NCBI RefSeq assembly: GCF_011067135.1
Contig: NZ_JAAMOW010000004.1
Span: 248,001-312,000 of the forward strand
Direction of reading: 5' to 3'
Source: Solimonas terrae
GTDB taxonomy: Bacteria; Pseudomonadota; Gammaproteobacteria; Nevskiales; Nevskiaceae
DNA length: 64,000 bases
The position numbers and the translations under genes were made by a program. Positions within the stretch are counted from its first letter, which is position 1, and each line of letters starts with the position of its first letter. Positions 1-64,000 of the stretch are shown piece by piece. The notes under the pieces were generated by a model that worked only from the letters and a program-made list of their open reading frames with translations, was not told the origin of the DNA and searched no databases.

Positions 1-732
1 GGCCGGCGGCAGCTTGCCGAGTTTTTCGAGCGAGGTGTCCTTGCGCGGAATGCCGTCGCGCTTGACGTCGCCGACCGGCACGACCAGATCGTCGAAGAAG
101 CCGCGTTCCCAGGCCGCCACCGAATTCTGGTGGCTGGCGAGGGCCGAGGCGTCCTGCGCGTCGCGCGGGATCTGCCATTCCTTGGCGGTGATCTCGGTGT
201 GCTCGCCCATCGACAGGCCGGTCGTGCGGTTGGTGACGGCCGGGATGTAGAGCTTCACATCGCCGAGCTTGAGATCGCGGATCGCCGCGAACTTGTCGCC
301 GACCGACTTCGCCTTCTGGAACTTGCGCAGCCAGTCGCTGAGCGTCTGCGTCAGGCCGACCTGCACGCGGCTCATGCTTTCGACGCCGCCGACGAGCGCG
401 AGCTGCCGGCTCGAATCGTTGAGCATGCCGGCCGCCTCGAACGCGCCGATCATGCTCGTCGAGCAGGCCATGATCGTCGAGAACGCGGTGATCGTCGGCG
501 GCGCGCCGGCCTCCATCAGGATCTCGCGGGCGATGTTGCTCCAGGTCAGGTTCGGCACGACGCTGCCCCAGACCGCGAAGTCCGGCGTCGCGCCCTTGGC
601 GAGCATGGCCTGCACGACCGGCACGGACAGCGCGATCGCATCGTGCTGCGCCAGTGCGCCGTCGACCTTGGTGAACGGCGTACGCACGCCGCAGGCCAGC
701 CAGATTTCGGGATGCGCAGCGGTCGTGACCAT
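1..732 (-). CDS. Thiolase (acetyl-CoA C-acyltransferase), N-terminal part
   Basis: Condenses or cleaves acyl-CoA and acetyl-CoA, as in the last step of beta-oxidation or in acetoacetyl-CoA formation. The gene starts at ATG 732 and runs off the left edge, so 244 codons are visible. The N-terminus reads as a standard thiolase (ACGVRTPFTKVDGAL) and the nucleophilic cysteine is residue 90 in TIMACSTSMIG. The segment GGVESMSRVQVGL (residues 115-127) is the usual conserved loop before the lid domain. The C-terminal catalytic His and Cys lie outside the window. No partner (3-hydroxyacyl-CoA dehydrogenase) is visible, so whether it is degradative or biosynthetic cannot be decided. Confidence 0.93.
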   Translation of the reverse strand, partial: MVTTAAHPEIWLACGVRTPFTKVDGALAQHDAIALSVPVVQAMLAKGATPDFAVWGSVVPNLTWSNIAREILMEAGAPPTITAFSTIMACSTSMIGAFEAAGMLNDSSRQLALVGGVESMSRVQVGLTQTLSDWLRKFQKAKSVGDKFAAIRDLKLGDVKLYIPAVTNRTTGLSMGEHTEITAKEWQIPRDAQDASALASHQNSVAAWERGFFDDLVVPVGDVKRDGIPRKDTSLEKLGKLPPA

Positions 733-909
733 GCGAGTACTCCGTCAGCGTAAGGGTGTCCGGATTCTAGACCTGTGCGCCCGGGCATCGGGGACACGCC
801 GGCGATCGGCGCGCACGGCAGCGGCGGTGCCCTGTCTTTTCGCGCCGGGACATGGTGCATGTTGTCGCAGCTCCGATACAGTGCTTCGCCTATCAGGAGG
901 AGACCGGGC

Positions 910-1425
910 ATGACCGCGCTGTTCTCTGTTCGACAGATCGTCCCTTGCGTCCTTGGGCTGTCCATGCTGGCCGCGGCGCCCGCGCACGCCGCGCCGCCGC
1001 CGCTCGACGCCGCCGCCTTGCACGTTTGCGCCAGCCAGGTCGGCCAGTTGCGCAGCGAGGCGGCGCGGCTGCTTGCGAATGGCGCGCGGCTCGATGCACG
1101 TCGCAGCGCGCTCGATCAGCGCTCGGCGGCCTTGCAGGCGGAGGCGGCAGGGCTGGATCGCAGCGACCTGCGAGCGACGCTCGATCTGCAACAGCGGCGC
1201 CAGCAGCACAACGATGAGCTGCAGGCATTCAATGCCGACATCGCCCGGCATCGGCAGGCGATCGATGCGATCAATCGGGTGAAGCAGACCTACGCGCGGG
1301 ATTGCGCCGACCGCGCGTATCGCCGTGCGGACTTCCGGCGTCTGCCGGCCGAAGAGCAGGCCGCAATGCGCGCCGGCCTCGATGACATCGAAGTGCCGTA
1401 CCTCGATCCGGCCGCGAATCCTTGA
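910..1425 (+). CDS. Exported coiled-coil protein of unknown function
   Basis: Predicted secreted protein of 171 aa. ATG 910 is chosen because a perfect AGGAGG lies at 895-900, nine bases upstream, and because it gives a clean signal peptide (VRQIVPCVLGLSMLAAAPAHA, cleavage after AHA). The mature part is rich in Ala, Arg, Gln and Leu and looks largely alpha-helical or coiled-coil (about residues 45-125). It has two cysteines, one near the start of the mature chain and one in YARDCADRAY, that could form a disulfide. I do not recognise a family. It diverges from the thiolase and converges with the sigma factor gene. Confidence 0.7.
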   Translation: MTALFSVRQIVPCVLGLSMLAAAPAHAAPPPLDAAALHVCASQVGQLRSEAARLLANGARLDARRSALDQRSAALQAEAAGLDRSDLRATLDLQQRRQQHNDELQAFNADIARHRQAIDAINRVKQTYARDCADRAYRRADFRRLPAEEQAAMRAGLDDIEVPYLDPAANP

Positions 1426-1432
1426 GCTGCCT

Positions 1433-2695
1433 TCAGTGCCGTGCGCAGTCGGCGGCGCGCTGCCGCAACATGGCCTGCTCGCGTGCATTCTGCGTCAGGC
1501 TCGCGGCCCGCTCGAACTCGGTCCGCGCGTCTTCGTAGCGGCCCAGTCTGGCGAGCAGATCGGCGCGCACGCTGGGCAGCAGATGGTAGTGGCGCAGTGA
1601 TGCTTCGCTGCGCAGCGCGTCGACGATGAGCAGCCCCGCGGCCGGACCTTCGGCCATGGCCACCGCGACCGCGCGATTGAGTTCGATGACCGGCGACGGC
1701 GTGCGTTCGGCCAGCGTGGCGTACAGCGCCGCGATCTGCGCCCAATCCGTGTCCGCGGCGCTGCGCGCACGGGCATGGCAGGCGGCGATTGCAGCCTGCA
1801 GTGCGTACGGGCCAAGCGCGCCGTCGAGGGCGACGGCCCGCGTCAGCGCCGCAAGTCCGCGCCCGATCGCGCGCCGATCCCAGCGCGCGCGGTTCTGGTC
1901 CAGCAGCAGCACCGGCACGCCGTCGGCGTCGACACGGGCCGCCGCGCGCGACGCCTGGATTTCCATGAGCGCGACAAGGCCGTGGACTTCGGCTTCGTTC
2001 GCGGCCAGACCGGCGAGGATGCGGCCGAGACGCAGCGCTTCCTCGCACAGGGCCGGTCGCATCCAGTCGTCGCCGGCGGTCGCCGAATAGCCTTCATTGA
2101 AGATCAGATAGATCACCTCGAGCACCGAGGCGAGGCGCTCGACCAGCGCTTCGCGCGCGGGTTGCTCGAACGGCACACGCGCATCGCTCAGCGTCCGCTT
2201 GGCGCGGACGATGCGCTGCGCGATCGTCGCTTCCGGAACCAGAAACGCGCGTGCGATTTCGTCGGTCGTCAGGCCGCCGAGCAGGCGCAGGGTCAGGGCG
2301 ATGCGCGCCTCGCGCGACAGCAGCGGATGGCAGGCCGTGAACATCAGCCGCAGTAGATCGTCGCCGACGTGATCGTCGAGATCGGGATCGGTGCCGGCCT
2401 GTACGGCGAGCAGCTGATCCTCGATCTCGCGCGTCAGCTCGCCTTGCTTGCGCAGTTGCATCGTGCGATGGCGCAGCAGGTCGATGCCGTGGCGCTTTGC
2501 CGTGGTCATCAACCAGGCACCTGGATTGTCCGGCACGCCGGTCTGCGGCCACTGTTCCAGCGCGGTGACCAGCGCATCCTGCGCCAGCTCCTCGGCCAGC
2601 CCGACGTCCTGCATGAGACGCGCGAGGCTGGCGATGAGCTTCGCCGATTCGATACGCCAGACGGCATCGATCGTGCGCCGGATGTCGGTCGTCAT
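1433..2695 (-). CDS. ECF42-type RNA polymerase sigma factor with C-terminal helical extension
   Basis: Sigma-70-family factor of 420 aa, more than twice the usual ECF length. Sigma region 2 lies at about residues 1-85 (LAEELAQDALVTALEQWP, GAWLMTTAKRHGIDLLRHR). Region 4 lies at about 115-170 (LTLRLLGGLTTDEIARAFLV, then the helix ending RIVRAKRTL). The C-terminal 240 residues form a TPR-like, SnoaL-free helical domain beginning EVIYLIFNEGYSA, the hallmark of the group called ECF42 or SigJ-like. That group has no classical anti-sigma factor and its genes sit beside DGPF/YCII genes, as here. It is last in a four-gene minus-strand run after two DGPF genes and a VOC gene, 16 bases after the VOC stop. 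ATG 2695 is preferred to the longer reading, whose first 54 residues lack sigma similarity. Confidence 0.9.
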   Translation of the reverse strand: MTTDIRRTIDAVWRIESAKLIASLARLMQDVGLAEELAQDALVTALEQWPQTGVPDNPGAWLMTTAKRHGIDLLRHRTMQLRKQGELTREIEDQLLAVQAGTDPDLDDHVGDDLLRLMFTACHPLLSREARIALTLRLLGGLTTDEIARAFLVPEATIAQRIVRAKRTLSDARVPFEQPAREALVERLASVLEVIYLIFNEGYSATAGDDWMRPALCEEALRLGRILAGLAANEAEVHGLVALMEIQASRAAARVDADGVPVLLLDQNRARWDRRAIGRGLAALTRAVALDGALGPYALQAAIAACHARARSAADTDWAQIAALYATLAERTPSPVIELNRAVAVAMAEGPAAGLLIVDALRSEASLRHYHLLPSVRADLLARLGRYEDARTEFERAASLTQNAREQAMLRQRAADCARH

Positions 2696-2711
2696 GCGCG
2701 GGGCATGCCGT

Positions 2712-3134
2712 TCACGGCGCGGCGGCCGGCGCTTCGACGTTGACCATCCACGGCGTGCCGTAGCGATCGGCGAGCATGCCGAAACCCTGGGACCAGAACG
2801 TCTCGCCGAACGGCATGCGGATTTCGCCGCCGGCCGCGAGCGCGTCGAACGTCGCACGTGCCCTGGCGATGTCCTGGTAGCCGAGCGACAGCGAAAAGCC
2901 GGATGCGCCCGGAAAGGCCTGACCGGCCATCCAGTCCGAGGCCATGAGGACCAGGCTGTCGGTGCTCAGCCGCGCATGCATGATGCGCTCGGCCGGCTGC
3001 TGCGGCGCCTGCGCATCGGGCGGCGCCTGATCGTGCCGCATCATGTCGAGCTTGCCGCCGAGTACCTGCGCGTAGAACTGCATGGCTTCGGCACAGTTGC
3101 CGTCGAAGAAAAGATAGGGACTCAGTGTGCTCAT
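2712..3134 (-). CDS. VOC-family (PhnB/glyoxalase-like) protein
   Basis: Small metal-site-fold protein of 140 aa starting MSTLSPYLFFDGNCAEAMQF. The pattern of a short N-terminal beta-alpha-beta unit, then the ERIMHARL region and the C-terminal FGMLADRYGTPWMVNVE segment matches the PhnB/3-demethylubiquinone-like branch of the vicinal-oxygen-chelate fold. PhnB-type proteins usually lack a demonstrated catalytic activity, so no substrate can be given. It sits between a DGPF gene and the ECF42 sigma gene on the same strand with short spacers (26 and 16 bases), so it is probably a member of the sigma factor's operon. Confidence 0.88.
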   Translation of the reverse strand: MSTLSPYLFFDGNCAEAMQFYAQVLGGKLDMMRHDQAPPDAQAPQQPAERIMHARLSTDSLVLMASDWMAGQAFPGASGFSLSLGYQDIARARATFDALAAGGEIRMPFGETFWSQGFGMLADRYGTPWMVNVEAPAAAP

Positions 3135-3160
3135 GTTGCCTCTCCGTTCGGGAATGTGAC

Positions 3161-3577
3161 TCACGACGCCTTGTTGGTCTGCATGTCGCGGAAGCCGGCC
3201 GCGGCGGTCTGCACGTCGGCGGGAAAGTCGTCGAATTCCTGGACCTGGCGGATTTCGATGACTTCGTTGGCGCCGGCCGGGCAGCGTTGCGCCCAGGCGA
3301 TTGCGTCGTCGCGCGAGTTCACCTTGATCATCCAGTAACCGCCGAGTACTTCCTTGGCTTCGGCGAACGGGCCGTCGCGCACCACCGGCTTGCCGGTGTC
3401 GAAGCGCACGCGTGCGCCGACGGACGGTGGATGCAGTCCTTCGCACGAAATCAGGACGCCGGCCTGCTGCAGGGCCTCGTTGTATTTCATCATCGCCGCG
3501 ACCGCGCCTGCGTCCGGCATCGTGCCCGGGGCTGCGGATTCGTAGCCGCCGGGGATCATCAGCATCATGAAGCGCAT
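3161..3577 (-). CDS. DGPF-motif YCII-related protein (copy 1)
   Basis: Protein of 138 aa starting MRFMMLMIPGGYES. The family motif DGPF is at residues 68-71 within VVRDGPFAEAKEVLGGYW. DGPF/YCII proteins are small ferredoxin-like-fold proteins of unknown function that accompany ECF sigma factors of the ECF41/ECF42 type. ATG 3577 is preceded by a GGAGAAC ribosome site. It is the second gene of the run leading into the sigma factor gene and is homologous to the gene upstream of it (3606-4031). Confidence 0.92.
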   Translation of the reverse strand: MRFMMLMIPGGYESAAPGTMPDAGAVAAMMKYNEALQQAGVLISCEGLHPPSVGARVRFDTGKPVVRDGPFAEAKEVLGGYWMIKVNSRDDAIAWAQRCPAGANEVIEIRQVQEFDDFPADVQTAAAGFRDMQTNKAS

Positions 3578-3605
3578 CGTGGTTCTCCTTGGAAGTGCCA
3601 AAGCT

Positions 3606-4031
3606 TCAGTGCCGGCCGGTGCGGGCGATACGCTCGCGCTGGCTGACTTCCTGCGCCCGCAGTTCGGGGCTCATGTGTTCGGCAAAATCCTCCATCTCGA
3701 AGATCTGCCGCAGTTCGATTTCCGTGCCGCCGTCGAAAGGCGCGCGCTTCAGCCACTCGATCGCCTCTTCCCGCGACCGGACCTGCCAGATCCAGTAGCC
3801 GGCGATCAGTTCCTTGGCCTCCGCGAACGGTCCGTCGGTGATCGTCCTCTGCTTGCCGGAAAAGCGCATGCGCAGACCCCTGGCGCTCGGATGCAGTCCG
3901 TCGGCGGCGAGCATGACGCCGGCCTGCACCAGTTCTTCGTTGTAGCGCGTCATCGCCGTGATGACGGCTTCACCCGGCATCACGCCGGCTTCCGAATCGG
4001 CATCGGCCTTGACGATCACCATGAATTTCAT
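3606..4031 (-). CDS. DGPF-motif YCII-related protein (copy 2)
   Basis: Protein of 141 aa starting MKFMVIVKADADSEAGVMPG. DGPF is at residues 66-69 in TITDGPFAEAKELIAGYW. It is a close paralogue of the next gene downstream: both share the MRYNEEL/MKYNEAL helix, LHPS, the DGPF box and a GGYW/AGYW strand. It is the first gene of the presumed ECF42 operon. An AGGAGC ribosome site lies five bases upstream of ATG 4031. A TGTCGA-containing promoter candidate lies at 4096-4122. Confidence 0.92.
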   Translation of the reverse strand: MKFMVIVKADADSEAGVMPGEAVITAMTRYNEELVQAGVMLAADGLHPSARGLRMRFSGKQRTITDGPFAEAKELIAGYWIWQVRSREEAIEWLKRAPFDGGTEIELRQIFEMEDFAEHMSPELRAQEVSQRERIARTGRH

Positions 4032-4095
4032 TGTCGTGCTCCTGGATGTTGATCCTGCCGTCCGGCGGTTCCGGAATGTCGGCGCTCCAGCAGAC

Positions 4096-4122
4096 GACGA
4101 GCGACGCCGGTGCAAATCGACA
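4096..4122 (-). promoter_or_regulatory. Candidate ECF42-dependent promoter of the DGPF-VOC-sigma operon
   Basis: On the minus strand TGTCGA (4122-4117) is followed after 17 bases by CGTC (4099-4096). As I recall from work on Streptomyces ECF42, its target promoters carry TGTCGA at -35 and a CGA/TC-type element at -10. Transcription from here would begin near 4089 and give a leader of about 58 bases before ATG 4031. The agreement with the recalled motif is seen in the sequence; use by this sigma factor is inference. Confidence 0.45.
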
Positions 4123-4245
4123 TGATCATCGGACAAATTTCGGTCACTTGCGTGCTGCCGGTCTCGGCCTTGATTTTTGCCGGTCGCTTGGCGACGATCC
4201 GACGCCTTGCCGTGCTGCTCGTCCCGCGGCCCCGAAGGAGATGCC

Positions 4246-4599
4246 ATGTCTTACGCCCTGTTGATCGTCGAACCGCGCGGCCAGCGCGAACAGCGCAGTG
4301 CCGAACAGGGTGAAGCGGTGTACGCGCGCATGGTGGCATTCGGCACGGCGCTCAAGGCGCGCGGCAAGCTGCTCGCCGTCGAGTCGCTGAAATCCGATGC
4401 GCAGGCCACGCGCGTCGAATCGCGCAATGGTCGGCAGGCGGTGATCGACGGGCCGTTTTCGGAAGCCAAGGAGATGATCGGCGGCTTCTTCCTGCTCGAT
4501 TGCGCGAGCCGCGACGAGGCGCTGGCGATCGCCGCCGAATGCCCCGCCGCCGAATGGGCAACCGTCGAAGTACGCGAAACCGGGCCCTGCTTTCTCTAG
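4246..4599 (+). CDS. DGPF-motif YCII-related protein (copy 3, divergent)
   Basis: Protein of 117 aa starting MSYALLIVEPRGQREQRSAE. DGPF is at residues 68-71 in AVIDGPFSEAKEMIGGFF. It is shorter and more diverged than the two DGPF proteins encoded on the other strand. ATG 4246 is supported by AAGGAG at 4235-4240. It diverges from the DGPF-VOC-sigma operon across about 214 bases, so it may be controlled by the same sigma factor, although I did not find a clear TGTCGA motif pointing in its direction. Confidence 0.88.
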   Translation: MSYALLIVEPRGQREQRSAEQGEAVYARMVAFGTALKARGKLLAVESLKSDAQATRVESRNGRQAVIDGPFSEAKEMIGGFFLLDCASRDEALAIAAECPAAEWATVEVRETGPCFL

Positions 4600-4786
4600 G
4601 GAAAGTCTGAAAAGCGACCGGATTCGCCGTGGCGACGCGCCGAAGATGACGGCGCAATCCGGCGGCTCCCAGCGCATACGCTGCATCTGGATCGCCACGG
4701 CCGCTTCGCGGCCTCGCGACGACGGACTGGTTCGCAGGCTCTCCGGGAAAACCGGATAGGCGTCGCGAGCTGCCGTGCGCCGCCGC

Positions 4787-5377
4787 TTATTCGGCCTGCA
4801 GTGCCTCCATCTGGATGCGAAGCGTCACGGTCATGTTGAAGCCGTAGTCCTTGCCGGCGTCGAGTCCGAAGTCGTCGCGCTGAAAGCTTGCCAGCGCGTC
4901 GGCCCCGCACAGTTCGCGTTTCGGATACAGCGGATGCGGGATGCACTTGAACGAATCGACGTTCAGCGTCAGCGGTTTGGTGACGCCGTGCAGGTTCAGT
5001 TCGCCGATCACGCGCGTCGGTTTGCCGTCGACGAAATCGGCGAGCTTGCCCGTGTAGTGCGCCTGCGGATATTTCGCGGCGTCGAAGAACTCCGCGGACT
5101 TGGCTTTCTCGTTCATCACGTCGAGCCCGAAATCGACGCTGTCGATGTCGACCGTGACATCGACCGAGCCGCTGCGCGCCGCGCGATCGAGCAGCAGCGT
5201 GCCCTGCGTGTGATTGAACTTGCCGCGCCAGACCGAGACGCCGCCCATGTGGTCGGCTTCGAAGCTCGGGTAGGTGTGGGCAGGGTCCATTTCGTAACGC
5301 GTCGGTGCCGCTTGCGCGGCGGTGCAGGCAAGTGCGGCCAGCGCAGCGGCGGCAGTCAGCCGGTTCTTCAGTCGCAT
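4787..5377 (-). CDS. YceI-family periplasmic protein
   Basis: YceI proteins form an extended lipocalin-like barrel that binds isoprenoid or other hydrophobic ligands in the periplasm. This one has 196 aa with a signal peptide ending ACTAAQA (cleavage after residue 23). The mature chain begins with the typical [19 protein letters not shown] and contains [15 protein letters not shown] and [14 protein letters not shown], all YceI hallmarks. ATG 5377 has a GGGAGAGA ribosome site. It diverges from nhaA over 178 bases and has no same-strand partner; cytochrome b561 genes that often accompany yceI are absent. Confidence 0.93.
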
Positions 5378-5555
5378 TCCATCTCTCCCAAAGGCATGCG
5401 GCCCGCCGATGTGCGGGCCATGAGCAAACGACGATCGAGCGTATCCGGAATCGACAGGCGCCGCCGTCGCGCGAGGACGCTGGCTGACGATCGTGACAGC
5501 CGCGGCCGTGACGGGTCCACTACACTGCCGGCAACCCGCTTCCCGGACACTGCCG

Positions 5556-6743
<1,188 letters not shown>

Positions 6744-6795
6744 CCCGCGCCGCGTCGCCGTGCCATGCTCGGCGTCGGCGGTTCAGGAGATGACC

Positions 6796-7332
6796 ATGCT
6801 GCGACACGAGATCCCGACGCTGGACGCGCTGCTCGATGCGCATCGCGATGCCCTGGGGCCGGACTTTCAGGCCTATCGCAACCACTGCTACCGCGTCGTC
6901 AATCTCTGCGCGGAACTGTGCGCGGCGAGTTCGGAGCAACTCGAAAAGATCGCGATCGCCGCCGCGTTCCACGATCTCGGTATCTGGACCGACGGGACCT
7001 TCGATTATCTGGCGCCGTCGCGGCAGCGCGCCGAGGCCCATCTCGCGGCAATCGGCAAGTCCGAGTGGGCGGACGAGGTCGGCGCCATGATCGACCAGCA
7101 TCACAAGCTCGGACGCTATCGTGTCGCGCCGGCGGCGCTGATCGAAGCCTTCCGTCAGGCCGACTGGTGCGATGTCGCGCTCGGTCGTCTCGGCTTCGGC
7201 CTGTCCGCCGAATGGCGCCGGGCGCTGCGCGAGGCCTTTCCGAACGCCGGCTTCCACAAACGCCTGCTGCAGCTCTCGGGCCGGCGGCTGCTGACGCATC
7301 CCTGGAGCCCGATGCCGATGCTGCGCTGGTGA
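6796..7332 (+). CDS. HD-domain protein (putative phosphohydrolase)
   Basis: Protein of 178 aa with an HD-type metal site: H30 in AYRNHCYRVVNLC, H59-D60 in AAAFHDLGIW, and H102-H103 in IDQHHKLG. These positions fit the H...HD...H(H) pattern of small HD hydrolases. No substrate is evident. Start choice: CAGGAG at 6784-6789 abuts ATG 6790, so the next in-frame ATG, 6796, six bases from the ribosome site, is more likely. It follows nhaA after a 52-base gap and converges with the esterase gene. Confidence 0.85.
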   Translation: MLRHEIPTLDALLDAHRDALGPDFQAYRNHCYRVVNLCAELCAASSEQLEKIAIAAAFHDLGIWTDGTFDYLAPSRQRAEAHLAAIGKSEWADEVGAMIDQHHKLGRYRVAPAALIEAFRQADWCDVALGRLGFGLSAEWRRALREAFPNAGFHKRLLQLSGRRLLTHPWSPMPMLRW

Positions 7333-7336
7333 GCCG

Positions 7337-8500
7337 CTACAGGCTCTGGTAGGTCGTGTACTCGAACGCGAGGAACAGCGGCATCGCGTGCACGTCGGCG
7401 AACGGCAGGATCTGCGTCAGGAAAACACCGCCGATGCCGGTCTGCGGGTCGATCCAGTAGTAGCAGTTCGTCAGACCGGCCCACATCAGGCTGCCGGCAG
7501 CGCGGCCGGTGGGCAGCGGCCTGGTGTTGATCATCGTCGCCAGACCCCACTGATGCGGAATCTCCGGCGGCAAGGGCATGTCGTTCGACAGCATCGGGTT
7601 GGCGGTCTTCACCGACGGCACGGTCAGCGCACCCATCTGGTTCTGCGACAGCAGCGCGACGGTGTCCTCGCGCAGCACGCGGCCGCGTTCGCCCATGCCC
7701 TTGTTGAGGATCATGCGAACGAACTTCAGATAGTCGCCGACCGTGCCATAGAGGCCGGCGCCGCCGAGGCCGATTTCCGGCGGCTGCGGCAGTTCGAGTT
7801 CGAGCGGCACCAGCTTGCCGTCGACGCGCTGATGGATCTTGGCCTTGCGCGCTCGCATGTCCGGGGTCATCGTGAACGCCGTGCTGGCCATGCCGAGCGG
7901 TGCCATCACGTGCTCGGCCAGATAGTCGCCGAGCGTCTGGCCGCTGAGCTTTTCGACGATCTGCCCGACCCAGTCGATGCCGATGCCGTATTCCCAGCGC
8001 TCGCCCGGATCGAACAGCAACGGCAGCTGCAGTGAGGCGCGCGTCGCGCTCAGCACGCTCGGCGTGCCGGTCGCGGCCTGGAATTTCTGCACGTCGGTGC
8101 TGAGGAATTCGTAGCCGAAGCCCGAGGTATGCGTCAGCAGATGGCGCAGCGTCATCGGCTGCTTCGGCGCGCGCGTGATCGGGCTGCCGTCGGTTGCAAA
8201 GCCGTCGAGCACTTGCACATCACGCAGTGCCGGCAGCCAGGTCGAGGCCGGACTGTCGAGATCGAGTTGGCCCTTTTCGAGCAACTGCAGCGCCGCCACC
8301 GAGGTCAGCGCCTTGGTCATCGACGCGATCAGGCCGACCGTGTCGAGTGTCATCGGTGCGTCGCCATCAAGCGCGCGGCGGCCGAACGCCCCTTCGTAAA
8401 GGACCTTGTCGCGATCGGTGACCATGGCGATCACGCCGGGCACGGCGCCGGCGTCGGTGGCCTGCCTGAGCACGGCGTCAATCTGCGTCTTCATCGACAT
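7337..8500 (-). CDS. Beta-lactamase-fold serine hydrolase/esterase (class C-like)
   Basis: Serine hydrolase of 387 aa with the penicillin-binding-protein fold. The nucleophile motif SMTK is at residues 60-63 (GLIASMTKALTSVAALQLLE). The second-motif tyrosine lies in RWEYGIGIDWVG, which in this family (EstB-like esterases) replaces YxN. HLLTHTSGFGYEF is the typical conserved loop. There is no signal peptide, which argues for a cytoplasmic esterase rather than a beta-lactamase. It lies 45 bases downstream of the Baeyer-Villiger monooxygenase gene on the same strand, so it may hydrolyse the ester or lactone product. ATG 8500 has GAGGAG upstream. Confidence 0.9.
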   Translation of the reverse strand: MSMKTQIDAVLRQATDAGAVPGVIAMVTDRDKVLYEGAFGRRALDGDAPMTLDTVGLIASMTKALTSVAALQLLEKGQLDLDSPASTWLPALRDVQVLDGFATDGSPITRAPKQPMTLRHLLTHTSGFGYEFLSTDVQKFQAATGTPSVLSATRASLQLPLLFDPGERWEYGIGIDWVGQIVEKLSGQTLGDYLAEHVMAPLGMASTAFTMTPDMRARKAKIHQRVDGKLVPLELELPQPPEIGLGGAGLYGTVGDYLKFVRMILNKGMGERGRVLREDTVALLSQNQMGALTVPSVKTANPMLSNDMPLPPEIPHQWGLATMINTRPLPTGRAAGSLMWAGLTNCYYWIDPQTGIGGVFLTQILPFADVHAMPLFLAFEYTTYQSL

Positions 8501-8545
8501 GAAGCGAAGCTCCTCGTTCTTGTTGTACGGGTGGACGATGACGCG

Positions 8546-10042
8546 TCAGGCGGCCAGCGACACCTTTTCCGCGTTCGCGGATTCGGGTGCCGGCGTGAAT
8601 TGCAGGACGCCGTCATCGACGGGGTCCTTCAGCAACATCGGACGGTCCTGCTCGTAGTTGTGCAGCACGCGCCACGGCAGCGCGCGGCCCTGACGCGGCA
8701 ACAGGTCATCGGCGCGACGGATGTAGCCGGAGCCCAGCGAGCCGAGGATGTTCTCGTCGAGCATTTCGCCCTGTGGCGCGCGCGGTGTGAACACGCGCAT
8801 CTGCTTGTCGTCCATGTACTTGAACAGGCGGCAGAGGTAACGCGACGAAAGATCGGCTTTCAAGGTCCATGGCGCGTTGGTGTAACCGACGATGATGCCG
8901 AGGTTCGGTACGTCCTGGATCAGCGTGCCCTTGTAGGTCATCAGCTTGCCGACATCGCCGCGGTGGCCGTCGAGCGTCACGTCGATGCCGCCGAACAGCT
9001 GAATGTTGAGGCCGGTGGCCGTGATGATGATGTCGGCTTCCAGCTGCTTGCCGGATTGGAGCTTGATGCCGTTCTCGGTGAACGTCTCGATGTGATCGGT
9101 GACGACCGAGGCCTTGCCGGCCGAGATCGCGTTGAACAGATCGGCATCCGGCACTGCGCACAGGCGTTCGTCCCACGGCATGTAGCGCGGCGTGAAGTGG
9201 CGCATGTCGTAGCCTTCCGGCAGGCGCTTCTTGACGCCGTTGAGCAGGAACGCACGCACCCGCTCCGGCCAGCGTTTCGCTGCCTTGTACAAGGCGCGCT
9301 GGAAGAAGATGTTGCGCCGGCGCGCGAAGCCGAACACCCAGCGTTCCGGCAGCAGCTTGCAGAGGAATTCGGAAACCTTGTCGTAGGCCGGAATCGAGAA
9401 GATGTAGCTTGGCGAGCGCTGCAGCATGGTCACGTGCTGCGCGCCGCCTTGCGCCATCGCCGGCACCAGCGTGACGGCGGTCGCGCCGCTGCCGATCACG
9501 ACCACGCGCTTGCCCTTGTAGTCCAGCTGTTCCGGCCAGTGCTGCGGATGGATGCGCAGGCCGTGGAAGCGCGCCTCGCCGGGAAATTCCGGCAGAAAGC
9601 CCTGGTCGTAGTTGTAGTAACCGGTGCAGCTGATCAGATAACTGCAGGTGTAGCGACGTTCCTGGCCGCTCGCTTCATCGAGCGCGGTCACGGTCCAGCT
9701 CGCGGTTTCGCTCGACCACGCGGCCTGCGTGATCTTCTGGCCGAACTGGATTTTCTTGTCGACGCCGTACTCGCGCGCGGTGTCGGTCACGTACTCGCGG
9801 ATGATCGGCCCGTCGCCCATCACCTTGATCCCGTCCCAGGGCCGGAACTCGAAACCGAAGCAGCACATGTCCGTGTCCGAGCGGATGCCGGGATAGCGGA
9901 ACAGATCCCAGGTGCCGCCGATCGCCTGGCGGCGTTCGAGGATCGCAAAGCGCTTGTCCGGGCATTCGCGGGTGAGCCGGCAGGCCATGCCGATGCCCGA
10001 CAGGCCCGCGCCGATGATCAGGACGTCGTAATGCGTGTTCAT
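8546..10042 (-). CDS. EthA-like Baeyer-Villiger monooxygenase (FAD/NADPH)
   Basis: Flavin monooxygenase of 498 aa that should insert oxygen next to a ketone, giving an ester or lactone. The FAD Rossmann motif GAGLSG is at residues 11-16, the BVMO fingerprint FHGLRIHPQHWP at 159-170, and the NADPH Rossmann motif GSGATA at 184-189. Long stretches (GGTWDLFRYPGIRSD, CTGYYNYDQGF, ADIIITATGLNIQLFGG) match mycobacterial EthA as I remember it, pointing to that subgroup. It is cotranscribed with a serine esterase and divergent from an AraC-type regulator, a common catabolic arrangement. The substrate is unknown. Confidence 0.95.
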   Translation of the reverse strand: MNTHYDVLIIGAGLSGIGMACRLTRECPDKRFAILERRQAIGGTWDLFRYPGIRSDTDMCCFGFEFRPWDGIKVMGDGPIIREYVTDTAREYGVDKKIQFGQKITQAAWSSETASWTVTALDEASGQERRYTCSYLISCTGYYNYDQGFLPEFPGEARFHGLRIHPQHWPEQLDYKGKRVVVIGSGATAVTLVPAMAQGGAQHVTMLQRSPSYIFSIPAYDKVSEFLCKLLPERWVFGFARRRNIFFQRALYKAAKRWPERVRAFLLNGVKKRLPEGYDMRHFTPRYMPWDERLCAVPDADLFNAISAGKASVVTDHIETFTENGIKLQSGKQLEADIIITATGLNIQLFGGIDVTLDGHRGDVGKLMTYKGTLIQDVPNLGIIVGYTNAPWTLKADLSSRYLCRLFKYMDDKQMRVFTPRAPQGEMLDENILGSLGSGYIRRADDLLPRQGRALPWRVLHNYEQDRPMLLKDPVDDGVLQFTPAPESANAEKVSLAA

Positions 10043-10165
10043 CAAGTTCTTCCTCCGGAAAGTGCGGTCTTCTGCCGTCACCCTGTCCAAAAATGCCGGC
10101 TCAGTCTGTGGCCGTCCGGCCATCCAGACTTGACAACGGGAGACAAGAATTCGACTTTTGGAGAC

Positions 10166-11203
10166 ATGACAGCCATGGTCCGGGCGAGTGGTCTGCGCGG
10201 TTACAGCGCTTTGATGCGTCAGCTCGGCGCCGATCCCGAGCGCCTGCTGCGCCGCTATCGCATCGATCCGCAATTGCTGCTCGACGACGATGCCTTGCTG
10301 CCGCTGCGCGCGACCGCACAGCTGTTCGAGGACAGCGCCGCGATCACCGCCTGTCCCGACTTCGGCCTGCGTCTCGCCGATCAGCAGGACATTTCGGTGC
10401 TGGGGCCACTGGCAATTGCGATGCAGCACGCGCCGACCGTCGCGGAAGCCTTCGACATCATTTCGCGCTATCTGTTCATGCACAGTCGCGGCATGGCGCT
10501 GAGCGTGCATGCGGACAGCGATCTGGTGCCCGGTGCGGCGGAGGTGCGTTTCGAACTGCAGGTGCCGGGTCAGGGTGTGTTGCGTCAGACGATGGATGTC
10601 TGTCTCGGGGACGTGCACCACTTCATCGAACTGCTCGCAGGGCCCTATGCGCTGAAGGCGGTCAGCCTGCCGCACACGCCGATCGCGCCGCTGTCGGTCT
10701 ACACCCGCTTCTTCGGCGCGCCGGTGCACGTCGCGCAACGACACGGCGCCCTGCACATCGCGCGCGAAACCTTCGAACTGCGACTGCAGACCGTCAACCC
10801 GTCGCTGCAGCGCATTGCCGTCGATTATCTCGCGCAGAATTTCGGCAATCCCGCGCAGACGCTGGCGACGCGTGTCCGCCATCTGCTGCACCGTACACTG
10901 GGCACGGCGCGCAGCGACAAGTGCACGATCGCGGCGATGCTGAAGCTGCATCCACGCACGCTGCAGCGCTACCTCGACGCCGAGGGCACGAGCTTCGACG
11001 CGCTGCGCGACGAGGTGCAGCGCGAGCTGGCACAGCGCTATCTGTGCGAAACACGCATTCCACTGACGCAACTCGCCGGCATGCTGGGCTACGCCGAACA
11101 ATCGGTGCTGACGCGCGCGTGCCGCCGCTGGTTCGGCATGACGCCGTCGGCACTGCGACAACAGACCGCCCGCCCGATCGGCGGGACGCAGGCGCCGCTC
11201 TGA
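10166..11203 (+). CDS. AraC-family regulator (OruR/ArgR-like N-terminal domain)
   Basis: Regulator of 345 aa. The N-terminal two-thirds is the arabinose-binding-type domain found in OruR/ArgR-like regulators (LFEDSAAITACPDFGLRLAD, DISVLGPLAIAMQHAPTVAEA). The last 100 residues carry the two-helix-turn-helix AraC DNA-binding domain (LHPRTLQRYLDAEG, IPLTQLAGMLGYAEQSVLTRACRRWFG). It diverges from the EthA-like monooxygenase-esterase pair across 123 bases and is the obvious candidate to control them. Start 10166 has GGAG only two bases upstream; ATG 10175 (spacing 11) is an alternative. Confidence 0.93.
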   Translation: MTAMVRASGLRGYSALMRQLGADPERLLRRYRIDPQLLLDDDALLPLRATAQLFEDSAAITACPDFGLRLADQQDISVLGPLAIAMQHAPTVAEAFDIISRYLFMHSRGMALSVHADSDLVPGAAEVRFELQVPGQGVLRQTMDVCLGDVHHFIELLAGPYALKAVSLPHTPIAPLSVYTRFFGAPVHVAQRHGALHIARETFELRLQTVNPSLQRIAVDYLAQNFGNPAQTLATRVRHLLHRTLGTARSDKCTIAAMLKLHPRTLQRYLDAEGTSFDALRDEVQRELAQRYLCETRIPLTQLAGMLGYAEQSVLTRACRRWFGMTPSALRQQTARPIGGTQAPL

Positions 11204-11217
11204 GCGGCGTCGCTCAG
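11200..11217. other. Small hairpin spanning two convergent stop codons
   Basis: CTGAGCG (11200-11206) and CGCTCAG (11211-11217) form a perfect 7-bp stem with a GCGT loop. It contains the TGA stop of the AraC gene (11201-11203) and, on the other strand, the TGA stop of the UDG-like gene (11214-11216). There is no U-tract on either side, so it is not a canonical terminator. Confidence 0.4.
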
Positions 11218-11897
11218 CGTGGCTCGAGCGCCTGCAGGCGCGCGGCCAGCAGGCCCGGGAAGCGGCCGTACCAGGTCGCGTTCAGCGGCGACGGATGCGG
11301 CAGCGGATGCAGCGCCACGCGGCGTGAGCGGCCGCGACCGTCGTTCAGCGACACGTCGATCGACGCTTCGTAGCGATCATCGCGCTCCCAGAACGACTCG
11401 AGTGCGTGCATGTCGGCCTTGTCGCGATTCAGGCCAAACCAGAAGAACGCCTCGCGACCGAGCACGATCAGGTGCTCGCCGCTCCAGGCATCGAGCAGCA
11501 CCTGCATCATCAGCGGCTGGAAGCGCTTCTTGATCTTCGTCGACCAGGCCTTGTTGCCGACCGGCTTGTACGGAACCGTGTTGGCCCAGAAGTAGTGCAG
11601 GCCGATTTCGCGCGATGCCGCGAAGTTCGGCAGCGGCAGGCCATGACGATGCTGGTACAGCGCGCGCCGCACGAGCTGGCCGCCGGCGCCGATGAAGGGT
11701 TCCTGGTGCTGCACTTCATCGCGACCCGGGTCGCGACCGAAGAAGCCGATCGGCGAATCCGGATTGCCGTGCGCCACCAGCGGCGCCAGCGGATCGCGGT
11801 CGAAGCGTGCATAGCACTCGGTATCGATGCCGTCGGTGTCGGCGGCAAGTTCGCGAAACGCGAGAATCCGCGCGGAGCTGAGCAGCGTGTCGGACAT
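11214..11897 (-). CDS. Uracil-DNA glycosylase superfamily protein
   Basis: Protein of 227 aa with the two marks of the UDG fold: the catalytic-water loop IGFFGRDPGRDEVQHQEPFIG (within residues 50-70) and the C-terminal motif HPLPHPSPLNATW, equivalent to the HPSPLS DNA-intercalation loop. It has a single cysteine (C28), so it lacks the four cysteines of family 4/5 iron-sulfur UDGs. Actual uracil excision is not certain, since several UDG-fold groups have other or unknown roles. It converges with the AraC gene and diverges from the next gene. Confidence 0.82.
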   Translation of the reverse strand: MSDTLLSSARILAFRELAADTDGIDTECYARFDRDPLAPLVAHGNPDSPIGFFGRDPGRDEVQHQEPFIGAGGQLVRRALYQHRHGLPLPNFAASREIGLHYFWANTVPYKPVGNKAWSTKIKKRFQPLMMQVLLDAWSGEHLIVLGREAFFWFGLNRDKADMHALESFWERDDRYEASIDVSLNDGRGRSRRVALHPLPHPSPLNATWYGRFPGLLAARLQALEPR

Positions 11898-11953
11898 GGC
11901 GGAGACGGGGTAGTGGAAAGGGATCGGATGGTGCGCCGTGCGACGCTCCTACA

Positions 11954-12565
11954 ATGAGCGCGCATCATGCCCGAACGGCGGAGGACGACGTGGAAGACTG
12001 GGTGTACCGCGCGCTCGCGCGCTGGCCGAATGTGCCGGCGCTGTACGACTGGCTGAGCCTCGATCGTCGCGGACGCTGGCTGATCCGCGGTGAGCCGATC
12101 ACGCGACCGCAGATCATCGACACGATCAATCGCAACTACGCGGTCGACGAGCGCGGTTGCTGGTATTTCCAGAACGGCCCGCAGCGCGGCTACATGAAGC
12201 TCGAAGTCGCGCCGTTCGTGCTGCGCGTTGCCGACGATGGCGAGCAGCTGCTGACGCACAACGAATTGCCGGTCCTGCGTGCATCGCGGGGGTTCATCGA
12301 CGCCGAAGGCTCGCTGCTGCTGGCCACCGAACACGGTGCCGCGGCGTTCGCCGACACCGAGCTGGACTGGGCGCTGCAAAGGATCAGCGGCGCCGGCAGC
12401 CTGCTGCAGGACGAGGAACTGGCGGCAGCCCTGGCACTGCGCTCCGGTACGCAGACGCCGCTGCAGCTGCGTCTGGAGAATCGGTGTCTGCCGCTGATCC
12501 GCCTCGATGCGGAGGATGTCGAAGCCGAACTCGGTTTCGTGCGCGTGCCGTCGGCGCCGGCCTGA
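11954..12565 (+). CDS. Conserved hypothetical protein, DUF2946-like
   Basis: Soluble protein of 203 aa with no signal or membrane segment. The N-terminal half has a recognisable conserved pattern (RALARWPNVPALYDWLSLD, RGRWLI, IDTINRNYAVDERGCWYFQN, GPQRGYMKLEVAPFVLRV). I associate this from memory with proteins labelled DUF2946, but I am not sure of the family number. No catalytic motif is evident. It diverges from the UDG-like gene by 56 bases and converges with the repeat-protein gene. Confidence 0.75.
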   Translation: MSAHHARTAEDDVEDWVYRALARWPNVPALYDWLSLDRRGRWLIRGEPITRPQIIDTINRNYAVDERGCWYFQNGPQRGYMKLEVAPFVLRVADDGEQLLTHNELPVLRASRGFIDAEGSLLLATEHGAAAFADTELDWALQRISGAGSLLQDEELAAALALRSGTQTPLQLRLENRCLPLIRLDAEDVEAELGFVRVPSAPA

Positions 12566-12571
12566 AGCGGC

Positions 12572-13141
12572 TCAGCAGTCGACGCCCAGCTGGTTGCGGC
12601 GGAAGCGCTCTTTCGGATCGAGATGATCGGCGCCCGCGTCGGCGGCCAGCGACGGGTCCAGATGATATTTGCCGTCGGCGCCGAGCTCGGAGCCCTTGTA
12701 GTGATACTTGCCGTCTTCGCCGCGCGAGCAGCCACGCGGGTGGTACTTGCCATCCATGCCGAGGAACGCGCCCGGCGGATGGTATTTGCCGTCGACGCCG
12801 ACGAACGAGTTGCGCGGATGGTACTGGCCGTCCTCGCCGAGGAAATAACCTTCCGGGCGGTACTTGCCGTCCGGAAACAGGATTTCTCCGGCCGGATGGT
12901 ATTTGCCGTCGGTGCCGAGGAACGAGCCCGGCGGGTGATAGCGCTCGTCGCTGCCGAGGAAGTATTCCTTGGGATAGTAGACGCCGTCGGCGCCCAGTTG
13001 CGCGCCGGCCTTCTTCTTGCCGCTGACACTGCGCGGCTTGCTGCTGACTGCCACATTCGCCTCCTTGGGCGCGATGGGAACGGCCGCTGTGTGGGGCGCG
13101 AACTGCTGCTTCGCGGATGCGGGAATGTCGTCATTCCGCAT
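12572..13141 (-). CDS. Protein of nine tandem 13-residue repeats
   Basis: Basic protein of 189 aa. Residues 47-163 are nine uninterrupted 13-residue repeats with consensus x-F-L-G-x-D-G-K-Y-H-P-x-G; the clearest copies are SFLGTDGKYHPAG, SFVGVDGKYHPPG and AFLGMDGKYHPRG. There is no signal peptide. The N-terminal 46 residues are low-complexity and end in SGKKKAG. The C-terminal tail ends HLDPKERFRRNQLGVDC. Short G-D-G-K-Y-x-P repeats suggest beta-hairpin or solenoid packing, possibly a binding surface, but I recognise no family. ATG 13141 is chosen over an in-frame GTG at 13165; neither has a strong ribosome site. Confidence 0.8.
   Translation of the reverse strand: MRNDDIPASAKQQFAPHTAAVPIAPKEANVAVSSKPRSVSGKKKAGAQLGADGVYYPKEYFLGSDERYHPPGSFLGTDGKYHPAGEILFPDGKYRPEGYFLGEDGQYHPRNSFVGVDGKYHPPGAFLGMDGKYHPRGCSRGEDGKYHYKGSELGADGKYHLDPSLAADAGADHLDPKERFRRNQLGVDC
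12653..13003 (-). repeat. Nine 39-bp coding tandem repeats
   Basis: The 13-residue protein repeats correspond to nine diverged 39-bp DNA units. Units share core codons for G-x-D-G-K-Y-H-P but differ at synonymous sites, so this is an old array held by selection on the protein rather than a recent slippage product. Confidence 0.85.
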
Positions 13142-13203
13142 GTCGGCCGTCGTACACGGTAACACGATGCGACTTTTCTGGCCTGATCGCGGCGCCGCGC
13201 TTG

Positions 13204-14820
13204 TCAGTGCCCGGCCGCCTTGCGCGGCCGGCCGGCGCGGCTGTGGTTGGCGTGATGGCGCGGATTTTCATGCAGCAGCTTGCGCGTCACGCCATTGGTC
13301 CAGCCGAAGCCGTCCTGCAAGGGATATTCACCGCCGCCACCGCCGACGGCGCCGTCCGGCGTGTGGCGCAGCCTGTATTTCTCGACCAGCTTGCCTTCGT
13401 GTTCGTAGAGACTGGATACCGTCAGCAACCAGCGTCTGGCGATCTCGTCGGCAAACCCGGTGTTGCCGTAGTGGCGAAAACCTTCCAGTGCGAGCCACTG
13501 CAGCGGCGCCCAGCCATTGGGGCGGTCCCATTGTTCCCCGCAACGGATCTCGCTGGTGCCGATGCCGCCGTCGTCGAGCAGGCGCGCGCGCATCGTTTCG
13601 GCCAGCCGCTGCGCCTGCTCGGCGCTGGCCGCGCGCACGTACAGCGGCGTCGCCGCCGCCGCCGTCAGCGCCTCGCGCCGGCAGTCGAGCTGCCAGTCGT
13701 AGTCGACGAAGGCGCTCTGCTGCTCGTCCCACAAGCGGGTGCGGATCGCGTTCCTGCGCGTCGCCGCGCGCGCGCGGAACTGCTCGGCATCGTCGTGATC
13801 GCCGCAGGCCTGATTCAGGCGCGCAAGCTGGGTTTCGAGCTTGTACATGAAGCTGTTGAGATCGACGGGCAGCAGCGCGGTCGTGCGGATGCTCGACAGG
13901 TCGTCCTCATGTGCGAGCCAGCGCGAGCTGAAGTCCCAGCCGCTGGCTGCGCCGGCTCGCAGGTCGCGATAGACCTCGTGCGCCGGCCGCGTGCTGCGAT
14001 GAGCGGTCGTCACGTCCTCCAGATAGGATTCCTCGCGCGGCGAGTCGCGGTCGTCCCAGTAGCGGTTCAGCAGCGTGCCGTCGTCGAGACGCACGCAGTG
14101 CCGGCGTGCTTCGCCGGGGCGCAGATCGTCGGCGCCGTCCATCCAGTACGCGTATTCCTTGCGCAGCTGTGGCAGATAGTGCAACGCCGGCTTGACGCCC
14201 TTGGTCTCGAACAGCTCGACCATCATTGCGAACAGCGGCGGTTGCGAGCGGCTCAGGTAATAACTGCGCGTGCCGTTCGGCACGTGGCCGTAGGTATCGA
14301 TCAGGTACGCGAAGTTGTCGGCAGTCGCGCGCAGCAGATGCGGGCGCCCGCTCTCGGCCAGACCCAGCATCGTGAAATACGAATCCCAGTAGTAGAGCTC
14401 GGCGAAACGCCCACCCGGCACGACATAGTCATTCGGCAGCGGCAGCAGCGACGATTGCGGCAGGTGCTCCTGCGGCGCGCGTGTCAGCACGTCCCAGAGC
14501 GCGTCGATGTGATCGCGCAGCGACTTGTCCGGGTCCGGCACATAGTCGCTGGCGTGTTCGGCCTCCGGCGTGAAATGACGGGCGACGAACGCGGCGAGAT
14601 CGAAGTCGGCCTGCGACTTCTCGTGATGGTAGGCGGCGACGATCTGCTCCGGCGCGCGGTTCGGCGCGCAGTCGACGAAGGTCTTGCTGTCCTTGAACAC
14701 GCGCTGCGTCTGCACCGCCACGAACAGTTCCTGATAGCGGTCGGCCGGCGTCAGCGTGTCGGCCTGCGCGATGCGCGAAACCCGCTCCGCGATGTTGAGC
14801 GGTGTGCCGTCGCCGTTCAT
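13204..14820 (-). CDS. treF: Trehalase (GH37), cytoplasmic type
   Basis: Hydrolyses trehalose to two glucose molecules. The 538-aa product has no signal peptide, so it resembles cytoplasmic TreF rather than periplasmic TreA. GH37 signature 1 is VPGGRFAELYYWDSYF (residues 134-149), and signature 2 is EQWDRPNGWAPLQW. The proposed acid Asp lies in SGWDFSSRW and the base Glu in GGGEYPLQDGFGWTNGV. The start ATG 14820 overlaps the stop of the upstream SDR gene as ATGA, implying translational coupling. The C-terminus ends in a His/Arg/Ala-rich tail. Confidence 0.94.
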   Translation of the reverse strand: MNGDGTPLNIAERVSRIAQADTLTPADRYQELFVAVQTQRVFKDSKTFVDCAPNRAPEQIVAAYHHEKSQADFDLAAFVARHFTPEAEHASDYVPDPDKSLRDHIDALWDVLTRAPQEHLPQSSLLPLPNDYVVPGGRFAELYYWDSYFTMLGLAESGRPHLLRATADNFAYLIDTYGHVPNGTRSYYLSRSQPPLFAMMVELFETKGVKPALHYLPQLRKEYAYWMDGADDLRPGEARRHCVRLDDGTLLNRYWDDRDSPREESYLEDVTTAHRSTRPAHEVYRDLRAGAASGWDFSSRWLAHEDDLSSIRTTALLPVDLNSFMYKLETQLARLNQACGDHDDAEQFRARAATRRNAIRTRLWDEQQSAFVDYDWQLDCRREALTAAAATPLYVRAASAEQAQRLAETMRARLLDDGGIGTSEIRCGEQWDRPNGWAPLQWLALEGFRHYGNTGFADEIARRWLLTVSSLYEHEGKLVEKYRLRHTPDGAVGGGGGEYPLQDGFGWTNGVTRKLLHENPRHHANHSRAGRPRKAAGH

Positions 14821-15584
14821 TGCTCGCTGTAGTTCCACAGCAGGCCGCCGTCCACGACCAGCGTCGTGCCGGTCACGTAGCCAGCGTCGTCCGATGCCAG
14901 ATAGGCGACCGCCGCGGCCACATCGCCCGGCTTGCCGAGCCGCCGCAGCGGAATCTTGCCGCGCAGCGCGCTCAGCAGCTCCGGATTGCCGAGCAGGCTG
15001 GCATTGATCGGCGTCTCGATCGCGCCCGGCGCGACGTTGTTGACCGTGATGCCCAGTGGTGCCAGTTCGATCGCCAGATTGCGCATCATCATCTTCATGC
15101 CGCCTTTGCTCGCGCAGTAGCTCGTGAAATGCGGGAACGGCAGTTCTTCGTGCACCGAGCTGATGTTGATGACACGGCCGGGTCGCTGGCCGTCGCGCAA
15201 CTGGCGGACAAAGGCCTGGGTGACGAAGAACGCGCCTTTCAGGTTGACGTTCAGAACCAGATCGTAATCGGCTTCGCTGACGTCGCAGAATTCGGCGCGG
15301 CGTTCGACGCCGGCATTGTTGACGAGGATGTCGATGTGACCGAAGCGCGAGACGCCGGCTTCGATCACATGCCGATCGTCCGCGGCGCGTCCGACGTCGC
15401 CGGCGATCACCGCGCCGCGGCGGCCGCGCGATTCGACTTCGCGCAGCGTCCGTTCCGCGCTGTCACTGTCGAGCCGGTCCTCGACGATGATGTCGGCCCC
15501 TTCGTCGGCAAGCCGCATCGCGATCGCCCGACCGATGCCCTGGCCGGCACCGGTGACGAGCGCCACCTTGCCTTGCAATCTCAT
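14817..15584 (-). CDS. SDR-family dehydrogenase (glucose 1-dehydrogenase-like)
   Basis: Classical short-chain dehydrogenase of 255 aa. The cofactor motif TGAGQGIG is at residues 11-18, NNAG at 89-92, the catalytic Ser in NISSVHEELPFPHFTSY, and the Y156-xxx-K160 dyad in SYCASKGG. The wording SSVHEELPFPHFTSYCASKGG resembles glucose 1-dehydrogenases. It overlaps the trehalase gene by four bases (ATGA), so glucose released from trehalose is an attractive substrate; that link is inference. ATG 15584 has a GAGGCAGG ribosome site. Confidence 0.92.
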   Translation of the reverse strand: MRLQGKVALVTGAGQGIGRAIAMRLADEGADIIVEDRLDSDSAERTLREVESRGRRGAVIAGDVGRAADDRHVIEAGVSRFGHIDILVNNAGVERRAEFCDVSEADYDLVLNVNLKGAFFVTQAFVRQLRDGQRPGRVINISSVHEELPFPHFTSYCASKGGMKMMMRNLAIELAPLGITVNNVAPGAIETPINASLLGNPELLSALRGKIPLRRLGKPGDVAAAVAYLASDDAGYVTGTTLVVDGGLLWNYSEQ

Positions 15585-15656
15585 CCTGCCTCCTCGCGTG
15601 GCGGCGTTCGAACATAGCGCGCGGCGCATGAACGTCAGCCGAAGCGGTCGGCTCGC

Positions 15657-16589
15657 TCAGTGCGGCTGCGCCGGCGCCTCGCCCTTGCGGAAGGACTGCA
15701 GGGCCGTCAGCAGGGCCGGCCAGGCCGAGGAACCGGGCACGACATTTTCAAAGTGTCCAGCATCCGCCACGCGGAGAAGCCCGACACGATCGCCCGCCGC
15801 AAGTGCCGCATCGGCAAAGCGCTGCAGATCCGCGCCGACGACGATCCGGTCGTCGTCGCCGTGGATCAGCCAGATCGGCACGCGCAAGGGCAGCCGCTGC
15901 AGTGGCGAAACCTGGGCGTAGCGCTCGGGGACCTGCTCCGGCGTGCCGCCGAGCAGCGGGTCGACGGCCGCATTGCAGCTGCCCGGCGCACCGATGCGAT
16001 AGCGGTACAAGTCCGTGATGGGCGCCAGCCCGACGACGCCGGCGATCGCCAGCGCATGCTCGACATGCAGGGGGCTGGCGGCAGGAAGCGCGTCGCGCGT
16101 CGCCAGCCACAGCGCCAGCTGGCCGCCGGCCGAGTGTCCGACGACGACGATGCGATGCAGATCGAGCGGATGGTCGCTCGCCAGCGCGCGCAGATGATCG
16201 AGCGCGCGCGCTGCATCGAGGAAGGTGTCCGGCCAGCCGCCGCCGTCATTGCCGAGGCGACGGTATTCGACGTTCCAGACCGCGAAACCCTGTTGCGTGA
16301 TCGCGGCTGCGAGAGGACGGACATGCCGATAGTCGAAGTCGGACAGCCAGCAGCCGCCGTGAATCAGCATCACCACCGGAAAAGGACCGGTGCCGCGCGG
16401 CAGGCTCAATTCTCCGAACTGCAGCGGGTCGTCGCCATAGGCGAGCCGCGGCAATGCCGGCGGTTGCGGAAGGGCGGCGACTTCACTCCAGTTCATGATG
16501 TGCGGCTCCGGTTCGGTCGACGACTTCGGATTCCAGCTGCAGGCCGCGAGCAGGGCGATGGCCGCGAACGCGAGCAGGCGGCGACTCAT
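15657..16589 (-). CDS. Lipoprotein alpha/beta hydrolase, candidate kynurenine formamidase
   Basis: Alpha/beta hydrolase of 310 aa with a lipoprotein signal (MSRRLLAFAAIALLAAC, lipidated Cys17, Ser at +2, so outer-membrane sorting would be expected). The oxyanion-hole motif HGGCW is at residues 77-81, the HGGxW pattern of animal/yeast-type kynurenine formamidases. The nucleophile elbow is GHSAGG (Ser153), the acid is near HGDDDRIV, and the His is in ADAGHFENV. Its ATG overlaps the kynureninase stop (ATGA). Formamidase and kynureninase act in consecutive steps of tryptophan breakdown, so the pairing supports an arylformamidase role, but an exported location would be unusual. A general esterase is the alternative. 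Confidence 0.85.
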   Translation of the reverse strand: MSRRLLAFAAIALLAACSWNPKSSTEPEPHIMNWSEVAALPQPPALPRLAYGDDPLQFGELSLPRGTGPFPVVMLIHGGCWLSDFDYRHVRPLAAAITQQGFAVWNVEYRRLGNDGGGWPDTFLDAARALDHLRALASDHPLDLHRIVVVGHSAGGQLALWLATRDALPAASPLHVEHALAIAGVVGLAPITDLYRYRIGAPGSCNAAVDPLLGGTPEQVPERYAQVSPLQRLPLRVPIWLIHGDDDRIVVGADLQRFADAALAAGDRVGLLRVADAGHFENVVPGSSAWPALLTALQSFRKGEAPAQPH

Positions 16590-17830
16590 GTCACCGTGCT
16601 GCGCGTCCGGTATGCGTCGGCACGCCACTGACCCCCACGCATGAGCTCACCGAGAATGCGGACCGCTTCGCCGACATCGGCGTAGCGCAGATACAGCGGC
16701 GTGAAGCCGAAGCGCAGGATGTCCGGCGCCCGGAAATCGCCGATCACGCCATGCGCGATCAGGGCCTGCATGATCGGCCAGGCCTGTTCGTGGCGGAAGC
16801 TGACCTGACTGCCGCGCCGTGCTCCGTCGCGCGGCGAAGCCAGCGTGAAGCCGTGACCGTCGACTTCGCGCTCGACGAGTTCGATGAACGCGTCGCACAT
16901 CGTCATCGATTTCGCGCGCACCTGATCAAGCGCCGCGGCGAGGCTGACATCGAGCGCTGCATCCAGCGCGACCATGCTGAGCACGGCCGGCGTGCCGGCC
17001 AGCATGCGCGTGATGCCGGGCGCTGCCTGGTAGCGCGCCTCGAAGGCGAATGGCTGGGCGTGGCCGAACCAGCCGCTGATCGGCGTCGCCAGCCGGTCGT
17101 GCAGGCGCTGCGCGACGTACAGGAACGCAGGGGCGCCGGGGCCGCCGTTGAGATACTTGTAGCCGCAGCCGATCGCGAGATCGACATCGCAATCCGCGAG
17201 TTGCAGCGGCACGGCGCCGGCCGAATGCGCGAGGTCCCACAGCATCAGCGCGCCGCGCCGGTGCGCCAGTGCGGTGATGCGCGCCATGTCGTGCATCGCG
17301 CCGCTGCGATAGTTGACGTGGCTGAGGGAGACCACCGCCACGTCGTCGTCGATCGCCGCATCGAGTTCGTCGGCGCGGACCCGTCGCAGTTCGATGTGAT
17401 CGCCCAGCAGGGCGGCGAGACCTTCGGCGATGTACAGATCGGTCGGGAAATCGTCGCAGTCGCAGACGATCACGCGACGTTGCGGGCGCAGGCGGCAGGC
17501 CGCCGCCAGCAGCTTGAACAGGTTGACCGAAGTCGAATCGGCGGCGACCGTCTCGCCGTCGCGTGCCCCGATCAGGCGGCCGATCTTGTTGCCGACGGTC
17601 TGCGGCAGATCGACCCAGCCGGCACTGTTCCAGCTCCTGATCAGATCCTGCGACCACTCGCGATCGAGCGTGCGTCGCACGCGTTCGGCGGCGGCGCGCG
17701 GCATCGCGCCCAGCGAATTGCCGTCGAGATAGATCACGCCCGCCGGCAGCACGAACTGCTCGCGCAGCGCGGCGAGCGGATCGCGGGCATCGAGTGCGGC
17801 CAGTCCGGCACGGGACATCATCGTCGTCAT
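16586..17830 (-). CDS. kynU: Kynureninase
   Basis: PLP enzyme cleaving kynurenine to anthranilate and alanine. The 414-aa length is normal. IYLDGNSLGAMPR (residues 33-45) is the diagnostic N-terminal motif, WDLAHSAGA holds the PLP-contacting Asp199, and the Schiff-base lysine is K225 in GCGYKYLNGGPG. It is the first gene of a two-gene unit with the lipoprotein hydrolase (ATGA overlap). Tryptophan 2,3-dioxygenase is not adjacent. Internal methionines at residues 4-5 are alternative starts. Confidence 0.96.
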   Translation of the reverse strand: MTTMMSRAGLAALDARDPLAALREQFVLPAGVIYLDGNSLGAMPRAAAERVRRTLDREWSQDLIRSWNSAGWVDLPQTVGNKIGRLIGARDGETVAADSTSVNLFKLLAAACRLRPQRRVIVCDCDDFPTDLYIAEGLAALLGDHIELRRVRADELDAAIDDDVAVVSLSHVNYRSGAMHDMARITALAHRRGALMLWDLAHSAGAVPLQLADCDVDLAIGCGYKYLNGGPGAPAFLYVAQRLHDRLATPISGWFGHAQPFAFEARYQAAPGITRMLAGTPAVLSMVALDAALDVSLAAALDQVRAKSMTMCDAFIELVEREVDGHGFTLASPRDGARRGSQVSFRHEQAWPIMQALIAHGVIGDFRAPDILRFGFTPLYLRYADVGEAVRILGELMRGGQWRADAYRTRSTVT

Positions 17831-17932
17831 CGACCAGATTTGAACGGGCGCTGCACTGTACTACGCCGATGCCCGTGGCCGGCGCCGCCGCGCCCGGCCC
17901 TGGATGACGCGGGCCCTTGCCGTCGCCGGGGC

Positions 17933-18553
17933 TCAGCCGCGCACGGCGTTCCGACCGCGCAATAGTCGCTGCCAGTCGCCTCGTGTATCGACATCCCGCA
18001 AGTCGGCGCGCGTGCCGCGCACTTCGCGAACGGCGGCGGCGCCTGCGATCAGGCGCCGCGCGCCCTCGTCGTGTCGCAGTTGCTGGCGAACGGCGGCGAA
18101 CAGCGGCCGGCCGAGCAGCGCCGGATTGCCGCGTTGGCCGTCGCACACCGGCAGCGCCGCATCATCGCCGCGCCGGTACGCGCGGCACAGGCGATCCAGG
18201 CTTTCGCGCCGGACGCCGGGCATGTCGCCGAGACAGATCAGTGCGCCGTCGACTCGCGCGGGCAGCGAGGCCAGTCCGAGCTGCAGCGAGCCCGCCATGC
18301 CGCTGCGGTAATCGCGGTTGACGACGCAGGGCAGCGCGGCGCAGCGGCGCAGGCGGCGATAGCGTTGCAGCGACAGGCGCATCAGGCGCTGCTGATGGCC
18401 GAGCACGATGACGACAGGCCGTGCACGCGATGCGCGAACCGCGTCCAGCGTCCGCCACCACAGCGGTTCGCCGTGCAGAGGCGCGAGCAGTTTGTTGGCA
18501 TGGCCGAAGCGGCGGGAACGACCGGCTGCGAGCACGATCGCGGCGATGCGCAC
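17933..18553 (-). CDS. MocA-like molybdenum cofactor nucleotidyltransferase
   Basis: NTP-transferase of 206 aa with the MobA/MocA signature AAIVLAAGRSRRFG near the N-terminus, HANKLLAPL for nucleotide and metal contacts, and CLGDMPGV for the metal-binding Asp. It is expected to convert molybdopterin to its cytosine dinucleotide form for the hydroxylase encoded upstream in the same run. The start is a GTG at 18553, 11 bases past the XdhC stop; the reading frame extends upstream but only into XdhC. Last gene of the molybdoenzyme operon. Confidence 0.88.
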   Translation of the reverse strand: MRIAAIVLAAGRSRRFGHANKLLAPLHGEPLWWRTLDAVRASRARPVVIVLGHQQRLMRLSLQRYRRLRRCAALPCVVNRDYRSGMAGSLQLGLASLPARVDGALICLGDMPGVRRESLDRLCRAYRRGDDAALPVCDGQRGNPALLGRPLFAAVRQQLRHDEGARRLIAGAAAVREVRGTRADLRDVDTRGDWQRLLRGRNAVRG

Positions 18554-18563
18554 CGGCTGCGGT

Positions 18564-19556
18564 TCAGCGGCCGCGTTCGGCAACGACCTGGCCGAGTATC
18601 GACAACGCGATCTCCAGCGGCGTGCGCGCACCGATGTTCAGGCCGGCCGGCGTGTGCAGGCGCGCGAGCGCGGCGTCGTCGAAGCCGTCGGCGCGCAGGC
18701 GCTCGCGCCGCTGTTGTGCCTTGGTGCGGCTGCCGAGTGCGCCGATGCAGAACGCGTTCGAGCCCAGCGCGTGCGCCAGTACGGCGTGATCGGTATCGGC
18801 ATCGTGCGAGACCGTGTAGATCGCGCAGCGCGCGTCGAGCTGCACGGCGGCGAGCGCGGTGTCGATGCCGCGCCGATCGTAGAACCGGGGCGCCGGCTCG
18901 TCGTCGGGATAACGTTCGGGGCCGCGCGGCCGCAACAGTGCGGTCTCGAGGCCGAAGGACGGCGCGAGCCGCAGCAGCGCCAGCGCCACCGGATCGCCGC
19001 CGACGATCACCAGCCGCAGCGGCGGGTCATAGCGTTTGATGAACTGCGCGTCGTGCAGTCCCGGCTCGCGCATGACGCGGTCGCTGTATTGCGCGGCGCC
19101 GGACGCCAGATCGATGGTCGCGAACAGCGGGTGGCGCGCGATGCGGGCCTGTTGCAGCTGCGCGACATGCGCGGCGCCGTCGTCGACGGCGCGGACCAGG
19201 ATGCGGATGCGACCGCCGCACGACAGCTGCAGATCCAGCACCGGACTGCCGGCGCCGTAATCGAGCAGGCGTGGCTGGCCGTCGATCAGCGCTGCGCGCG
19301 CTTCGGTTGCCACGGCGGCTTCGACGCAGCCGCCGGACACATAGCCGGCGATTTCACCGTCTTCGCAGATCGCCATTTCCGAACCGACCGGTCGTGGCGC
19401 CGAGCCGCTGACGTCGATCAGCGTCGCCAGCGCGTAGCGGCGCCGGCCGGCGACCCAACGCTGCAGCGTCGGCAGCAGATCGTCGATCAGCGCGTAGGCC
19501 GGCCAGTCCGGCCAGGCCAGCGCTGTGTCGCCGTCGAGGGAAGTCGAATCCGCCAT
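18564..19556 (-). CDS. XdhC/CoxI-family molybdoenzyme maturation factor
   Basis: Protein of 330 aa combining an N-terminal XdhC_CoxI domain (TLIDVSGSAPRPVGSEMAI, GYVSGGCVEAAV, LQLSCGGRIRILV) and a C-terminal Rossmann domain (RLVIVGGDPVALALLRLAPS, YTVSHDADTDHAVL). XdhC proteins bind the cofactor, promote its sulfuration and insert it into molybdenum hydroxylases. The gene follows the large subunit by nine bases and precedes the MocA-like gene, a standard maturation pair. Confidence 0.92.
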   Translation of the reverse strand: MADSTSLDGDTALAWPDWPAYALIDDLLPTLQRWVAGRRRYALATLIDVSGSAPRPVGSEMAICEDGEIAGYVSGGCVEAAVATEARAALIDGQPRLLDYGAGSPVLDLQLSCGGRIRILVRAVDDGAAHVAQLQQARIARHPLFATIDLASGAAQYSDRVMREPGLHDAQFIKRYDPPLRLVIVGGDPVALALLRLAPSFGLETALLRPRGPERYPDDEPAPRFYDRRGIDTALAAVQLDARCAIYTVSHDADTDHAVLAHALGSNAFCIGALGSRTKAQQRRERLRADGFDDAALARLHTPAGLNIGARTPLEIALSILGQVVAERGR

Positions 19557-19565
19557 CCGCCGATT

Positions 19566-21812
19566 TTACGTGAGCCGGAACGTCGTCCGCGACAGCGGCA
19601 GGCGGCGCACGCGCTGGCCGGTCAGCTTCGCCAGCGCATTGGCAACCGCCGGTGCGAGCGGCGGCACGCCGGGTTCGCCGACGCCGGTCGGCGCCTCGCC
19701 GCTCGCCACGATGTGCACCTCGACTTTCGGCATCTCGTTGATGCGCAGCACGCGGTAGCTGTCGAAGTTGCCCTGCTTCGGCGTGCCGTTTTCGATCTCG
19801 ATCTCGCCGTACAGCGCCGCCGCCAGCGCGAAACCGACGCCGCCCTCCATCTGCGCGACGATCTGGTCCGGATTGACCGGCACGCCGCAATCGACGGCGA
19901 CCACCACGCGTTCGACCTTCGGCCGTCCGTCCGCCGTCAGGCTGACTTCGGCGACCTGTGCGACATAGCTGTGGAACGAGAACTGCGCGGCGATCCCCCG
20001 TGCCTTGCCCTTCGCCAGCGGCTGGTCCCAGCCGGCCTTCTCGGCGGCGAGCTTGAGCACGCCGGCGAAGCGCGGCTGATCCTTGAGCATCGCGAGGCGG
20101 AACGCGAGCGGGTCCTGACCGGCGGCCGCGGCGAGCTCGTCCATCATCGTTTCCATCACGAACCCGGTGTGCGTGTTGCCGACCGAGCGCCACCACAGCG
20201 GCCGTACCGCCTGCGTCGGCGACTGCAAGGTGATGTCCGGCGACGGCAGCGTGTACGGCGTCGGCCAGACGCCCTCGACCGTCGTCTCGTCGACGCCGTC
20301 CTTGATCAGCGCGCCGGCCAGCGGCGTCGGCGCAATGATCGATTGACCGACGATCGTGTGCTGCCAGGCCAATGGCCGCTGGTCGGCGCCGAGGCCGACC
20401 TTCACCGCGTGCACGTACTGCGGACGGTACAGGCCGCCGCGCATGTCGTCCTCGCGGGTCTGCTGCACGCGCACCGGCACCGGTCGCTTGATCGCCTTGG
20501 CGACGTGAACCGCCTCGACCGTGAAGTCCGACCACGAATTGGCGCGGCGGCCGAAGCTGCCGCCCGAGATCAGCGTGTGCAGCGTGACCTTGTCCATCGG
20601 CAGGTCCGCGGCTTTCGCAGCCAGCATGTGGTCGAAGGTCGGGAACTGGTGGCCGCCCCAGGTTTCGAGCACGCCATCGTGCAGCCAGGCGACACAGTTC
20701 ATCGGTTCCATCGCCGCGTGCGCGAGATACGGAAACTCGTAGACGGCCTCGATGGTCTTCGCGGCCTTCTTCATCTGCGCAGCATGATCGTCGGCGCGCT
20801 GCACGGTGACGCCGCCCCCCTTGGCGGCCAGCGCCTTGTAGTCGGCGAACATCGCCTCCGTCGACTTCGGCCCCGCTTCGCTCAGATCCCAGTCGAGCTT
20901 CAGCGCCTTGCGGCCCTGCATCGCCGGCCACATGCCGGTGGCGACCACCGCGACGCCTTCCGGTACCTCGACGACGTCGGTGACGCCCTTGACGGCCTTG
21001 GCGGCCTTGGCGTCGAAACTCTTCAGCCTGGCGCCGAACGCCGGCGGCCTGGCGATCACGGCGGTCAGCAGGCCCGGCAGCTTCACGTCGATGGTGAACA
21101 TTGCCGTGCCGGTGCTCTTGGCTTTCGAATCGAGGCGTCGCGTCGCGGTCTTGCCGACCAGCACGAAATCCTTCGGGTCCTTGAGCGCGACCTCGGTCGG
21201 CACCGGCAGCTTCGCGGCCGCGTCGGCGAGTTCGCCGAAGCTTGCCTTCTTGCCGCCGGGACCGCTGATCACGCCTTTGCTGACCGTCAGTTTGTCGGCC
21301 GGCACTTTCCAGCGCTGCGCGGCGGCCGCGACCAGCATCGCCCGCGCCGTCGCGCCCGCTTCGCGCATCTGCATCCAGGAATTGGCGATCGCGGTCGAAC
21401 CGCCCGTGCCTTGCGCGCCGCCGACCATCGGGTTGCCGTACAGCGCAGCGTTGGCCGGCGCGTATTCGGTGCGCACCTGCGACCAGTCGGCGTCGAGCTC
21501 CTCGGCGAGGATGGTCGCAAGTCCGGTCGTCGCGCCCTGGCCCATTTCGAAATGCTTGATGACGAACAGCACCGTGTTGTCGGGCGCGATGCGGATGAAG
21601 GCGTTCGGCGCGAAATCGCCGGGCGGCACGATGCCGACATCGGCGGCGGCGAACGCCTTGCGCGCCAGCGGCAGCTGCACGGCGAGCACGAAGCCCGCGG
21701 CGGCGGCCGACTTGAGAAAGCCGCGGCGGGTGAAACCGGTGGCGCCATCGGCGGCATCCGTGTCGTCGGGCAGCCATTCGGCGAGGCTGGCGGAATCGAG
21801 CATGTGCATCAT
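19566..21812 (-). CDS. Isoquinoline 1-oxidoreductase-like molybdenum hydroxylase, large subunit (Tat-exported)
   Basis: Catalytic subunit of 748 aa binding the molybdenum cytosine-dinucleotide cofactor. The N-terminus has a twin-arginine signal, [18 protein letters not shown] (R29-R30), so the enzyme should act in the periplasm. Features of the IorB-type subfamily include [33 protein letters not shown], and the catalytic Glu713 in [13 protein letters not shown]. Hydroxylation of an N-heteroaromatic or oxidation of an aldehyde is expected; the substrate is unknown. GGGAGAG lies six bases upstream of ATG 21812, and 17 bases separate it from the iron-sulfur subunit gene. Confidence 0.93.
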
Positions 21813-21829
21813 GATGGTCTCTCCCTGGC

Positions 21830-22288
21830 CTAGGCCGTCAGCTCGGCGGATGCGGCGTGGATCGCCGCGCGGATGCGCTGATAGGTCGCGCAGCGGCAGA
21901 TGTTGCCGGCCATGGCGCCGTCGATATCGGCATCGCTGGGTCTGGCGTTCTGCTCCAGCAGCGCGACCGCCGACATGATCTGGCCGGACTGGCAGTAGCC
22001 GCACTGCACGACATCCATCGAAATCCAGGCTTTCTGCACGGCCTGTGCGGCCTTCGACTGCAGGCCTTCGATGGTGGTGATGTTCTTGCCGGCGGCTGCG
22101 GCCAGCGGCAACGAACACGAGCGCACCGGTGCGCCCTCGAAGTGCACGGTGCAGGCGCCGCACTGGGCGATGCCGCAGCCGTATTTGGTGCCGGTCAGAC
22201 CGAGATCGTCGCGGATGATCCACAGCAGTGGCGTGTTCGGATCGGCGTCGACTTCGCGCGTTTCCCCATTGAGCTTGAAAGTGACCAT
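21830..22288 (-). CDS. 2Fe-2S subunit of the molybdenum hydroxylase
   Basis: Electron-transfer subunit of 152 aa (IorA-like). The plant-type ferredoxin cluster ligands are C38, C43, C46 and C58 ([11 protein letters not shown] and RSC). The second cluster ligands are C96, C99, C131 and C133 (QCGYCQSGQ and [11 protein letters not shown]). It has no signal peptide and must be exported together with the twin-arginine large subunit. A strong GGGGGAG site precedes ATG 22288. It is the first gene of a four-gene unit with large subunit, XdhC and MocA. Confidence 0.95.
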
Positions 22289-22496
22289 CGGCTGCTCCCC
22301 CTTTCTGGCTTGGCGATCTCGTGCCCCGGACGGGCCGGGCAGGGGCCTAGCATACGCGCCCGAAACTGCCGGGAAAGCGCACGGTCTTGCCTAATCCTGC
22401 AGGGATGCGGCGATGCCTGCCCGGCGCCTCCAGCGGCGCGCGCCCGATGCGCGGCCGCCTCCGCCTTGCGCCGCCGCGGTCGTGCCGGAACAGCGC

Positions 22497-23561
22497 TCAG
22501 GCCGGCGCGGCGCCCCAGCGGTTCGCGCGACGCAGCGCGCCGACGTCATTGAAGCGCACGCCGTTTTCGCGCATCACGCGGTGCGCTTCGCGTATCGTCA
22601 GCGTGCGCACGTAGAACGGCTGATTGACGACGAAGTGATGAATCGCGTGCGTCGAGCCGAAGTTGAAGCAGAACAGCTGCGCCGGCCACAGCCACCAGGG
22701 GTTCAGCACCTGGCATTGCTGGACGATGTTGCGGGTGTCGATGTCGCCGTAGTAATGCATGTTCGAGCTGACGAAGTGCAGGCAGAACACGCGCAGCACG
22801 TTCGGCGCCAGCCAGACCACGACGGTCGTGTCGACCAGTTGCATGAACGCCGAGGTCTCGATCGGCATGCCGGCCAGGCCGAGCGCCAACGAGACGCCGT
22901 GATAACCGAGGAACAGATACCAGATCGCGTAGTGCACGAGGCTCAGCGGTACGAAGCTGCGGCGCTGTTCGCGAATCAGCATGTCGACCTCGTCGCGCGA
23001 GCCCGGCTGCTGGGCCTTGATGTAGGCCTTCACGGTCTCGCGCATCATCGCCGGCCGCAGCAGCACCGCCAGCATGTGGTCGCCGGTCATCAGCAGGCGG
23101 CGCAGGCCCCAGCGTTCGCCGTTGGTGATCGCGCGTTCCTCGAGATCGGATTCGGTGCCCGAATACTTGTGGTGGTGCAGGTGCAGGCGGCGGCGCGTCC
23201 ACGGACTGACCGTGCTCGGCCGCGTGATCCAGCACAGTGCCATCATCAGCTGGTAGGCGCCGGGACTTTTGCGGAAGTACAGGGTGTGGATCAGATCGTG
23301 TTCGAGCTCGTGGATGAACGACGCGAAGATCGCCGACACCGGGACGCATACCCACCACGGAATCAGACCGGCGACGTAGGCCCAGCCGCTGACGATCATG
23401 CCGAGCACCGAAATCGCCATGATCGCGGCACCGATCGCGTCCTGGTGCCGCAACCACGGCAGCCGCGCACGCACGCGCTCGCTCTCGGCGCGAATCGCCG
23501 TCTTGATCGTCGCGACACGTTCGGCGTCGTCCGCGACGCTTGTCATGGGGGCTGCGCTCAC
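22497..23561 (-). CDS. Membrane fatty acid desaturase
   Basis: Di-iron membrane desaturase/hydroxylase of 354 aa. The three histidine boxes are HELEHDLIH (residues 84-92), HLHHH (127-131) and HAIHH (305-309), between two pairs of hydrophobic segments. It likely introduces a double bond or hydroxyl into a membrane lipid acyl chain or a related substrate. GTG 23561 with GGAG six bases upstream is preferred to ATG 23546, which has no ribosome site. It diverges from an AraC regulator (99-base gap) that probably controls it. Confidence 0.93.
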   Translation of the reverse strand: MSAAPMTSVADDAERVATIKTAIRAESERVRARLPWLRHQDAIGAAIMAISVLGMIVSGWAYVAGLIPWWVCVPVSAIFASFIHELEHDLIHTLYFRKSPGAYQLMMALCWITRPSTVSPWTRRRLHLHHHKYSGTESDLEERAITNGERWGLRRLLMTGDHMLAVLLRPAMMRETVKAYIKAQQPGSRDEVDMLIREQRRSFVPLSLVHYAIWYLFLGYHGVSLALGLAGMPIETSAFMQLVDTTVVVWLAPNVLRVFCLHFVSSNMHYYGDIDTRNIVQQCQVLNPWWLWPAQLFCFNFGSTHAIHHFVVNQPFYVRTLTIREAHRVMRENGVRFNDVGALRRANRWGAAPA

Positions 23562-23659
23562 TTCATTCTCCGGCGATCAGAATTGCTCGACCGTATTGTC
23601 GGCAGCGCCCTCCGGCACCGCCCGACGAAACGCGCCAAACGCCAGACCGCAAGCGCCAA

Positions 23660-24661
23660 ATGCCGCAAACCACCGTACTCAGCAGCTGGGGCAGGGCGAT
23701 CCGCCGCGCGCTCGATCAGGCTGGCGTCGACGGTGCCGGCCTGTTCGCCGAGGCGGGTCTCGACATCAACGCGCTGGCCGATCCCGATGCCCGCTATCCG
23801 CTGGCGAATACCACCCGGCTGTGGGCACTGGCGGTGCGCGAGACCGGTGATTCCGCATTCGGCCTTTCGGTCGCCACGCAGGTCACGCAGACCACGTTCC
23901 ACGCGCTCGGCTATGCCCTGATCGCCAGCGGTACGCTGCGCGAAGCCTTCGAGCGCATGGTCCGCTATTTCCGGCTGGTCACCGACGCCGCCGAGCTGAC
24001 GCTGGAATGCGAAGCGGAGGCCTACCGATTTGAAGTCGGCTACGTCGCCGGCGTGACGCCGGCCGCCGAGTCGATCGACGCCTTCATCAGCCTGTTCCTG
24101 CGCTTCTGTCGCAGCCAGCTCGGCCGCGATTTCTCGCCGCTGCGGGTGGCGCTGCGCCGACCGCCGCCGGCACATGTCGACCGCTTCGAGGCGGTGCTGC
24201 GCTGTCCGATCGAGTTCGGCGCCCCACGCAACGCCGTCTGGTTTCCGCGCGCGGCATTCGAGCGGGCGATGCCGGACGCCAACCCGGAACTGGCGCGACA
24301 CAACGATGAAGTCGTGCTGCGCTACCTGTCGCGTTTCGACCGCGACCATCTGCGTGCCCACGTTCGCGCCGCCCTGATCGAATTGCTGCCGGCCGGTGAG
24401 CCCTCGGCACGGAAGGTTGCCGACGCCCTGCATCTGAGTCTGCGCAGCCTGCAGCGCAAGCTCGCCGACGAGGACACCACATTCGCCCGGTTGCTGGGAG
24501 AGGCGCGCCGGGAGTTGGCGTGTTCGTATTTGCGCAATCCGCGCTACAGCATCGGCGAGATCACCTTCCTGCTCGGCTTTGCCGACGCCAGCGCCTTCGC
24601 GCGCGCCTTCAAGCGCTGGTGCGGCGTGACGCCGACGGAATTCCGCGAAGCGCGCGATTGA
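23660..24661 (+). CDS. AraC-family regulator (OruR/ArgR-like N-terminal domain)
   Basis: Regulator of 333 aa starting MPQTTVLSSWGRAIRRALDQ. The N-terminal domain matches the arabinose-binding-type domain of OruR/ArgR-like proteins (LFAEAGLDINALADPDARYP, GLSVATQVTQTTFHALGYAL). The C-terminal domain is AraC type (LHLSLRSLQRKLADEDTTF, YSIGEITFLLGFADASAFAR, FKRWCGVTPTEFR). It is divergent from the desaturase gene, so desaturase control is the natural inference. The frame is open further upstream, but only ATG 23660 gives family similarity from the start. Confidence 0.92.
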   Translation: MPQTTVLSSWGRAIRRALDQAGVDGAGLFAEAGLDINALADPDARYPLANTTRLWALAVRETGDSAFGLSVATQVTQTTFHALGYALIASGTLREAFERMVRYFRLVTDAAELTLECEAEAYRFEVGYVAGVTPAAESIDAFISLFLRFCRSQLGRDFSPLRVALRRPPPAHVDRFEAVLRCPIEFGAPRNAVWFPRAAFERAMPDANPELARHNDEVVLRYLSRFDRDHLRAHVRAALIELLPAGEPSARKVADALHLSLRSLQRKLADEDTTFARLLGEARRELACSYLRNPRYSIGEITFLLGFADASAFARAFKRWCGVTPTEFREARD

Positions 24662-24722
24662 CGCGCAGTCGGCGGCCGCCGCGATCGCGCCGTTCAATTC
24701 CGGCTCATCGACCGAGGCTACC

Positions 24723-25433
24723 GTGACGGGCATGAACGAAACCATGCGCCCCGAGCCACGCAGGTCTTCGCCGCTCGCCGGCATGGTCGACGACCTGAGC
24801 GGCGTGGCACTCGCCACGGAGGACGACTGGCCTGCGCTCGGGCGTTACCGCGCCGCCAATGCCCGCCTGAACGGCGTGCCCCAGAAGCTGGTGTTTCTCG
24901 GCGACTCGATCACGGAAATGTGGCAGGCCGCCGATCCGGCAATGTTCGGGCGGGGCATCGTCAATCGCGGTATCGCCGGTCAGACCGCGCCGCAGATGCT
25001 GCTGCGCTTCATGGCCGATGTCGTGAGCCTGACGCCGCGCGCCGTGCACCTGATGGCCGGCACCAATGACATCGCCGGCAACACGGGGCCGGCGACGGTG
25101 GTGGACTATCAGAATCACATGCTGGCGATGGTGGCGCTCGCGCAGGCGCACGGGTTGCGTGTGATCATCGGCAGCATTCCGCCGATGACGACGGTGCCGT
25201 GGCGCCGCGAGATCGACGCCGTCGCCGCGCGCGTCGTCGAACTCAATCACTGGCTGCGGGCGCTGGCCGTCGGCCGCGGGTTCGTTCATGCCGACTACCA
25301 CGCCGTGCTGGCAGCGCCGGATGGCGGCATGCACGCCGCCTTCACCACCGACGGCGTGCATCTCAGCGATACCGGTTACCGGCGAATGCGCCCGATCGCG
25401 CGTGCGGCCGTGGCCGCGGCGCTGAAAACCTGA
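24723..25433 (+). CDS. SGNH/GDSL-type hydrolase
   Basis: Esterase/lipase-type hydrolase of 236 aa. Block I is FLGDSITE (nucleophile Ser62), block II is VNRGIAGQTA, block III is GTND (residues 113-116), and block V is TTDGVHLSDTGYRRM with the catalytic Asp-xx-His. The sequence resembles platelet-activating-factor acetylhydrolase-like SGNH enzymes acting on acyl esters or carbohydrate acetyl groups. No signal peptide is seen. GTG 24723 is favoured by GAGG five bases upstream; ATG 24732 is the alternative. It converges with the RND efflux gene. Confidence 0.88.
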   Translation: MTGMNETMRPEPRRSSPLAGMVDDLSGVALATEDDWPALGRYRAANARLNGVPQKLVFLGDSITEMWQAADPAMFGRGIVNRGIAGQTAPQMLLRFMADVVSLTPRAVHLMAGTNDIAGNTGPATVVDYQNHMLAMVALAQAHGLRVIIGSIPPMTTVPWRREIDAVAARVVELNHWLRALAVGRGFVHADYHAVLAAPDGGMHAAFTTDGVHLSDTGYRRMRPIARAAVAAALKT

Positions 25434-25457
25434 GCCTCGCGCCGTCAGCTCCGCCGC

Positions 25458-28400
25458 TCAGGATGTTTCGGTGACCGCGGGCATGGCATCGTCGGTTGCG
25501 TCGCCGCGTGAAAACAGTTTCTGCTTGATGTCGTCGATGATCTCGAACACGACCGGCACCACCAGCAGGCTGAGCACGGTCGAGGTGATCAGGCCGCCGA
25601 TGACGACCAGCGCCATCGGCTCGCGGAAGCTGCCGTCGCCGTCGAAGCCGAGCGCGATCGGCATCATGCCGGCGGTCATCGCGACGGTCGTCATCACGAT
25701 CGGTCGCGCGCGTTTATGGCAGGCGTCGATCAAGGCGTCGGTGCGGCTCATGCCGAGATCGCGGCGCGCCATGATCGCGTAGTCGACGAGCAGGATGGAG
25801 TTCTTGGTCACGATGCCGACCAGCATCAGCAAGCCGATCAGCGCCGACATCGACAGCGAATAGCCGAACACCCAGAGCAGGCCGAGGGCGCCGGCCGACG
25901 CCAGCGGCAGCGCGGCCAGCACGGTCGCCGGCTGGCCGAAGTCGTGGAACAGCAGCACCATCACCGCGTAGACGCAGAAGACGCCGGCCAGCATCGCGAG
26001 CAGGAAGCCGGCGAACATTTCCGCCATGTACTCGACCTGACCGGAGGGCACGAGGCGTACGCCGGGCGGCAGATGCCGCATCGACGGCAGCGCCTCCGCC
26101 GCCTTGAGGACATCGCCGATCGGCCGACCCTGCAGGTCGACCGACAGGCGTACGAAGCGGTAGCGGTCGTAACGGTCGATTTCGGCCGGGCCGTCGGCGA
26201 TGCCGATGCGGGCGATGTTCGCCAGCGGCACCGCCGCGCCGTTGTTCCCCTTCACGCGCAGCTGCGCCACCATGTCCGGATCGCTGCGCGAGGCCGGATC
26301 CAGTTGCACGCGCACATAGACCTGGCGGCCGGGAAGATTGAGCCGCGGCAGGTTGAAGTCGTAGTCGCCGGTGGTCGCGACCCGTACCGCCTGGCCGATC
26401 GCCGCCGAGGTGATGCCGAGTTCGGCGGCGCGCGCGAAGTCCGGCCGAATGACGATCTCGGGGCGCAGCAGGCTCGCCGACGAAGTCACGGTGCCGACGC
26501 CGGGCAGCGTGCGCAGATCGGATTCGACCGCCTGTGCCGCACTCAGCAGCGTCGCCGGCTCGTTGCCGGTCAGCATCAGGTCGAGCTTTTCGCCCGGCGT
26601 GCCGCGACCGATGCTGATGTGCACGCCGGGAATGCCGACCAGCTGATCGTGCATCGCGATCTGGATCTGGTTGTACTTGCGATGACGCTGCGACTCCGGC
26701 ACCAGCAAGGCCGTCAGCTGCGCGGTGCGTGCTTCCGCCCCGACCAGGCTGTCGGTGAAATTGCCGGTCTGCACGCCGGCGCCGATCGTCGTGTAGACGC
26801 CGCTGACTTCCGGAATCTTCATCAGGGCGAGACGGGCGCGTTCGGCGGTCGCGGCGGTCTGTTCGAGCGTGCTGCCGGGCGGACCGGTCATGATCGCGAC
26901 CGCCGTCGACGGGTCCTGCGAGCTGACGAACGCCGTCGGCAGCTGGCTGATCATCAGCAGCGAGCCGACGAACACGGCAGCGGCACCGGTGACGGTGATG
27001 CCCGGATGTTCGAGGCACCAGTGCACGGTTCGCAGATAGCGGCGCATCAGGGCGCCGTCGTGGTCGGTGTGCGGCTGCGCCTTCAGGAAGTAGGCCGCCA
27101 TCATCGGTGTCAGCAGACGTGCGACCAGCAGCGAGAACAGCACGGCGGCGGCGGCCGTCAGCCCGAACTGGCGGAACAGTGCCCCGGTGAGGCCGCCGAC
27201 GAAAGCGGTCGGCAGGAACACCGCGACCAGCGTCAGAGAGGTTGCGATCACCGCCAGACCGATCTCGTCGGCGGCTTCCAGCGCTGCCTGCTTGGGCGAC
27301 TTGCCGAGCTGCAGGTGGCGCATGATGTTCTCGACCTCGACGATCGCGTCGTCGACGAGGATGCCGATCACCAGGGTCAGCGCCAGCAGGGTCAGCAGGT
27401 TGAGGGCATAGCCGCAGATCGCGATGACGATGAACGTCGGAATGATCGACAGCGGCAGGGCCACGGCCGAGACCAGGGTCGCGCGGCCATTGCGCAGGAA
27501 CAGCAGCACCACCAGCACGGCGAGGATCGCGCCCTCGTACAGCTCGCGCATCGCGGCGTCGTATTCGGACTTGCTGAAATCGACGGTGTTGGCGATCTCG
27601 TCGATGCGTACGCGCGGATAGGCCTGGCGCAGCCGGGCGACCACGGCGCGCACGTTTTCCGCAGTTCGGACTTCATCGGCACCGCGTGCACGCGCAACGC
27701 CGAAGCTGACGATCGGCTTGCCGTCGAGCAACGCCAGCTGATGGCGTTCCGCCGAGGTGTCGCGCACGTTCGCGACTTCCGACAGTTGCAGGCGCCGGCC
27801 GTCGGCCAGCGGCAGCGACAGCGCGGCGAGATCCGCGGCGCTGGCGACCGTGCCGAGCGTGCGTACCGCCTGCTGCAGTCCGCCGAGATCGCCGCGGCCG
27901 CCCGGTGCTTCCTGCTGCATGTTGCGCAGCTGGCTGCTGATTTCGCCGGCCGTGACCTTCAGGGCCTGCAAGCGGTTCGGATCGAGTTCGACGCGGACTT
28001 CGCGCGTGACGCCACCCTGGCGGGTGATCTGCGCGACGCCGTTGACCTCCAGCAGCGCCTTGCTGATGGTGTCGTCGACCAGCCACGAGACATCGGCCTC
28101 GTCCATGTCCGGCGACGATACCGCGTAGGTCAGCACCGGCATGCCGGCGATGTTGACGCGCGAGACGATCGGTTCCAGCAGTTCGCTGGGCAGATTCGAG
28201 CGAATGCGCGTGATCGCGTCGCGTACATCGTTGACGGCGTCCGACAGGTTCCGGTCGAACGAGAACTCCACCATCATGTTGACGACGCCGTCGTTGATCG
28301 TGGTTGTGACGTGGCGGACACCGCCGACACTCGCGATCGAATCCTCGATCGGCCGTGCGACTTCGGCCTCGAGCTGCACCGGCGAGGCGCCGGGCATGCT

Positions 28401-28547
28401 CGCGGCCACCATCACCGACGGAAAATCCATGTCCGGAAAGTTCTGGACGCCGAGGCTGCGGAAGGCCAGCAGTCCGCCGACGGTGATCATGATGAACAGC
28501 AGGATCGACGGCGTCGGCTTGTGAATCGCCCAGGCGGAAAAATTCAT
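25458..28547 (-). CDS. RND-family efflux permease (AcrB/HAE1-like)
   Basis: Proton-driven inner-membrane efflux pump of 1029 aa, with two repeats of six membrane helices and large periplasmic loops. It starts MNFSAWAIHKPTPSILLFIM. The proton-relay Asp pair is in LVIGILVDDAIVEVENI (around residue 405), with GLTGALFRQFGLTAA in the TM5-6 region. The ATG overlaps the stop of the upstream membrane-fusion gene (ATGA), so the two are coupled. No outer-membrane factor gene is adjacent, so the pump must borrow one. It is probably controlled by the divergent TetR gene. Confidence 0.95.
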   Translation of the reverse strand: MNFSAWAIHKPTPSILLFIMITVGGLLAFRSLGVQNFPDMDFPSVMVAASMPGASPVQLEAEVARPIEDSIASVGGVRHVTTTINDGVVNMMVEFSFDRNLSDAVNDVRDAITRIRSNLPSELLEPIVSRVNIAGMPVLTYAVSSPDMDEADVSWLVDDTISKALLEVNGVAQITRQGGVTREVRVELDPNRLQALKVTAGEISSQLRNMQQEAPGGRGDLGGLQQAVRTLGTVASAADLAALSLPLADGRRLQLSEVANVRDTSAERHQLALLDGKPIVSFGVARARGADEVRTAENVRAVVARLRQAYPRVRIDEIANTVDFSKSEYDAAMRELYEGAILAVLVVLLFLRNGRATLVSAVALPLSIIPTFIVIAICGYALNLLTLLALTLVIGILVDDAIVEVENIMRHLQLGKSPKQAALEAADEIGLAVIATSLTLVAVFLPTAFVGGLTGALFRQFGLTAAAAVLFSLLVARLLTPMMAAYFLKAQPHTDHDGALMRRYLRTVHWCLEHPGITVTGAAAVFVGSLLMISQLPTAFVSSQDPSTAVAIMTGPPGSTLEQTAATAERARLALMKIPEVSGVYTTIGAGVQTGNFTDSLVGAEARTAQLTALLVPESQRHRKYNQIQIAMHDQLVGIPGVHISIGRGTPGEKLDLMLTGNEPATLLSAAQAVESDLRTLPGVGTVTSSASLLRPEIVIRPDFARAAELGITSAAIGQAVRVATTGDYDFNLPRLNLPGRQVYVRVQLDPASRSDPDMVAQLRVKGNNGAAVPLANIARIGIADGPAEIDRYDRYRFVRLSVDLQGRPIGDVLKAAEALPSMRHLPPGVRLVPSGQVEYMAEMFAGFLLAMLAGVFCVYAVMVLLFHDFGQPATVLAALPLASAGALGLLWVFGYSLSMSALIGLLMLVGIVTKNSILLVDYAIMARRDLGMSRTDALIDACHKRARPIVMTTVAMTAGMMPIALGFDGDGSFREPMALVVIGGLITSTVLSLLVVPVVFEIIDDIKQKLFSRGDATDDAMPAVTETS

Positions 28548-29689
28548 GGCGCGGTCGCCGTCGCCGCCGCGATCTGCACGAGATTGCCGTCGCTGACGAA
28601 GGCGCCGCCGGACTTCACGAACTGCGCCGCCGGATCGAGGCTGCCGAGAATTTCGATGGCGCCCTGCTGGCGCCGGCCGGTGTCGACCTTGAGCGCGTGC
28701 ACGCGATGCTGGGCATCGACCATCATCAGATAGCTGCTGCCGTCGCGGAGCACGACCGCCGATTCAGGGACGACCAGCGCATCGCGCTTGCCGAGCGTGA
28801 AACGGCCGGTGACGTACATGCCGGCGGCGAGCGGGTTGCCGGCCGGCAGATCGACATAGGCGATGCCGTTGCGCGTGCCGGTGTCGACCATCGGCGAGAG
28901 CTGGCGCAGCCTGCCGCTGACCGCCGTGCCGTCGAGCGTGCGCAGCACCGCCGTGGTTCCGGCCTTGAGATGCGCCAGCGAATCGGCCGGCACTTCGGCG
29001 CGCCATTCGAGCCGGTTGTCGCGCACCAGACGAAACAGCTCGGCACCGATCACGCTGACCGTGCCGACGGTGGCCGAGCGCGACGAGATCACGCCGTCAT
29101 CCGGCGCCACGACCCGTGCGTAACGCAGACGCAGGGCTTGCGCTTCGCGCCGCGCCTGTGCCGACGCCAGCTGTGCGCTCGTGACATCGACCTGCGTGCG
29201 ATACAGATCGAGCGTCTGTTGCGGCAAGGCGCCGATCGCCGTCAGTCCCTGTCCGCGCTCGGCGTCGCTTTTCGCCCTGGCGAGGTTGGCGCGCGCCTCG
29301 GCGACCGCCGCGTCCAGTTGTGCGAGATCGGTGCGCAGCGTGTCTTCGTTGTAGCGCGCGAGCAGCTGCCCCTTGTGCACGGCATCGCCGACATTGACCT
29401 TCACCTCGTCGAGACGCACGCCGCCGACCTCGGCATCGATGCTCGCTTCCTGCCAGGCTGCGATCTCGCCGCTGGCGACCAGCGTGTCGGCCCAGCTCTC
29501 GTGGCGGGGCGACACCAGTTCGACGGTCAGCACCGGCTGTGTCGTGGTCGTCGGCGCCGCCTTGCCGCCGCAGGCCGACAGACCGGTGACGAGCAGCCCT
29601 GCCACCAGCATCGCCACGCAGCGCAGCGACCGCGGGTACTGCCAATCTGCCGACTGCCCGGCGTCGATGATTCTGGTCTGTCGCGTCAT
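28544..29689 (-). CDS. RND efflux membrane-fusion protein (lipoprotein)
   Basis: Periplasmic adaptor of 381 aa linking the RND pump to an outer-membrane channel. The lipobox is VTGLSAC with lipidated Cys40. The first lipoyl half-motif is ASIDAEVGGVRLDEVKVNVGD. A coiled-coil hairpin spans about residues 115-180, and the second lipoyl half is around YARVVAPDDGVISSRSATVG, followed by barrel and MP domains. ATG 29689 heads the two-gene efflux operon, and its promoter region contains the palindrome at 29839-29861. Confidence 0.94.
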   Translation of the reverse strand: MTRQTRIIDAGQSADWQYPRSLRCVAMLVAGLLVTGLSACGGKAAPTTTTQPVLTVELVSPRHESWADTLVASGEIAAWQEASIDAEVGGVRLDEVKVNVGDAVHKGQLLARYNEDTLRTDLAQLDAAVAEARANLARAKSDAERGQGLTAIGALPQQTLDLYRTQVDVTSAQLASAQARREAQALRLRYARVVAPDDGVISSRSATVGTVSVIGAELFRLVRDNRLEWRAEVPADSLAHLKAGTTAVLRTLDGTAVSGRLRQLSPMVDTGTRNGIAYVDLPAGNPLAAGMYVTGRFTLGKRDALVVPESAVVLRDGSSYLMMVDAQHRVHALKVDTGRRQQGAIEILGSLDPAAQFVKSGGAFVSDGNLVQIAAATATAP

Positions 29690-29838
29690 GTTGTTCTGGG
29701 TGGCCCGGTGCGTCGCGGCTGCATGGTCAAGGAGGAGGCAAAGCGGCATGGCGATCGCCCATGGGGAGCATGCGGTCGGCGGCTCGTCGACGACGACGCG
29801 GGCCCGGCACGACGACTGCGCCCTTGGGGCACATCCAT

Positions 29839-29861
29839 ATATGAAATAGTATAGTTCATAT
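29839..29861. promoter_or_regulatory. Palindromic operator between TetR gene and RND efflux operon
   Basis: ATATGAA (29839-29845) and TTCATAT (29855-29861) form a perfect 7-bp inverted repeat around a 9-base centre. Inside it a further TA/TA pair matches, giving a near-perfect 23-bp palindrome. It lies in an AT-rich island in otherwise GC-rich DNA and ends two bases before the TetR start codon. TATAGT (29850-29855, plus) and TATACT on the minus strand resemble -10 elements, so one bound repressor could block both directions. Confidence 0.75.
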
Positions 29862-29863
29862 CT

Positions 29864-30505
29864 ATGGGAAACAAGATTTACAGCCCGCACCTGTCGACGG
29901 CGCGCGACGCACGCGCGATCCGGACCCGGGAAGCCCTGCGCGCGGCCATGCTGGAACTGCTCGAAAGCAAGCCGCTCGAGCAGATCAGCATTCGCGACAT
30001 CGTCGCCGCGGCGGGTATCGGCTACACCACATTCTTCCGCCACCATCCGACCAAGGAAGCCTTGCTTGACGAACTGGCGGCCGAGGAAATCCGCCGTCTC
30101 GTCGACCTGACCCTGCCGGTCATGGACGCGGGCAGCGAGATGGCGGCTTCCATCGCGGTGTGCGCCTACGTCGACGAACGTCGCGCCTTGTGGACCACGC
30201 TCTTGACGGGCGGTGCGGCGGCGGCGCTGCGCGAGGAATTCCTGCGCATCGCGCAGGATCTCGCGACGGTCCGCTCGCAACCCGGTGACTGGCCGCCGGT
30301 TGAAGTCGCCACGCGTCTGCTGGTCGGCGGCACGATCGAACTGCTGGCGTGGTGGCTGCGCCAGCCGGAGCCCTTGCCGGGCAGCGAGATCGCCAGAATC
30401 CATCACGACATCGTGATCCTGCCGGTGCTGCGGGGGCGCGCCAGCGTCGGGCGGCTCGCACCGCCTGCGATCGAGGTCGCCGCAAAGAAACGCGGACGTC
30501 GCTGA
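29864..30505 (+). CDS. TetR-family transcriptional repressor
   Basis: Regulator of 213 aa. The N-terminal helix-turn-helix is RDIVAAAGIGYTTFFRHHPTKEAL (within residues 44-68), and the C-terminal ligand domain is all-helical. It is divergent from the RND efflux operon, and a 23-bp palindrome overlies the start region, the standard layout for a local efflux repressor. No ribosome site precedes ATG 29864, and a -10-like TATAGT lies only 8 bases upstream, so the mRNA may be nearly leaderless. Confidence 0.93.
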   Translation: MGNKIYSPHLSTARDARAIRTREALRAAMLELLESKPLEQISIRDIVAAAGIGYTTFFRHHPTKEALLDELAAEEIRRLVDLTLPVMDAGSEMAASIAVCAYVDERRALWTTLLTGGAAAALREEFLRIAQDLATVRSQPGDWPPVEVATRLLVGGTIELLAWWLRQPEPLPGSEIARIHHDIVILPVLRGRASVGRLAPPAIEVAAKKRGRR

Positions 30506-30578
30506 AGCTGGCAGCGGAACTCCATCGCCGCGACGTTTTCGAAGCCTGACATTTCACGCAGAGCAGCCGGACGCCGAC

Positions 30579-31322
30579 ATGACGCCAATCCAGATCAAGA
30601 CCGCCGACGGCGACTGCCGCGCCTGGTTGTTCCGCCCGCCGACCGGCGGTCCCGGCCCCGGCGTGCTGATGTACATGGACGCGCTCGGCATCCGGCCGGC
30701 GATGTTCGAGATCGCCGATCAGCTGGCGGGCTACGGCTATGTGGTACTGCTGCCGGACCTGTTCTGGCGCAGCGGCGTCTACGAGCCGATGGACCCGCGG
30801 ACCGTGCTCGGTGATCCAGTACTGCGGCAGAACACCTTGGGCCGGCTGATGGCCGACAACACGCCGGCGCGGGTGATGGCGGACACGCGTGCGTTCATCG
30901 ACTGCCTGCATGCGCAGCCCGATGTGACTGCCGGCGGCATCGGCGTCACCGGCTACTGCATGGGGGGCTTCATGGCCTTGACCGCTGCCGGTACCTATCC
31001 GGACGAAATCGCCGCCGCCGCGTCCTATCATGGCGGGCGTCTGGCCACCGACGATGCGGGCAGTCCGCATCGGCTCGCGGCGAAGATGAAGGCGCGCGTC
31101 TATGTCGCCGGTGCGATCGAAGACGCCGGCTTTCCTGACGACATGAAGGCGCGGCTCGAAGCCGCCCTGCGCGATGCCGGCGTCGACCATTGCGTCGAGA
31201 CGTATCAGGCCCGGCACGGCTGGACACCGCGCGACATGCCGGTCCATGACGCCGCCGCGACCCAGCGTCACTGGCAAACGCTGACGGCGCTGTTCGCCGA
31301 CACGCTGAAATCATCGGGCTAG
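30579..31322 (+). CDS. Dienelactone hydrolase family protein
   Basis: Alpha/beta hydrolase of 247 aa with the Cys-Asp-His triad of dienelactone hydrolases. The nucleophile is Cys127 in GVTGYCMGGFMAL, the acid lies in VAGAIEDAGF, and the His is in YQARHGWTPRD. The N-terminal MYMDALGIRPAMFEIADQLA fits the family. No ring-cleavage genes are adjacent, so hydrolysis of dienelactone in chlorocatechol breakdown is not supported by context. It ends at a bidirectional terminator shared with hsp20. Confidence 0.92.
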   Translation: MTPIQIKTADGDCRAWLFRPPTGGPGPGVLMYMDALGIRPAMFEIADQLAGYGYVVLLPDLFWRSGVYEPMDPRTVLGDPVLRQNTLGRLMADNTPARVMADTRAFIDCLHAQPDVTAGGIGVTGYCMGGFMALTAAGTYPDEIAAAASYHGGRLATDDAGSPHRLAAKMKARVYVAGAIEDAGFPDDMKARLEAALRDAGVDHCVETYQARHGWTPRDMPVHDAAATQRHWQTLTALFADTLKSSG

Positions 31323-31370
31323 CGACACCGTTTCATCCGGACCCGTTTCCGGAACCATTGCGGCACCGGC

Positions 31371-31404
31371 AAAAAAAGAGGGCGCCATGACGGCGCCCTC
31401 TTTT
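31371..31404. terminator. Bidirectional rho-independent terminator
   Basis: GAGGGCGCC (31378-31386) pairs perfectly with GGCGCCCTC (31392-31400) around an ATGAC loop. The stem is preceded by seven A (31371-31377) and followed by TTTT (31401-31404). The same hairpin therefore serves the dienelactone hydrolase gene on the plus strand and the hsp20 gene on the minus strand. Confidence 0.9.
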
Positions 31405-31446
31405 GCTGTCGACCGTGGCGGTCGCCAGCAGTTTGCGAAACGCCGC

Positions 31447-31923
31447 TCAGGCCGCGTTCTGCGTTGCCGTCACGCTGGCGTTGGCGGCCGGCTGTGTCAG
31501 CGGTTCGCTGCCGATGCTGATGCGGCGCGGCTTGGCCGCTTCCGGCACGCGACGCACGAGGTCGACGCTCAGCAGGCCGTTCTTCAGCGAGGCGCCACGC
31601 ACTTCGATGTGGTCGGCCAGCCGGAACGACAGCTTGAACGCGCGCTGGGCAATGCCCTGATGCAGATACTGCACGGTCTCGGCAGCGTCGCGACGGCCAC
31701 TGCCGATCGTCAGCACGTCCTTCTCGACCTGGATGTCGATATCGCTTTCGGCGAAGCCGGCGGCCGCGACGACGATGCGGTAGTCATCGACACCGTGCTT
31801 CTCGACGTTGTACGGGGGATACGAGCTGCCGGCTTCACTGCGAAGCGCGGTCTCGAACAGATCGCTGAACCGGTCGAAACCGATCGAAGAACGGAACAGC
31901 GGGGCAAAGGTGACAGTACTCAT
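31447..31923 (-). CDS. Small heat shock protein (Hsp20/IbpA-like)
   Basis: ATP-independent holdase of 158 aa. The alpha-crystallin domain runs from about residue 37 (YPPYNVEKHGVDDYRIVVA) to 135. It contains GFAESDIDIQVEKDVLTIGS and ends with the GLLSVDLVRRVPEAAKPRRI motif, followed by a short low-complexity tail. The order FAPLFRSSIGFDRFSDLFE is typical of IbpA-like proteins. A very strong AGGAGG precedes ATG 31923 and a sigma-32-like promoter lies at 31992-32019. Confidence 0.95.
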   Translation of the reverse strand: MSTVTFAPLFRSSIGFDRFSDLFETALRSEAGSSYPPYNVEKHGVDDYRIVVAAAGFAESDIDIQVEKDVLTIGSGRRDAAETVQYLHQGIAQRAFKLSFRLADHIEVRGASLKNGLLSVDLVRRVPEAAKPRRISIGSEPLTQPAANASVTATQNAA

Positions 31924-31991
31924 GGGAACAACCTCCTGAAGAGCGTAGTTGCGAATTCCGGAGCCCGGACATCGGCGCCCCGGTATCCGCA

Positions 31992-32019
31992 ATCTGGGCG
32001 CTGGCCGCGCGCTTTCAAG
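31992..32019 (-). promoter_or_regulatory. Sigma-32 (heat-shock) type promoter of hsp20
   Basis: On the minus strand CTTGAAA (32019-32013) is followed after 14 bases by CCCAGAT (31998-31992). The sigma-32 consensus is CTTGAAA, 11-16 bases, CCCATnT, so the -35 is perfect and the -10 has one clear mismatch. It predicts a leader of about 60 bases before hsp20. Confidence 0.65.
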
Positions 32020-32131
32020 AGGGTTTTTCGTCGCGATGGCGACCGGGAAGCCGGCGGGTCGCGCCCGATGCGACCGCGCAGGCTTCGACCCGTGCCGCAA
32101 CGACGAGCGGATCGGGCGATCAAATCGCTCG

Positions 32132-33751
32132 TCACGACCAGGCCGTGAGCAGCCAGCCCCGTTCGCTCGCCTGCAGCCTGTGTGTCAGCTCGATGTTCGC
32201 CAGAAAAGCGGTGTCGTGCGATACCACGATCAACGCACCTCGGTATTGCCTGAGCATCGTCTCCAGCGCCTGCACCGAGGCCAGATCGAGGTGATTGTCC
32301 GGCTCGTCGAGCAACAGCAGTCGCGCCGGTCGTTCGGCATACAAGGCCATCGCGAGTGCCGCCTTAATGCGTTCGCCGCCACTGAGTCGTTCGGTCGGCA
32401 ACGGCACGCGCGCCGCGTTCTGGCCGAGCAGTGCCAGCTGCGTGCGCACGGTACTTTCGTCGGCCGACGGATTGGCTGCGAGCATTTGCTCCAGTGTCGA
32501 GCGCGCCGGGTCCAGGGTCGAGAGGCGCTGGTCGAGATACGCCGTTTCGACCGCGAGTTCGCGAACGCCGGACAGCGGTTCGCTCAATCCCGCGAGCACC
32601 TTCAGCAAGGTCGATTTGCCGCTGCCGTTGGCCCCGAGCAGACCGACACGCTGGGCGCCGGACAGCCGCAGATCGATGCGCTGCGCCCGGCCGCGCACGT
32701 TCGGCAGCAGCACCTCGCGCAGCGACGCGACCCGCTCCGGCATCGTCGGTGCCGCGCCCGGCGCCAGCAGCACGATCGCCGGATCGTCCTCGACCTGCGC
32801 GGCGGCGTCGCGCACACCCTGCGACAGCGTCGCCCGTGCGGCGGCCTGCTCGACGCGCAGCCTGCCCGCGCTGTTCTCCGCGCGCTGCTTCTGCAGTCCG
32901 AGCAGGATCGGGGCCTGATTGGCCTGCGCTGCCTGCCTCGTCCCCCGCGACTGGCGCTGCTCCAGCCGTTCGCGTTGTCGTGTCAGCGCGCGGGTTTGGC
33001 GGCGGCGGTCGGTCTTGCGCCGTTCGAGTTGTTCGATCGCCACCGCGCGTTCATGCGCCTTGCGCTCGGCGTAGAACGAATAGCCGCCGCCATGGCTGCG
33101 CAGGCCGAGATCGGACAATTCGACGATGCGCGCCATCGATTCCAGCAGCAGGCGATCGTGACTGACGACGATCAGTCCGCCGGACCGGCGCTGCAGCTGC
33201 GTGATCAGATCGCGGCGGTGGCGGGCGTCCAGGTGATTGGTCGGCTCGTCGAGAATCAGCCAGTCTGCGTCGGAAACCAGTGCGCCGGCGAGGGCCACGC
33301 GCATCGCCTCGCCACCGCTCAAGTGCATGGCCGCGCTGTCCGCCTGCAGATGGCCGAGCTGCATCGCCGACAGCGCCTGCTGCAGCTGCGCGGACAGCTG
33401 CCAGCGATCGCCGACCGCGTCGAAGTCGGCCTGCAGGGTGCTGCCGGCTTCGATCCTGTGCAGGGCATCGAGGGCGCCGCGCACGCCGGCGAGATCGGCG
33501 ACGGTTTCGCCGGCCCGCGGCGTGATCTGCTGCGGCAGATAGTGCAGGCGGCCGATGCGTGCGCAGCGTCCACCGGTCGGTGTCACTTCGGCGGCGAGAA
33601 TGCGCGCCAGCACGCTCTTGCCGACGCCGTTGCGGCCGACCAGGCCGGTGTGCCGGGCATCGAATGTCGCATCGAGTTCGGAGAACAGAAAACTGCCGTC
33701 GGGCAGTTGCCACGAGACGCCGTGCAGCGTCAGCGAGATCGGGTTCGTCAT
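32132..33751 (-). CDS. ABC-F family ATPase (ribosome-associated)
   Basis: Soluble protein of 539 aa with two ABC nucleotide-binding domains and no membrane segments. Walker A sites are GRNGVGKS (residues 39-46) and GANGSGKS. The signatures are HLSGGEAMR and RLSGGERIK, and the Walker B motifs are LILDEPTNHLD and LLLDEPDNHLD. The interdomain linker is long, charged and Arg/Gln-rich (around ERRKTDRRRQTRALTRQRERL). ABC-F proteins act on the ribosomal E site, either as translation factors or in antibiotic resistance. The second Walker B has DN in place of TN. The leader upstream has attenuator-like features. Confidence 0.93.
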   Translation of the reverse strand: MTNPISLTLHGVSWQLPDGSFLFSELDATFDARHTGLVGRNGVGKSVLARILAAEVTPTGGRCARIGRLHYLPQQITPRAGETVADLAGVRGALDALHRIEAGSTLQADFDAVGDRWQLSAQLQQALSAMQLGHLQADSAAMHLSGGEAMRVALAGALVSDADWLILDEPTNHLDARHRRDLITQLQRRSGGLIVVSHDRLLLESMARIVELSDLGLRSHGGGYSFYAERKAHERAVAIEQLERRKTDRRRQTRALTRQRERLEQRQSRGTRQAAQANQAPILLGLQKQRAENSAGRLRVEQAAARATLSQGVRDAAAQVEDDPAIVLLAPGAAPTMPERVASLREVLLPNVRGRAQRIDLRLSGAQRVGLLGANGSGKSTLLKVLAGLSEPLSGVRELAVETAYLDQRLSTLDPARSTLEQMLAANPSADESTVRTQLALLGQNAARVPLPTERLSGGERIKAALAMALYAERPARLLLLDEPDNHLDLASVQALETMLRQYRGALIVVSHDTAFLANIELTHRLQASERGWLLTAWS

Positions 33752-33763
33752 GCAGCCTCCAGC

Positions 33764-33798
33764 AAAAGCCTGCGGTCCGGCCTGCGCAGAACGCAGGC
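33764..33798 (-). promoter_or_regulatory. Possible attenuator stem-loops in the ABC-F leader
   Basis: On the minus strand GCCTGCG (33798-33792) can pair with either of two identical downstream CGCAGGC segments, at 33786-33780 or 33774-33768. The second is followed directly by TTTT (33767-33764), as in an intrinsic terminator, so the two pairings are mutually exclusive. The stems are only 7 bp, so the attenuation reading is tentative. Confidence 0.35.
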
Positions 33799-33827
33799 GG
33801 GAACCAACCGTAAACCGCTACGGGGCT

Positions 33828-33839
33828 TTACTGACGCAT
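33828..33839 (-). other. Three-codon mini-ORF (Met-Arg-Gln) in the ABC-F leader
   Basis: ATG CGT CAG TAA lies between the candidate promoter (33871-33899) and the alternative stem-loops (33764-33798). Short leader peptides beginning Met-Arg are used to sense macrolide-type drugs in other bacteria. The ribosome site is weak, so translation is uncertain. Confidence 0.3.
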
Positions 33840-33870
33840 TGGACGAATACCCTGGATTGCAGGAGAAGGA

Positions 33871-33899
33871 ATTGTACTGCTGCCGGCGGCGGCGGTGAA
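33871..33899 (-). promoter_or_regulatory. Sigma-70 promoter upstream of the ABC-F gene
   Basis: On the minus strand TTCACC (33899-33894), a 17-base spacer and TACAAT (33876-33871) form a good sigma-70 promoter (4/6 and 5/6 matches). Initiation near 33864 would give a leader of about 113 bases before the ABC-F start, longer than most in this window. Confidence 0.55.
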
Positions 33900-33969
33900 A
33901 ACCGGAAGCGGACTCGACAAGCCGATGTTGCCGCGACGGCTGCCGGATTCCGGCGGCCGCACGCAGCGC

Positions 33970-34428
33970 TCAGCTTTTCGCTTCGAGTCGTTCGCGCAGG
34001 GTCCGGAGAATCCTGCAGGCATCGTTGATGCGGTCCTTGCCGATTCCCGCGCTCAGCGATTTTACCCACGGTTCCTGCAGCTCGATCGCCGCAGCGAAGA
34101 TGTTGCGCCCCTTGTCGGTCATCGTCACGAGCCTGGCGCGGGCGTGGTGAGGATTTTCCAGGAGACGGAGCATGCCCTCGTCGACCATCTCGTTGACCAC
34201 GCGCTGCACGCTTTGCCGGCTCAGGCCCATGTTGCGCGCGAGGCGGGCCACGGTTTCCGGCTCCTCGGGCAGGCCGATCGCGCCCAGAACCTGCCATCGT
34301 GCGGCGGTGATTCCGAATTTCGAAACCAGCCGGTCGGCCGTGGCCAGAAGGCTGCCGTTGAGGCGAAAGACCTCGACGATCAGGTCGTTCGTCGGCTTGT
34401 TGGGTGTTCCGGGCTTGGTCGAATGCAT
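33970..34428 (-). CDS. MarR-family transcriptional regulator
   Basis: Winged-helix dimer of 152 aa. The recognition region VARLARNMGLSRQSVQRVVN and the wing (LLENPHHARARLVTMTDKGR) are typical MarR features. MarR proteins usually repress a neighbouring gene and release on binding a small aromatic ligand. It diverges from the P450 gene over 59 bases, which contain a 16-bp perfect palindrome, so it probably represses both genes. Confidence 0.94.
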   Translation of the reverse strand: MHSTKPGTPNKPTNDLIVEVFRLNGSLLATADRLVSKFGITAARWQVLGAIGLPEEPETVARLARNMGLSRQSVQRVVNEMVDEGMLRLLENPHHARARLVTMTDKGRNIFAAAIELQEPWVKSLSAGIGKDRINDACRILRTLRERLEAKS

Positions 34429-34448
34429 TTGACGCCGAAATGTCGAAA

Positions 34449-34464
34449 TGACAGCATGCTGTCA
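34449..34464. promoter_or_regulatory. MarR operator palindrome between marR-like gene and P450 gene
   Basis: TGACAGCATGCTGTCA is a perfect 16-bp palindrome centred in the 59-base divergent gap. On the minus strand its outer end completes a TTGACA hexamer (34466-34461), a likely -35 element of the regulator gene, so binding would be autoregulatory. Confidence 0.75.
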
Positions 34465-34487
34465 ATTATGGATGAAAGGTCATTGCT

Positions 34488-35714
34488 GTGAAGATCGAGA
34501 CTTGCCTGGCGGAGCATATCCCGGCAGCGATGCTGCTGAATCGCGAGGTGCTCGATCATCCATATCCGCTCTATGCGCATCTGCGCCGGACCGCGCCGGT
34601 GTGGCATGTGCCCGGGACCGGGATATTCATGGTGACCAGCTACGCCTTGCTGGAGGAAGCAGCCGGCCGCGTCGAGGATTTCTCCTCCCACATGCGCAGT
34701 GTCGTCTACCAACGGCGCGATGGAACACCGGCCCGTCTGACGCGTGGCGGTCTCCTGCAGGTCCTGGCGACCGCCGATCCGCCGGCCCATACGGCGCACA
34801 GGCGGGCCGTGTTTCCGGATCTGGTCGCCAGACGGATGGCGGCGATGGCGCCGGAGATTGAACAACTTGCGGATCAATGCATCGATCGTCTGCTGCAAGC
34901 GGGTTCGGGCGATTTCATGGCATCCGTGGCAAATCCGCTGCCGATCGCCATCGTCAACAAGTTGATCGGGTTCAAGGGCGGCGACATCAGGAAGATGCTG
35001 CAGGCCGCGTTCGACTCGTCTGCCGTGGTGGGTGGAACGTCGACGCTGCTGCAGTTGGCGATCTGCCTGCTGCGCAGCTTTGTCACGCATCGCTGGATCG
35101 CGGCCCAGCTGCGCGCCGCTTCCGCGGTGGGCGACAACATTCTGGCCTCGGTCAGCCGAAGTGTGGAAAGCGGCGCGCTGCGCGAGTCGGAAGCCCGGGC
35201 GATACTGCACATCATGCTCGCGGCTGGCGGCGAATCGACGACCAGCCTGCTGGGCAATGCGGTGCGAATCCTGGCCGACGATCAGGCCCTGCAGCGGCAA
35301 CTTCGCGCGCAGCCGGAACTGATCCCGAACTTCATGGAGGAAGTATTGCGGCTGGAATCGCCTTTCCGGCACCACCTGCGCGTTGCCACGCGCGACACCG
35401 TCCTGGGTGGCGTCGCGATTCCGGCAGGCGCGACGGTCCTGATGTTCTGGAGCGCCGGCAACCGCGATTCGGCCGCCTTCGAAAATCCCGACGAGATCGA
35501 CCTGGCGCGGACGCGCCGGCACATGAGCTTCGGCAAGGGCATTCACATGTGCGTGGGCGCGCCACTCGCCAGGCTGGAAGGCCAGATCGTGCTGCGCAGA
35601 CTGCTCGCCCGCACCGCCTGCATCGCACTTGATCCGTCGAGAGCGCCGCGCTGGGTGCCGAGCCTGCAGGTGCGACGCCACGAGCGGCTGCCGATAACCG
35701 TCACCGCCATCTGA
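34488..35714 (+). CDS. Cytochrome P450
   Basis: Class I bacterial P450 of 408 aa. The heme-thiolate Cys355 lies in FGKGIHMCVGAPLARLE. The K-helix ExxR is EEVLRLE, and the I-helix oxygen-activation motif is AAGGESTTS, with Glu and Ser-Thr in place of the common Asp/Glu-Thr-Thr. No ferredoxin or ferredoxin reductase gene is adjacent, so redox partners must come from elsewhere. GTG 34488 is supported by GAAAGG eight bases upstream. It is divergent from the MarR gene and converges with the oxidase subunit IV gene. The substrate is unknown. Confidence 0.95.
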   Translation: MKIETCLAEHIPAAMLLNREVLDHPYPLYAHLRRTAPVWHVPGTGIFMVTSYALLEEAAGRVEDFSSHMRSVVYQRRDGTPARLTRGGLLQVLATADPPAHTAHRRAVFPDLVARRMAAMAPEIEQLADQCIDRLLQAGSGDFMASVANPLPIAIVNKLIGFKGGDIRKMLQAAFDSSAVVGGTSTLLQLAICLLRSFVTHRWIAAQLRAASAVGDNILASVSRSVESGALRESEARAILHIMLAAGGESTTSLLGNAVRILADDQALQRQLRAQPELIPNFMEEVLRLESPFRHHLRVATRDTVLGGVAIPAGATVLMFWSAGNRDSAAFENPDEIDLARTRRHMSFGKGIHMCVGAPLARLEGQIVLRRLLARTACIALDPSRAPRWVPSLQVRRHERLPITVTAI

Positions 35715-35805
35715 ATCGGTGCGCTCCGGCGTGGCGACGCGAGCGATGCGTTCGACGCTCGCCGCGGCAGGCAGGCGTTCCCCGTGAAGGTGAGCGAAAG
35801 ACGGA

Positions 35806-36084
35806 TCACAGGCCTGCGAAATAAGCGCCGAGCAGGAAGGCGAACAGCAGGATCAGCCAGGCATTCAGGGTGCGCTGGAGCCACGCCGGCGCGTGGCGGA
35901 CTTCCATGAAATAGCGGATCACGAACTGCGCTTTTACCGCCGCAATCAGCAGCACGCCGGTCGTGACGAGGGCGCTCATCTGTGCGCTGCCGCCGACATC
36001 GCGGCTGAGCGCCCAGGAAACGACCGTGCTGAACGACAGGAACGCCCAGACGATGGTCAGGGGGTTTCGCAGATACGCGGTCAT
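35806..36084 (-). CDS. Cytochrome c oxidase subunit IV-like small membrane protein
   Basis: Membrane protein of 92 aa with three predicted helices. The pattern RNPLTIVWAFLSFSTVVSW, then KAQFVIRYFMEVRHAP and a final helix LNAWLILLFAFLLGAYF matches prokaryotic oxidase subunit IV (COX4_pro/NorF-like). KAxFVxxYFMEL is the family core. It lies three bases after the subunit III gene. The genes for catalytic subunits I and II are not nearby. Last gene of the TonB-receptor operon. Confidence 0.85.
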   Translation of the reverse strand: MTAYLRNPLTIVWAFLSFSTVVSWALSRDVGGSAQMSALVTTGVLLIAAVKAQFVIRYFMEVRHAPAWLQRTLNAWLILLFAFLLGAYFAGL

Positions 36085-36087
36085 GCG

Positions 36088-36699
36088 CTACCTCATCAGA
36101 TAGAACAGCGCGAACAGCACCAGCCACAGCAGATCGACCATGTGCCAGTAGGTGGCGCCGGCTTCGATGAACTTCATGTCGGGGGCTTTCGATATCCGCA
36201 GATCGCGGATCACGAAGCACATGATCACCAGGCCAAGCATCACGTGACAGAGATGCAGGCCGGCCATCACGTAATAGAACATGAAGAACAGATTGTGTCC
36301 CGGCGTCAGTCCGGCGCCGAGTTCGGGCAGCCACTCGACCAATTTCAGGATCGGGAAGAGCGCGCCGGTCGCGGCCGCGAAGACGAACAGCCGCATCGCG
36401 TCGCGCGCCTTGCCGAGGCGCGCGGTCTGGGTGCCGAGCGCGACGAACAGCGAACTGGTGAGCAGGACCACGGTGTTGATCGCGCCGATGCCCTGATTCA
36501 GATGCTGTTCGCTGCTCAGGAACAGTGCGTGCTGCTGCTGTCGATAGACCACGTAGAGGACAAAGTAGATGGCGAAAATGAACAGGTCGCCGATCACGAA
36601 GAACCACATGCTCGGCTCACCGGGTACGTGCCGGGACCTTGTCACCACCGTCGTGCGCGTGTCGCGATCGACCACGGCGCTGGCGTCGGCCACGGTCAC
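36088..36699 (-). CDS. Heme-copper oxidase subunit III-like protein (NorE-like)
   Basis: Membrane protein of 203 aa with five predicted helices, the short NorE/subunit-III form. Conserved elements are GEPSMWFFVIGDLFIFAIYF near the start, GHNLFFMFYYVMAGLHLCHVMLG in the middle and ATYWHMVDLLWLVLFALFYLM at the end. The GTG start at 36699 overlaps the stop of the preceding gene (GTGA), so translation is coupled. Subunit III normally binds subunit I; here it has no subunit I partner in the window and is joined to two unfamiliar membrane proteins and a TonB receptor. Confidence 0.9.
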   Translation of the reverse strand: MTVADASAVVDRDTRTTVVTRSRHVPGEPSMWFFVIGDLFIFAIYFVLYVVYRQQQHALFLSSEQHLNQGIGAINTVVLLTSSLFVALGTQTARLGKARDAMRLFVFAAATGALFPILKLVEWLPELGAGLTPGHNLFFMFYYVMAGLHLCHVMLGLVIMCFVIRDLRISKAPDMKFIEAGATYWHMVDLLWLVLFALFYLMR

Positions 36700-37493
36700 G
36701 CGCCGGCTCCCGCCGGGGCACGACCCGGCTTGCGTGCCACTGCGTTGTCCAGCTCGTCTTCGGGCTGATCCCGGATCGCCTTGTAGATGCAGACGTAGAC
36801 GATGAACTGCCAGGGCACGTAGATCAGCATCGCCAGCCAGAATGTCATCAGCCCGTTCCAGCCGAACGCGCCCGACTTGTCGATCCAGACCGGCGCGGCG
36901 ACCAGTTCGGTGACGAATTGCCAGACCGTGTAGTAACCCAGCCACTTCGGCAGGATGTTGTTGTGGTCGAGCAGGATCGCGAGGCCGAACGCCATCCACA
37001 TCGCGCAGAAACAGCCCAGCGAGCCGATGAACGCCAGATAGCCGAAGTCGTAGAGCATCTGCAGTACGGCTGGCTCGTAACCCGAGCGGAAGGCGCCGAG
37101 ACCGAAGCAGAACAGCGGGAACAGCATGCCGACGATGGCGCCGGCGATCGAGCCGATCATCAGGGTCACGCGAAACGCCGGGTTCACCGACATGCGCTTC
37201 ATCTGTGTCAGATAGACCGCGTTCGAGACCGGCGCCAGACCGTAGGCGAGCGTGAGGATTGCGCAGGCGAGCAGCAGATTGTGCGACTGCATGAACGCGA
37301 CGACATCCGGCAACGGACTGCTCGGCGAGCGCGGTGGCATCATCCAGCTCAGCGGCACGAAGACAATGCCGAACAGATTGTAGAAGAACGGTACGCTCCA
37401 GTAGCAGATCCACTGATCGAGCTTCTTGCTTTTGCGCCACGGGATCTTTTGCGCAGCTGCGGCGGGCAGGGTCGATGCGGTCGTCGTGTTCAC
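36696..37493 (-). CDS. Polytopic membrane protein of unknown function (paralogue B)
   Basis: Protein of 265 aa with about six or seven hydrophobic helices. I recognise no named family. It is clearly related to the product of the preceding gene: shared marks in the same order are P-D/E-V-x-A-F, a Q-M-x-R-I/M turn, L-x-D-M/F-x-W/Y-L-x-F, a P-K/R-W-x-x-x-F/Y turn and K-S/T-G-x-x-x-W-N-G. It has a longer cytoplasmic N-terminus and a charged C-terminal tail ending GRAPAGAGA. Its ATG overlaps the upstream stop (ATGA) and its stop overlaps the subunit III start (GTGA), so three proteins are made in coupled fashion. Confidence 0.85.
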   Translation of the reverse strand: MNTTTASTLPAAAAQKIPWRKSKKLDQWICYWSVPFFYNLFGIVFVPLSWMMPPRSPSSPLPDVVAFMQSHNLLLACAILTLAYGLAPVSNAVYLTQMKRMSVNPAFRVTLMIGSIAGAIVGMLFPLFCFGLGAFRSGYEPAVLQMLYDFGYLAFIGSLGCFCAMWMAFGLAILLDHNNILPKWLGYYTVWQFVTELVAAPVWIDKSGAFGWNGLMTFWLAMLIYVPWQFIVYVCIYKAIRDQPEDELDNAVARKPGRAPAGAGA

Positions 37494-38194
37494 GCGATCA
37501 TCTCCGCGTTGTCACGTTGATTGCCGACGACGCGCAGCAGTACCAGGAACATCACCGCGACGTAGACCGAGAACGTGGCCAGGCGCAAGCTGAAAGACAG
37601 GCTGCCGTTCCACGCCAGCGGTCCGGTCTTGTACAGCAGCGAGAATGCGCCCGGGATCATCAATACGGCGGTCGCGACGTTGAAATGCGCGACCCAGCGT
37701 GGAAACACCGGTTCGGTGCGGCTGTCGAGATAGACGCACAAGGCAAGGCAGAGGTTCTGCACGACGATGGCCCCGACCGGCGCCGTGAACAGAAACCACG
37801 CCATGTCGTTGAGCAGGCTGATCAGCTGCGGATCGCGATCAGGGCGAAAGGCGGCAACGCCCCAGCAATAGTCGGCGAGGATGAACGACGTCGTGCCGAT
37901 GCCGATGCAGATGATGTACGCGTAGGTGAAGACCGCGCTGGAGTTGCCGATGCGCGACATCTGCGTCGCCGTCACCGCGAACAGTGGTGCCAGCGAGGCG
38001 CCGATCAGATTGCCGAGAATGACGACGCCCAGTATTCCCGAGACATTGGCACGAAAGAAGGCGGCAACTTCTTGCGGACTCAGTGTCGGCGACATCTGCG
38101 GCGAGAACACCGGAAACATGAACCAGGCCAGCACGAACAGCGCGCCGGCGAATGGCGTGATCCACAGCAGGATGCGTTGGCCGCGGGTGTTCAT
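37490..38194 (-). CDS. Polytopic membrane protein of unknown function (paralogue A)
   Basis: Protein of 234 aa with about seven hydrophobic helices. The segment FSPQMSPTLSPQEVAAFFRAN follows helix 1, TATQMSRIGN marks a loop, and FPRWVAHFN and KTGPLAWNGSLSF are the other landmarks. It is paralogous to the next gene downstream. No cofactor-binding histidine pattern like that of oxidase subunit I is evident; few His residues are present. It follows the TonB receptor gene by 75 bases and overlaps the next gene (ATGA). Function unknown; association with oxidase subunits III and IV suggests a membrane complex. Confidence 0.85.
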   Translation of the reverse strand: MNTRGQRILLWITPFAGALFVLAWFMFPVFSPQMSPTLSPQEVAAFFRANVSGILGVVILGNLIGASLAPLFAVTATQMSRIGNSSAVFTYAYIICIGIGTTSFILADYCWGVAAFRPDRDPQLISLLNDMAWFLFTAPVGAIVVQNLCLALCVYLDSRTEPVFPRWVAHFNVATAVLMIPGAFSLLYKTGPLAWNGSLSFSLRLATFSVYVAVMFLVLLRVVGNQRDNAEMIA

Positions 38195-38269
38195 TGCATG
38201 CTCTCGTTCATGGTTTCAGCCGCGGCCACTTCGGCCGGCGGCAGCCTTCGGACATGGATTCGTGTTGTC

Positions 38270-40837
38270 TCAATTGCCCCAGCGATAGCTGAGATTGGCG
38301 CCAACAATGCGAGGCTCCGAATAGATCGCGGAGTCGAAGTACGTCAGATGCCACTGGTTGCTGTTCGAGATCCGGTATTCCTTGTTGGCGAGATTGGTTC
38401 CGTACAGCTGCAGATCGAACTGCGAGTTCATGATGTGGCGCCAGCTGATGCTCGCGTTGAGCAGCCCGGCCGCGGGCAGTTCGGCACCCGGCTCGTCGCC
38501 AGGCAAGGTGGTCTGCGCCGAGTAGTGCGAGTCGGTCCAGGCGTAGGTCACGGACGGCTCGATGTCGCCGTACGCGGGATCGAACGGCAGCAGATAACGG
38601 GCCGACAGGCTGTACTGATGGCGCGGCGCATCGTAGGGAATGCAGCTCAGCTCCAGCACGTCACCGCTTTGCCGCTGCTGGCCGCTGCAGTCCAGCTGCT
38701 GCGTGGCGCCGGCGTAGAGCAGATCGAACTTCTGGTATTCGCCGCGGGTGTAGCCGTAGCTGCCGACGAAGGTGAAGCCGGTGAACGGTTCGATCGTCGC
38801 GTCCATTTCGAAACCGGCGACCCAGGCCTTGCCGACGTTGAAGATGGCTTCGCCGAGCTGCGGGACCGGGCTCAAGGAGTGCGGCGGCACGTAGGCGTCG
38901 GAACCGGCCTTCTGCAGGTTCTTGTAGTCCGTGTAGTAGACCGCCGAGTTGATGCGGGCCGGAATGCCGGCGATCTCGAAGTCGGTTTTCTCGCCGAGCT
39001 CGTAGTTGGTCACGTATTCCGGCTTGTAGGTGTAATGGTCGGGATTGACCACGACCACCGAGATGCCCCCGGACTTGTAGCCGCGGCTGACCTTGCCGTA
39101 CAGCAGCGTCGTGCCGAGCTTGTAGTCCAGCCCCGCCGTGTAGGTCAGCGCCGAGGCTTTGGCTTCGGCGTCGTGCGACGCATCGACCAGCGGCACGAGG
39201 CCGGCCGCGACTTGCCGGATCGATGCCGTGCCGTCGGTGTCGTCCCAGGTATAGCGGACACCGGCAGTCAGGCTCAGGCCCGACAGGGCATCGAACAGTG
39301 CGCCGAGATCATAGGTGCCCTGGGCGAACGGAGCGATCGAGCGCTTCGTCAAATCGTACTTCTGCACGACGTTGACGAAGAACAGCGAGGTGCCATCGAT
39401 CTGGCCCTTCGAGTCGGTGTGCTCGTAATAGCCGCCGACCACGTACTTGAGCGCATCGTTCAGCGCCTTGCCCTGCAACTGCAACTCTTCGGTGACGGTG
39501 TCGAGATTGGCTTCGTCGTTGTCGCGCGGATTGATGAAGTCGTTGAATGCGGCGCGCGAACCGTCGAGGTCCCAGCGATACTGATGCGTGAAGGACGAAT
39601 AGCTGGCGATGTTGCGCAGCTTCAGATCTTCATCGAGGTCGTAGCTGAACTGATCGACGACTGCGCCGGTGTTCAGATTGTCCGTCGGATCGGCACTGAG
39701 CTGGACCTTGCGGTTGCCGCGCGCCGCCTGCTCGTCGAGGATGTCCTGTCCGCAGTTGGTCGACGGCCCGAACAGATTCACGACCAGGCAGCCGAGATTG
39801 GCGACCTGCGTCAGGTCCAGGCCGGGAATCTGCGAAAGCGCGCCGAGCCCGACCGTCGCCGGAATGGCCTGATTGATTCCCTCCCGGTTGACCTGCTTGA
39901 TGACCGTCGCCGTGCCGTTGTCGCTGCTGTTGGTGTAGTACCCCATGAAGTAGTTTTCGACGCTGTCGGTCGGCCGCCAGGTCAGCGCGCCACGCCCGGT
40001 CCAGTAGTGCTTGCTGTCGTAGTCCTTGCCGCTCACGACGTCCCTGGTGAAGCCATCGCGCTGCACGAACTGCCCCGCGAAGCGCGACATCAGCGTGTCG
40101 CCGATCAACGGAATGTTGACCATGCCCTCGTAGCTCTGGCCGGCGTAGCTCGAGGCGCCCGCCTGCAGCGACGCGGAGAATTCGGGTTCGGGCTTGTGGG
40201 GTTCCAGCAGCATCGCGCCGCCCGTGGTGTTGCGACCGAACAGCGTGCCCTGCGATCCCTTGAGGATCTGCAGATTGGAGAGATCGAGGAACTTGCCGGG
40301 ACCGCCCTGGTTGTTGGCGACCGGGTCCGACGGCAGCGGCACTTCCGCCATGTAGATCACCACGCCGGGGCTGGCGCCGTACTGCGCGCCCTGGCCGCGG
40401 ATGGTCGGCGATTCGGTGTTGCGCATCTGGCTGCTGGAACTGATCACCAGCGATGGCACACGGCCCTGCAGATCCTGCGGCGTGTTGATCTGCTCGCGCT
40501 GCAGATCGTCGGCGTTCATCGTCGAAATGGCGACCGGCACGTCCTGCAGGTTTTCCGCGGTGCGCCGCGCGGTGACGATGACTTCCGCGATCCCGCTTGC
40601 CGGCGCGGCTTGCGGAGCGGCGACCGGCGCAGGTGGTGCCGCCGGTAGCGGGATGCTGCTGTAGACATCGGTCGTCGCTTCCGGACCGGACGCCGCGGAC
40701 GGCGCGACCTGTGTCGCCTCATCGCCAGGCGAGGCGGTCTGCTGTGCCGCAGCCGGCAAGGCCAGCAGCAAGGCCGGACACAGTGCCAGCGACGCTGCGC
40801 CTCGGCGGGAAAATCGCTTCAAGGCATCTTGCTTCAC
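38270..40837 (-). CDS. TonB-dependent outer-membrane receptor
   Basis: Outer-membrane transporter of 855 aa. A signal peptide (SLALCPALLLALPAAAQ) precedes a Pro/Ala-rich linker. The plug domain starts EVIVTARRTAENLQDVPVAI and includes NTPQDLQGRVPSLVISSSS and LQILKGSQGTLFGRNTTGGA. The barrel ends RIVGANLSYRWGN, lacking a terminal Phe. The start is GTG 40837 with GGAGG five bases upstream; an overlapping ATG is out of frame. The plug type is common in sphingomonad-like receptors for organic substrates rather than classic siderophore receptors. It heads the operon that continues into the paralogous membrane proteins and oxidase subunits III/IV. Confidence 0.94.
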   Translation of the reverse strand: MKQDALKRFSRRGAASLALCPALLLALPAAAQQTASPGDEATQVAPSAASGPEATTDVYSSIPLPAAPPAPVAAPQAAPASGIAEVIVTARRTAENLQDVPVAISTMNADDLQREQINTPQDLQGRVPSLVISSSSQMRNTESPTIRGQGAQYGASPGVVIYMAEVPLPSDPVANNQGGPGKFLDLSNLQILKGSQGTLFGRNTTGGAMLLEPHKPEPEFSASLQAGASSYAGQSYEGMVNIPLIGDTLMSRFAGQFVQRDGFTRDVVSGKDYDSKHYWTGRGALTWRPTDSVENYFMGYYTNSSDNGTATVIKQVNREGINQAIPATVGLGALSQIPGLDLTQVANLGCLVVNLFGPSTNCGQDILDEQAARGNRKVQLSADPTDNLNTGAVVDQFSYDLDEDLKLRNIASYSSFTHQYRWDLDGSRAAFNDFINPRDNDEANLDTVTEELQLQGKALNDALKYVVGGYYEHTDSKGQIDGTSLFFVNVVQKYDLTKRSIAPFAQGTYDLGALFDALSGLSLTAGVRYTWDDTDGTASIRQVAAGLVPLVDASHDAEAKASALTYTAGLDYKLGTTLLYGKVSRGYKSGGISVVVVNPDHYTYKPEYVTNYELGEKTDFEIAGIPARINSAVYYTDYKNLQKAGSDAYVPPHSLSPVPQLGEAIFNVGKAWVAGFEMDATIEPFTGFTFVGSYGYTRGEYQKFDLLYAGATQQLDCSGQQRQSGDVLELSCIPYDAPRHQYSLSARYLLPFDPAYGDIEPSVTYAWTDSHYSAQTTLPGDEPGAELPAAGLLNASISWRHIMNSQFDLQLYGTNLANKEYRISNSNQWHLTYFDSAIYSEPRIVGANLSYRWGN

Positions 40838-41010
40838 ACATTCCTCCCCTGCGACGCATGCGGTCCATGCCGAGCGTTCGTCTGTCGGCCACACGGTATG
40901 CAGGCGCGACGACCGGGTCTAGGCTGGTTTCCGGACCGGACATTGAAATCGGGCCAAAGCGCGCGGCTGGCTGCAGTCGAAGCCGCCGTCGGTGACGCCC
41001 TTGCCGTGGC

Positions 41011-41925
41011 TCAGGCGCGAGCGGGCCGATCGTCCGGCTTGAAGCCCGCCGCGTAGAACGAGCGGTGGGCGAGCAGCGATTGCTGGTACTCGCCGGGCGT
41101 CATGCCGACCGAGCGCCGGAACGCCGCGCAGAAATTGGACGAGGAAGAAAAGCCCAGCGCGCCGGCAATTGCGCCGACGCTTTCATCGGCGGCGAGCATG
41201 CGCTTGGCGTGGGTGATCTGGCGATCGACCACGAAGGCGCCGACCGAGCAGCCGCGCGTGCTGCGAAAGCTGCGCGTCAGCTGGCGCACGGAGATGCAGC
41301 AGAGTTCGGCCAGTTCATGCAGGCTCGGACTGCTGCGAATCTCGTACAGCCGTTCCTCGATGCGCCGCAGCTGCCAGGCTGCCAGGCCGCCGCGAATCTG
41401 GCGTTCCGGCAGCGCGGCGCCGTAGCGCAGCAGATCGACGCCCAGCTGCGCGGCGATCGACTCGACGAGAATCTGGCTGGCGAAACCCGGGTGCCGAGCC
41501 TCGTCGGCCAGGCGCAGCATCAGGTAGCGGACATTCGCGTCGCGGACGTCGAGGCCGAGGATCAGGAAGCGGTCGGTGAATTCCGGCAGGCGGTCGAACA
41601 GCGCCATCACCGGCGCCACTTCGAGCATGCAGACCAGCGATTTCAGGGTGCGGTCTTCGTCGGCGCGGGCTGCCATGTCGAGGGTCGGCGGCACCACGAA
41701 CAATTCACCGATGCGCTCGAAGTGCTCGGTGGTCCAGTAGTCGACAAAGCTGGCGCGGGCGCTGCGGTGTCTCGTGTTCAGACACAGTTCGACGCGGATC
41801 TTGTCGTCGAGATGGACGACGCTGGTCGGCGGCTCGTCGAAGCGGTACTCGATGAGCTGCACCTGCGCGCTGGGCGCAGCGAGTTCTGCTTCGACATGGA
41901 TCGATGCGCGTGCGCGGCTAGTCAT
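41011..41925 (-). CDS. AraC-family regulator
   Basis: Regulator of 304 aa. The C-terminal HTH pair is recognisable (LHELAELCCISVRQLTRSFR, ESVGAIAGALGFSSSSNFCAAFRRSVGMTPGEYQ). The N-terminal sensor domain does not resemble the OruR/ArgR-like domain of the other three AraC regulators in this window. It sits 173 bases upstream of the TonB receptor gene on the same strand and diverges from the POT transporter gene, so it could control either or both. Confidence 0.92.
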   Translation of the reverse strand: MTSRARASIHVEAELAAPSAQVQLIEYRFDEPPTSVVHLDDKIRVELCLNTRHRSARASFVDYWTTEHFERIGELFVVPPTLDMAARADEDRTLKSLVCMLEVAPVMALFDRLPEFTDRFLILGLDVRDANVRYLMLRLADEARHPGFASQILVESIAAQLGVDLLRYGAALPERQIRGGLAAWQLRRIEERLYEIRSSPSLHELAELCCISVRQLTRSFRSTRGCSVGAFVVDRQITHAKRMLAADESVGAIAGALGFSSSSNFCAAFRRSVGMTPGEYQQSLLAHRSFYAAGFKPDDRPARA

Positions 41926-42135
41926 CGTTGTCGGTCAATCGCCAGCCCGTCCCGGACCCGAGTGCGGTCGATTATGCGCCGGCGGCTCGTCGAAGCGAAC
42001 CGCGCAGGGGCCACGATCGGCTGCGAACCCGTGACATGACGCGGACCCGCGCTCGGGTATCCTTGCCCATCACGCCCGCGCGCTCCGACGGTCCTTCGCC
42101 GCCGCCGCGCAGGCGCACGCCCAGGGAGATCGGCC

Positions 42136-43632
42136 TTGTCATCGACACCGCGCACGCGCAACAGGATTCCGGAAGGCACGGGCGCGCTGTTCTTCATCCA
42201 GATCTTCGCGACACTGGGATTTGCCGTGCTGTATTCGACGCTGGTCCTGTACACGACCCGGCACCTGAATTTTCCGATCAAGCAGGCAACCGCCGTGATG
42301 GGGGTGTTCGGCGCCTTCAATTACGGGCTGCATTTGTTCGGCGGTTATCTCGGCGGGCGCTTCCTCAGCAATCGCAATCTCTTCGTCGGCGGCATGGTCC
42401 TGCAGGTGATCGGCTGTGGTCTGATCGCGACCGGCAGCGCAACCGGTTTCTACTGGGGGCTGGCCCTGTTCCTGACCGGCAGCGGCTTGAACGTGACCTG
42501 CATCAACATGATGTTGACGCAGCGCTTCGCGCCCGAGGACAGCCGTCGCGAGGGTGCGTTCCTGTGGAACTACGCCGGCATGAATGTCGGCTTCTTCATC
42601 GGCTTCACGGTCGCCGGGCATTACCAGCTCACCGAGAACTACAGCAGTCTGTTCCTGTTCGCGACGCTCGGCAATTTCAGCGCGATCGTGCTGGCGGCAT
42701 TCAACTGGAAGTCGCTGGCGGATCGCAACACGACCCTGCTGGAAGCCACCGGCGCCGCGTTTCGCCGGCGCTTTGCCATCGGCCTCGCGATCCTGGTCCT
42801 GCTGGTGCCGATCGTCCGCAGCCTGCTGCAGTATCCGGACACGACCGAGACTCTGGTCAAGGCGATATGCGCCGTGGTCGCCGCGGCCCTGGTCTGGCTC
42901 ACCGTGACGCATCGCGATCGTCTCGAACGCCACAACATGTGGGCCTATCTGATTCTCACGCTCGGTTCACTGGTGTTCTGGGCGCTGTATCAAATGGCGC
43001 CGAGCGGTCTGCAGCTGTTCGCGGTCAACAACGTCGATCTGCAGGTCTGGGGCGTGACCGTGGCGCCGCAGTGGATTCAAAACATCAACACCGTCGTCAT
43101 CGTCGTCGGTGGCCCCTTGCTGGCCGCCTGGTTCGTCCGCCTGCGCGCGCGCGGCTGGAATCTCGACATTCCGGTGCAGTTCGCCGCGTCGCTGCTGCTG
43201 ATGGGGCTGGGCTTTCTCGCGCTGCCGGCCGGCATCCACTTTGCCGACGAGCAGGGCATCGTCGGCTTCGGCTGGTTGTTTGCCAGCTACATCTTCCAGA
43301 GCGTCGGCGAATTGCTGATCTCGCCGATCGGCTACGCGATGATCGGCAAGCTCGCGCCGCGCCAGTACCAGGGCATCATGATGGGAAGCTGGATGCTGGT
43401 GACCGGTCTGGCCTCGCTGTTCGCCGGAGACTTTTCCGGAATGATTCCGGAGCCCGCCGGCACCACCGCGCTGGCGACCGATCCGGTCTACGCCACCTTG
43501 TTCGCGCAACTCGGTGCCGGCAGTGTCGCCGTCGGCATCGCGCTGATCCTGCTGATTCCGTTCCTGCGCAAGCTGATCAAGGACCGCAACCCCGACGCCA
43601 ATGTGCCGGTCGCCGCTGCCGCGGCGCAGTAG
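42136..43632 (+). CDS. POT/PTR-family MFS transporter lacking the ExxER motif
   Basis: Transporter of 498 aa with 12-14 membrane helices. POT marks include GGYLGGRFLSNRN after TM2-3, NYAGMNVGFFIGF, LVFWALYQMAPSGLQLFAV in TM7, and SVGELLISPIGYAMIGKLAP in TM10. The TM1 ExxER(F)xYYG motif, needed for proton coupling in peptide transporters, is replaced by IQIFATLGFAVLYSTLVLY. Substrate and coupling may therefore differ from di/tripeptide symport. The start is TTG 42136 with AGGGAG upstream. It diverges from the AraC gene. Confidence 0.9.
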   Translation: MSSTPRTRNRIPEGTGALFFIQIFATLGFAVLYSTLVLYTTRHLNFPIKQATAVMGVFGAFNYGLHLFGGYLGGRFLSNRNLFVGGMVLQVIGCGLIATGSATGFYWGLALFLTGSGLNVTCINMMLTQRFAPEDSRREGAFLWNYAGMNVGFFIGFTVAGHYQLTENYSSLFLFATLGNFSAIVLAAFNWKSLADRNTTLLEATGAAFRRRFAIGLAILVLLVPIVRSLLQYPDTTETLVKAICAVVAAALVWLTVTHRDRLERHNMWAYLILTLGSLVFWALYQMAPSGLQLFAVNNVDLQVWGVTVAPQWIQNINTVVIVVGGPLLAAWFVRLRARGWNLDIPVQFAASLLLMGLGFLALPAGIHFADEQGIVGFGWLFASYIFQSVGELLISPIGYAMIGKLAPRQYQGIMMGSWMLVTGLASLFAGDFSGMIPEPAGTTALATDPVYATLFAQLGAGSVAVGIALILLIPFLRKLIKDRNPDANVPVAAAAAQ

Positions 43633-43816
43633 GCCTGTGCCCGCATCGCGATTCGAAGCCGCGACACGCGGCGCGACGAATCGCCTGGACCACCGCCAGC
43701 GGCTTTCGGGTTCATCGCGATGATGGGGCTCGACGCGAGCGCCTGCCGATCCTCGCGTCGGGCGCGGGCTGGTGGCTTGCTACGATGATCGACTCATCTC
43801 CCGGAGACGCCTGCCC

Positions 43817-44521
43817 ATGACTGCCGCCGAGCTGTCCGCATTCCCGATCACGGCCAAATGGCCGGCGCAGCACCCGGATCGCCTCCAGCTGTATTCGCTG
43901 CCGACGCCGAACGGCGTGAAGGTCTCGATCATGCTCGAGGAATGCGGCCTGCCGTACGAGGCGCACAAGGTCAGCTTCGAGGCCGACGATCAGCACTCGC
44001 CGGCGTTTCTGTCGCTCAATCCGAACAACAAGATTCCGGCGATCCTCGATCCGCACGGCCCGGATGGCGCGCCGCTGCCGCTGTTCGAGTCCGGTGCGAT
44101 CCTGATCTATCTCGCCGACAGGCACGGTCTGTTCATGCCTGCCCATGCGGCCGGCCGCTACGAAACCATCCAGTGGCTGATGTTCCAGATGGGCGGCATC
44201 GGCCCGATGTTCGGCCAGCTCGGCTTCTTCCACAAATTCGCCGGCAAGGACTACGAGGACAAGCGGCCACGCGATCGCTATGTCGCCGAAAGCCGGCGTC
44301 TGCTGCAGGTGCTCGATCAACGGCTGCAGGGACGCGCCTGGATCATGGGCGAGACGTACACCATCGCCGACATCGCGACGTTTCCCTGGGTACGCAATCT
44401 GATCGGCTTCTACGCTGCACGCGAGATCGTCGGCTTTTCCGACTTCCGCAACGTGCAGCGCGTCCTCGATGCCTTTCTCGCGCGCCCGGCGGTGCAACGC
44501 GGGCTGGCGATTCCGGCCTGA
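43817..44521 (+). CDS. Glutathione S-transferase (YfcG/YghU-like)
   Basis: GST of 234 aa. The thioredoxin-fold N-domain begins LQLYSLPTPNGVKVSIMLEE, with Thr-Pro-Asn at the active site as in Nu-class (YfcG/YghU) enzymes. NPNNKIPAI and LFESGAILIYLAD are the cis-Pro and glutathione gamma-Glu binding motifs. The helical C-domain includes IMGETYTIADIATFPW. Nu-class members often have disulfide reductase rather than conjugating activity. ATG 43817 gives the normal start. Confidence 0.94.
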   Translation: MTAAELSAFPITAKWPAQHPDRLQLYSLPTPNGVKVSIMLEECGLPYEAHKVSFEADDQHSPAFLSLNPNNKIPAILDPHGPDGAPLPLFESGAILIYLADRHGLFMPAHAAGRYETIQWLMFQMGGIGPMFGQLGFFHKFAGKDYEDKRPRDRYVAESRRLLQVLDQRLQGRAWIMGETYTIADIATFPWVRNLIGFYAAREIVGFSDFRNVQRVLDAFLARPAVQRGLAIPA

Positions 44522-44527
44522 TCCGGC

Positions 44528-44752
44528 TCAGGCCGCCTGGCGCCAGGGCTGCAGTTCGGCGATCGGTGCGGCGACATCGACGCTTGCCTCAGCGCCTTCG
44601 CTGCCGGCCTGAGCCGTGTCGCGCACCGACGTCGCGGCCGCTTCCGCTTCGGCCGTGATCTGCTGGTGGTCGTGCAGCAGCAGCCCGGCCAGTACCGCGA
44701 TGCTGAGCGTGCTCGCGGCGATGATGAAATCGACCAGAAGAATTGCGCTCAT
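44528..44752 (-). CDS. Small single-pass membrane protein
   Basis: Protein of 74 aa with one N-terminal hydrophobic segment (about residues 4-26, ILLVDFIIAASTLSIAVLAGLLL) followed by a polar Ala/Glu-rich tail. I recognise no family. Its ATG overlaps the stop of the upstream small gene (ATGA), which supports that both are real and coupled. Confidence 0.6.
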   Translation of the reverse strand: MSAILLVDFIIAASTLSIAVLAGLLLHDHQQITAEAEAAATSVRDTAQAGSEGAEASVDVAAPIAELQPWRQAA

Positions 44753-44988
44753 TGCCGATCTCCTTCAACCGTGGCGGCTTGTGTCCGATCGCCGACGTCC
44801 GGGTTCTGTCCGTTCATTCCGAAGCGCCGGCGCAGGCTGGCCAGACGCTCGGCGATCGAACGCGTCGTCGCCGGCAGCTGCGTGATCGTCACCTCGAAAT
44901 AGCGTCGCGCCGTACCGACCCCCATCTGTGCCGCCACATCGCCGCTCAACAGCAGGCCGGCGAGCTTTTCTTCCGTTTGCTTGTCCAT
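44749..44988 (-). CDS. Small soluble protein of unknown function
   Basis: Protein of 79 aa starting MDKQTEEKLAGLLLSGDVAA, soluble, with an amphipathic, charged central part (ARRYFEVTITQLPATTRSIAERLASLRRRFG). A GGGAG ribosome site precedes ATG 44988. It overlaps the small membrane-protein gene by four bases. The pair stands between a GST gene and the kinase operon. No function can be assigned. Confidence 0.6.
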   Translation of the reverse strand: MDKQTEEKLAGLLLSGDVAAQMGVGTARRYFEVTITQLPATTRSIAERLASLRRRFGMNGQNPDVGDRTQAATVEGDRQ

Positions 44989-45226
44989 CACTCCACTCCC
45001 TGAAGATTCCGAGAGAACATTCCGCTCTCATGGACTAAGGCGCAGTCTGGTTCGCAAACGGCTCATCTGTTGTTGAAAAAACGCGGCTGTGTGTGCGATC
45101 CGTCACGGTTTCGGGGTGCAGGTGATCGCCTGGGCGGTTCTGCGCACCGCCGTGTCGCGCCGTTGCGCCAGTTCGGTGCGGCTCGCGGTCATTCCGACGG
45201 CGCCGGCGCGCTGTGGCGGATTCGCG

Positions 45227-45266
45227 AAAAGTGCGGGCCTGCGGCGGGCCGGACCGCCACGGCACT
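45227..45266 (-). terminator. Probable terminator after the kinase-TPR gene
   Basis: On the minus strand just past the stop codon, AGTGC pairs with GCACT, with GGCGG/CCGCC stacked inside, and the hairpin is followed by TTTT (45230-45227). Internal loops make it imperfect. Confidence 0.5.
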
Positions 45267-46415
45267 TCAGCCTTTTCGGGCGAGCGCTGCCTGCGCTCGT
45301 GCCCGCAGTTCGGTAAGCGAGCGGCAGTCCGTCAAGGTCGAGTCCTTTGCACATTGCGTAAGCCCGCCGTCGGCCAGGCGCAACACGTCGGCATAGCGGT
45401 GGGCTTTGTCGCGCAGGCGCGCGAGACTGGCCGTCGTGAAAAGGTCGTGCGCCAGGCCAAGGCGTTCGTACATCGCGAGTGCCTGCAGCAACAGACTTTC
45501 GCTCTCGGCGTCACGACCTTGCTCGCGGCGTGCTTCGCCGAGCATTGCGAGCGACCGAGCGCGGAACGGATGGTCGCCCTCGACCGCCCGAGTCACCAGC
45601 TCGTTGCGTTCGGCGTAGCGGACGGTCGCCGGCAAGTCCCCGAGCGCGTCGGACAATTCGCTCATCGTCGCCAGACAATCGTTCAGGGCAGCCGACTCGG
45701 GCCCGTAGGACGACTCGAGGACGCCCAGGCATTCGGTGAGATAGCGCCTGGCTTCGTCGTAGTGATGGCGGTGATAGGCGAGGGCCCCCAGGTTCCCGAG
45801 TGCGAGGCCAAGCTGCCGCGTATTCGCGCCCGCGTGCTGGCGGGCGTAGGCCAGCATCTGCTCCATCAACACCTGTGCCTCTGCGTCCTTGTGCTGTTCC
45901 AGATAAATGCCTGCAAGGCCCTCGCGTGCGTTGGCCAAGGCCTCGCCCTCGCTGTCCGCGTGCTGTTCGAGGATGGCGACCGCGCGGCTCATGTATGCCT
46001 GCAGCTCGCCGACGGGTTCACTCAGGTACCGGCCGATGACGCCGAGGTTGACAAGCGTGTTGGCGAGAGCCGGGTCGTCGGCTGCCAGCGTTTTTTCCTG
46101 CAGCGGCAGCGCGCGGCGGAACATGGCCTGTGCTTCCGTGAGATGACCGGAATTGGCCTTGATCTCTCCGAGATCGTTGAGCAGATCGGCCTGCAATTTC
46201 GGATCGTCGTCGAGCTCGATGTCGACGCGATTGACGGCGTCGTCCAGGGCGCCGGCGACGGTAAGGGGGGCGCGGTCCTTGCGCAGCATCGGATCGGCGT
46301 TCTGAAAGATCGAGACGAAGAACTGTTTCGTCTTGCGTACTCTTTGCGTTTCCTCCTGAGCTTCGACCGCTTGCTGACGCGCCAACTCGGCCTGGGCGTC
46401 GGCGCGCGCCGCCTC
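45267..46415 (-). pseudogene. C-terminal TPR part of the Ser/Thr kinase gene, out of frame
   Basis: This stretch continues the upstream kinase in another frame. From EAARADAQAELARQQAVEAQ onward it encodes a coiled-coil stalk and then TPR-like repeats (NDLGEIKANSGHLTEAQAMFRRALPLQEKTL, LGNLGALAYHRHHYDEARRYL, SLAMLGEARREQGRDAESESLLLQALAMYERL). This is the usual extracytoplasmic sensor region of such kinases. The frame that is open upstream of 46415 is not protein-like, and no credible independent start is present, so it reads as the severed tail of the kinase. A single base too many or two too few near 46413-46423 would explain it. Confidence 0.8.
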
Positions 46416-47709
46416 CGCGCGCGCGGTGTGCCTGCCAGAAGGTGCCGGCGAGGCCGCCGAGCAAGGTGATGGTGACGAGCGCGGTCGCGGCCACGGTGAG
46501 GCGGTGCCGTCGCCCGAACTTGCGCACCCGGTAGCTGAACGTGTCGGGCCTGGCGAGCACGGGCTGGTTGTCGAGATGGCGCCGCAGATCGTCGGCAAGT
46601 GCATCGACCGACGCATAGCGACGTCCCGGTGCTTTCTGCAAGGCCTTGCCGACGATGGTGTCGAGGTCGCCTTTCAGTGCTTCCCGCAGCTTTCGCGGCA
46701 GGCTGCCGCGCGTGCGGGCGATGGCGCTGGCCTCCGGCAGGATCCGGCTGCGTTCGCTGATGCGCCAGTGGCTCATCGGCGGCACTTCGGCATCGAGTAT
46801 CTGCCGCTCGATCTGCGAATAGGTCTGTCCGGCATCGCCGTAGGGGCGTCGGCCGCTGAGCAGCCAGTACAGCAGCACGCCGAGCGAGTAGACATCGGTG
46901 ACGACGGTGATCGCGGCACCGCTCATCTGCTCGGGTGCGGCGTACTCCGGCGTCATCGCCCGGCCGCCGAGGCGCGTCAGTTCGGTCTCGGCCCCGGAGC
47001 CGGTTTCGTGCTCGACGAGTTTGGCAATGCCGAAGTCGAGCAGCTTCGCCTCGCCGTCCGGTGTCACGAGAATGTTCGACGGTTTGATGTCGCGATGCAC
47101 GACCAGGTGTGCATGCGCATGGCTGACGGCGGCGCAGACTTGCAGGAACAGGGTGATGCGCGCAGGCAGATCGAGCTGCCGGGCGTCGCACCAGCGATCG
47201 ATGCGATCGCCCTCGACATACTCGATTGCCAGATAGAGCTGGCCGCCCGGCAGGATGCCGGCATCGAGCAGACGCGCGACGTGGCGATGCGCGAGCTCGC
47301 CGAGGATGCGGCCTTCCCGCAGAAAGCGTTCGCGTGCCGACGATTGCCCGAGGTGCAGGTGCAGCAGTTTCAGCGCAACCGGGGTCTCGAACAGGCCGTC
47401 GGCGCGTCGTGCGAGCCAGACTTCGCCCATGCCGCCTTCGCCCAGTCGCCGTTCTATGCGATAGGCGCCGAGCGTGCTGCCGATCTGAATCTGCTGCCGC
47501 TCGGAATTGCCCTGGTGCTGATCGAGAAAGGCCGCCCGTTCGGCCTGTTCGTCGGCGCGCAACAATGTGTGCACCTGCACCCACAGACCCGGGTCCTGCG
47601 CACGAAGTTTTTCGATTGCCTGTTCGCGCTCGGTGCTTTCCAGACCGAGCAGGCGCTCGAACGCCGCGAAGGCGGCGCGCCAGCCGGTCACATTGTCAGG
47701 CTCGTCCAT
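46018..47709 (-). CDS. Membrane Ser/Thr protein kinase, frameshifted after the membrane helix
   Basis: Hanks-type kinase. The Gly-rich loop is GEGGMGEVW (residues 90-98), the catalytic Lys is K114 in VALKLL, the catalytic loop is HRDIKPSN (205-212), DFG is at 225-227 and APE at 258-260. A membrane helix spans about 404-425. After residue 431 (HRAR) the frame turns into arginine- and glycine-rich nonsense up to 46018, while the expected continuation lies in the neighbouring frame. It follows an ECF sigma gene by four bases; kinase and sigma factor pairs of this type are known signalling modules. Kinase function may survive as a truncated protein, or the break may be a sequence error. Confidence 0.88.
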   Translation of the reverse strand: MDEPDNVTGWRAAFAAFERLLGLESTEREQAIEKLRAQDPGLWVQVHTLLRADEQAERAAFLDQHQGNSERQQIQIGSTLGAYRIERRLGEGGMGEVWLARRADGLFETPVALKLLHLHLGQSSARERFLREGRILGELAHRHVARLLDAGILPGGQLYLAIEYVEGDRIDRWCDARQLDLPARITLFLQVCAAVSHAHAHLVVHRDIKPSNILVTPDGEAKLLDFGIAKLVEHETGSGAETELTRLGGRAMTPEYAAPEQMSGAAITVVTDVYSLGVLLYWLLSGRRPYGDAGQTYSQIERQILDAEVPPMSHWRISERSRILPEASAIARTRGSLPRKLREALKGDLDTIVGKALQKAPGRRYASVDALADDLRRHLDNQPVLARPDTFSYRVRKFGRRHRLTVAATALVTITLLGGLAGTFWQAHRARGGGARRRPGRVGASASGRSSGGNAKSTQDETVLRLDLSERRSDAAQGPRPPYRRRRPGRRRQSRRHRARRRSEIAGRSAQRSRRDQGQFRSSHGSTGHVPPRAAAAGKNAGSRRPGSRQHACQPRRHRPVPE

Positions 47710-47713
47710 GGCC

Positions 47714-48271
47714 TCAGCTCCGCATCGATCTGAACAGAAATGCTCGTGCCTTCTGCCAGTCCCGCTTGACGGTCGCCAGCGACATATTCAGCGATTCGGC
47801 AATTTCCTCCAGCGACAGCCCGCCGAAATAGCGCAGCTCGACGACGTCGTGGCAGCGTGGATCGAAACGCTGCAATTGCTTGAGTGCCGCGTCCAGCGCC
47901 TCGACGTCGGTTGGTTCGTCGGCTTCGCACTCGGCCGCGACTTGCGTGATCAGAGTTACCGGTGCCACGCCGCCGCCGCGCTTTGCCGACTGGCGGCGGC
48001 GCGCGTGGTCGACCAGGACGTTGCGCATGACTGCGGCTGCCAAAGCGAAGAAGGCGCGACGATCGGTGGCCGGCAAGGCAACACCGTTGCTCAAACGCAG
48101 ATAGGTTTCGTGCACCAGGCCGGTCGCATCGAGTTGCGTCAGCGCCGACTCCTGCGCGAGGCGGGCGCGGGCGAGGACGCGCAGCTCGTTGTACACGCAG
48201 GTGAAAAGCGCCTGATGCGCCTGCGTGTCGCCGCCTTGCGCACGTTGCAACAGTGTGGTGATTTCGCCCAT
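47714..48271 (-). CDS. ECF-type RNA polymerase sigma factor (kinase-associated)
   Basis: Sigma factor of 185 aa. Region 2 is HQALFTCVYNELRVLARARL to LRLSNGVALPATDRRAFFALAA, and region 4 is RCHDVVELRYFGGLSLEEIA with NMSLATVKRDWQKARAFL. The layout resembles the Sig-70_X6/TIGR02999 group, usually encoded next to Ser/Thr kinases, as here (four-base gap). Control by phosphorylation rather than by an anti-sigma factor is the expected mechanism. ATG 48271 is chosen; the longer reading adds 33 residues without similarity. Confidence 0.92.
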   Translation of the reverse strand: MGEITTLLQRAQGGDTQAHQALFTCVYNELRVLARARLAQESALTQLDATGLVHETYLRLSNGVALPATDRRAFFALAAAVMRNVLVDHARRRQSAKRGGGVAPVTLITQVAAECEADEPTDVEALDAALKQLQRFDPRCHDVVELRYFGGLSLEEIAESLNMSLATVKRDWQKARAFLFRSMRS

Positions 48272-48410
48272 GCCGCCCCCGATCCCGCACTCCCATGCGG
48301 TACGCGCAGCATACGGCAGGGACGGGACGCTGAATGCCGGACCGTTCGAGAACTGCGAAGTGCCGCACATCGAGCAGCCGGCAAAGGGTGCGCCGGGAGC
48401 CGGGTGTGTC

Positions 48411-49070
48411 TCACAGGCCGGGAGGCGTTACCGTCATCAGGCGTGGACAGTCGCCCTGAGGGCACCAGAACGAGAACAGGAAGCGATGGCCGCTCGCGCA
48501 AGACAGTTCGGCAAGCTCCTGGCCGCTGCCGTCCCAGTTCGATGCCAGTCGGCAGCCGCTGGGCAGGGCGGTGTGGACCTCGTGCTGGAAGCGGCTGGTG
48601 TCCAGCGCGGCGCGTACCGTGCGGGTCGCGAAGTCGTCGGAATAGGGGCCGGGTTCGATCGCGATGTCGCCGATCGGCGTCGGCACCAGAATCGCCTTCC
48701 AGCCCAGGCATTGCCAGGCGCGATCGGGGCGATCGGCATCGCGGCGGCACTCGACGTTGTAGTGACTGGGCAGGCCGTCGACGCGGTCATGCGGCGCACA
48801 TCGCAGCGACACTTCGATGACCGGAGTGAATTTGCCGCCATAGCTCCAGCGCAGCGCCGGCGCCATGCTTTCGATTCCGACGCCGTATGGCGTGCAGGCC
48901 AGTCCGCGGACGGTCACGCGATCCTGCCGCGACAGCTCGACGCGCCGGCTCTGACCGCCGACGTTGGTGCCGGCGGCCCCCGAGCCGATCGATGCCAGCG
49001 CCAGCAGGCATGCGATGACGCATGCGAGCTTCCGACGCAAACGACGCCGCATGGTGGTGCGGCCTGGCAT
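48411..49070 (-). CDS. Exported protein of unknown function
   Basis: Protein of 219 aa with an Arg-rich n-region and hydrophobic signal core (RRKLACVIACLLALASIGSGAAG). The mature part is beta-rich with about eight cysteines (for example LACTPYGVG, SLRCAPHD, NVECRRDAD, WQCLGW, SGCRLASNW, LSCASGH, FWCPQGDCPRL), suggesting several disulfides in the periplasm. No family recognised. ATG 49070 lies two bases after the dipeptidase stop; ATG 49052 is an equally good signal-peptide start. Confidence 0.75.
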   Translation of the reverse strand: MPGRTTMRRRLRRKLACVIACLLALASIGSGAAGTNVGGQSRRVELSRQDRVTVRGLACTPYGVGIESMAPALRWSYGGKFTPVIEVSLRCAPHDRVDGLPSHYNVECRRDADRPDRAWQCLGWKAILVPTPIGDIAIEPGPYSDDFATRTVRAALDTSRFQHEVHTALPSGCRLASNWDGSGQELAELSCASGHRFLFSFWCPQGDCPRLMTVTPPGL

Positions 49071-49072
49071 GT

Positions 49073-50500
49073 TCAGCGTGGCAACGCGTGCTTTTCCAGC
49101 ACGTCGGCCACCACCATCGTCACGCGTTTGCCCATCGGGATGTGCAGGAATTCGTTCGGGCCATGCGCATTGGAATGCGGGCCGAGTACGCCGGTGATCA
49201 GGAACTGTGCGTCCGGGAATTTCTCGCCGAGCATGCCCATGAACGGAATCGAGCCGCCTTCGCCCATGTAGGCGGCAGGCCTGCCGAAATAGGTCTGCGA
49301 CGCTTGCGCGACGGCATCTTCCAGCCACTGCGACAGCGCCGGCGCATTCCAGCCGCCACCGGCTTTCTCCAGATCGAGCGTGACCTTGGCGCCGTACGGT
49401 GGATCGGTTTCGAGCAGCTTCTTCAGCGCTTCGCCGGCCTTCACGCCGTCGAGCGTCGGCGGAATGCGCAGCGACAACTTCACGGTGGTATACGGCCGCA
49501 ACACGTTGCCGGCGCTGGCGAGTGGCGGCATGCCGTCGATGCCGGTGACCGCGAGCTGCGGGCGCCAGGTGCGATTGAGCACCAGTTCGGTGAGGTCCGG
49601 CGTGACCGGCTGCATGCCGTCGGTGAAAGGGAACTTGGTGTACAGATCGGTGCCGAGCGTTTCCGAAACCCGCTTCGCCTGTTCAATGCGTTGACGGGGA
49701 ATCTCGACGTGGAAATCGCCGGGTTTGATCTCGCCGTTGTTCTCGTTTTCGAGACGCGACAGCAGTTCGCGCAGGATGCGGAAGCTCGACGGTACGGCGC
49801 CGGACGCATCGCCCGAATGCACGCCTTCTTCGAGCACCTGCACGCGCAGGTTGCCGCCGGTGAGACCGCGCAGGCTGGTCGTCAGCCACAGCTGTTCGTA
49901 GTTGCCGCAACCGGAATCCAGACAGATCACCAGCGACGGACTGCCGATGCGCGGGGCAAGGTAATCGACATAGAACGGAAGGTCATAGCTGCCCGATTCC
50001 TCGCAGGCTTCGATCATCACCACGCAGCGCGCCTGCGGCAGGCCCTGATCGCGCAGCGCGAGCAGCGCGGCGAGCGAGCCGAAGATCGCATAGCCGTCGT
50101 CGGCGCCGCCGCGCCCGTAGAGCTTGTCGCCGACCAGACGCGGGGTCCACGGACCGTAGCCCTCGGTCCAGCCGCTCATCTCCGGCTGCTTGTCGAGGTG
50201 GCCGTACAGCAGCACGCAGTCGTCATCCGATCCGCCGTTGGCGGCGGGCACGTCAATGTAGATCAGCGGGGTGCGGCCGGGCAGGCGCACGACTTCGAGC
50301 GTGGCGCCGGCCAGCGCCGGCAGCTTGCCGCGCGCCCAGCTTTCCATCAGCGCGACCGCGGCGTCCATGTAGCCGTGTTCGGCCCACTGCGGATCGAACA
50401 TCGGGCTCTTGTTCGGGATGCGGATGTAGTCGGTCAGCTGCGGGACGATTTCGTCGTCCCAGAGCGCATTGACGTAGGACTGCAGCTTTTTCGTGTTCAT
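49073..50500 (-). CDS. M20-family dipeptidase/metallopeptidase
   Basis: Zinc peptidase of 475 aa of the M20 (CNDP/PepV-like) group. The first metal His is H101 in LLYGHLDKQP, the bridging Asp lies in GRGGADDGYA (about D134), and the general-base Glu pair is E167-E168 in EACEESGS. HSGDASGAVPSSFRIL and the C-terminal PHSNAHGPNEFLHI with its metal His are also conserved. It has no signal peptide and probably hydrolyses dipeptides in the cytoplasm. The exported Cys-rich protein gene follows after two bases. Confidence 0.94.
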   Translation of the reverse strand: MNTKKLQSYVNALWDDEIVPQLTDYIRIPNKSPMFDPQWAEHGYMDAAVALMESWARGKLPALAGATLEVVRLPGRTPLIYIDVPAANGGSDDDCVLLYGHLDKQPEMSGWTEGYGPWTPRLVGDKLYGRGGADDGYAIFGSLAALLALRDQGLPQARCVVMIEACEESGSYDLPFYVDYLAPRIGSPSLVICLDSGCGNYEQLWLTTSLRGLTGGNLRVQVLEEGVHSGDASGAVPSSFRILRELLSRLENENNGEIKPGDFHVEIPRQRIEQAKRVSETLGTDLYTKFPFTDGMQPVTPDLTELVLNRTWRPQLAVTGIDGMPPLASAGNVLRPYTTVKLSLRIPPTLDGVKAGEALKKLLETDPPYGAKVTLDLEKAGGGWNAPALSQWLEDAVAQASQTYFGRPAAYMGEGGSIPFMGMLGEKFPDAQFLITGVLGPHSNAHGPNEFLHIPMGKRVTMVVADVLEKHALPR

Positions 50501-50565
50501 GGCGATCGGCCGGGTGCGAGGCGTCGCCCATTGTGCCGTCTCGTCGCGAGCGGCGATGCGGGGTT

Positions 50566-51021
50566 TTACATCAGTTCGACGATTTCGGCGGCGAGCGATT
50601 CACCGTCGATCCGCAGGCGGGCGATCGTCACCGGCAGACTGAAGCGGCGCGGGCCGGCGCTGCCCGGATTGAGATACAACACGCCGTCGCGCGTCTCGAT
50701 ACCGGGCTTGTGCGAGTGGCCGCTGATGACGGCTGCGATGCCGTTGCGTTGCGGATCGAGGCGCAGGGTCTTGCGATCGTGCAGCAAATGCAGCTGCCGG
50801 CCGCCGGCTTCGAAATCGAGTTCGTCCGGCAGGTCCTGCGCCCAGGCGTCGCTGTCGTTGTTGCCGCGGATCGCCACCAGCGGCGCCAGTTCACGCAGCG
50901 CGTCGAGCACGGCCGGTGCGCCGATGTCGCCGGCGTGGACGATCAGTTCACTGCCCTGCAAGGCCGTCAGCGCCTGCGGCCGCAGCAGGCCGTGGGTGTC
51001 GGAAATGATGCCGATGTTCAT
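50566..51021 (-). CDS. YfcE/MJ0936-type metallophosphoesterase
   Basis: Calcineurin-like phosphoesterase of 151 aa. The metal-binding motifs are SDTHG (residues 7-11), GDIG (31-34), GNND (53-56) and GHSH (101-104), followed by LNPGSAG. YfcE-like enzymes hydrolyse phosphodiesters in vitro; their physiological substrates are poorly known. The gene stands alone between the dipeptidase gene and a divergent PH-domain gene. Confidence 0.94.
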   Translation of the reverse strand: MNIGIISDTHGLLRPQALTALQGSELIVHAGDIGAPAVLDALRELAPLVAIRGNNDSDAWAQDLPDELDFEAGGRQLHLLHDRKTLRLDPQRNGIAAVISGHSHKPGIETRDGVLYLNPGSAGPRRFSLPVTIARLRIDGESLAAEIVELM

Positions 51022-51119
51022 CGCGACACGATCGTTCCTCAGGCCCTCGCGCGCAAGGGCCGCGGGCCTTGCGGCGTATCGGCTAGAGTCGGAACCTTGT
51101 TTCGGCCCGGAACTCCGCG

Positions 51120-51659
51120 ATGACCGTCGATGCCCCCGTCCATGCCCGTTTCAATCCGCTGATCCGTCCCTACCTGGTGCTGAGTATCGGTGGCACCCTG
51201 GCATTGACGATCGTTGGTCTGCCGTTCGCGCTGATCTGGCTTTGCGGCGTCGGGCAATGGTGGGCCCGGCATTACTTCGAGCGGCTCGAGTGCGAGCTCG
51301 ATGCCCGCACACTGCGCTTCCGCAAGGGTATTCTGCTGACGGTGGAAAAGACGATCCCGATCGAGAACATTCAGGACGTCACCTTCGTCGAAGGGCCGAT
51401 ACTCAAGCGTTTCGACCTGGCCGTCCTCAGGTTCGAGACGGCCGGTCAGCGGCAGGGGCAGGCCAACGACATGCGCCTGATCGGCATCATCGATGCACAG
51501 GATTTCCGCAACCGCATTCTCGTGGCCCGGCGCCGTCTGCGCGAGACCCATGCCGAAGCAGATGCCGGCCGCGGACCCGATGCGACGTTGCTGGCGCTGC
51601 AGGGTATCGCGCAGCGGCTCGATACCGTCATCGATTTGCTGCGGCGCGAGCCGCGCTGA
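51120..51659 (+). CDS. PH-domain (YdbS/DUF304-like) membrane protein
   Basis: Protein of 179 aa. An N-terminal hydrophobic hairpin (about residues 18-48) is followed by a bacterial PH domain (LECELDARTLRFRKGILLTVEKTIPIENIQDV). The RKGILLTVEKTIP and IQDV segments are the usual marks of the DUF304/bPH2 family. The C-terminal helix (RNRILVARRRLRETHAE) is charged. No partner gene with a second copy is adjacent. Function unknown beyond membrane association. Confidence 0.85.
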   Translation: MTVDAPVHARFNPLIRPYLVLSIGGTLALTIVGLPFALIWLCGVGQWWARHYFERLECELDARTLRFRKGILLTVEKTIPIENIQDVTFVEGPILKRFDLAVLRFETAGQRQGQANDMRLIGIIDAQDFRNRILVARRRLRETHAEADAGRGPDATLLALQGIAQRLDTVIDLLRREPR

Positions 51660-51739
51660 GCGATGCCCGCACCGATTCGGCAACCGACCCTGCGCGTGTC
51701 ACTACCGTCGCCGCCTGATTCCTGTCGCCCGTCCATGCC

Positions 51740-53413
51740 ATGAGCGCCGCCATCCTCGTCCTCGCGTTGCTGCTGTGCGTCGCGGTCTCCGCGGTGCTGG
51801 TGCGTGTCGCGCGTCTGCCGCTGCCGCTGACGCAGATCGCGCTGGGCGCGGCGATCAGCGTGCCGAGCTTCGGTCTGCACGTCGATCTGGAGCCGAAGCT
51901 GTTCCTGCTGCTGTTCATCCCGCCCCTGCTGTTCGCCGACGGCTGGCGCACGCCGAAGCGCGAGTTCTTCCGCCTGCGCGAGCGCATTCTGGGGCTGGCG
52001 CTCGGACTGGTGCTGTTCACGGTGGTGGCGGTCGGCTATCTGCTGCACTGGCTGATTCCTTCGCTGCCGCTCGCCGCTTCGTTCGCGTTGGCGGCGGTGC
52101 TGTCGCCGACCGACGCCGTTGCGGTGCGCGCACTGGCGGGCCGCAGCGGCATTCCCAAGCAGCTGATGTACGTGCTCGAAGGCGAGGCGATGATGAACGA
52201 CGCTTCCGGCCTGACCACGTTCAAGTTCGCGATCGCCGCCGCTACCACCGGCGCATTTTCACTGTCGGATGCGTCGCTGGCCTTCGTGTTCGTCGCGGCC
52301 GGCGGCCTCGGCGTCGGCGCGTTGCTCGGCTGGGCGCTCGGCGTGTTCCAGAAGTGGTTGTCCGGCTGGACCGAAGTCGAGGCGCAGGGGTCGATCGCGA
52401 TGATCCTGCTGCTGCCGTTCGCCGCCTATCTGGCGGCTGAGGAAATCGGCGTGTCCGGCATTCTCGCCGCGGTCGCGGCGGGCATGGCGCTGAATCTGAA
52501 GAGTGCGGCGATGGACCCCGGCGCACAAGCGCGCATCGCCTCGACACACATCTGGTCGATGATCGAGTACGTGCTCAACGGCGTGATCTTCGTGCTGCTC
52601 GGGCTGCAGCTGCCGGACATCATCGGCAAGGCACTGGACGAAGCCTGGAAGAGCGCCGGCCTGCTGGGCGCAGGGCGCCTGCTCGGTTACGCGCTGGTGA
52701 TCGTCGCGGCGTTGATCGTCGTGCGCCTGGTCTGGGTCTGGCTGCTGCTGCACGTCACGCGCTTCTATGCGAGCTGGCGCGGCGACGCGACGCGCCCCAT
52801 GCCGCGCAGCCGCCTGCTGTGGGCGACCGCCTTCGCCGGCGTGCGCGGTGCGATCACGCTGGCCGGTGTGCTGTCGGTGCCGTTTGCGCTGGAAAGCGGT
52901 GTCGCGTTCCCCGAGCGCAATCTGATGATCTTCCTTGCGACCACGGTGATCATGATGTCGCTGCTGGCCGCAGCCGTCGGTCTGCCTCTGCTGCTGCGTG
53001 GCATGGCAGTCGACGAAGACCCGGAAACCGAAGAAGAGAAGATCGCGCGCTTGCGTGCCTGCGAAGCCGCGATCGCCGCGGTCGCCGAGGCGGCGAAGCG
53101 TGCGCAGCGCCGCGACCGCGATGCCGACGAGATCTCGCCGGTCGCCGACGCGGCCGGTCGGCTGATCGACAACTACGAACTGCGCATCAAGGGATTGCGA
53201 GAGGAACAGAACACGGTGCAGAGCGTGGCGCAGCGCAGCGCGGCGGAAACCGAGCTGCGTCTGATCGGCATCGGTGCCGAGCGCGACGAGATCATGCGCA
53301 TGCATCGCGAAGACGACATCAACGACACCGTGATGAACGCGCTGCTGTACGAGATCGACATGCGCGAATCGGCCTTGCATATCCGCGCCGGCGGCCACGG
53401 CGGCAGCCACTAG
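51740..53413 (+). CDS. CPA1-family Na+/H+ antiporter (NhaP/YjcE-like)
   Basis: Membrane antiporter of 557 aa. About 12 helices fill residues 1-420, including LPLTQIALGAAISVPSFG, PPLLFADGWRTPKREFF, the ion-site region ALAAVLSPTDAVAVRALAG and GEAMMNDASGLTTFKFAI with its conserved Asn-Asp, and GVRGAITLAGVLSVP. The last 140 residues are a hydrophilic helical cytoplasmic tail typical of YjcE-like proteins. It is a second antiporter in this window beside NhaA and complements it functionally. Confidence 0.95.
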   Translation: MSAAILVLALLLCVAVSAVLVRVARLPLPLTQIALGAAISVPSFGLHVDLEPKLFLLLFIPPLLFADGWRTPKREFFRLRERILGLALGLVLFTVVAVGYLLHWLIPSLPLAASFALAAVLSPTDAVAVRALAGRSGIPKQLMYVLEGEAMMNDASGLTTFKFAIAAATTGAFSLSDASLAFVFVAAGGLGVGALLGWALGVFQKWLSGWTEVEAQGSIAMILLLPFAAYLAAEEIGVSGILAAVAAGMALNLKSAAMDPGAQARIASTHIWSMIEYVLNGVIFVLLGLQLPDIIGKALDEAWKSAGLLGAGRLLGYALVIVAALIVVRLVWVWLLLHVTRFYASWRGDATRPMPRSRLLWATAFAGVRGAITLAGVLSVPFALESGVAFPERNLMIFLATTVIMMSLLAAAVGLPLLLRGMAVDEDPETEEEKIARLRACEAAIAAVAEAAKRAQRRDRDADEISPVADAAGRLIDNYELRIKGLREEQNTVQSVAQRSAAETELRLIGIGAERDEIMRMHREDDINDTVMNALLYEIDMRESALHIRAGGHGGSH

Positions 53414-53643
53414 GGCCGTCAGCCCAGAGGCGTCGCCGTGGCCGAGCCCGTTTTGCCGCAGTGCCGGGAACGAGAAGCGAGGTGTACGTGGTCGAGACGA
53501 GCGACGGGAGGCGTTGCAATGCGGCGAAACGGGCCGACCCGGTGGCGCCCGGCAAGCCGCCATGCGGCGTCGCGAACCGCTGCCCGGGGAGTGCGTCTCG
53601 CGCCTTGACGGATGCCGCCGTTTGATTGAGAAATGACGACATC

Positions 53644-54726
53644 GTGACGACCGACAGAAAAGCCCTGCCGCCGGGTGGCGTGATCAGCTCGCTGTACGCG
53701 CGCGGCCTGCTCGACTATCTGCGCACGCGCGGCGTCGATCCGGATCGGCTGTACGGCCCGGCGCGCGTCGCGCAGCTCGACGCCGGCCGCGGGCACGAGG
53801 AAATTCCGCTCGCCGAGTGGATCGCGATGTTCGAGCTGGCGATCGCGCACTGCAAGGACCCGTCGCTGCCGCTGAAGGCCGGCGCCAGCCTGCACGTCCG
53901 CCATCTCGGCGTACTCGGCCATGTGCTGATGAATTGCGAAACCCTCGGCGAGGTTGCGGCGCAGCTCGGACGGTACATCCGCCTGCTCGGCCAGATCGGT
54001 CAGCCCGAGGCGATCATCAAGGGCGATCGCGTGCATTTTCTTTGGCGCTGGCCATACGACACGCCGGCGGCGCCCAGCGTTGCGCAGTTCATGCTCGGCG
54101 CGCGCGCCATGTTCATGCGCTGGCTGTCTGACCGCCCCGGTCTGCGCTACGACGCGCATCTGCATTTTCCGCGGCCGGTCGATGTCAGTGCCTACGAGCA
54201 GGTCTTCGGCGGGGCCCTGAAATTCGGGCAGCCCGACAGCAAGATGGTCTTTCCGACCACCTACATGCATCTGCCGGTGGCCCATGCCGACGACGATCTG
54301 CGCCGCCAGGTCGAGGCACGCGCACAGTCGATGCTGCAGCGTCTGGCCGGCGAACCGGAACTGTTGCGCAGCCTGAAGACCGTGCTGAGCCGCAATCTCG
54401 CCAATGGCCGTGTCGCACTCGCCGATTCGGCCGGTGCGCTGGCGCTGACGCCGCGCACGCTGCAGCGCCGCCTCGAAGCGTTCGGGCAGTCGTATCAGCG
54501 CGTGCTCGACGAGGTGCGCCGCCACACCGCCGAGAATCTGCTGCGCGATCCGCAGGTGTCGCTGACGCAGATCGCGTTCCTGCTCGGCTACACCGAGCAG
54601 AGCACCTTTCACAACGCATTCCGGCGCTGGACGCAGCTTTCGCCCGGCGTTTACCGCAAGCGTCAGTTCGCAGCCGCCGGCGGCCGGCCGGCGCGGCGCG
54701 TGCGGCGCCGCCAGCGCGTCCGATAA
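53644..54726 (+). CDS. AraC-family regulator (OruR/ArgR-like N-terminal domain)
   Basis: Regulator of about 360 aa. The N-terminal arabinose-binding-type domain (GVISSLYARGLLDYLRTRG, LKAGASLHVRHLGVLGHVLM) and C-terminal AraC HTH (LTPRTLQRRLEAFGQSYQRV, VSLTQIAFLLGYTEQSTFHN) are clear. A highly basic tail ([10 protein letters not shown]) ends the protein. GTG 53644 is a tentative start; an in-frame TTG at 53626 is possible and neither has a good ribosome site. No divergent target is adjacent; the antiporter gene lies upstream on the same strand after a 230-base gap in which I see nothing else. Confidence 0.9.
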   Translation: MTTDRKALPPGGVISSLYARGLLDYLRTRGVDPDRLYGPARVAQLDAGRGHEEIPLAEWIAMFELAIAHCKDPSLPLKAGASLHVRHLGVLGHVLMNCETLGEVAAQLGRYIRLLGQIGQPEAIIKGDRVHFLWRWPYDTPAAPSVAQFMLGARAMFMRWLSDRPGLRYDAHLHFPRPVDVSAYEQVFGGALKFGQPDSKMVFPTTYMHLPVAHADDDLRRQVEARAQSMLQRLAGEPELLRSLKTVLSRNLANGRVALADSAGALALTPRTLQRRLEAFGQSYQRVLDEVRRHTAENLLRDPQVSLTQIAFLLGYTEQSTFHNAFRRWTQLSPGVYRKRQFAAAGGRPARRVRRRQRVR

Positions 54727-54776
54727 GCGTCTTGCGCCGTACTGTCGTCCAGTCCCTGTTCGTTTCGGAAATTGCC

Positions 54777-55109
54777 ATGACCTCCCGGCTCAAGCTCGTT
54801 TTCACCCTCGCCCTGCTGGCGATCCTGTCCGCGACCGGCTGGGCCAGCCTGCAGCTGCCGATGTGGCAAACCCCGCGTGCGGTCGCCACGCATCCCTGGT
54901 TCATTGCGACGCTGGTCGACACCTATCTCGCGTTCTTCACGATCTGGCTGTGGGTGGCCTACAAGGAGCGCTCGAACCTTGCGCGCGGGATCTGGCTGAT
55001 CCTGATCTTCGGCCTCGGCAATATCGCGATCGCCACGTACATGCTGATCCAGCTCTGGCGCCTGCCGCCTGACGCCAGGCCCGCGGACCTGCTGTTGCGC
55101 CGGCCATGA
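54777..55109 (+). CDS. Small membrane protein, DUF1475-like
   Basis: Membrane protein of 110 aa with three hydrophobic segments (TSRLKLVFTLALLAILSATG, ATLVDTYLAFFTIWLWVAYKE, GIWLILIFGLGNIAIATYML). The DTYLAFxxxWxWVAYKE pattern is what I associate with DUF1475. It overlaps the next gene by four bases (ATGA), suggesting coupled expression. Function unknown. Confidence 0.82.
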   Translation: MTSRLKLVFTLALLAILSATGWASLQLPMWQTPRAVATHPWFIATLVDTYLAFFTIWLWVAYKERSNLARGIWLILIFGLGNIAIATYMLIQLWRLPPDARPADLLLRRP

Positions 55110-55624
55110 GCGACGCCGGCAGCGCGTTCGCCCCGACAGCCAGACCGTCGCTCTGGCGGCGCTGGTGTGTCGATCCGATCGTTGCCCAGCTCAAGCAGGG
55201 CATCACGCCGGAGCGCATCGCCCTGACTCTGGCGCTGGCCAGCGTCATCAGTGTGTTTCCGATCCTCGGCGCGACGACGCTGATCTGCGCGCTGGTCGCC
55301 TTGCGGCTGCGCCTCAACCAGCCGCTGATCCAGCTCGCCAACTATCTGTTCTATCCGCTGCAGCTGATCCTGCTGCTGCCGTTCTACCGTGCCGGCGAAA
55401 CCCTGTTCCGTCGGCCGCATCTGCCGATCTTCTCGATCGGCGAGCTGATCGTCCGCTTCAAGGCCGGGCCGCTGCAGTTCGTCGCCGACTACGGCATGAC
55501 CGCGCTCTGCGGCGTCGCGGTGTGGCTGCTGATCGCACCGTTCGTGGCAGCGCTGCTGTATTTCGCGCTGCGCCCCGTGCTGCGCGGTCTTGCGCGGCGC
55601 GTCGGTCTCAGGCCAGCAGGCTGA
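55106..55624 (+). CDS. DUF2062 membrane protein
   Basis: Membrane protein of 172 aa with two or three hydrophobic helices. The core LKQGITPERIALTLALASVISVFPILGATTL and NQPLIQLANYLFYPLQLILLLPF matches DUF2062. Such proteins are often fused or adjacent to glycosyltransferases, but none is present here. It is coupled to the DUF1475-like gene upstream. The last 17 bases overlap the convergent arsC-like gene. Confidence 0.87.
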   Translation: MSDAGSAFAPTARPSLWRRWCVDPIVAQLKQGITPERIALTLALASVISVFPILGATTLICALVALRLRLNQPLIQLANYLFYPLQLILLLPFYRAGETLFRRPHLPIFSIGELIVRFKAGPLQFVADYGMTALCGVAVWLLIAPFVAALLYFALRPVLRGLARRVGLRPAG

Positions 55625-55961
55625 GCACGTTTTCCGGCGGCCGGCCGATCGCCGCGCGGCCGTGAAGGACCACGATCGGGCGTTCCATCAGCTTCGGGTG
55701 ACTGGCGAGCACGTCCAGCCATTGCGCGTCGCTGTAGCCGTTGTCCCGCGCCAGGCCGAGTTCGCCGAACAGCTCTTCCCTGGTCCGCACGATCGCCAGC
55801 GGTTTGACGCCGAGCAGCTCGCAGAGTTTGCGCAGTTCGGATTTCGACAGGGGCTGTTGCAGATATTCGACGATCGGCAATTCAACGCCGCGCTCGTGCA
55901 GCAGCTTCAGGGTTTCGCGGCTCTTGCTGCAGCGCGGGTTATGCAGGATGCAGTCTTTCAT
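55608..55961 (-). CDS. ArsC-family reductase-like protein
   Basis: Thioredoxin-fold protein of 117 aa. Cys11 in LHNPRCSKSRETLKLL is the glutathione/glutaredoxin-linked arsenate-reductase cysteine. VEYLQQPLSKSELRKL and LMERPIVVLHGRAAIGRPPENVL are the remaining marks of the GrxC-linked ArsC group. No arsenic-resistance genes are nearby, so it may be the YfgD-type housekeeping relative. The 3' end overlaps the DUF2062 gene in convergent orientation. Confidence 0.92.
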   Translation of the reverse strand: MKDCILHNPRCSKSRETLKLLHERGVELPIVEYLQQPLSKSELRKLCELLGVKPLAIVRTREELFGELGLARDNGYSDAQWLDVLASHPKLMERPIVVLHGRAAIGRPPENVLSLLA

Positions 55962-56051
55962 TGTCTTCGCATCGCGGGGCCTGCGGCGATTGTCGCGAAC
56001 TGCGGCGGGCCACGACAAATCCGCGGCGACCGGGAACGGCCACCGCGCGCC

Positions 56052-56315
56052 TCAGGACTCCAGCAGGCGCAAGACCAGCAGCACGATTGGCGGTAGCAGC
56101 GCGATCGCGAAGCTCATCAGGGCGACACGGCTCAGGGGCAGCGTCCCGCGCGCACCGAGGAATCCGGAAATCGCCAGCACCGGCACGGCGATCGCCGCCA
56201 CCGGAATCGCCAAGAGGCCCATGAACGAGCCGCCGCCGCGCGATGCATCGAAGACGAGCAGCAGCGCATAGAACTGCACGAACAGTGGCACCACCAGCGC
56301 AATCAGATAGCGCAT
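56052..56315 (-). CDS. Small membrane protein of unknown function
   Basis: Protein of 87 aa with three hydrophobic segments (RYLIALVVPLFVQFYALLLV, MGLLAIPVAAIAVPVLAIS, VALMSFAIALLPPIVLLVL) joined by short loops. ATG 56315 has GAGGG upstream. I recognise no family. It lies between the arsC-like and GST-like genes on the same strand. Confidence 0.65.
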   Translation of the reverse strand: MRYLIALVVPLFVQFYALLLVFDASRGGGSFMGLLAIPVAAIAVPVLAISGFLGARGTLPLSRVALMSFAIALLPPIVLLVLRLLES

Positions 56316-56400
56316 CGGTCCCTCGCTGTGCGCGGCATCGAGACCGACAGGTCGCGTGCCGCAGCGCCGCGGCATGAACTGCAGATGATCGTGCGCGGCC

Positions 56401-57189
56401 TCAAGCCGTAGCGGAGCGCGCCGCCGCCGGCGTGTCCCGCTCCTGAAGATAAAGCCGCAATGCAAAGCGTCCCGCGTCCGTGTCGCGCAGACGCAGCACT
56501 TCTTCGCGCACGGCCGCCGGCACTTCGTCGAGCGCCGGAAGCACCGCGCGGCAGCCGGCCGGGAACAGCACCGGAGCGGCCAGCGCCGCAAAGCCGAGAT
56601 CGGCCGCGCTGAAGCGATCGCCGACCAGATAGCGGCGACCGTCGCGCAGGCGCTCTTCCACCTCGCGGAAAATCCCGTGCACGCGCTCGATCGACCGTTG
56701 CCCGCTTTCCGGTGTCACCCGATAGCCGGCGCGAACCAGCCGGCGCGCCAGCGGCACGATCACCGGCAGCAGCAGGGTCTCGGCGCGCGGCGCGCGGGTC
56801 GCCCAGATTCGTCGCAGCAGCGCGGTATCGGACAGCAGTTGCGCATAGGCCCAGCGCCGCGTGTGCGGGCCGAGTTCCCTGTCGAAGCGCGCAACCAGCG
56901 ACTCCACCTGATGCCGTTGCCCCGCGTCCTGCGGATACAGTGCGCCGCCGCTGAAGTTGTCGGCCAGCACGAGGATCGCGGTGGATTCGACGAAGCACCG
57001 GCCCGCGTGAATCAGCACCGGCACCGTGCCGCCGCCGCTTCGCTTCGTCGAAAGACGATGCAGCAGCGGAATGTGCGGCTCCTCGCGGTAGGGCAGCGCC
57101 GCGCGGTCGAGCGCCCAGCGCGCCTTCTCGCAGTAGTGACTCAGCGGGATCGTGATGAAGCGTGCGACCTCGGCATTGCGGTTCTTCAT
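56401..57189 (-). CDS. Glutathione S-transferase-like protein
   Basis: Protein of 262 aa with a GST fold. The thioredoxin-like N-domain is ARFITIPLSHYCEKARWALD, where His-Tyr-Cys-Glu-Lys-Ala is the active-site loop, with GGTVPVLIHAG as cis-Pro and VESTAILVLAD as the gamma-Glu site. The C-domain helix RYLVGDRFSAADLGFAALAAP is typical. The SHYCEKxRWAL motif is seen in GSTs related to membrane-metabolism or MAPEG-like detoxification groups. Substrate unknown. Confidence 0.88.
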   Translation of the reverse strand: MKNRNAEVARFITIPLSHYCEKARWALDRAALPYREEPHIPLLHRLSTKRSGGGTVPVLIHAGRCFVESTAILVLADNFSGGALYPQDAGQRHQVESLVARFDRELGPHTRRWAYAQLLSDTALLRRIWATRAPRAETLLLPVIVPLARRLVRAGYRVTPESGQRSIERVHGIFREVEERLRDGRRYLVGDRFSAADLGFAALAAPVLFPAGCRAVLPALDEVPAAVREEVLRLRDTDAGRFALRLYLQERDTPAAARSATA

Positions 57190-57380
57190 GTAGCGGGCCT
57201 GTGAATGTCACCGTGTCCCCGGCGCCGGCCGAGGAGGCTCGGCGGGTTCGGCGAAATGGTGCGCGAGGGTGCAGGCCTGATTAGACGCGGCACGCGACCG
57301 CCCCGCAAGCAAGCCGCCGTTCATCCCGCTGTCGGTCTTCGACGCTAGACTTTGCGGCCGAGCCGATCCGGAGCTTGCCC

Positions 57381-58088
57381 TTGCGTCATCTCATTGCCAT
57401 TTTCGCCGTGGTCTTCGGCAGTGCGGGCTGCGCCAGCTACATGACGCCGGGTGGGCCGGCGTTGCTGGCGCAGATCGGTGGCGGCGATGTCGCCGATACC
57501 GCGCAGCAGCCGTCGCCGCAGTTTCCGCTCAGTATGGTCGCGGTGCGGGTGCAGGCGGCCGACTACCGCTCGCTGTCGGCGAACGGTTACGGCAAGGGGC
57601 GCTTCAGTGTCATTGCACCGCCGGAACTGATGACGCCGCCGCAATTGCAGACGGTCGCGCACTGGCCGCAGGTGGCGTCGGTGGCGGTGTTCGACGCATC
57701 GCTGCTGCCGGCGAGCTTCGAGTCGCTCGCCGATCTGCGTTTCGCCGCGGCGAAGATGCAGGCGGACGTCTTGATGGTGTTCACGGTCGCGACCCGCTTC
57801 CGCATCGATGGCCATGATCGCGATCCGGCCAGCAAGATCGCGCTGGGCGACAAGCCGGATGCCGATGCAGCGGTCAGCTCGACGGCCTCGCTCGCGTTCG
57901 TCGATGTGCGAACCGGCTTCACCTACGGTGCGACGCAGGCGGATGCGAGCGTCGGCGGTCTGGCCGATGCCTGGGGTTCGGACGCGACGCTCGACGGCAA
58001 ACGCCTGGAGGCCGAACGCCAGGCCTTCGCGGCGCTGCTGGTGGCGGCCGGGAAAAGCTGGGATGGCATCGTCGGCCGCTATCGGTAG
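57381..58088 (+). CDS. Uncharacterised lipoprotein
   Basis: Lipoprotein of about 235 aa: signal RHLIAIFAVVFGSAGC with lipobox GSAGC. The start is TTG 57381, seven bases after GGAG (57370-57373); TTG 57375, only one base away, is less likely. The mature part has VAVFDASLLP, LADLRFAAAKMQADVLMVFTVATRFRI and a C-terminal helix, suggesting an alpha/beta periplasmic domain. I recognise no family. It precedes the large secreted protein gene on the same strand and may belong with it. Confidence 0.75.
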   Translation: MRHLIAIFAVVFGSAGCASYMTPGGPALLAQIGGGDVADTAQQPSPQFPLSMVAVRVQAADYRSLSANGYGKGRFSVIAPPELMTPPQLQTVAHWPQVASVAVFDASLLPASFESLADLRFAAAKMQADVLMVFTVATRFRIDGHDRDPASKIALGDKPDADAAVSSTASLAFVDVRTGFTYGATQADASVGGLADAWGSDATLDGKRLEAERQAFAALLVAAGKSWDGIVGRYR

Positions 58089-58261
58089 CGACGATGCCCG
58101 CTCGATGAACTTTGTCGGTCGGCGTTCATCGAAGCTGTGCTGAAGTTGACCGGTCTATGCGCTGTGTCGCCGCCGGCAGTGCCCGTCCGGAGTGCTTTCC
58201 GTGAGCGGGCAGGGAAATGCAGGTGCGGGCTTTTTCGAGTGATCGCTACGTGTTGAAAACC

Positions 58262-60877
<2,616 letters not shown>

Positions 60878-60886
60878 GGCGCCATC

Positions 60887-60936
60887 AAAATGAAACTCCC
60901 GCTCCCCCATCGTCTTGCGACAGGGGAGGCAGGAGT
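60887..60936 (-). terminator. Probable rho-independent terminator after acyl-ACP desaturase gene
   Basis: On the minus strand CTCCTGCCTCCCC pairs with GGGGAGCGGGAG (one bulge) around an inner GTC-GCAA-GAC hairpin, followed by TTTCATTTT (60895-60887). It lies about 70 bases after the desaturase stop. Confidence 0.55.
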
Positions 60937-61008
60937 CGCGATGACATGCTTGTCGAGAACTTCCTTCGGGAAAGCGCGCTTCGGGTTTCTGCGCGTGCGA
61001 CCGACGCC

Positions 61009-61998
61009 TCAGGCGCGCAGGGTGCGGCCATAGATGAAGTCGAAGCTGAAATCGCGGACCGCGCTCTTGGCATCCTGGAAATCCGCCATGCGGGCCAGAC
61101 GCGCCGGCACTTTCATCAGCTTTTCCTGGGCCTGACGGCCAGCCGCGGACAGGCCGCTCATGGCGCCGATCTTCCAGAAGGCCAGCAGCTCCTCGACGAT
61201 CTCCTGGTACTGGCGTGCGCAGAAGATGCCGGCACGACGCACGACTTCGCTCATTTCGTCGTAGCCGGCGATCGCGGCGCCCGGCATCGCGAAGTTCAGC
61301 GTCACCTTGAGCAGCGAGACCAGCGCGTGGTTGGGATCGCGATCGAGGATCGCGCCGAACACCGCACGGTAGAACTGATAGTGGCGCGATTCGTCGCCGG
61401 CCAGATGCGCGAGCACCTTCTGCGCCATCGGCTCGACGCTGGCGCACAGGCGGCCGGTATTGGCATGCGAGAACTGCGTGGCCTTTTCCTGCAGCGAGGT
61501 GTACGCAAGCAGACGATACGGGTCGCTTTCCCACTCCGGATTGAAACCGGCCTCGATGTAGCGGTACTGCAGTGCTTCGAGCGCACCCATGTCGAACAGG
61601 CGGGCATCGCGCACGTAGTCACGCAGCGCGCAGCCGTGACGATCTTCTTCGGCCGTCCACAGATTGTTCCAGTCGCGCCACGGTCCGCTGTTGCCGAGAT
61701 GGGTCGCGATCAGGCGATGGAAATGCGGCAGGCCTTCCTCGGTCAGCAGGTTCAGCGCGACGGCGACGCGAACCGTGTCCGGCAGGCCGCGCGCGGCATC
61801 GCGGATGCGCGCGAGTTCACCATCGGCGGCGGCATCCAGATCGGCGTCCGCCGGCATCAGGTCGTTGGGAAACCAGAGGCGCCGCTTCTCGACATGAAGC
61901 GTCATCTGCTGAATCACGGCATCTTCGATCGAAGCGAGAACTTCGATGCGATCGGCGAGACCGAACTGCGCGCTGCGCGCTACACCAGACATCGTCAT
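61009..61998 (-). CDS. Soluble acyl-ACP desaturase (di-iron)
   Basis: Introduces a double bond into an acyl chain carried on ACP. The 329-aa protein has the di-iron ligand sets E87-E88 with H92 (TEEGLPHFH), E117-E118 with H121 (EEDRH), E170, and E203 with H206 (DESRH). LWTAEEDRHG and LAGDESRHYQFYR match the EENRHG and DEKRH boxes of plant and actinobacterial enzymes. There is no transit or signal peptide. It ends at a hairpin terminator and is not in an operon with the membrane desaturase at 22.5-23.6 kb, so the organism has two distinct desaturation routes. Confidence 0.92.
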   Translation of the reverse strand: MTMSGVARSAQFGLADRIEVLASIEDAVIQQMTLHVEKRRLWFPNDLMPADADLDAAADGELARIRDAARGLPDTVRVAVALNLLTEEGLPHFHRLIATHLGNSGPWRDWNNLWTAEEDRHGCALRDYVRDARLFDMGALEALQYRYIEAGFNPEWESDPYRLLAYTSLQEKATQFSHANTGRLCASVEPMAQKVLAHLAGDESRHYQFYRAVFGAILDRDPNHALVSLLKVTLNFAMPGAAIAGYDEMSEVVRRAGIFCARQYQEIVEELLAFWKIGAMSGLSAAGRQAQEKLMKVPARLARMADFQDAKSAVRDFSFDFIYGRTLRA

Positions 61999-62067
61999 GA
62001 CTCCGCGGTCGGATGACCGCTGCTACCGGCCAGAGGCCCACGAAATCCAGAGTATAGGAAATCCGTC

Positions 62068-62613
62068 TTACCCGCGATGCGCAAGGGTGAGGAACTCCTC
62101 GCGGGTGCGGTGATCTTCACGGAAGCGGCCGAGCATCACCGAAGTGACCATCGTCGAATTCTGCTTCTGCACGCCGCGCATCATCGCGCACAAATGCTGC
62201 GCTTCGATGACGACACCGACGCCGTGCGCGCCGGTCACGGTCTGGATGCAGGTGCCGATCTGCTGCGTCAGGTTTTCCTGGATCTGCAGACGGCGCGCGA
62301 ACATGTCGACGATGCGCGGAATCTTCGACAGGCCGATGACCTTGCCGGACGGCAGGTAGGCGACATGCGCCTTGCCGATGAACGGCAGCAGGTGGTGCTC
62401 GCACAGCGAATACAGCTCGATGTTGCGGACGATCACCATCTCGTCGTTGCTCGATTCGAACACCGCGCCGTTGACGATCTCCTCGACGTCCTGCTCGTAA
62501 CCCTGGGTCAGGAATTCCATCGCCTTGGCCGCGCGCAGCGGCGTGCGCAGCAGGCCTTCGCGCTCCGGGTTTTCGCCGATCGACTCGATGATCGCGCGGA
62601 AATGCTCTTCCAT
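62068..62613 (-). CDS. folE: GTP cyclohydrolase I
   Basis: First step of folate (and pterin) synthesis: GTP to 7,8-dihydroneopterin triphosphate and formate. The 181-aa length is normal. Zinc ligands are Cys71 and His74 in [10 protein letters not shown] and Cys142 in [31 protein letters not shown] and [12 protein letters not shown] are standard. ATG 62613 is chosen over a GTG or upstream frame. It is divergent from the ParB-like gene. Confidence 0.97.
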
Positions 62614-62747
62614 GGTCTGTCCGTCTTCTCGTTGTTCTCCCCGCACATTATCTCATGCGCCGCGCGGCCGACGTGCGCCGGCCGCAGGATGGTCACGGAG
62701 ACGTAAAAATTCCGCGGCGGTACAGCGGCAGGGATTAAAATGCCGGC

Positions 62748-63548
62748 ATGAGTCGCAAGCGCCCCAGCGGCGAAATCCGTGATGTCCCGATCGACCTGAT
62801 CCGCCCCGGCAGCCAGCAGGCGCGCCGGCACTTCGACGCGGACGCCTTGCGCGAGCTGGCCGAGAGCATTCGCGAGTCCGGCGTCGTGCAGCCGATCGTC
62901 CTGCGCACGCGGGTCTGGGGTTACGAGCTGCTCGCCGGCGAACGTCGCTGGCGCGCGGCGCAGCAGGCCGGCCTGCACGAGATGCCGGCAATCATTCGCG
63001 ACGATCTGTCCGATACCGAAGCCTTCGTGCTCGGCCTGATCGAAAACCTGCAGCGCGAATCGCTGACGCCGATGGAAACCGCTGCCGGCCTGAAGCGGCT
63101 CGGCGAACTGTTCGATCTCAAGCACGCGGCGATCGGCGAGCGCATCGGCAAGTCGCGCGAGTACGTCACCAACTATCTGCGCCTGCTCAATCTGGTGCCC
63201 GATGTCGCCAAGCTGGTCAACGAAGGACACATCCTGCTCGGCCACGCCAAGGTGCTGGCCGGCGTGCCGTTCGAGCAGCAGCTCGGCTGGGCCGACGAGA
63301 TCATCCGTCACAAGCTGACGGTGCGCGGCCTCGAACAGCGCATCGCGGCCACGCGCGACAAGCTGGTCGTGTTCCGGCCGGGCAAGCCGACCGACTGGCA
63401 GGTGCTGGAGCGCGATCTGTCCGACCATCTCGCGTGCCCGGTGATCGTGACAGCCGACAAGGCCGGCAAGGGCGAGCTGCGCGTCAAGTTCCACTCGCTG
63501 GACGAGCTCGACGGCGTGCTCGCGAAGATCGGGTATGTCGCGCACTGA
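62748..63548 (+). CDS. ParB/RepB/Spo0J-family protein without ParA neighbour
   Basis: Protein of 266 aa. The N-terminal CTPase/ParB domain has GERRWRAA (residues 64-71) and the ENLQR motif (99-103, usually ENLQREDL). The HTH occupies about 125-148 (KHAAIGERIGKSREYVTNYLRLLNL). The C-terminal dimerisation part is short. No parA or parS-like site is adjacent and the flanking genes are folE and a metallopeptidase, so it is probably an orphan ParB (plasmid-relic, nucleoid-associated or transcriptional role) rather than the main chromosome partitioning protein. Confidence 0.9.
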   Translation: MSRKRPSGEIRDVPIDLIRPGSQQARRHFDADALRELAESIRESGVVQPIVLRTRVWGYELLAGERRWRAAQQAGLHEMPAIIRDDLSDTEAFVLGLIENLQRESLTPMETAAGLKRLGELFDLKHAAIGERIGKSREYVTNYLRLLNLVPDVAKLVNEGHILLGHAKVLAGVPFEQQLGWADEIIRHKLTVRGLEQRIAATRDKLVVFRPGKPTDWQVLERDLSDHLACPVIVTADKAGKGELRVKFHSLDELDGVLAKIGYVAH

Positions 63549-63676
63549 CATGCGACTGACTTATTCCCAGAATCCGGGGACAAGCCTGTGGATAGATGGC
63601 GCATGAAGATGCCGATAGTCCGCCCTGAAGCGCCTGTCGAGCGTCACGGCCACTTTTTGGTCGCAGCCGCCGCGCC

Positions 63677-64000
63677 ATGAACGAGACGGATCGCCAGATC
63701 GAGCTGTTCCGCGAGGACTACACGCTGACCGAGCGGGTCAGCGCCAAGGCCCGCAACATCCGCATCGAAGTGCGGCCCGATCGCAGCGTGTCGCTGATCT
63801 ATCCGCGCTGGGTGGCGCGCGCCGAGGCCGTGGCGTTCTTCCGTACGCGCGAAGCCTGGGTGCGCAGCAAGCTGCTGGAGCTGGCGCTGCAGAGCTCGGC
63901 GCATCCGGCGCCGGCCCGCCTGCGCTGGGACGGCAGCGACCGGCTGCTGCTGCGCGGCCGCGAGCTGCCGCTGAGACTCGAAGCGGCGCGGCTGCGGCGG
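63677..64000 (+). CDS. YgjP-like (DUF45) metallopeptidase, N-terminal part
   Basis: The gene begins at ATG 63677 and runs off the right edge; 108 codons are visible. RNIRIEVRPDRSVSLIYPRWV and REAWVRSKLLEL match the N-terminal region of YgjP/DUF45 SprT-like metallopeptidases, in which Arg-rich beta strands precede the zinc HExxH site. That site would lie beyond the window. It follows the ParB-like gene by 128 bases. Confidence 0.85.
   Translation, partial: MNETDRQIELFREDYTLTERVSAKARNIRIEVRPDRSVSLIYPRWVARAEAVAFFRTREAWVRSKLLELALQSSAHPAPARLRWDGSDRLLLRGRELPLRLEAARLRR

Follow-up and report, generated by a model that had tools for sequence, protein, structure and literature searches.

Four adjacent genes of Solimonas terrae, here designated A, B, III and IV, recur together in other bacteria far above chance, as a module devoid of oxidase subunits I and II. 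A and B encode paralogous membrane proteins, the product of III groups with the NorE accessory protein of nitric oxide reductase, and IV is taken to be the NorF-like counterpart of III. The genes lie in the window, the 64,000-nucleotide stretch of DNA that was analysed, in the following setting:

41011..41925, minus strand: AraC-family regulator with an HTH_18 domain (Pfam), upstream of the operon on the same strand
38270..40837, minus strand: TonB-dependent receptor with a GTG start and a Plug domain (Pfam), a lineage-specific partner
37490..38194, minus strand: A, 234 aa, from an unnamed family of polytopic membrane proteins
36696..37493, minus strand: B, a 265-aa paralogue of A with a GTG start
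36088..36699, minus strand: III, of the NorE type; COX3 (PF00510), E 1.1e-9, over the Pfam cut-off
35806..36084, minus strand: IV, 92 aa; COX4_pro (PF03626), E 1.3e-12, over the Pfam cut-off
34488..35714, plus strand: cytochrome P450 (PF00067, Pfam), a convergent neighbour of the operon

The five-gene minus-strand order from the TonB receptor to IV that had been proposed in the initial annotation is present at these coordinates. The GTGA overlap of B and III (36699-36696) and the 3-base gap between III and IV (36087-36085) were likewise read directly from the sequence. At the junction of A and B (37493-37490) the 4-base overlap is real, but it reads GTGA and not ATGA, B starting with GTG. The receptor gene is separated from A by 75 bases, so that tight coupling is limited to the four genes A, B, III and IV. 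The region of III that matches its relatives starts near residue 24, and its true start may therefore lie downstream of 36699. Gene calls were made with a home-made codon score, by which genes may be missed or mis-started. The Plug domain of the receptor was matched at E 3.1e-11, and solved receptors align to its residues 86-259. The best solved relative of the P450 is CYP144 by name (PDB match E 1.4e-75); the protein is 68% identical to a P450 at locus L082, close to the cassette of that locus.

Recurrence of the cassette and the A/B family

Among the outside relatives of B that were found, 31 of them mycobacterial, all 35 lie in loci with A-B-III-IV in the same order, which bears out the proposed module without subunits I and II. 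Within the window's order, III of this type occurred in 30 of 31 genomes with an A-family gene versus 0 of 54 others among the matches listed (Fisher 3.7e-22, the genomes not being phylogenetically independent). Among these listed matches, an A-family gene was situated within 1.5 kb of 61 of the 69 III genes, and directly 5' on the same strand for 60. An actinobacterial sample gave a similar picture: III was present in 17/18 A-family genomes versus 0/100 without (p 1.3e-19, again for genomes that are not phylogenetically independent), with an A-family gene within 1.5 kb of 36 of 40 III genes and directly 5' for 32. Four M. rhodesiae JS60 coordinates in this actinobacterial comparison were added from a separate A-family listing. 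Seen from the other side, only 70 of 111 A-family matches in the window's order had III within 1.5 kb, suggesting that III and IV may be dispensable.

A and B were confirmed to be paralogous, with 22-28% identity between A rows and B rows and a tblastn match at 26% identity (E ~4e-13). A returned zero matches in Pfam and in NCBIfam, while B returned DUF3742 alone in Pfam (0.062, under the cut-off) and one sub-threshold match in NCBIfam (0.14). Single-chain AlphaFold2 models were obtained for A (pLDDT 85.8, pTM 0.82) and B (pLDDT 75.3, pTM 0.68). A Foldseek comparison of both with the PDB gave nothing at E<=0.001, a missing match that is weak evidence, and an A/B profile gave nothing at E<=1 against PDB sequences. 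No transporter fold was recognised for either protein in the PDB fold search. Their description as unfamiliar polytopic proteins thus stands, a known fold match not having been found.

By our inspection of its model, A appears to possess six transmembrane helices with both termini inside; this N-in/C-in topology is favoured by charge in 147 of 148 family rows. Across the same 148 rows, conservation is highest in L3 and L5, two outward loops. Residues W167, G191 and G197 are invariant in the 148 A-family members, and R81, R117, D130 and D157 are kept in 92-97%. No histidine column exceeds 45%. A candidate relationship of A to the AveC-like family (PF17198) was rejected at an hhalign probability of 0.6 with the Pfam match absent.

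Affiliation of III and IV with NorE and NorF

III had been annotated as an oxidase subunit III. In a tree of 42 hand-picked rows, however, 6 NorE rows joined the 30 III rows that were A-linked or unassigned in one clade against 6 oxidase III rows (98/98), without forming a single clade inside it. An earlier III tree was built without 20 mycobacterial loci and two short sequences and contained no NorE rows; the label of 'orphan oxidase III' was abandoned when the six added NorE rows fell within the III clade. Scores on the III model were 275 bits for the window protein, 128-161 for the NorE rows and 51-104 for the six oxidase III rows, and the YWHMVD motif is retained. By its sequence, III thus groups with the NorE type rather than with oxidase subunit III. 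We read IV as a NorF-like partner by its pairing with III; a IV gene was called beside III in 62 of 63 A-III loci, and at L077 gene calling failed to detect IV.

No oxidase subunit I was found in the window by tblastn, in agreement with the initial annotation, and the three COX1-family (PF00115) genes of the host genome all lie outside it. One is next to COX3, one precedes III and IV genes of its own, and the third is followed by genes that we take by eye to be ccoO/ccoP/ccoG, which would make that oxidase a cbb3 enzyme. The genome (99.67% complete) holds two III/IV pairs of this NorE-like type, and none of its three COX1-family genes is NorB. By tblastn, COX1 (three queries) and NorB (five queries) gave no match at A-family loci; among 236 loci, neither NorB nor NorC was matched at those of the A family. 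COX1 was present at 4/4 loci of an intermediate III class (L156-L158, L174), and NorB at 5/6 NorE loci, from which five the queries derive (cross-identities 66-71%). The possibility that the cassette is an oxidase remnant was rejected because III groups with NorE and subunit I is missing.

The function of nitric oxide reductase accessory proteins is 'not well defined' according to an excerpt of PMC8139620, in which norE and norF are also said to be separate from norCB in some genomes. A passage of PMC9976466 reports no effect of NorE and NorF on heterologous expression of the reductase. Given partners whose function is unsettled and which are sometimes encoded apart from norCB, the analogy explains little.

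A, B and III are swapped as a unit behind an AraC-TonB pair

A fixed coupling of the TonB receptor to the operon had also been proposed. This holds within the window's order, where the receptor is directly upstream of A-B-III-IV in 8/8 testable cases (7/7 fetched loci and the window). It fails outside, where a related TonB gene is near only 2/35 cassettes (upstream in L038, downstream in L034) and the receptor has a separate history. The receptor thus accompanies the cassette in particular lineages and is not a constant part of it. It may be observed that 31 of the 35 outside cassettes are mycobacterial and that TonB is not expected there.

The pairing of AraC with TonB is conserved in some relatives, the window AraC regulator being 74%, 59% and 58% identical to those of L167, L082 and L077, respectively. 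The window and L167 share 80% identity in TonB and the said 74% in AraC, yet 39-44% in A, B, III and IV. The window's four cassette proteins are 53-77% identical to those of a mycobacterium (L009) and of gammaproteobacteria (L034, L036 and L038). A single clade of the window and L167 was rejected for A (p-AU 1.6e-46), B (5.3e-63) and III (2.6e-6). Moreover, the trees of A, B and III are concordant in their main groups, while the TonB tree is discordant. A, B and III have thus been shown to be swapped as a unit behind a conserved AraC-TonB pair, and the four-gene cassette moves between very different bacteria.

Possible roles of the cassette

A second, co-occurring locus is often present in genomes that carry the cassette; it combines NorQ/VWA pairs with TonB and with AveC-like proteins, whose family name in Pfam refers to a spirocyclase. 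NorQ genes were seen at five fetched loci, four of them of the A family (L075, L130, L138, L142) and one with III/IV (L161); a VWA gene adjoins NorQ in four of these five. CbbQ/NorQ co-occurs with the A family at the genome level, CbbQ being found in 7 of 9 A-B-III-IV genomes versus 0/76 (p 7e-9), a post hoc association noticed after viewing the list, in which the nine genomes were hand-picked from A/III coordinates. At L231, NorQ and VWA are present and NorB is absent within 5 kb; the gene calls of L243/L244 do not show the NorQ genes that were reported for G058.

TonB, AraC, TetR and P450 genes are seen beside the cassette, importer and catabolic genes lie near it in several plasmids, and YrbE/MCE genes adjoin it in L099 and L178. 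The MCE link was not significant in actinobacteria (3/20 III loci versus 0/19 controls, p 0.23), and no enrichment at these 20 loci was seen for P450, CoA ligase, SDR, Rieske or any further catabolic family examined. The comparison covered 20 of the 40 III loci and 19 stretches at arbitrary round coordinates, drawn from eight of the same genomes.

Taken together, the data point to an undescribed membrane complex, and we plausibly infer that a substrate entering through the receptor is taken up or processed by the cassette. Our tentative preference, held at well below even confidence, is for a complex that hands a lipophilic substrate inward. A and B would be held by the NorE/NorF-type pair, the four proteins binding one another. 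The TonB receptor, or an MCE system in some actinobacteria, would deliver the substrate, which the conserved outward loops of A and B would receive at the periplasmic face. From A and B it would go on to the inner membrane or the cytoplasm, to be acted on there by P450, SDR or CoA-type enzymes. III and IV would be the shared scaffold and A and B the substrate-specific part. Such a division would account for M. rhodesiae JS60, with 49 matches to the A family and only 8 to III.

An alternative that we consider only slightly less likely is that A-family proteins are membrane enzymes that need no cofactor and convert a lipophilic intermediate, as an isomerase, cyclase or hydratase would, some of them stabilised by III/IV. 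Polytopic proteins with the invariant and near-invariant residues described above and no conserved histidine would suit this role, as would the many JS60 paralogues amid P450, FAD oxidoreductase and AveC-like genes and the spirocyclase-named family in the co-occurring locus. However, kinship of A to the AveC-like proteins is undetectable by hhalign, and solved enzyme folds gave no match. Service of III and IV in NO or O2 respiration, with A and B as regulatory or protective partners, would accord with the clustering of III with NorE and with the NorQ and VWA genes, but is improbable in a host devoid of NorB, at loci without NorB or NorC matches and among TonB, AraC, TetR and P450 neighbours.

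The redox complex of the initial annotation, in which the imported substrate would be oxidised by A and B through bound heme or quinone, draws on the relationship of III and IV to oxidase subunits. We regard it as very improbable: the lack of a conserved histidine in the 148 family members speaks against heme sites, and the A and B folds gave no oxidase-subunit match at E<=0.001. Least probable of all is that III and IV are alternative subunits of ordinary cell oxidases with A and B as unrelated hitch-hikers. The host does have three COX1-family genes elsewhere, but in both genome samples the occurrence of this III type follows that of the A family, and the A, B and III trees agree where that of TonB does not.

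The handing-on complex may, with somewhat less assurance, be part of a wider scheme. NorE/NorF pairs serving the A family and NorQ/VWA pairs serving AveC-like or other small membrane proteins could represent a redeployed reductase kit, a general platform behind dedicated importers in one lipophilic-compound pathway, with one scaffold pair for many A proteins. AveC-like proteins are also of membrane type with the same kind of neighbourhood; they differ in showing no detectable homology to A and in accompanying NorQ/VWA, not III/IV.

ECF transporters offer a precedent in which many substrate subunits share one energising module. The comparison is one of working principle only and implies no homology, many A-family genes accompanying few III/IV pairs; the cassette has no ATPase. 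The cassette resembles NorE/NorF in the joint clade of III and the retained III-IV gene pair, but has the A family as its partner, importer, regulator and catabolic neighbours, and a host without NorB. With CyoC/CyoD, CtaE and caa3 subunit IV, III and IV share PF00510 and PF03626 membership and motifs, whereas these proteins fall outside the III/NorE clade and the cassette lacks subunits I and II. The importer and catabolic genes around the cassette recall the EdcT and mce4 loci, which an excerpt of PMC7793797 describes without A-family or NorE/NorF-type proteins; there, EdcT, a TonB receptor, is linked to estrogen uptake, and mce4, a steroid transporter of actinobacteria, appears in a cited title.

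In the partial texts returned by literature searches, no description was found of A-family proteins together with III/IV. A family reaching 49 matches in one genome, whose window members have no Pfam, NCBIfam or PDB match, has NorE/NorF-type operon partners. A NorE/NorF-type pair with a fixed partner in a genome without NorB offers a direct route to studying NorE/NorF function. Should its substrates prove to be oily compounds, the complex would provide the step that is missing in degraders between the importers of the outer envelope and oxidation in the cytoplasm.

A mycofactocin link was also considered and found unsupported in the window's order, the maturase MftC scoring over the cut-off in 0/85 genomes; sub-threshold matches occurred in 36 of the 85 and likewise in seven control genomes. 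In a Streptomyces plasmid, mft genes adjoin an A-family gene.

Layout of the cassette and the A family

The five-gene minus-strand run proposed in the initial annotation was borne out by the window sequence at the same coordinates, and a P450 gene lies nearby.

35806-40837, minus strand: TonB-dependent receptor (TonB), paralogous membrane proteins A and B, then III (COX3-type) and IV (COX4_pro-type)
34488-35714, convergent to the cassette: P450, closest solved structure CYP144 (E 1.4e-75)

TonB lies upstream of A across a gap of 75 bases. The GTGA overlap of B with III (36699-36696) and the 3-base spacing between III and IV are as first read, but the A/B overlap (37493-37490) is GTGA rather than ATGA. 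Pfam assigned TonB to Plug, III to COX3 and IV to COX4_pro, with no match for A and only a sub-threshold match for B; NCBIfam gave no real match for either.

A and B are paralogues (22-28% identity between A rows and B rows), and B shares up to 79% identity with mycobacterial copies. AlphaFold2 models of A (pLDDT 85.8, pTM 0.82) and B (pLDDT 75.3, pTM 0.68) returned no PDB fold match at E<=0.001, and a joint A/B profile no PDB sequence match at E<=1. Both proteins remain as unfamiliar as originally described: neither a family model nor a solved relative, by sequence or by fold, was found for them. Conservation among 148 A-family members reaches 88-100% at P32, 33, P36, R81, R117, D130, D157, P165, W167, G191, P192, A194, W195 and G197; position 33 is proline in 91% of members and glutamine in the window. 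Charge bias places both termini in the cytoplasm in 147 of the 148 rows, such that the two most conserved loops are predicted to face outward.

Linkage, spread and exchange of the cassette

When neighbours were tabulated for a B search of one bacterial genome collection, the suggested linkage recurred: A, B, III and IV were present in that same order at 35/35 outside loci (31 mycobacterial, three gammaproteobacterial and one from a Myxococcales MAG). The A family occurs in 31 of 85 genomes of the window's order, with up to 15 matches each, and in 18 of 118 genomes of an actinobacterial sample, one of the 18 weakly.

Matches to the III profile in the order fell into a high class (at least 102 bits) and a low class (at most 73 bits, presumed ordinary oxidase III); four hits of 96-100 bits lay between (L156, L157, L158 and L174), all at loci with a subunit I gene. 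High-class III was found in 30 of 31 A-family genomes versus 0 of 54 others (Fisher 3.7e-22). An A-family gene lies within 1.5 kb of 61 of the 69 high-class III genes, directly 5' on the same strand in 60 of these; at L162 one is also present, missed by the search. In the actinobacterial sample (high class at least 135 bits, next score 81) the figures were 17/18 versus 0/100 (1.3e-19), with an A-family gene within 1.5 kb of 36 of 40 and directly 5' in 32. Both p values overstate independence, since the sampled genomes are related. The converse is weaker: III lies within 1.5 kb of only 70 of 111 A-family hits in the order, and Mycolicibacterium rhodesiae JS60 has 8 III matches versus 49 A-family matches, some of them fragments. 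Most of these 49 occupy two contigs (G085, L130-L149), in surroundings that include P450, CrtI-like FAD oxidoreductase, AveC-like and TetR genes.

Eighteen plasmid records matched A, from Rhodococcus, Sphingobium, Novosphingobium, Mycobacterium, Streptomyces, Pseudonocardia and Diaphorobacter. In the 13 regions inspected the annotation calls the A-family gene 'hypothetical protein', and 12 of these regions have a gene annotated as subunit 3 no more than about 5 kb away; the Streptomyces region has none annotated within about 5 kb. On the Streptomyces sp. NBC_00080 plasmid (L222), mycofactocin genes mftA-mftG lie upstream of the A-family gene with two genes between, and neither III nor IV is annotated near it.

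The window TonB and AraC are closest to those of L167, from the same family (80% and 74% identity), whereas A, B, III and IV share only 39-44% identity with L167 and 53-77% with a mycobacterial locus (L009) and the gammaproteobacterial L034, L036 and L038. The A, B and III trees agree in their main groups, and a window-L167 grouping was rejected for each (p-AU 1.6e-46, 5.3e-63 and 2.6e-6, respectively). The TonB tree places the window with L167, with support of 87/89, which is not strong; for IV, the agreement with the A/B/III history comes from identities only. Most simply read, the A-B-III-IV cassette moved as a single unit in behind AraC-TonB. Two cassettes of the actinobacterial sample, L190 and L195, lie among those from genomes of the window's order, so transfer between phyla took place more than once.

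NorE-type III and the catalytic cores

In a first tree, which contained no NorE rows, A-linked III and six oxidase III proteins formed separate groups (98/93). Six NorE rows were then taken from plasmid loci, five with presumed norC and norB genes beside NorQ and VWA and one where only NorQ and VWA were seen; their scores on the III model are 128-161 bits. In a second tree they fall within the A-linked III clade, though not as one single clade, and this clade separates from oxidase III at 98/98. Thus, III is NorE-like, and IV, by its pairing with III, is read as NorF-like. The original label of oxidase III/IV holds for the Pfam matches and fails for the grouping of III.

The lack of a neighbouring catalytic subunit I was confirmed: tblastn with NorB, NorC and COX1 over 236 loci gave no match at A-family loci, while recovering COX1 at L156-L158 and L174 and NorB at five of the six NorE loci (the source of the NorB queries). 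Of the host's three PF00115 genes, one lies beside COX3, one precedes its own III and IV, and the third precedes what we take to be ccoO, ccoP and ccoG, which makes it cbb3. None of the three is NorB (genome 99.67% complete), despite two NorE/NorF-type pairs. The second pair (L074, G000:C3:73000-92999) is near an amidohydrolase gene and a presumed SDR gene; the distance to a lone A-family gene is 14 kb. Passages of PMC8139620 already record that norE/norF can sit apart from norCB or be absent; a genome that retains such pairs without NorB goes beyond that separation.

Of the 31 A-family genomes, 13 have CbbQ/NorQ-type AAA+ genes, compared with 5 of 54 others (p 7e-4). At least two copies are present in 7 of 9 A-B-III-IV genomes and in none of the 76 others (post hoc p 7e-9). 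Six of these seven (host, G041, G058, G026, G050 and G029) have a locus sharing most of one gene set: VWA proteins, NorQ, AveC-like proteins, TonB receptors and small membrane proteins without a Pfam match. Gene calls in G058 show only part of the NorQ/VWA/AveC-like set, and in G041 the nearest NorQ is about 17 kb from A. The host locus lies outside the window.

G000:C19:190000-209500 (L239): two CbbQ/NorQ-type AAA+, two VWA, two AveC-like, one TonB receptor

L239 also holds a second, putative TonB receptor gene (864 aa) and repeated small membrane-type proteins (231 and 149/137 aa), three of which were scanned and had no Pfam match. At L161 (G030:C66, 3347-7920) NorQ, VWA, III and IV are consecutive on one strand, and no NorB or A-family gene was found. 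Components of the accessory kit of nitric oxide reductase thus turn up repeatedly around these systems without the reductase. The next gene at L161 encodes a 246-aa protein with no Pfam match.

Importers and a proposed substrate handover

TonB lies directly upstream of A-B-III-IV in the window and at 7/7 other loci of the order (in the ninth genome, G029, the contig ends at that point). The fixed coupling first claimed does not extend further: a related TonB gene adjoins the cassette at only two of the 35 outside loci, upstream at L038 and downstream at L034. Single-A loci have TonB directly upstream in 1 of 20 (seven of them actinobacterial), and three sphingomonad plasmids carry annotated TonB genes near the module. 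In actinobacteria, YrbE/MCE genes are directly beside the module in L099 and, divergently, L178; L094 has them at a distance of 4-5 kb, and five mycobacterial loci have them within about 10 kb. A comparison of 20 actinobacterial III loci with 19 control stretches gave MCE counts of 3 vs 0 (p 0.23). The importer idea is thus firm where TonB accompanies A-B pairs in the window's order, whereas for MCE it is no more than suggestive. P450 (6/20 vs 2/19, p 0.24), SDR (3 vs 4) and the other families tried were not enriched in this comparison. The P450 near the L082 cassette is 68% identical to that of the window.

Beyond what is established (a conserved cassette, NorE-type III, joint exchange of A, B and III, and no reductase or oxidase core found), topology, conservation and neighbours suggest a mechanism in which A and B would form a membrane complex with III/IV as scaffold. 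Its outer face would take a lipophilic substrate delivered by the TonB receptor, and the complex would pass it inward to P450/SDR/CoA chemistry. The main alternative takes the A-family proteins for cofactor-free membrane enzymes acting on such lipophilic substrates. That A/B carry heme in a redox role is unlikely; no histidine column exceeds 45% among the 148 members.

The paper searches made returned no description of an A-B-III-IV module, and within them the system has no known counterpart; III/IV by themselves belong to a known accessory family. Were the proposed A-B-III-IV complex physical, the system would be of a wholly new category; were III/IV no more than nearby genes, it would amount to a new membrane family beside genes of a known kind. 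In 26 of the loci retrieved, a TetR-type gene is close to A.
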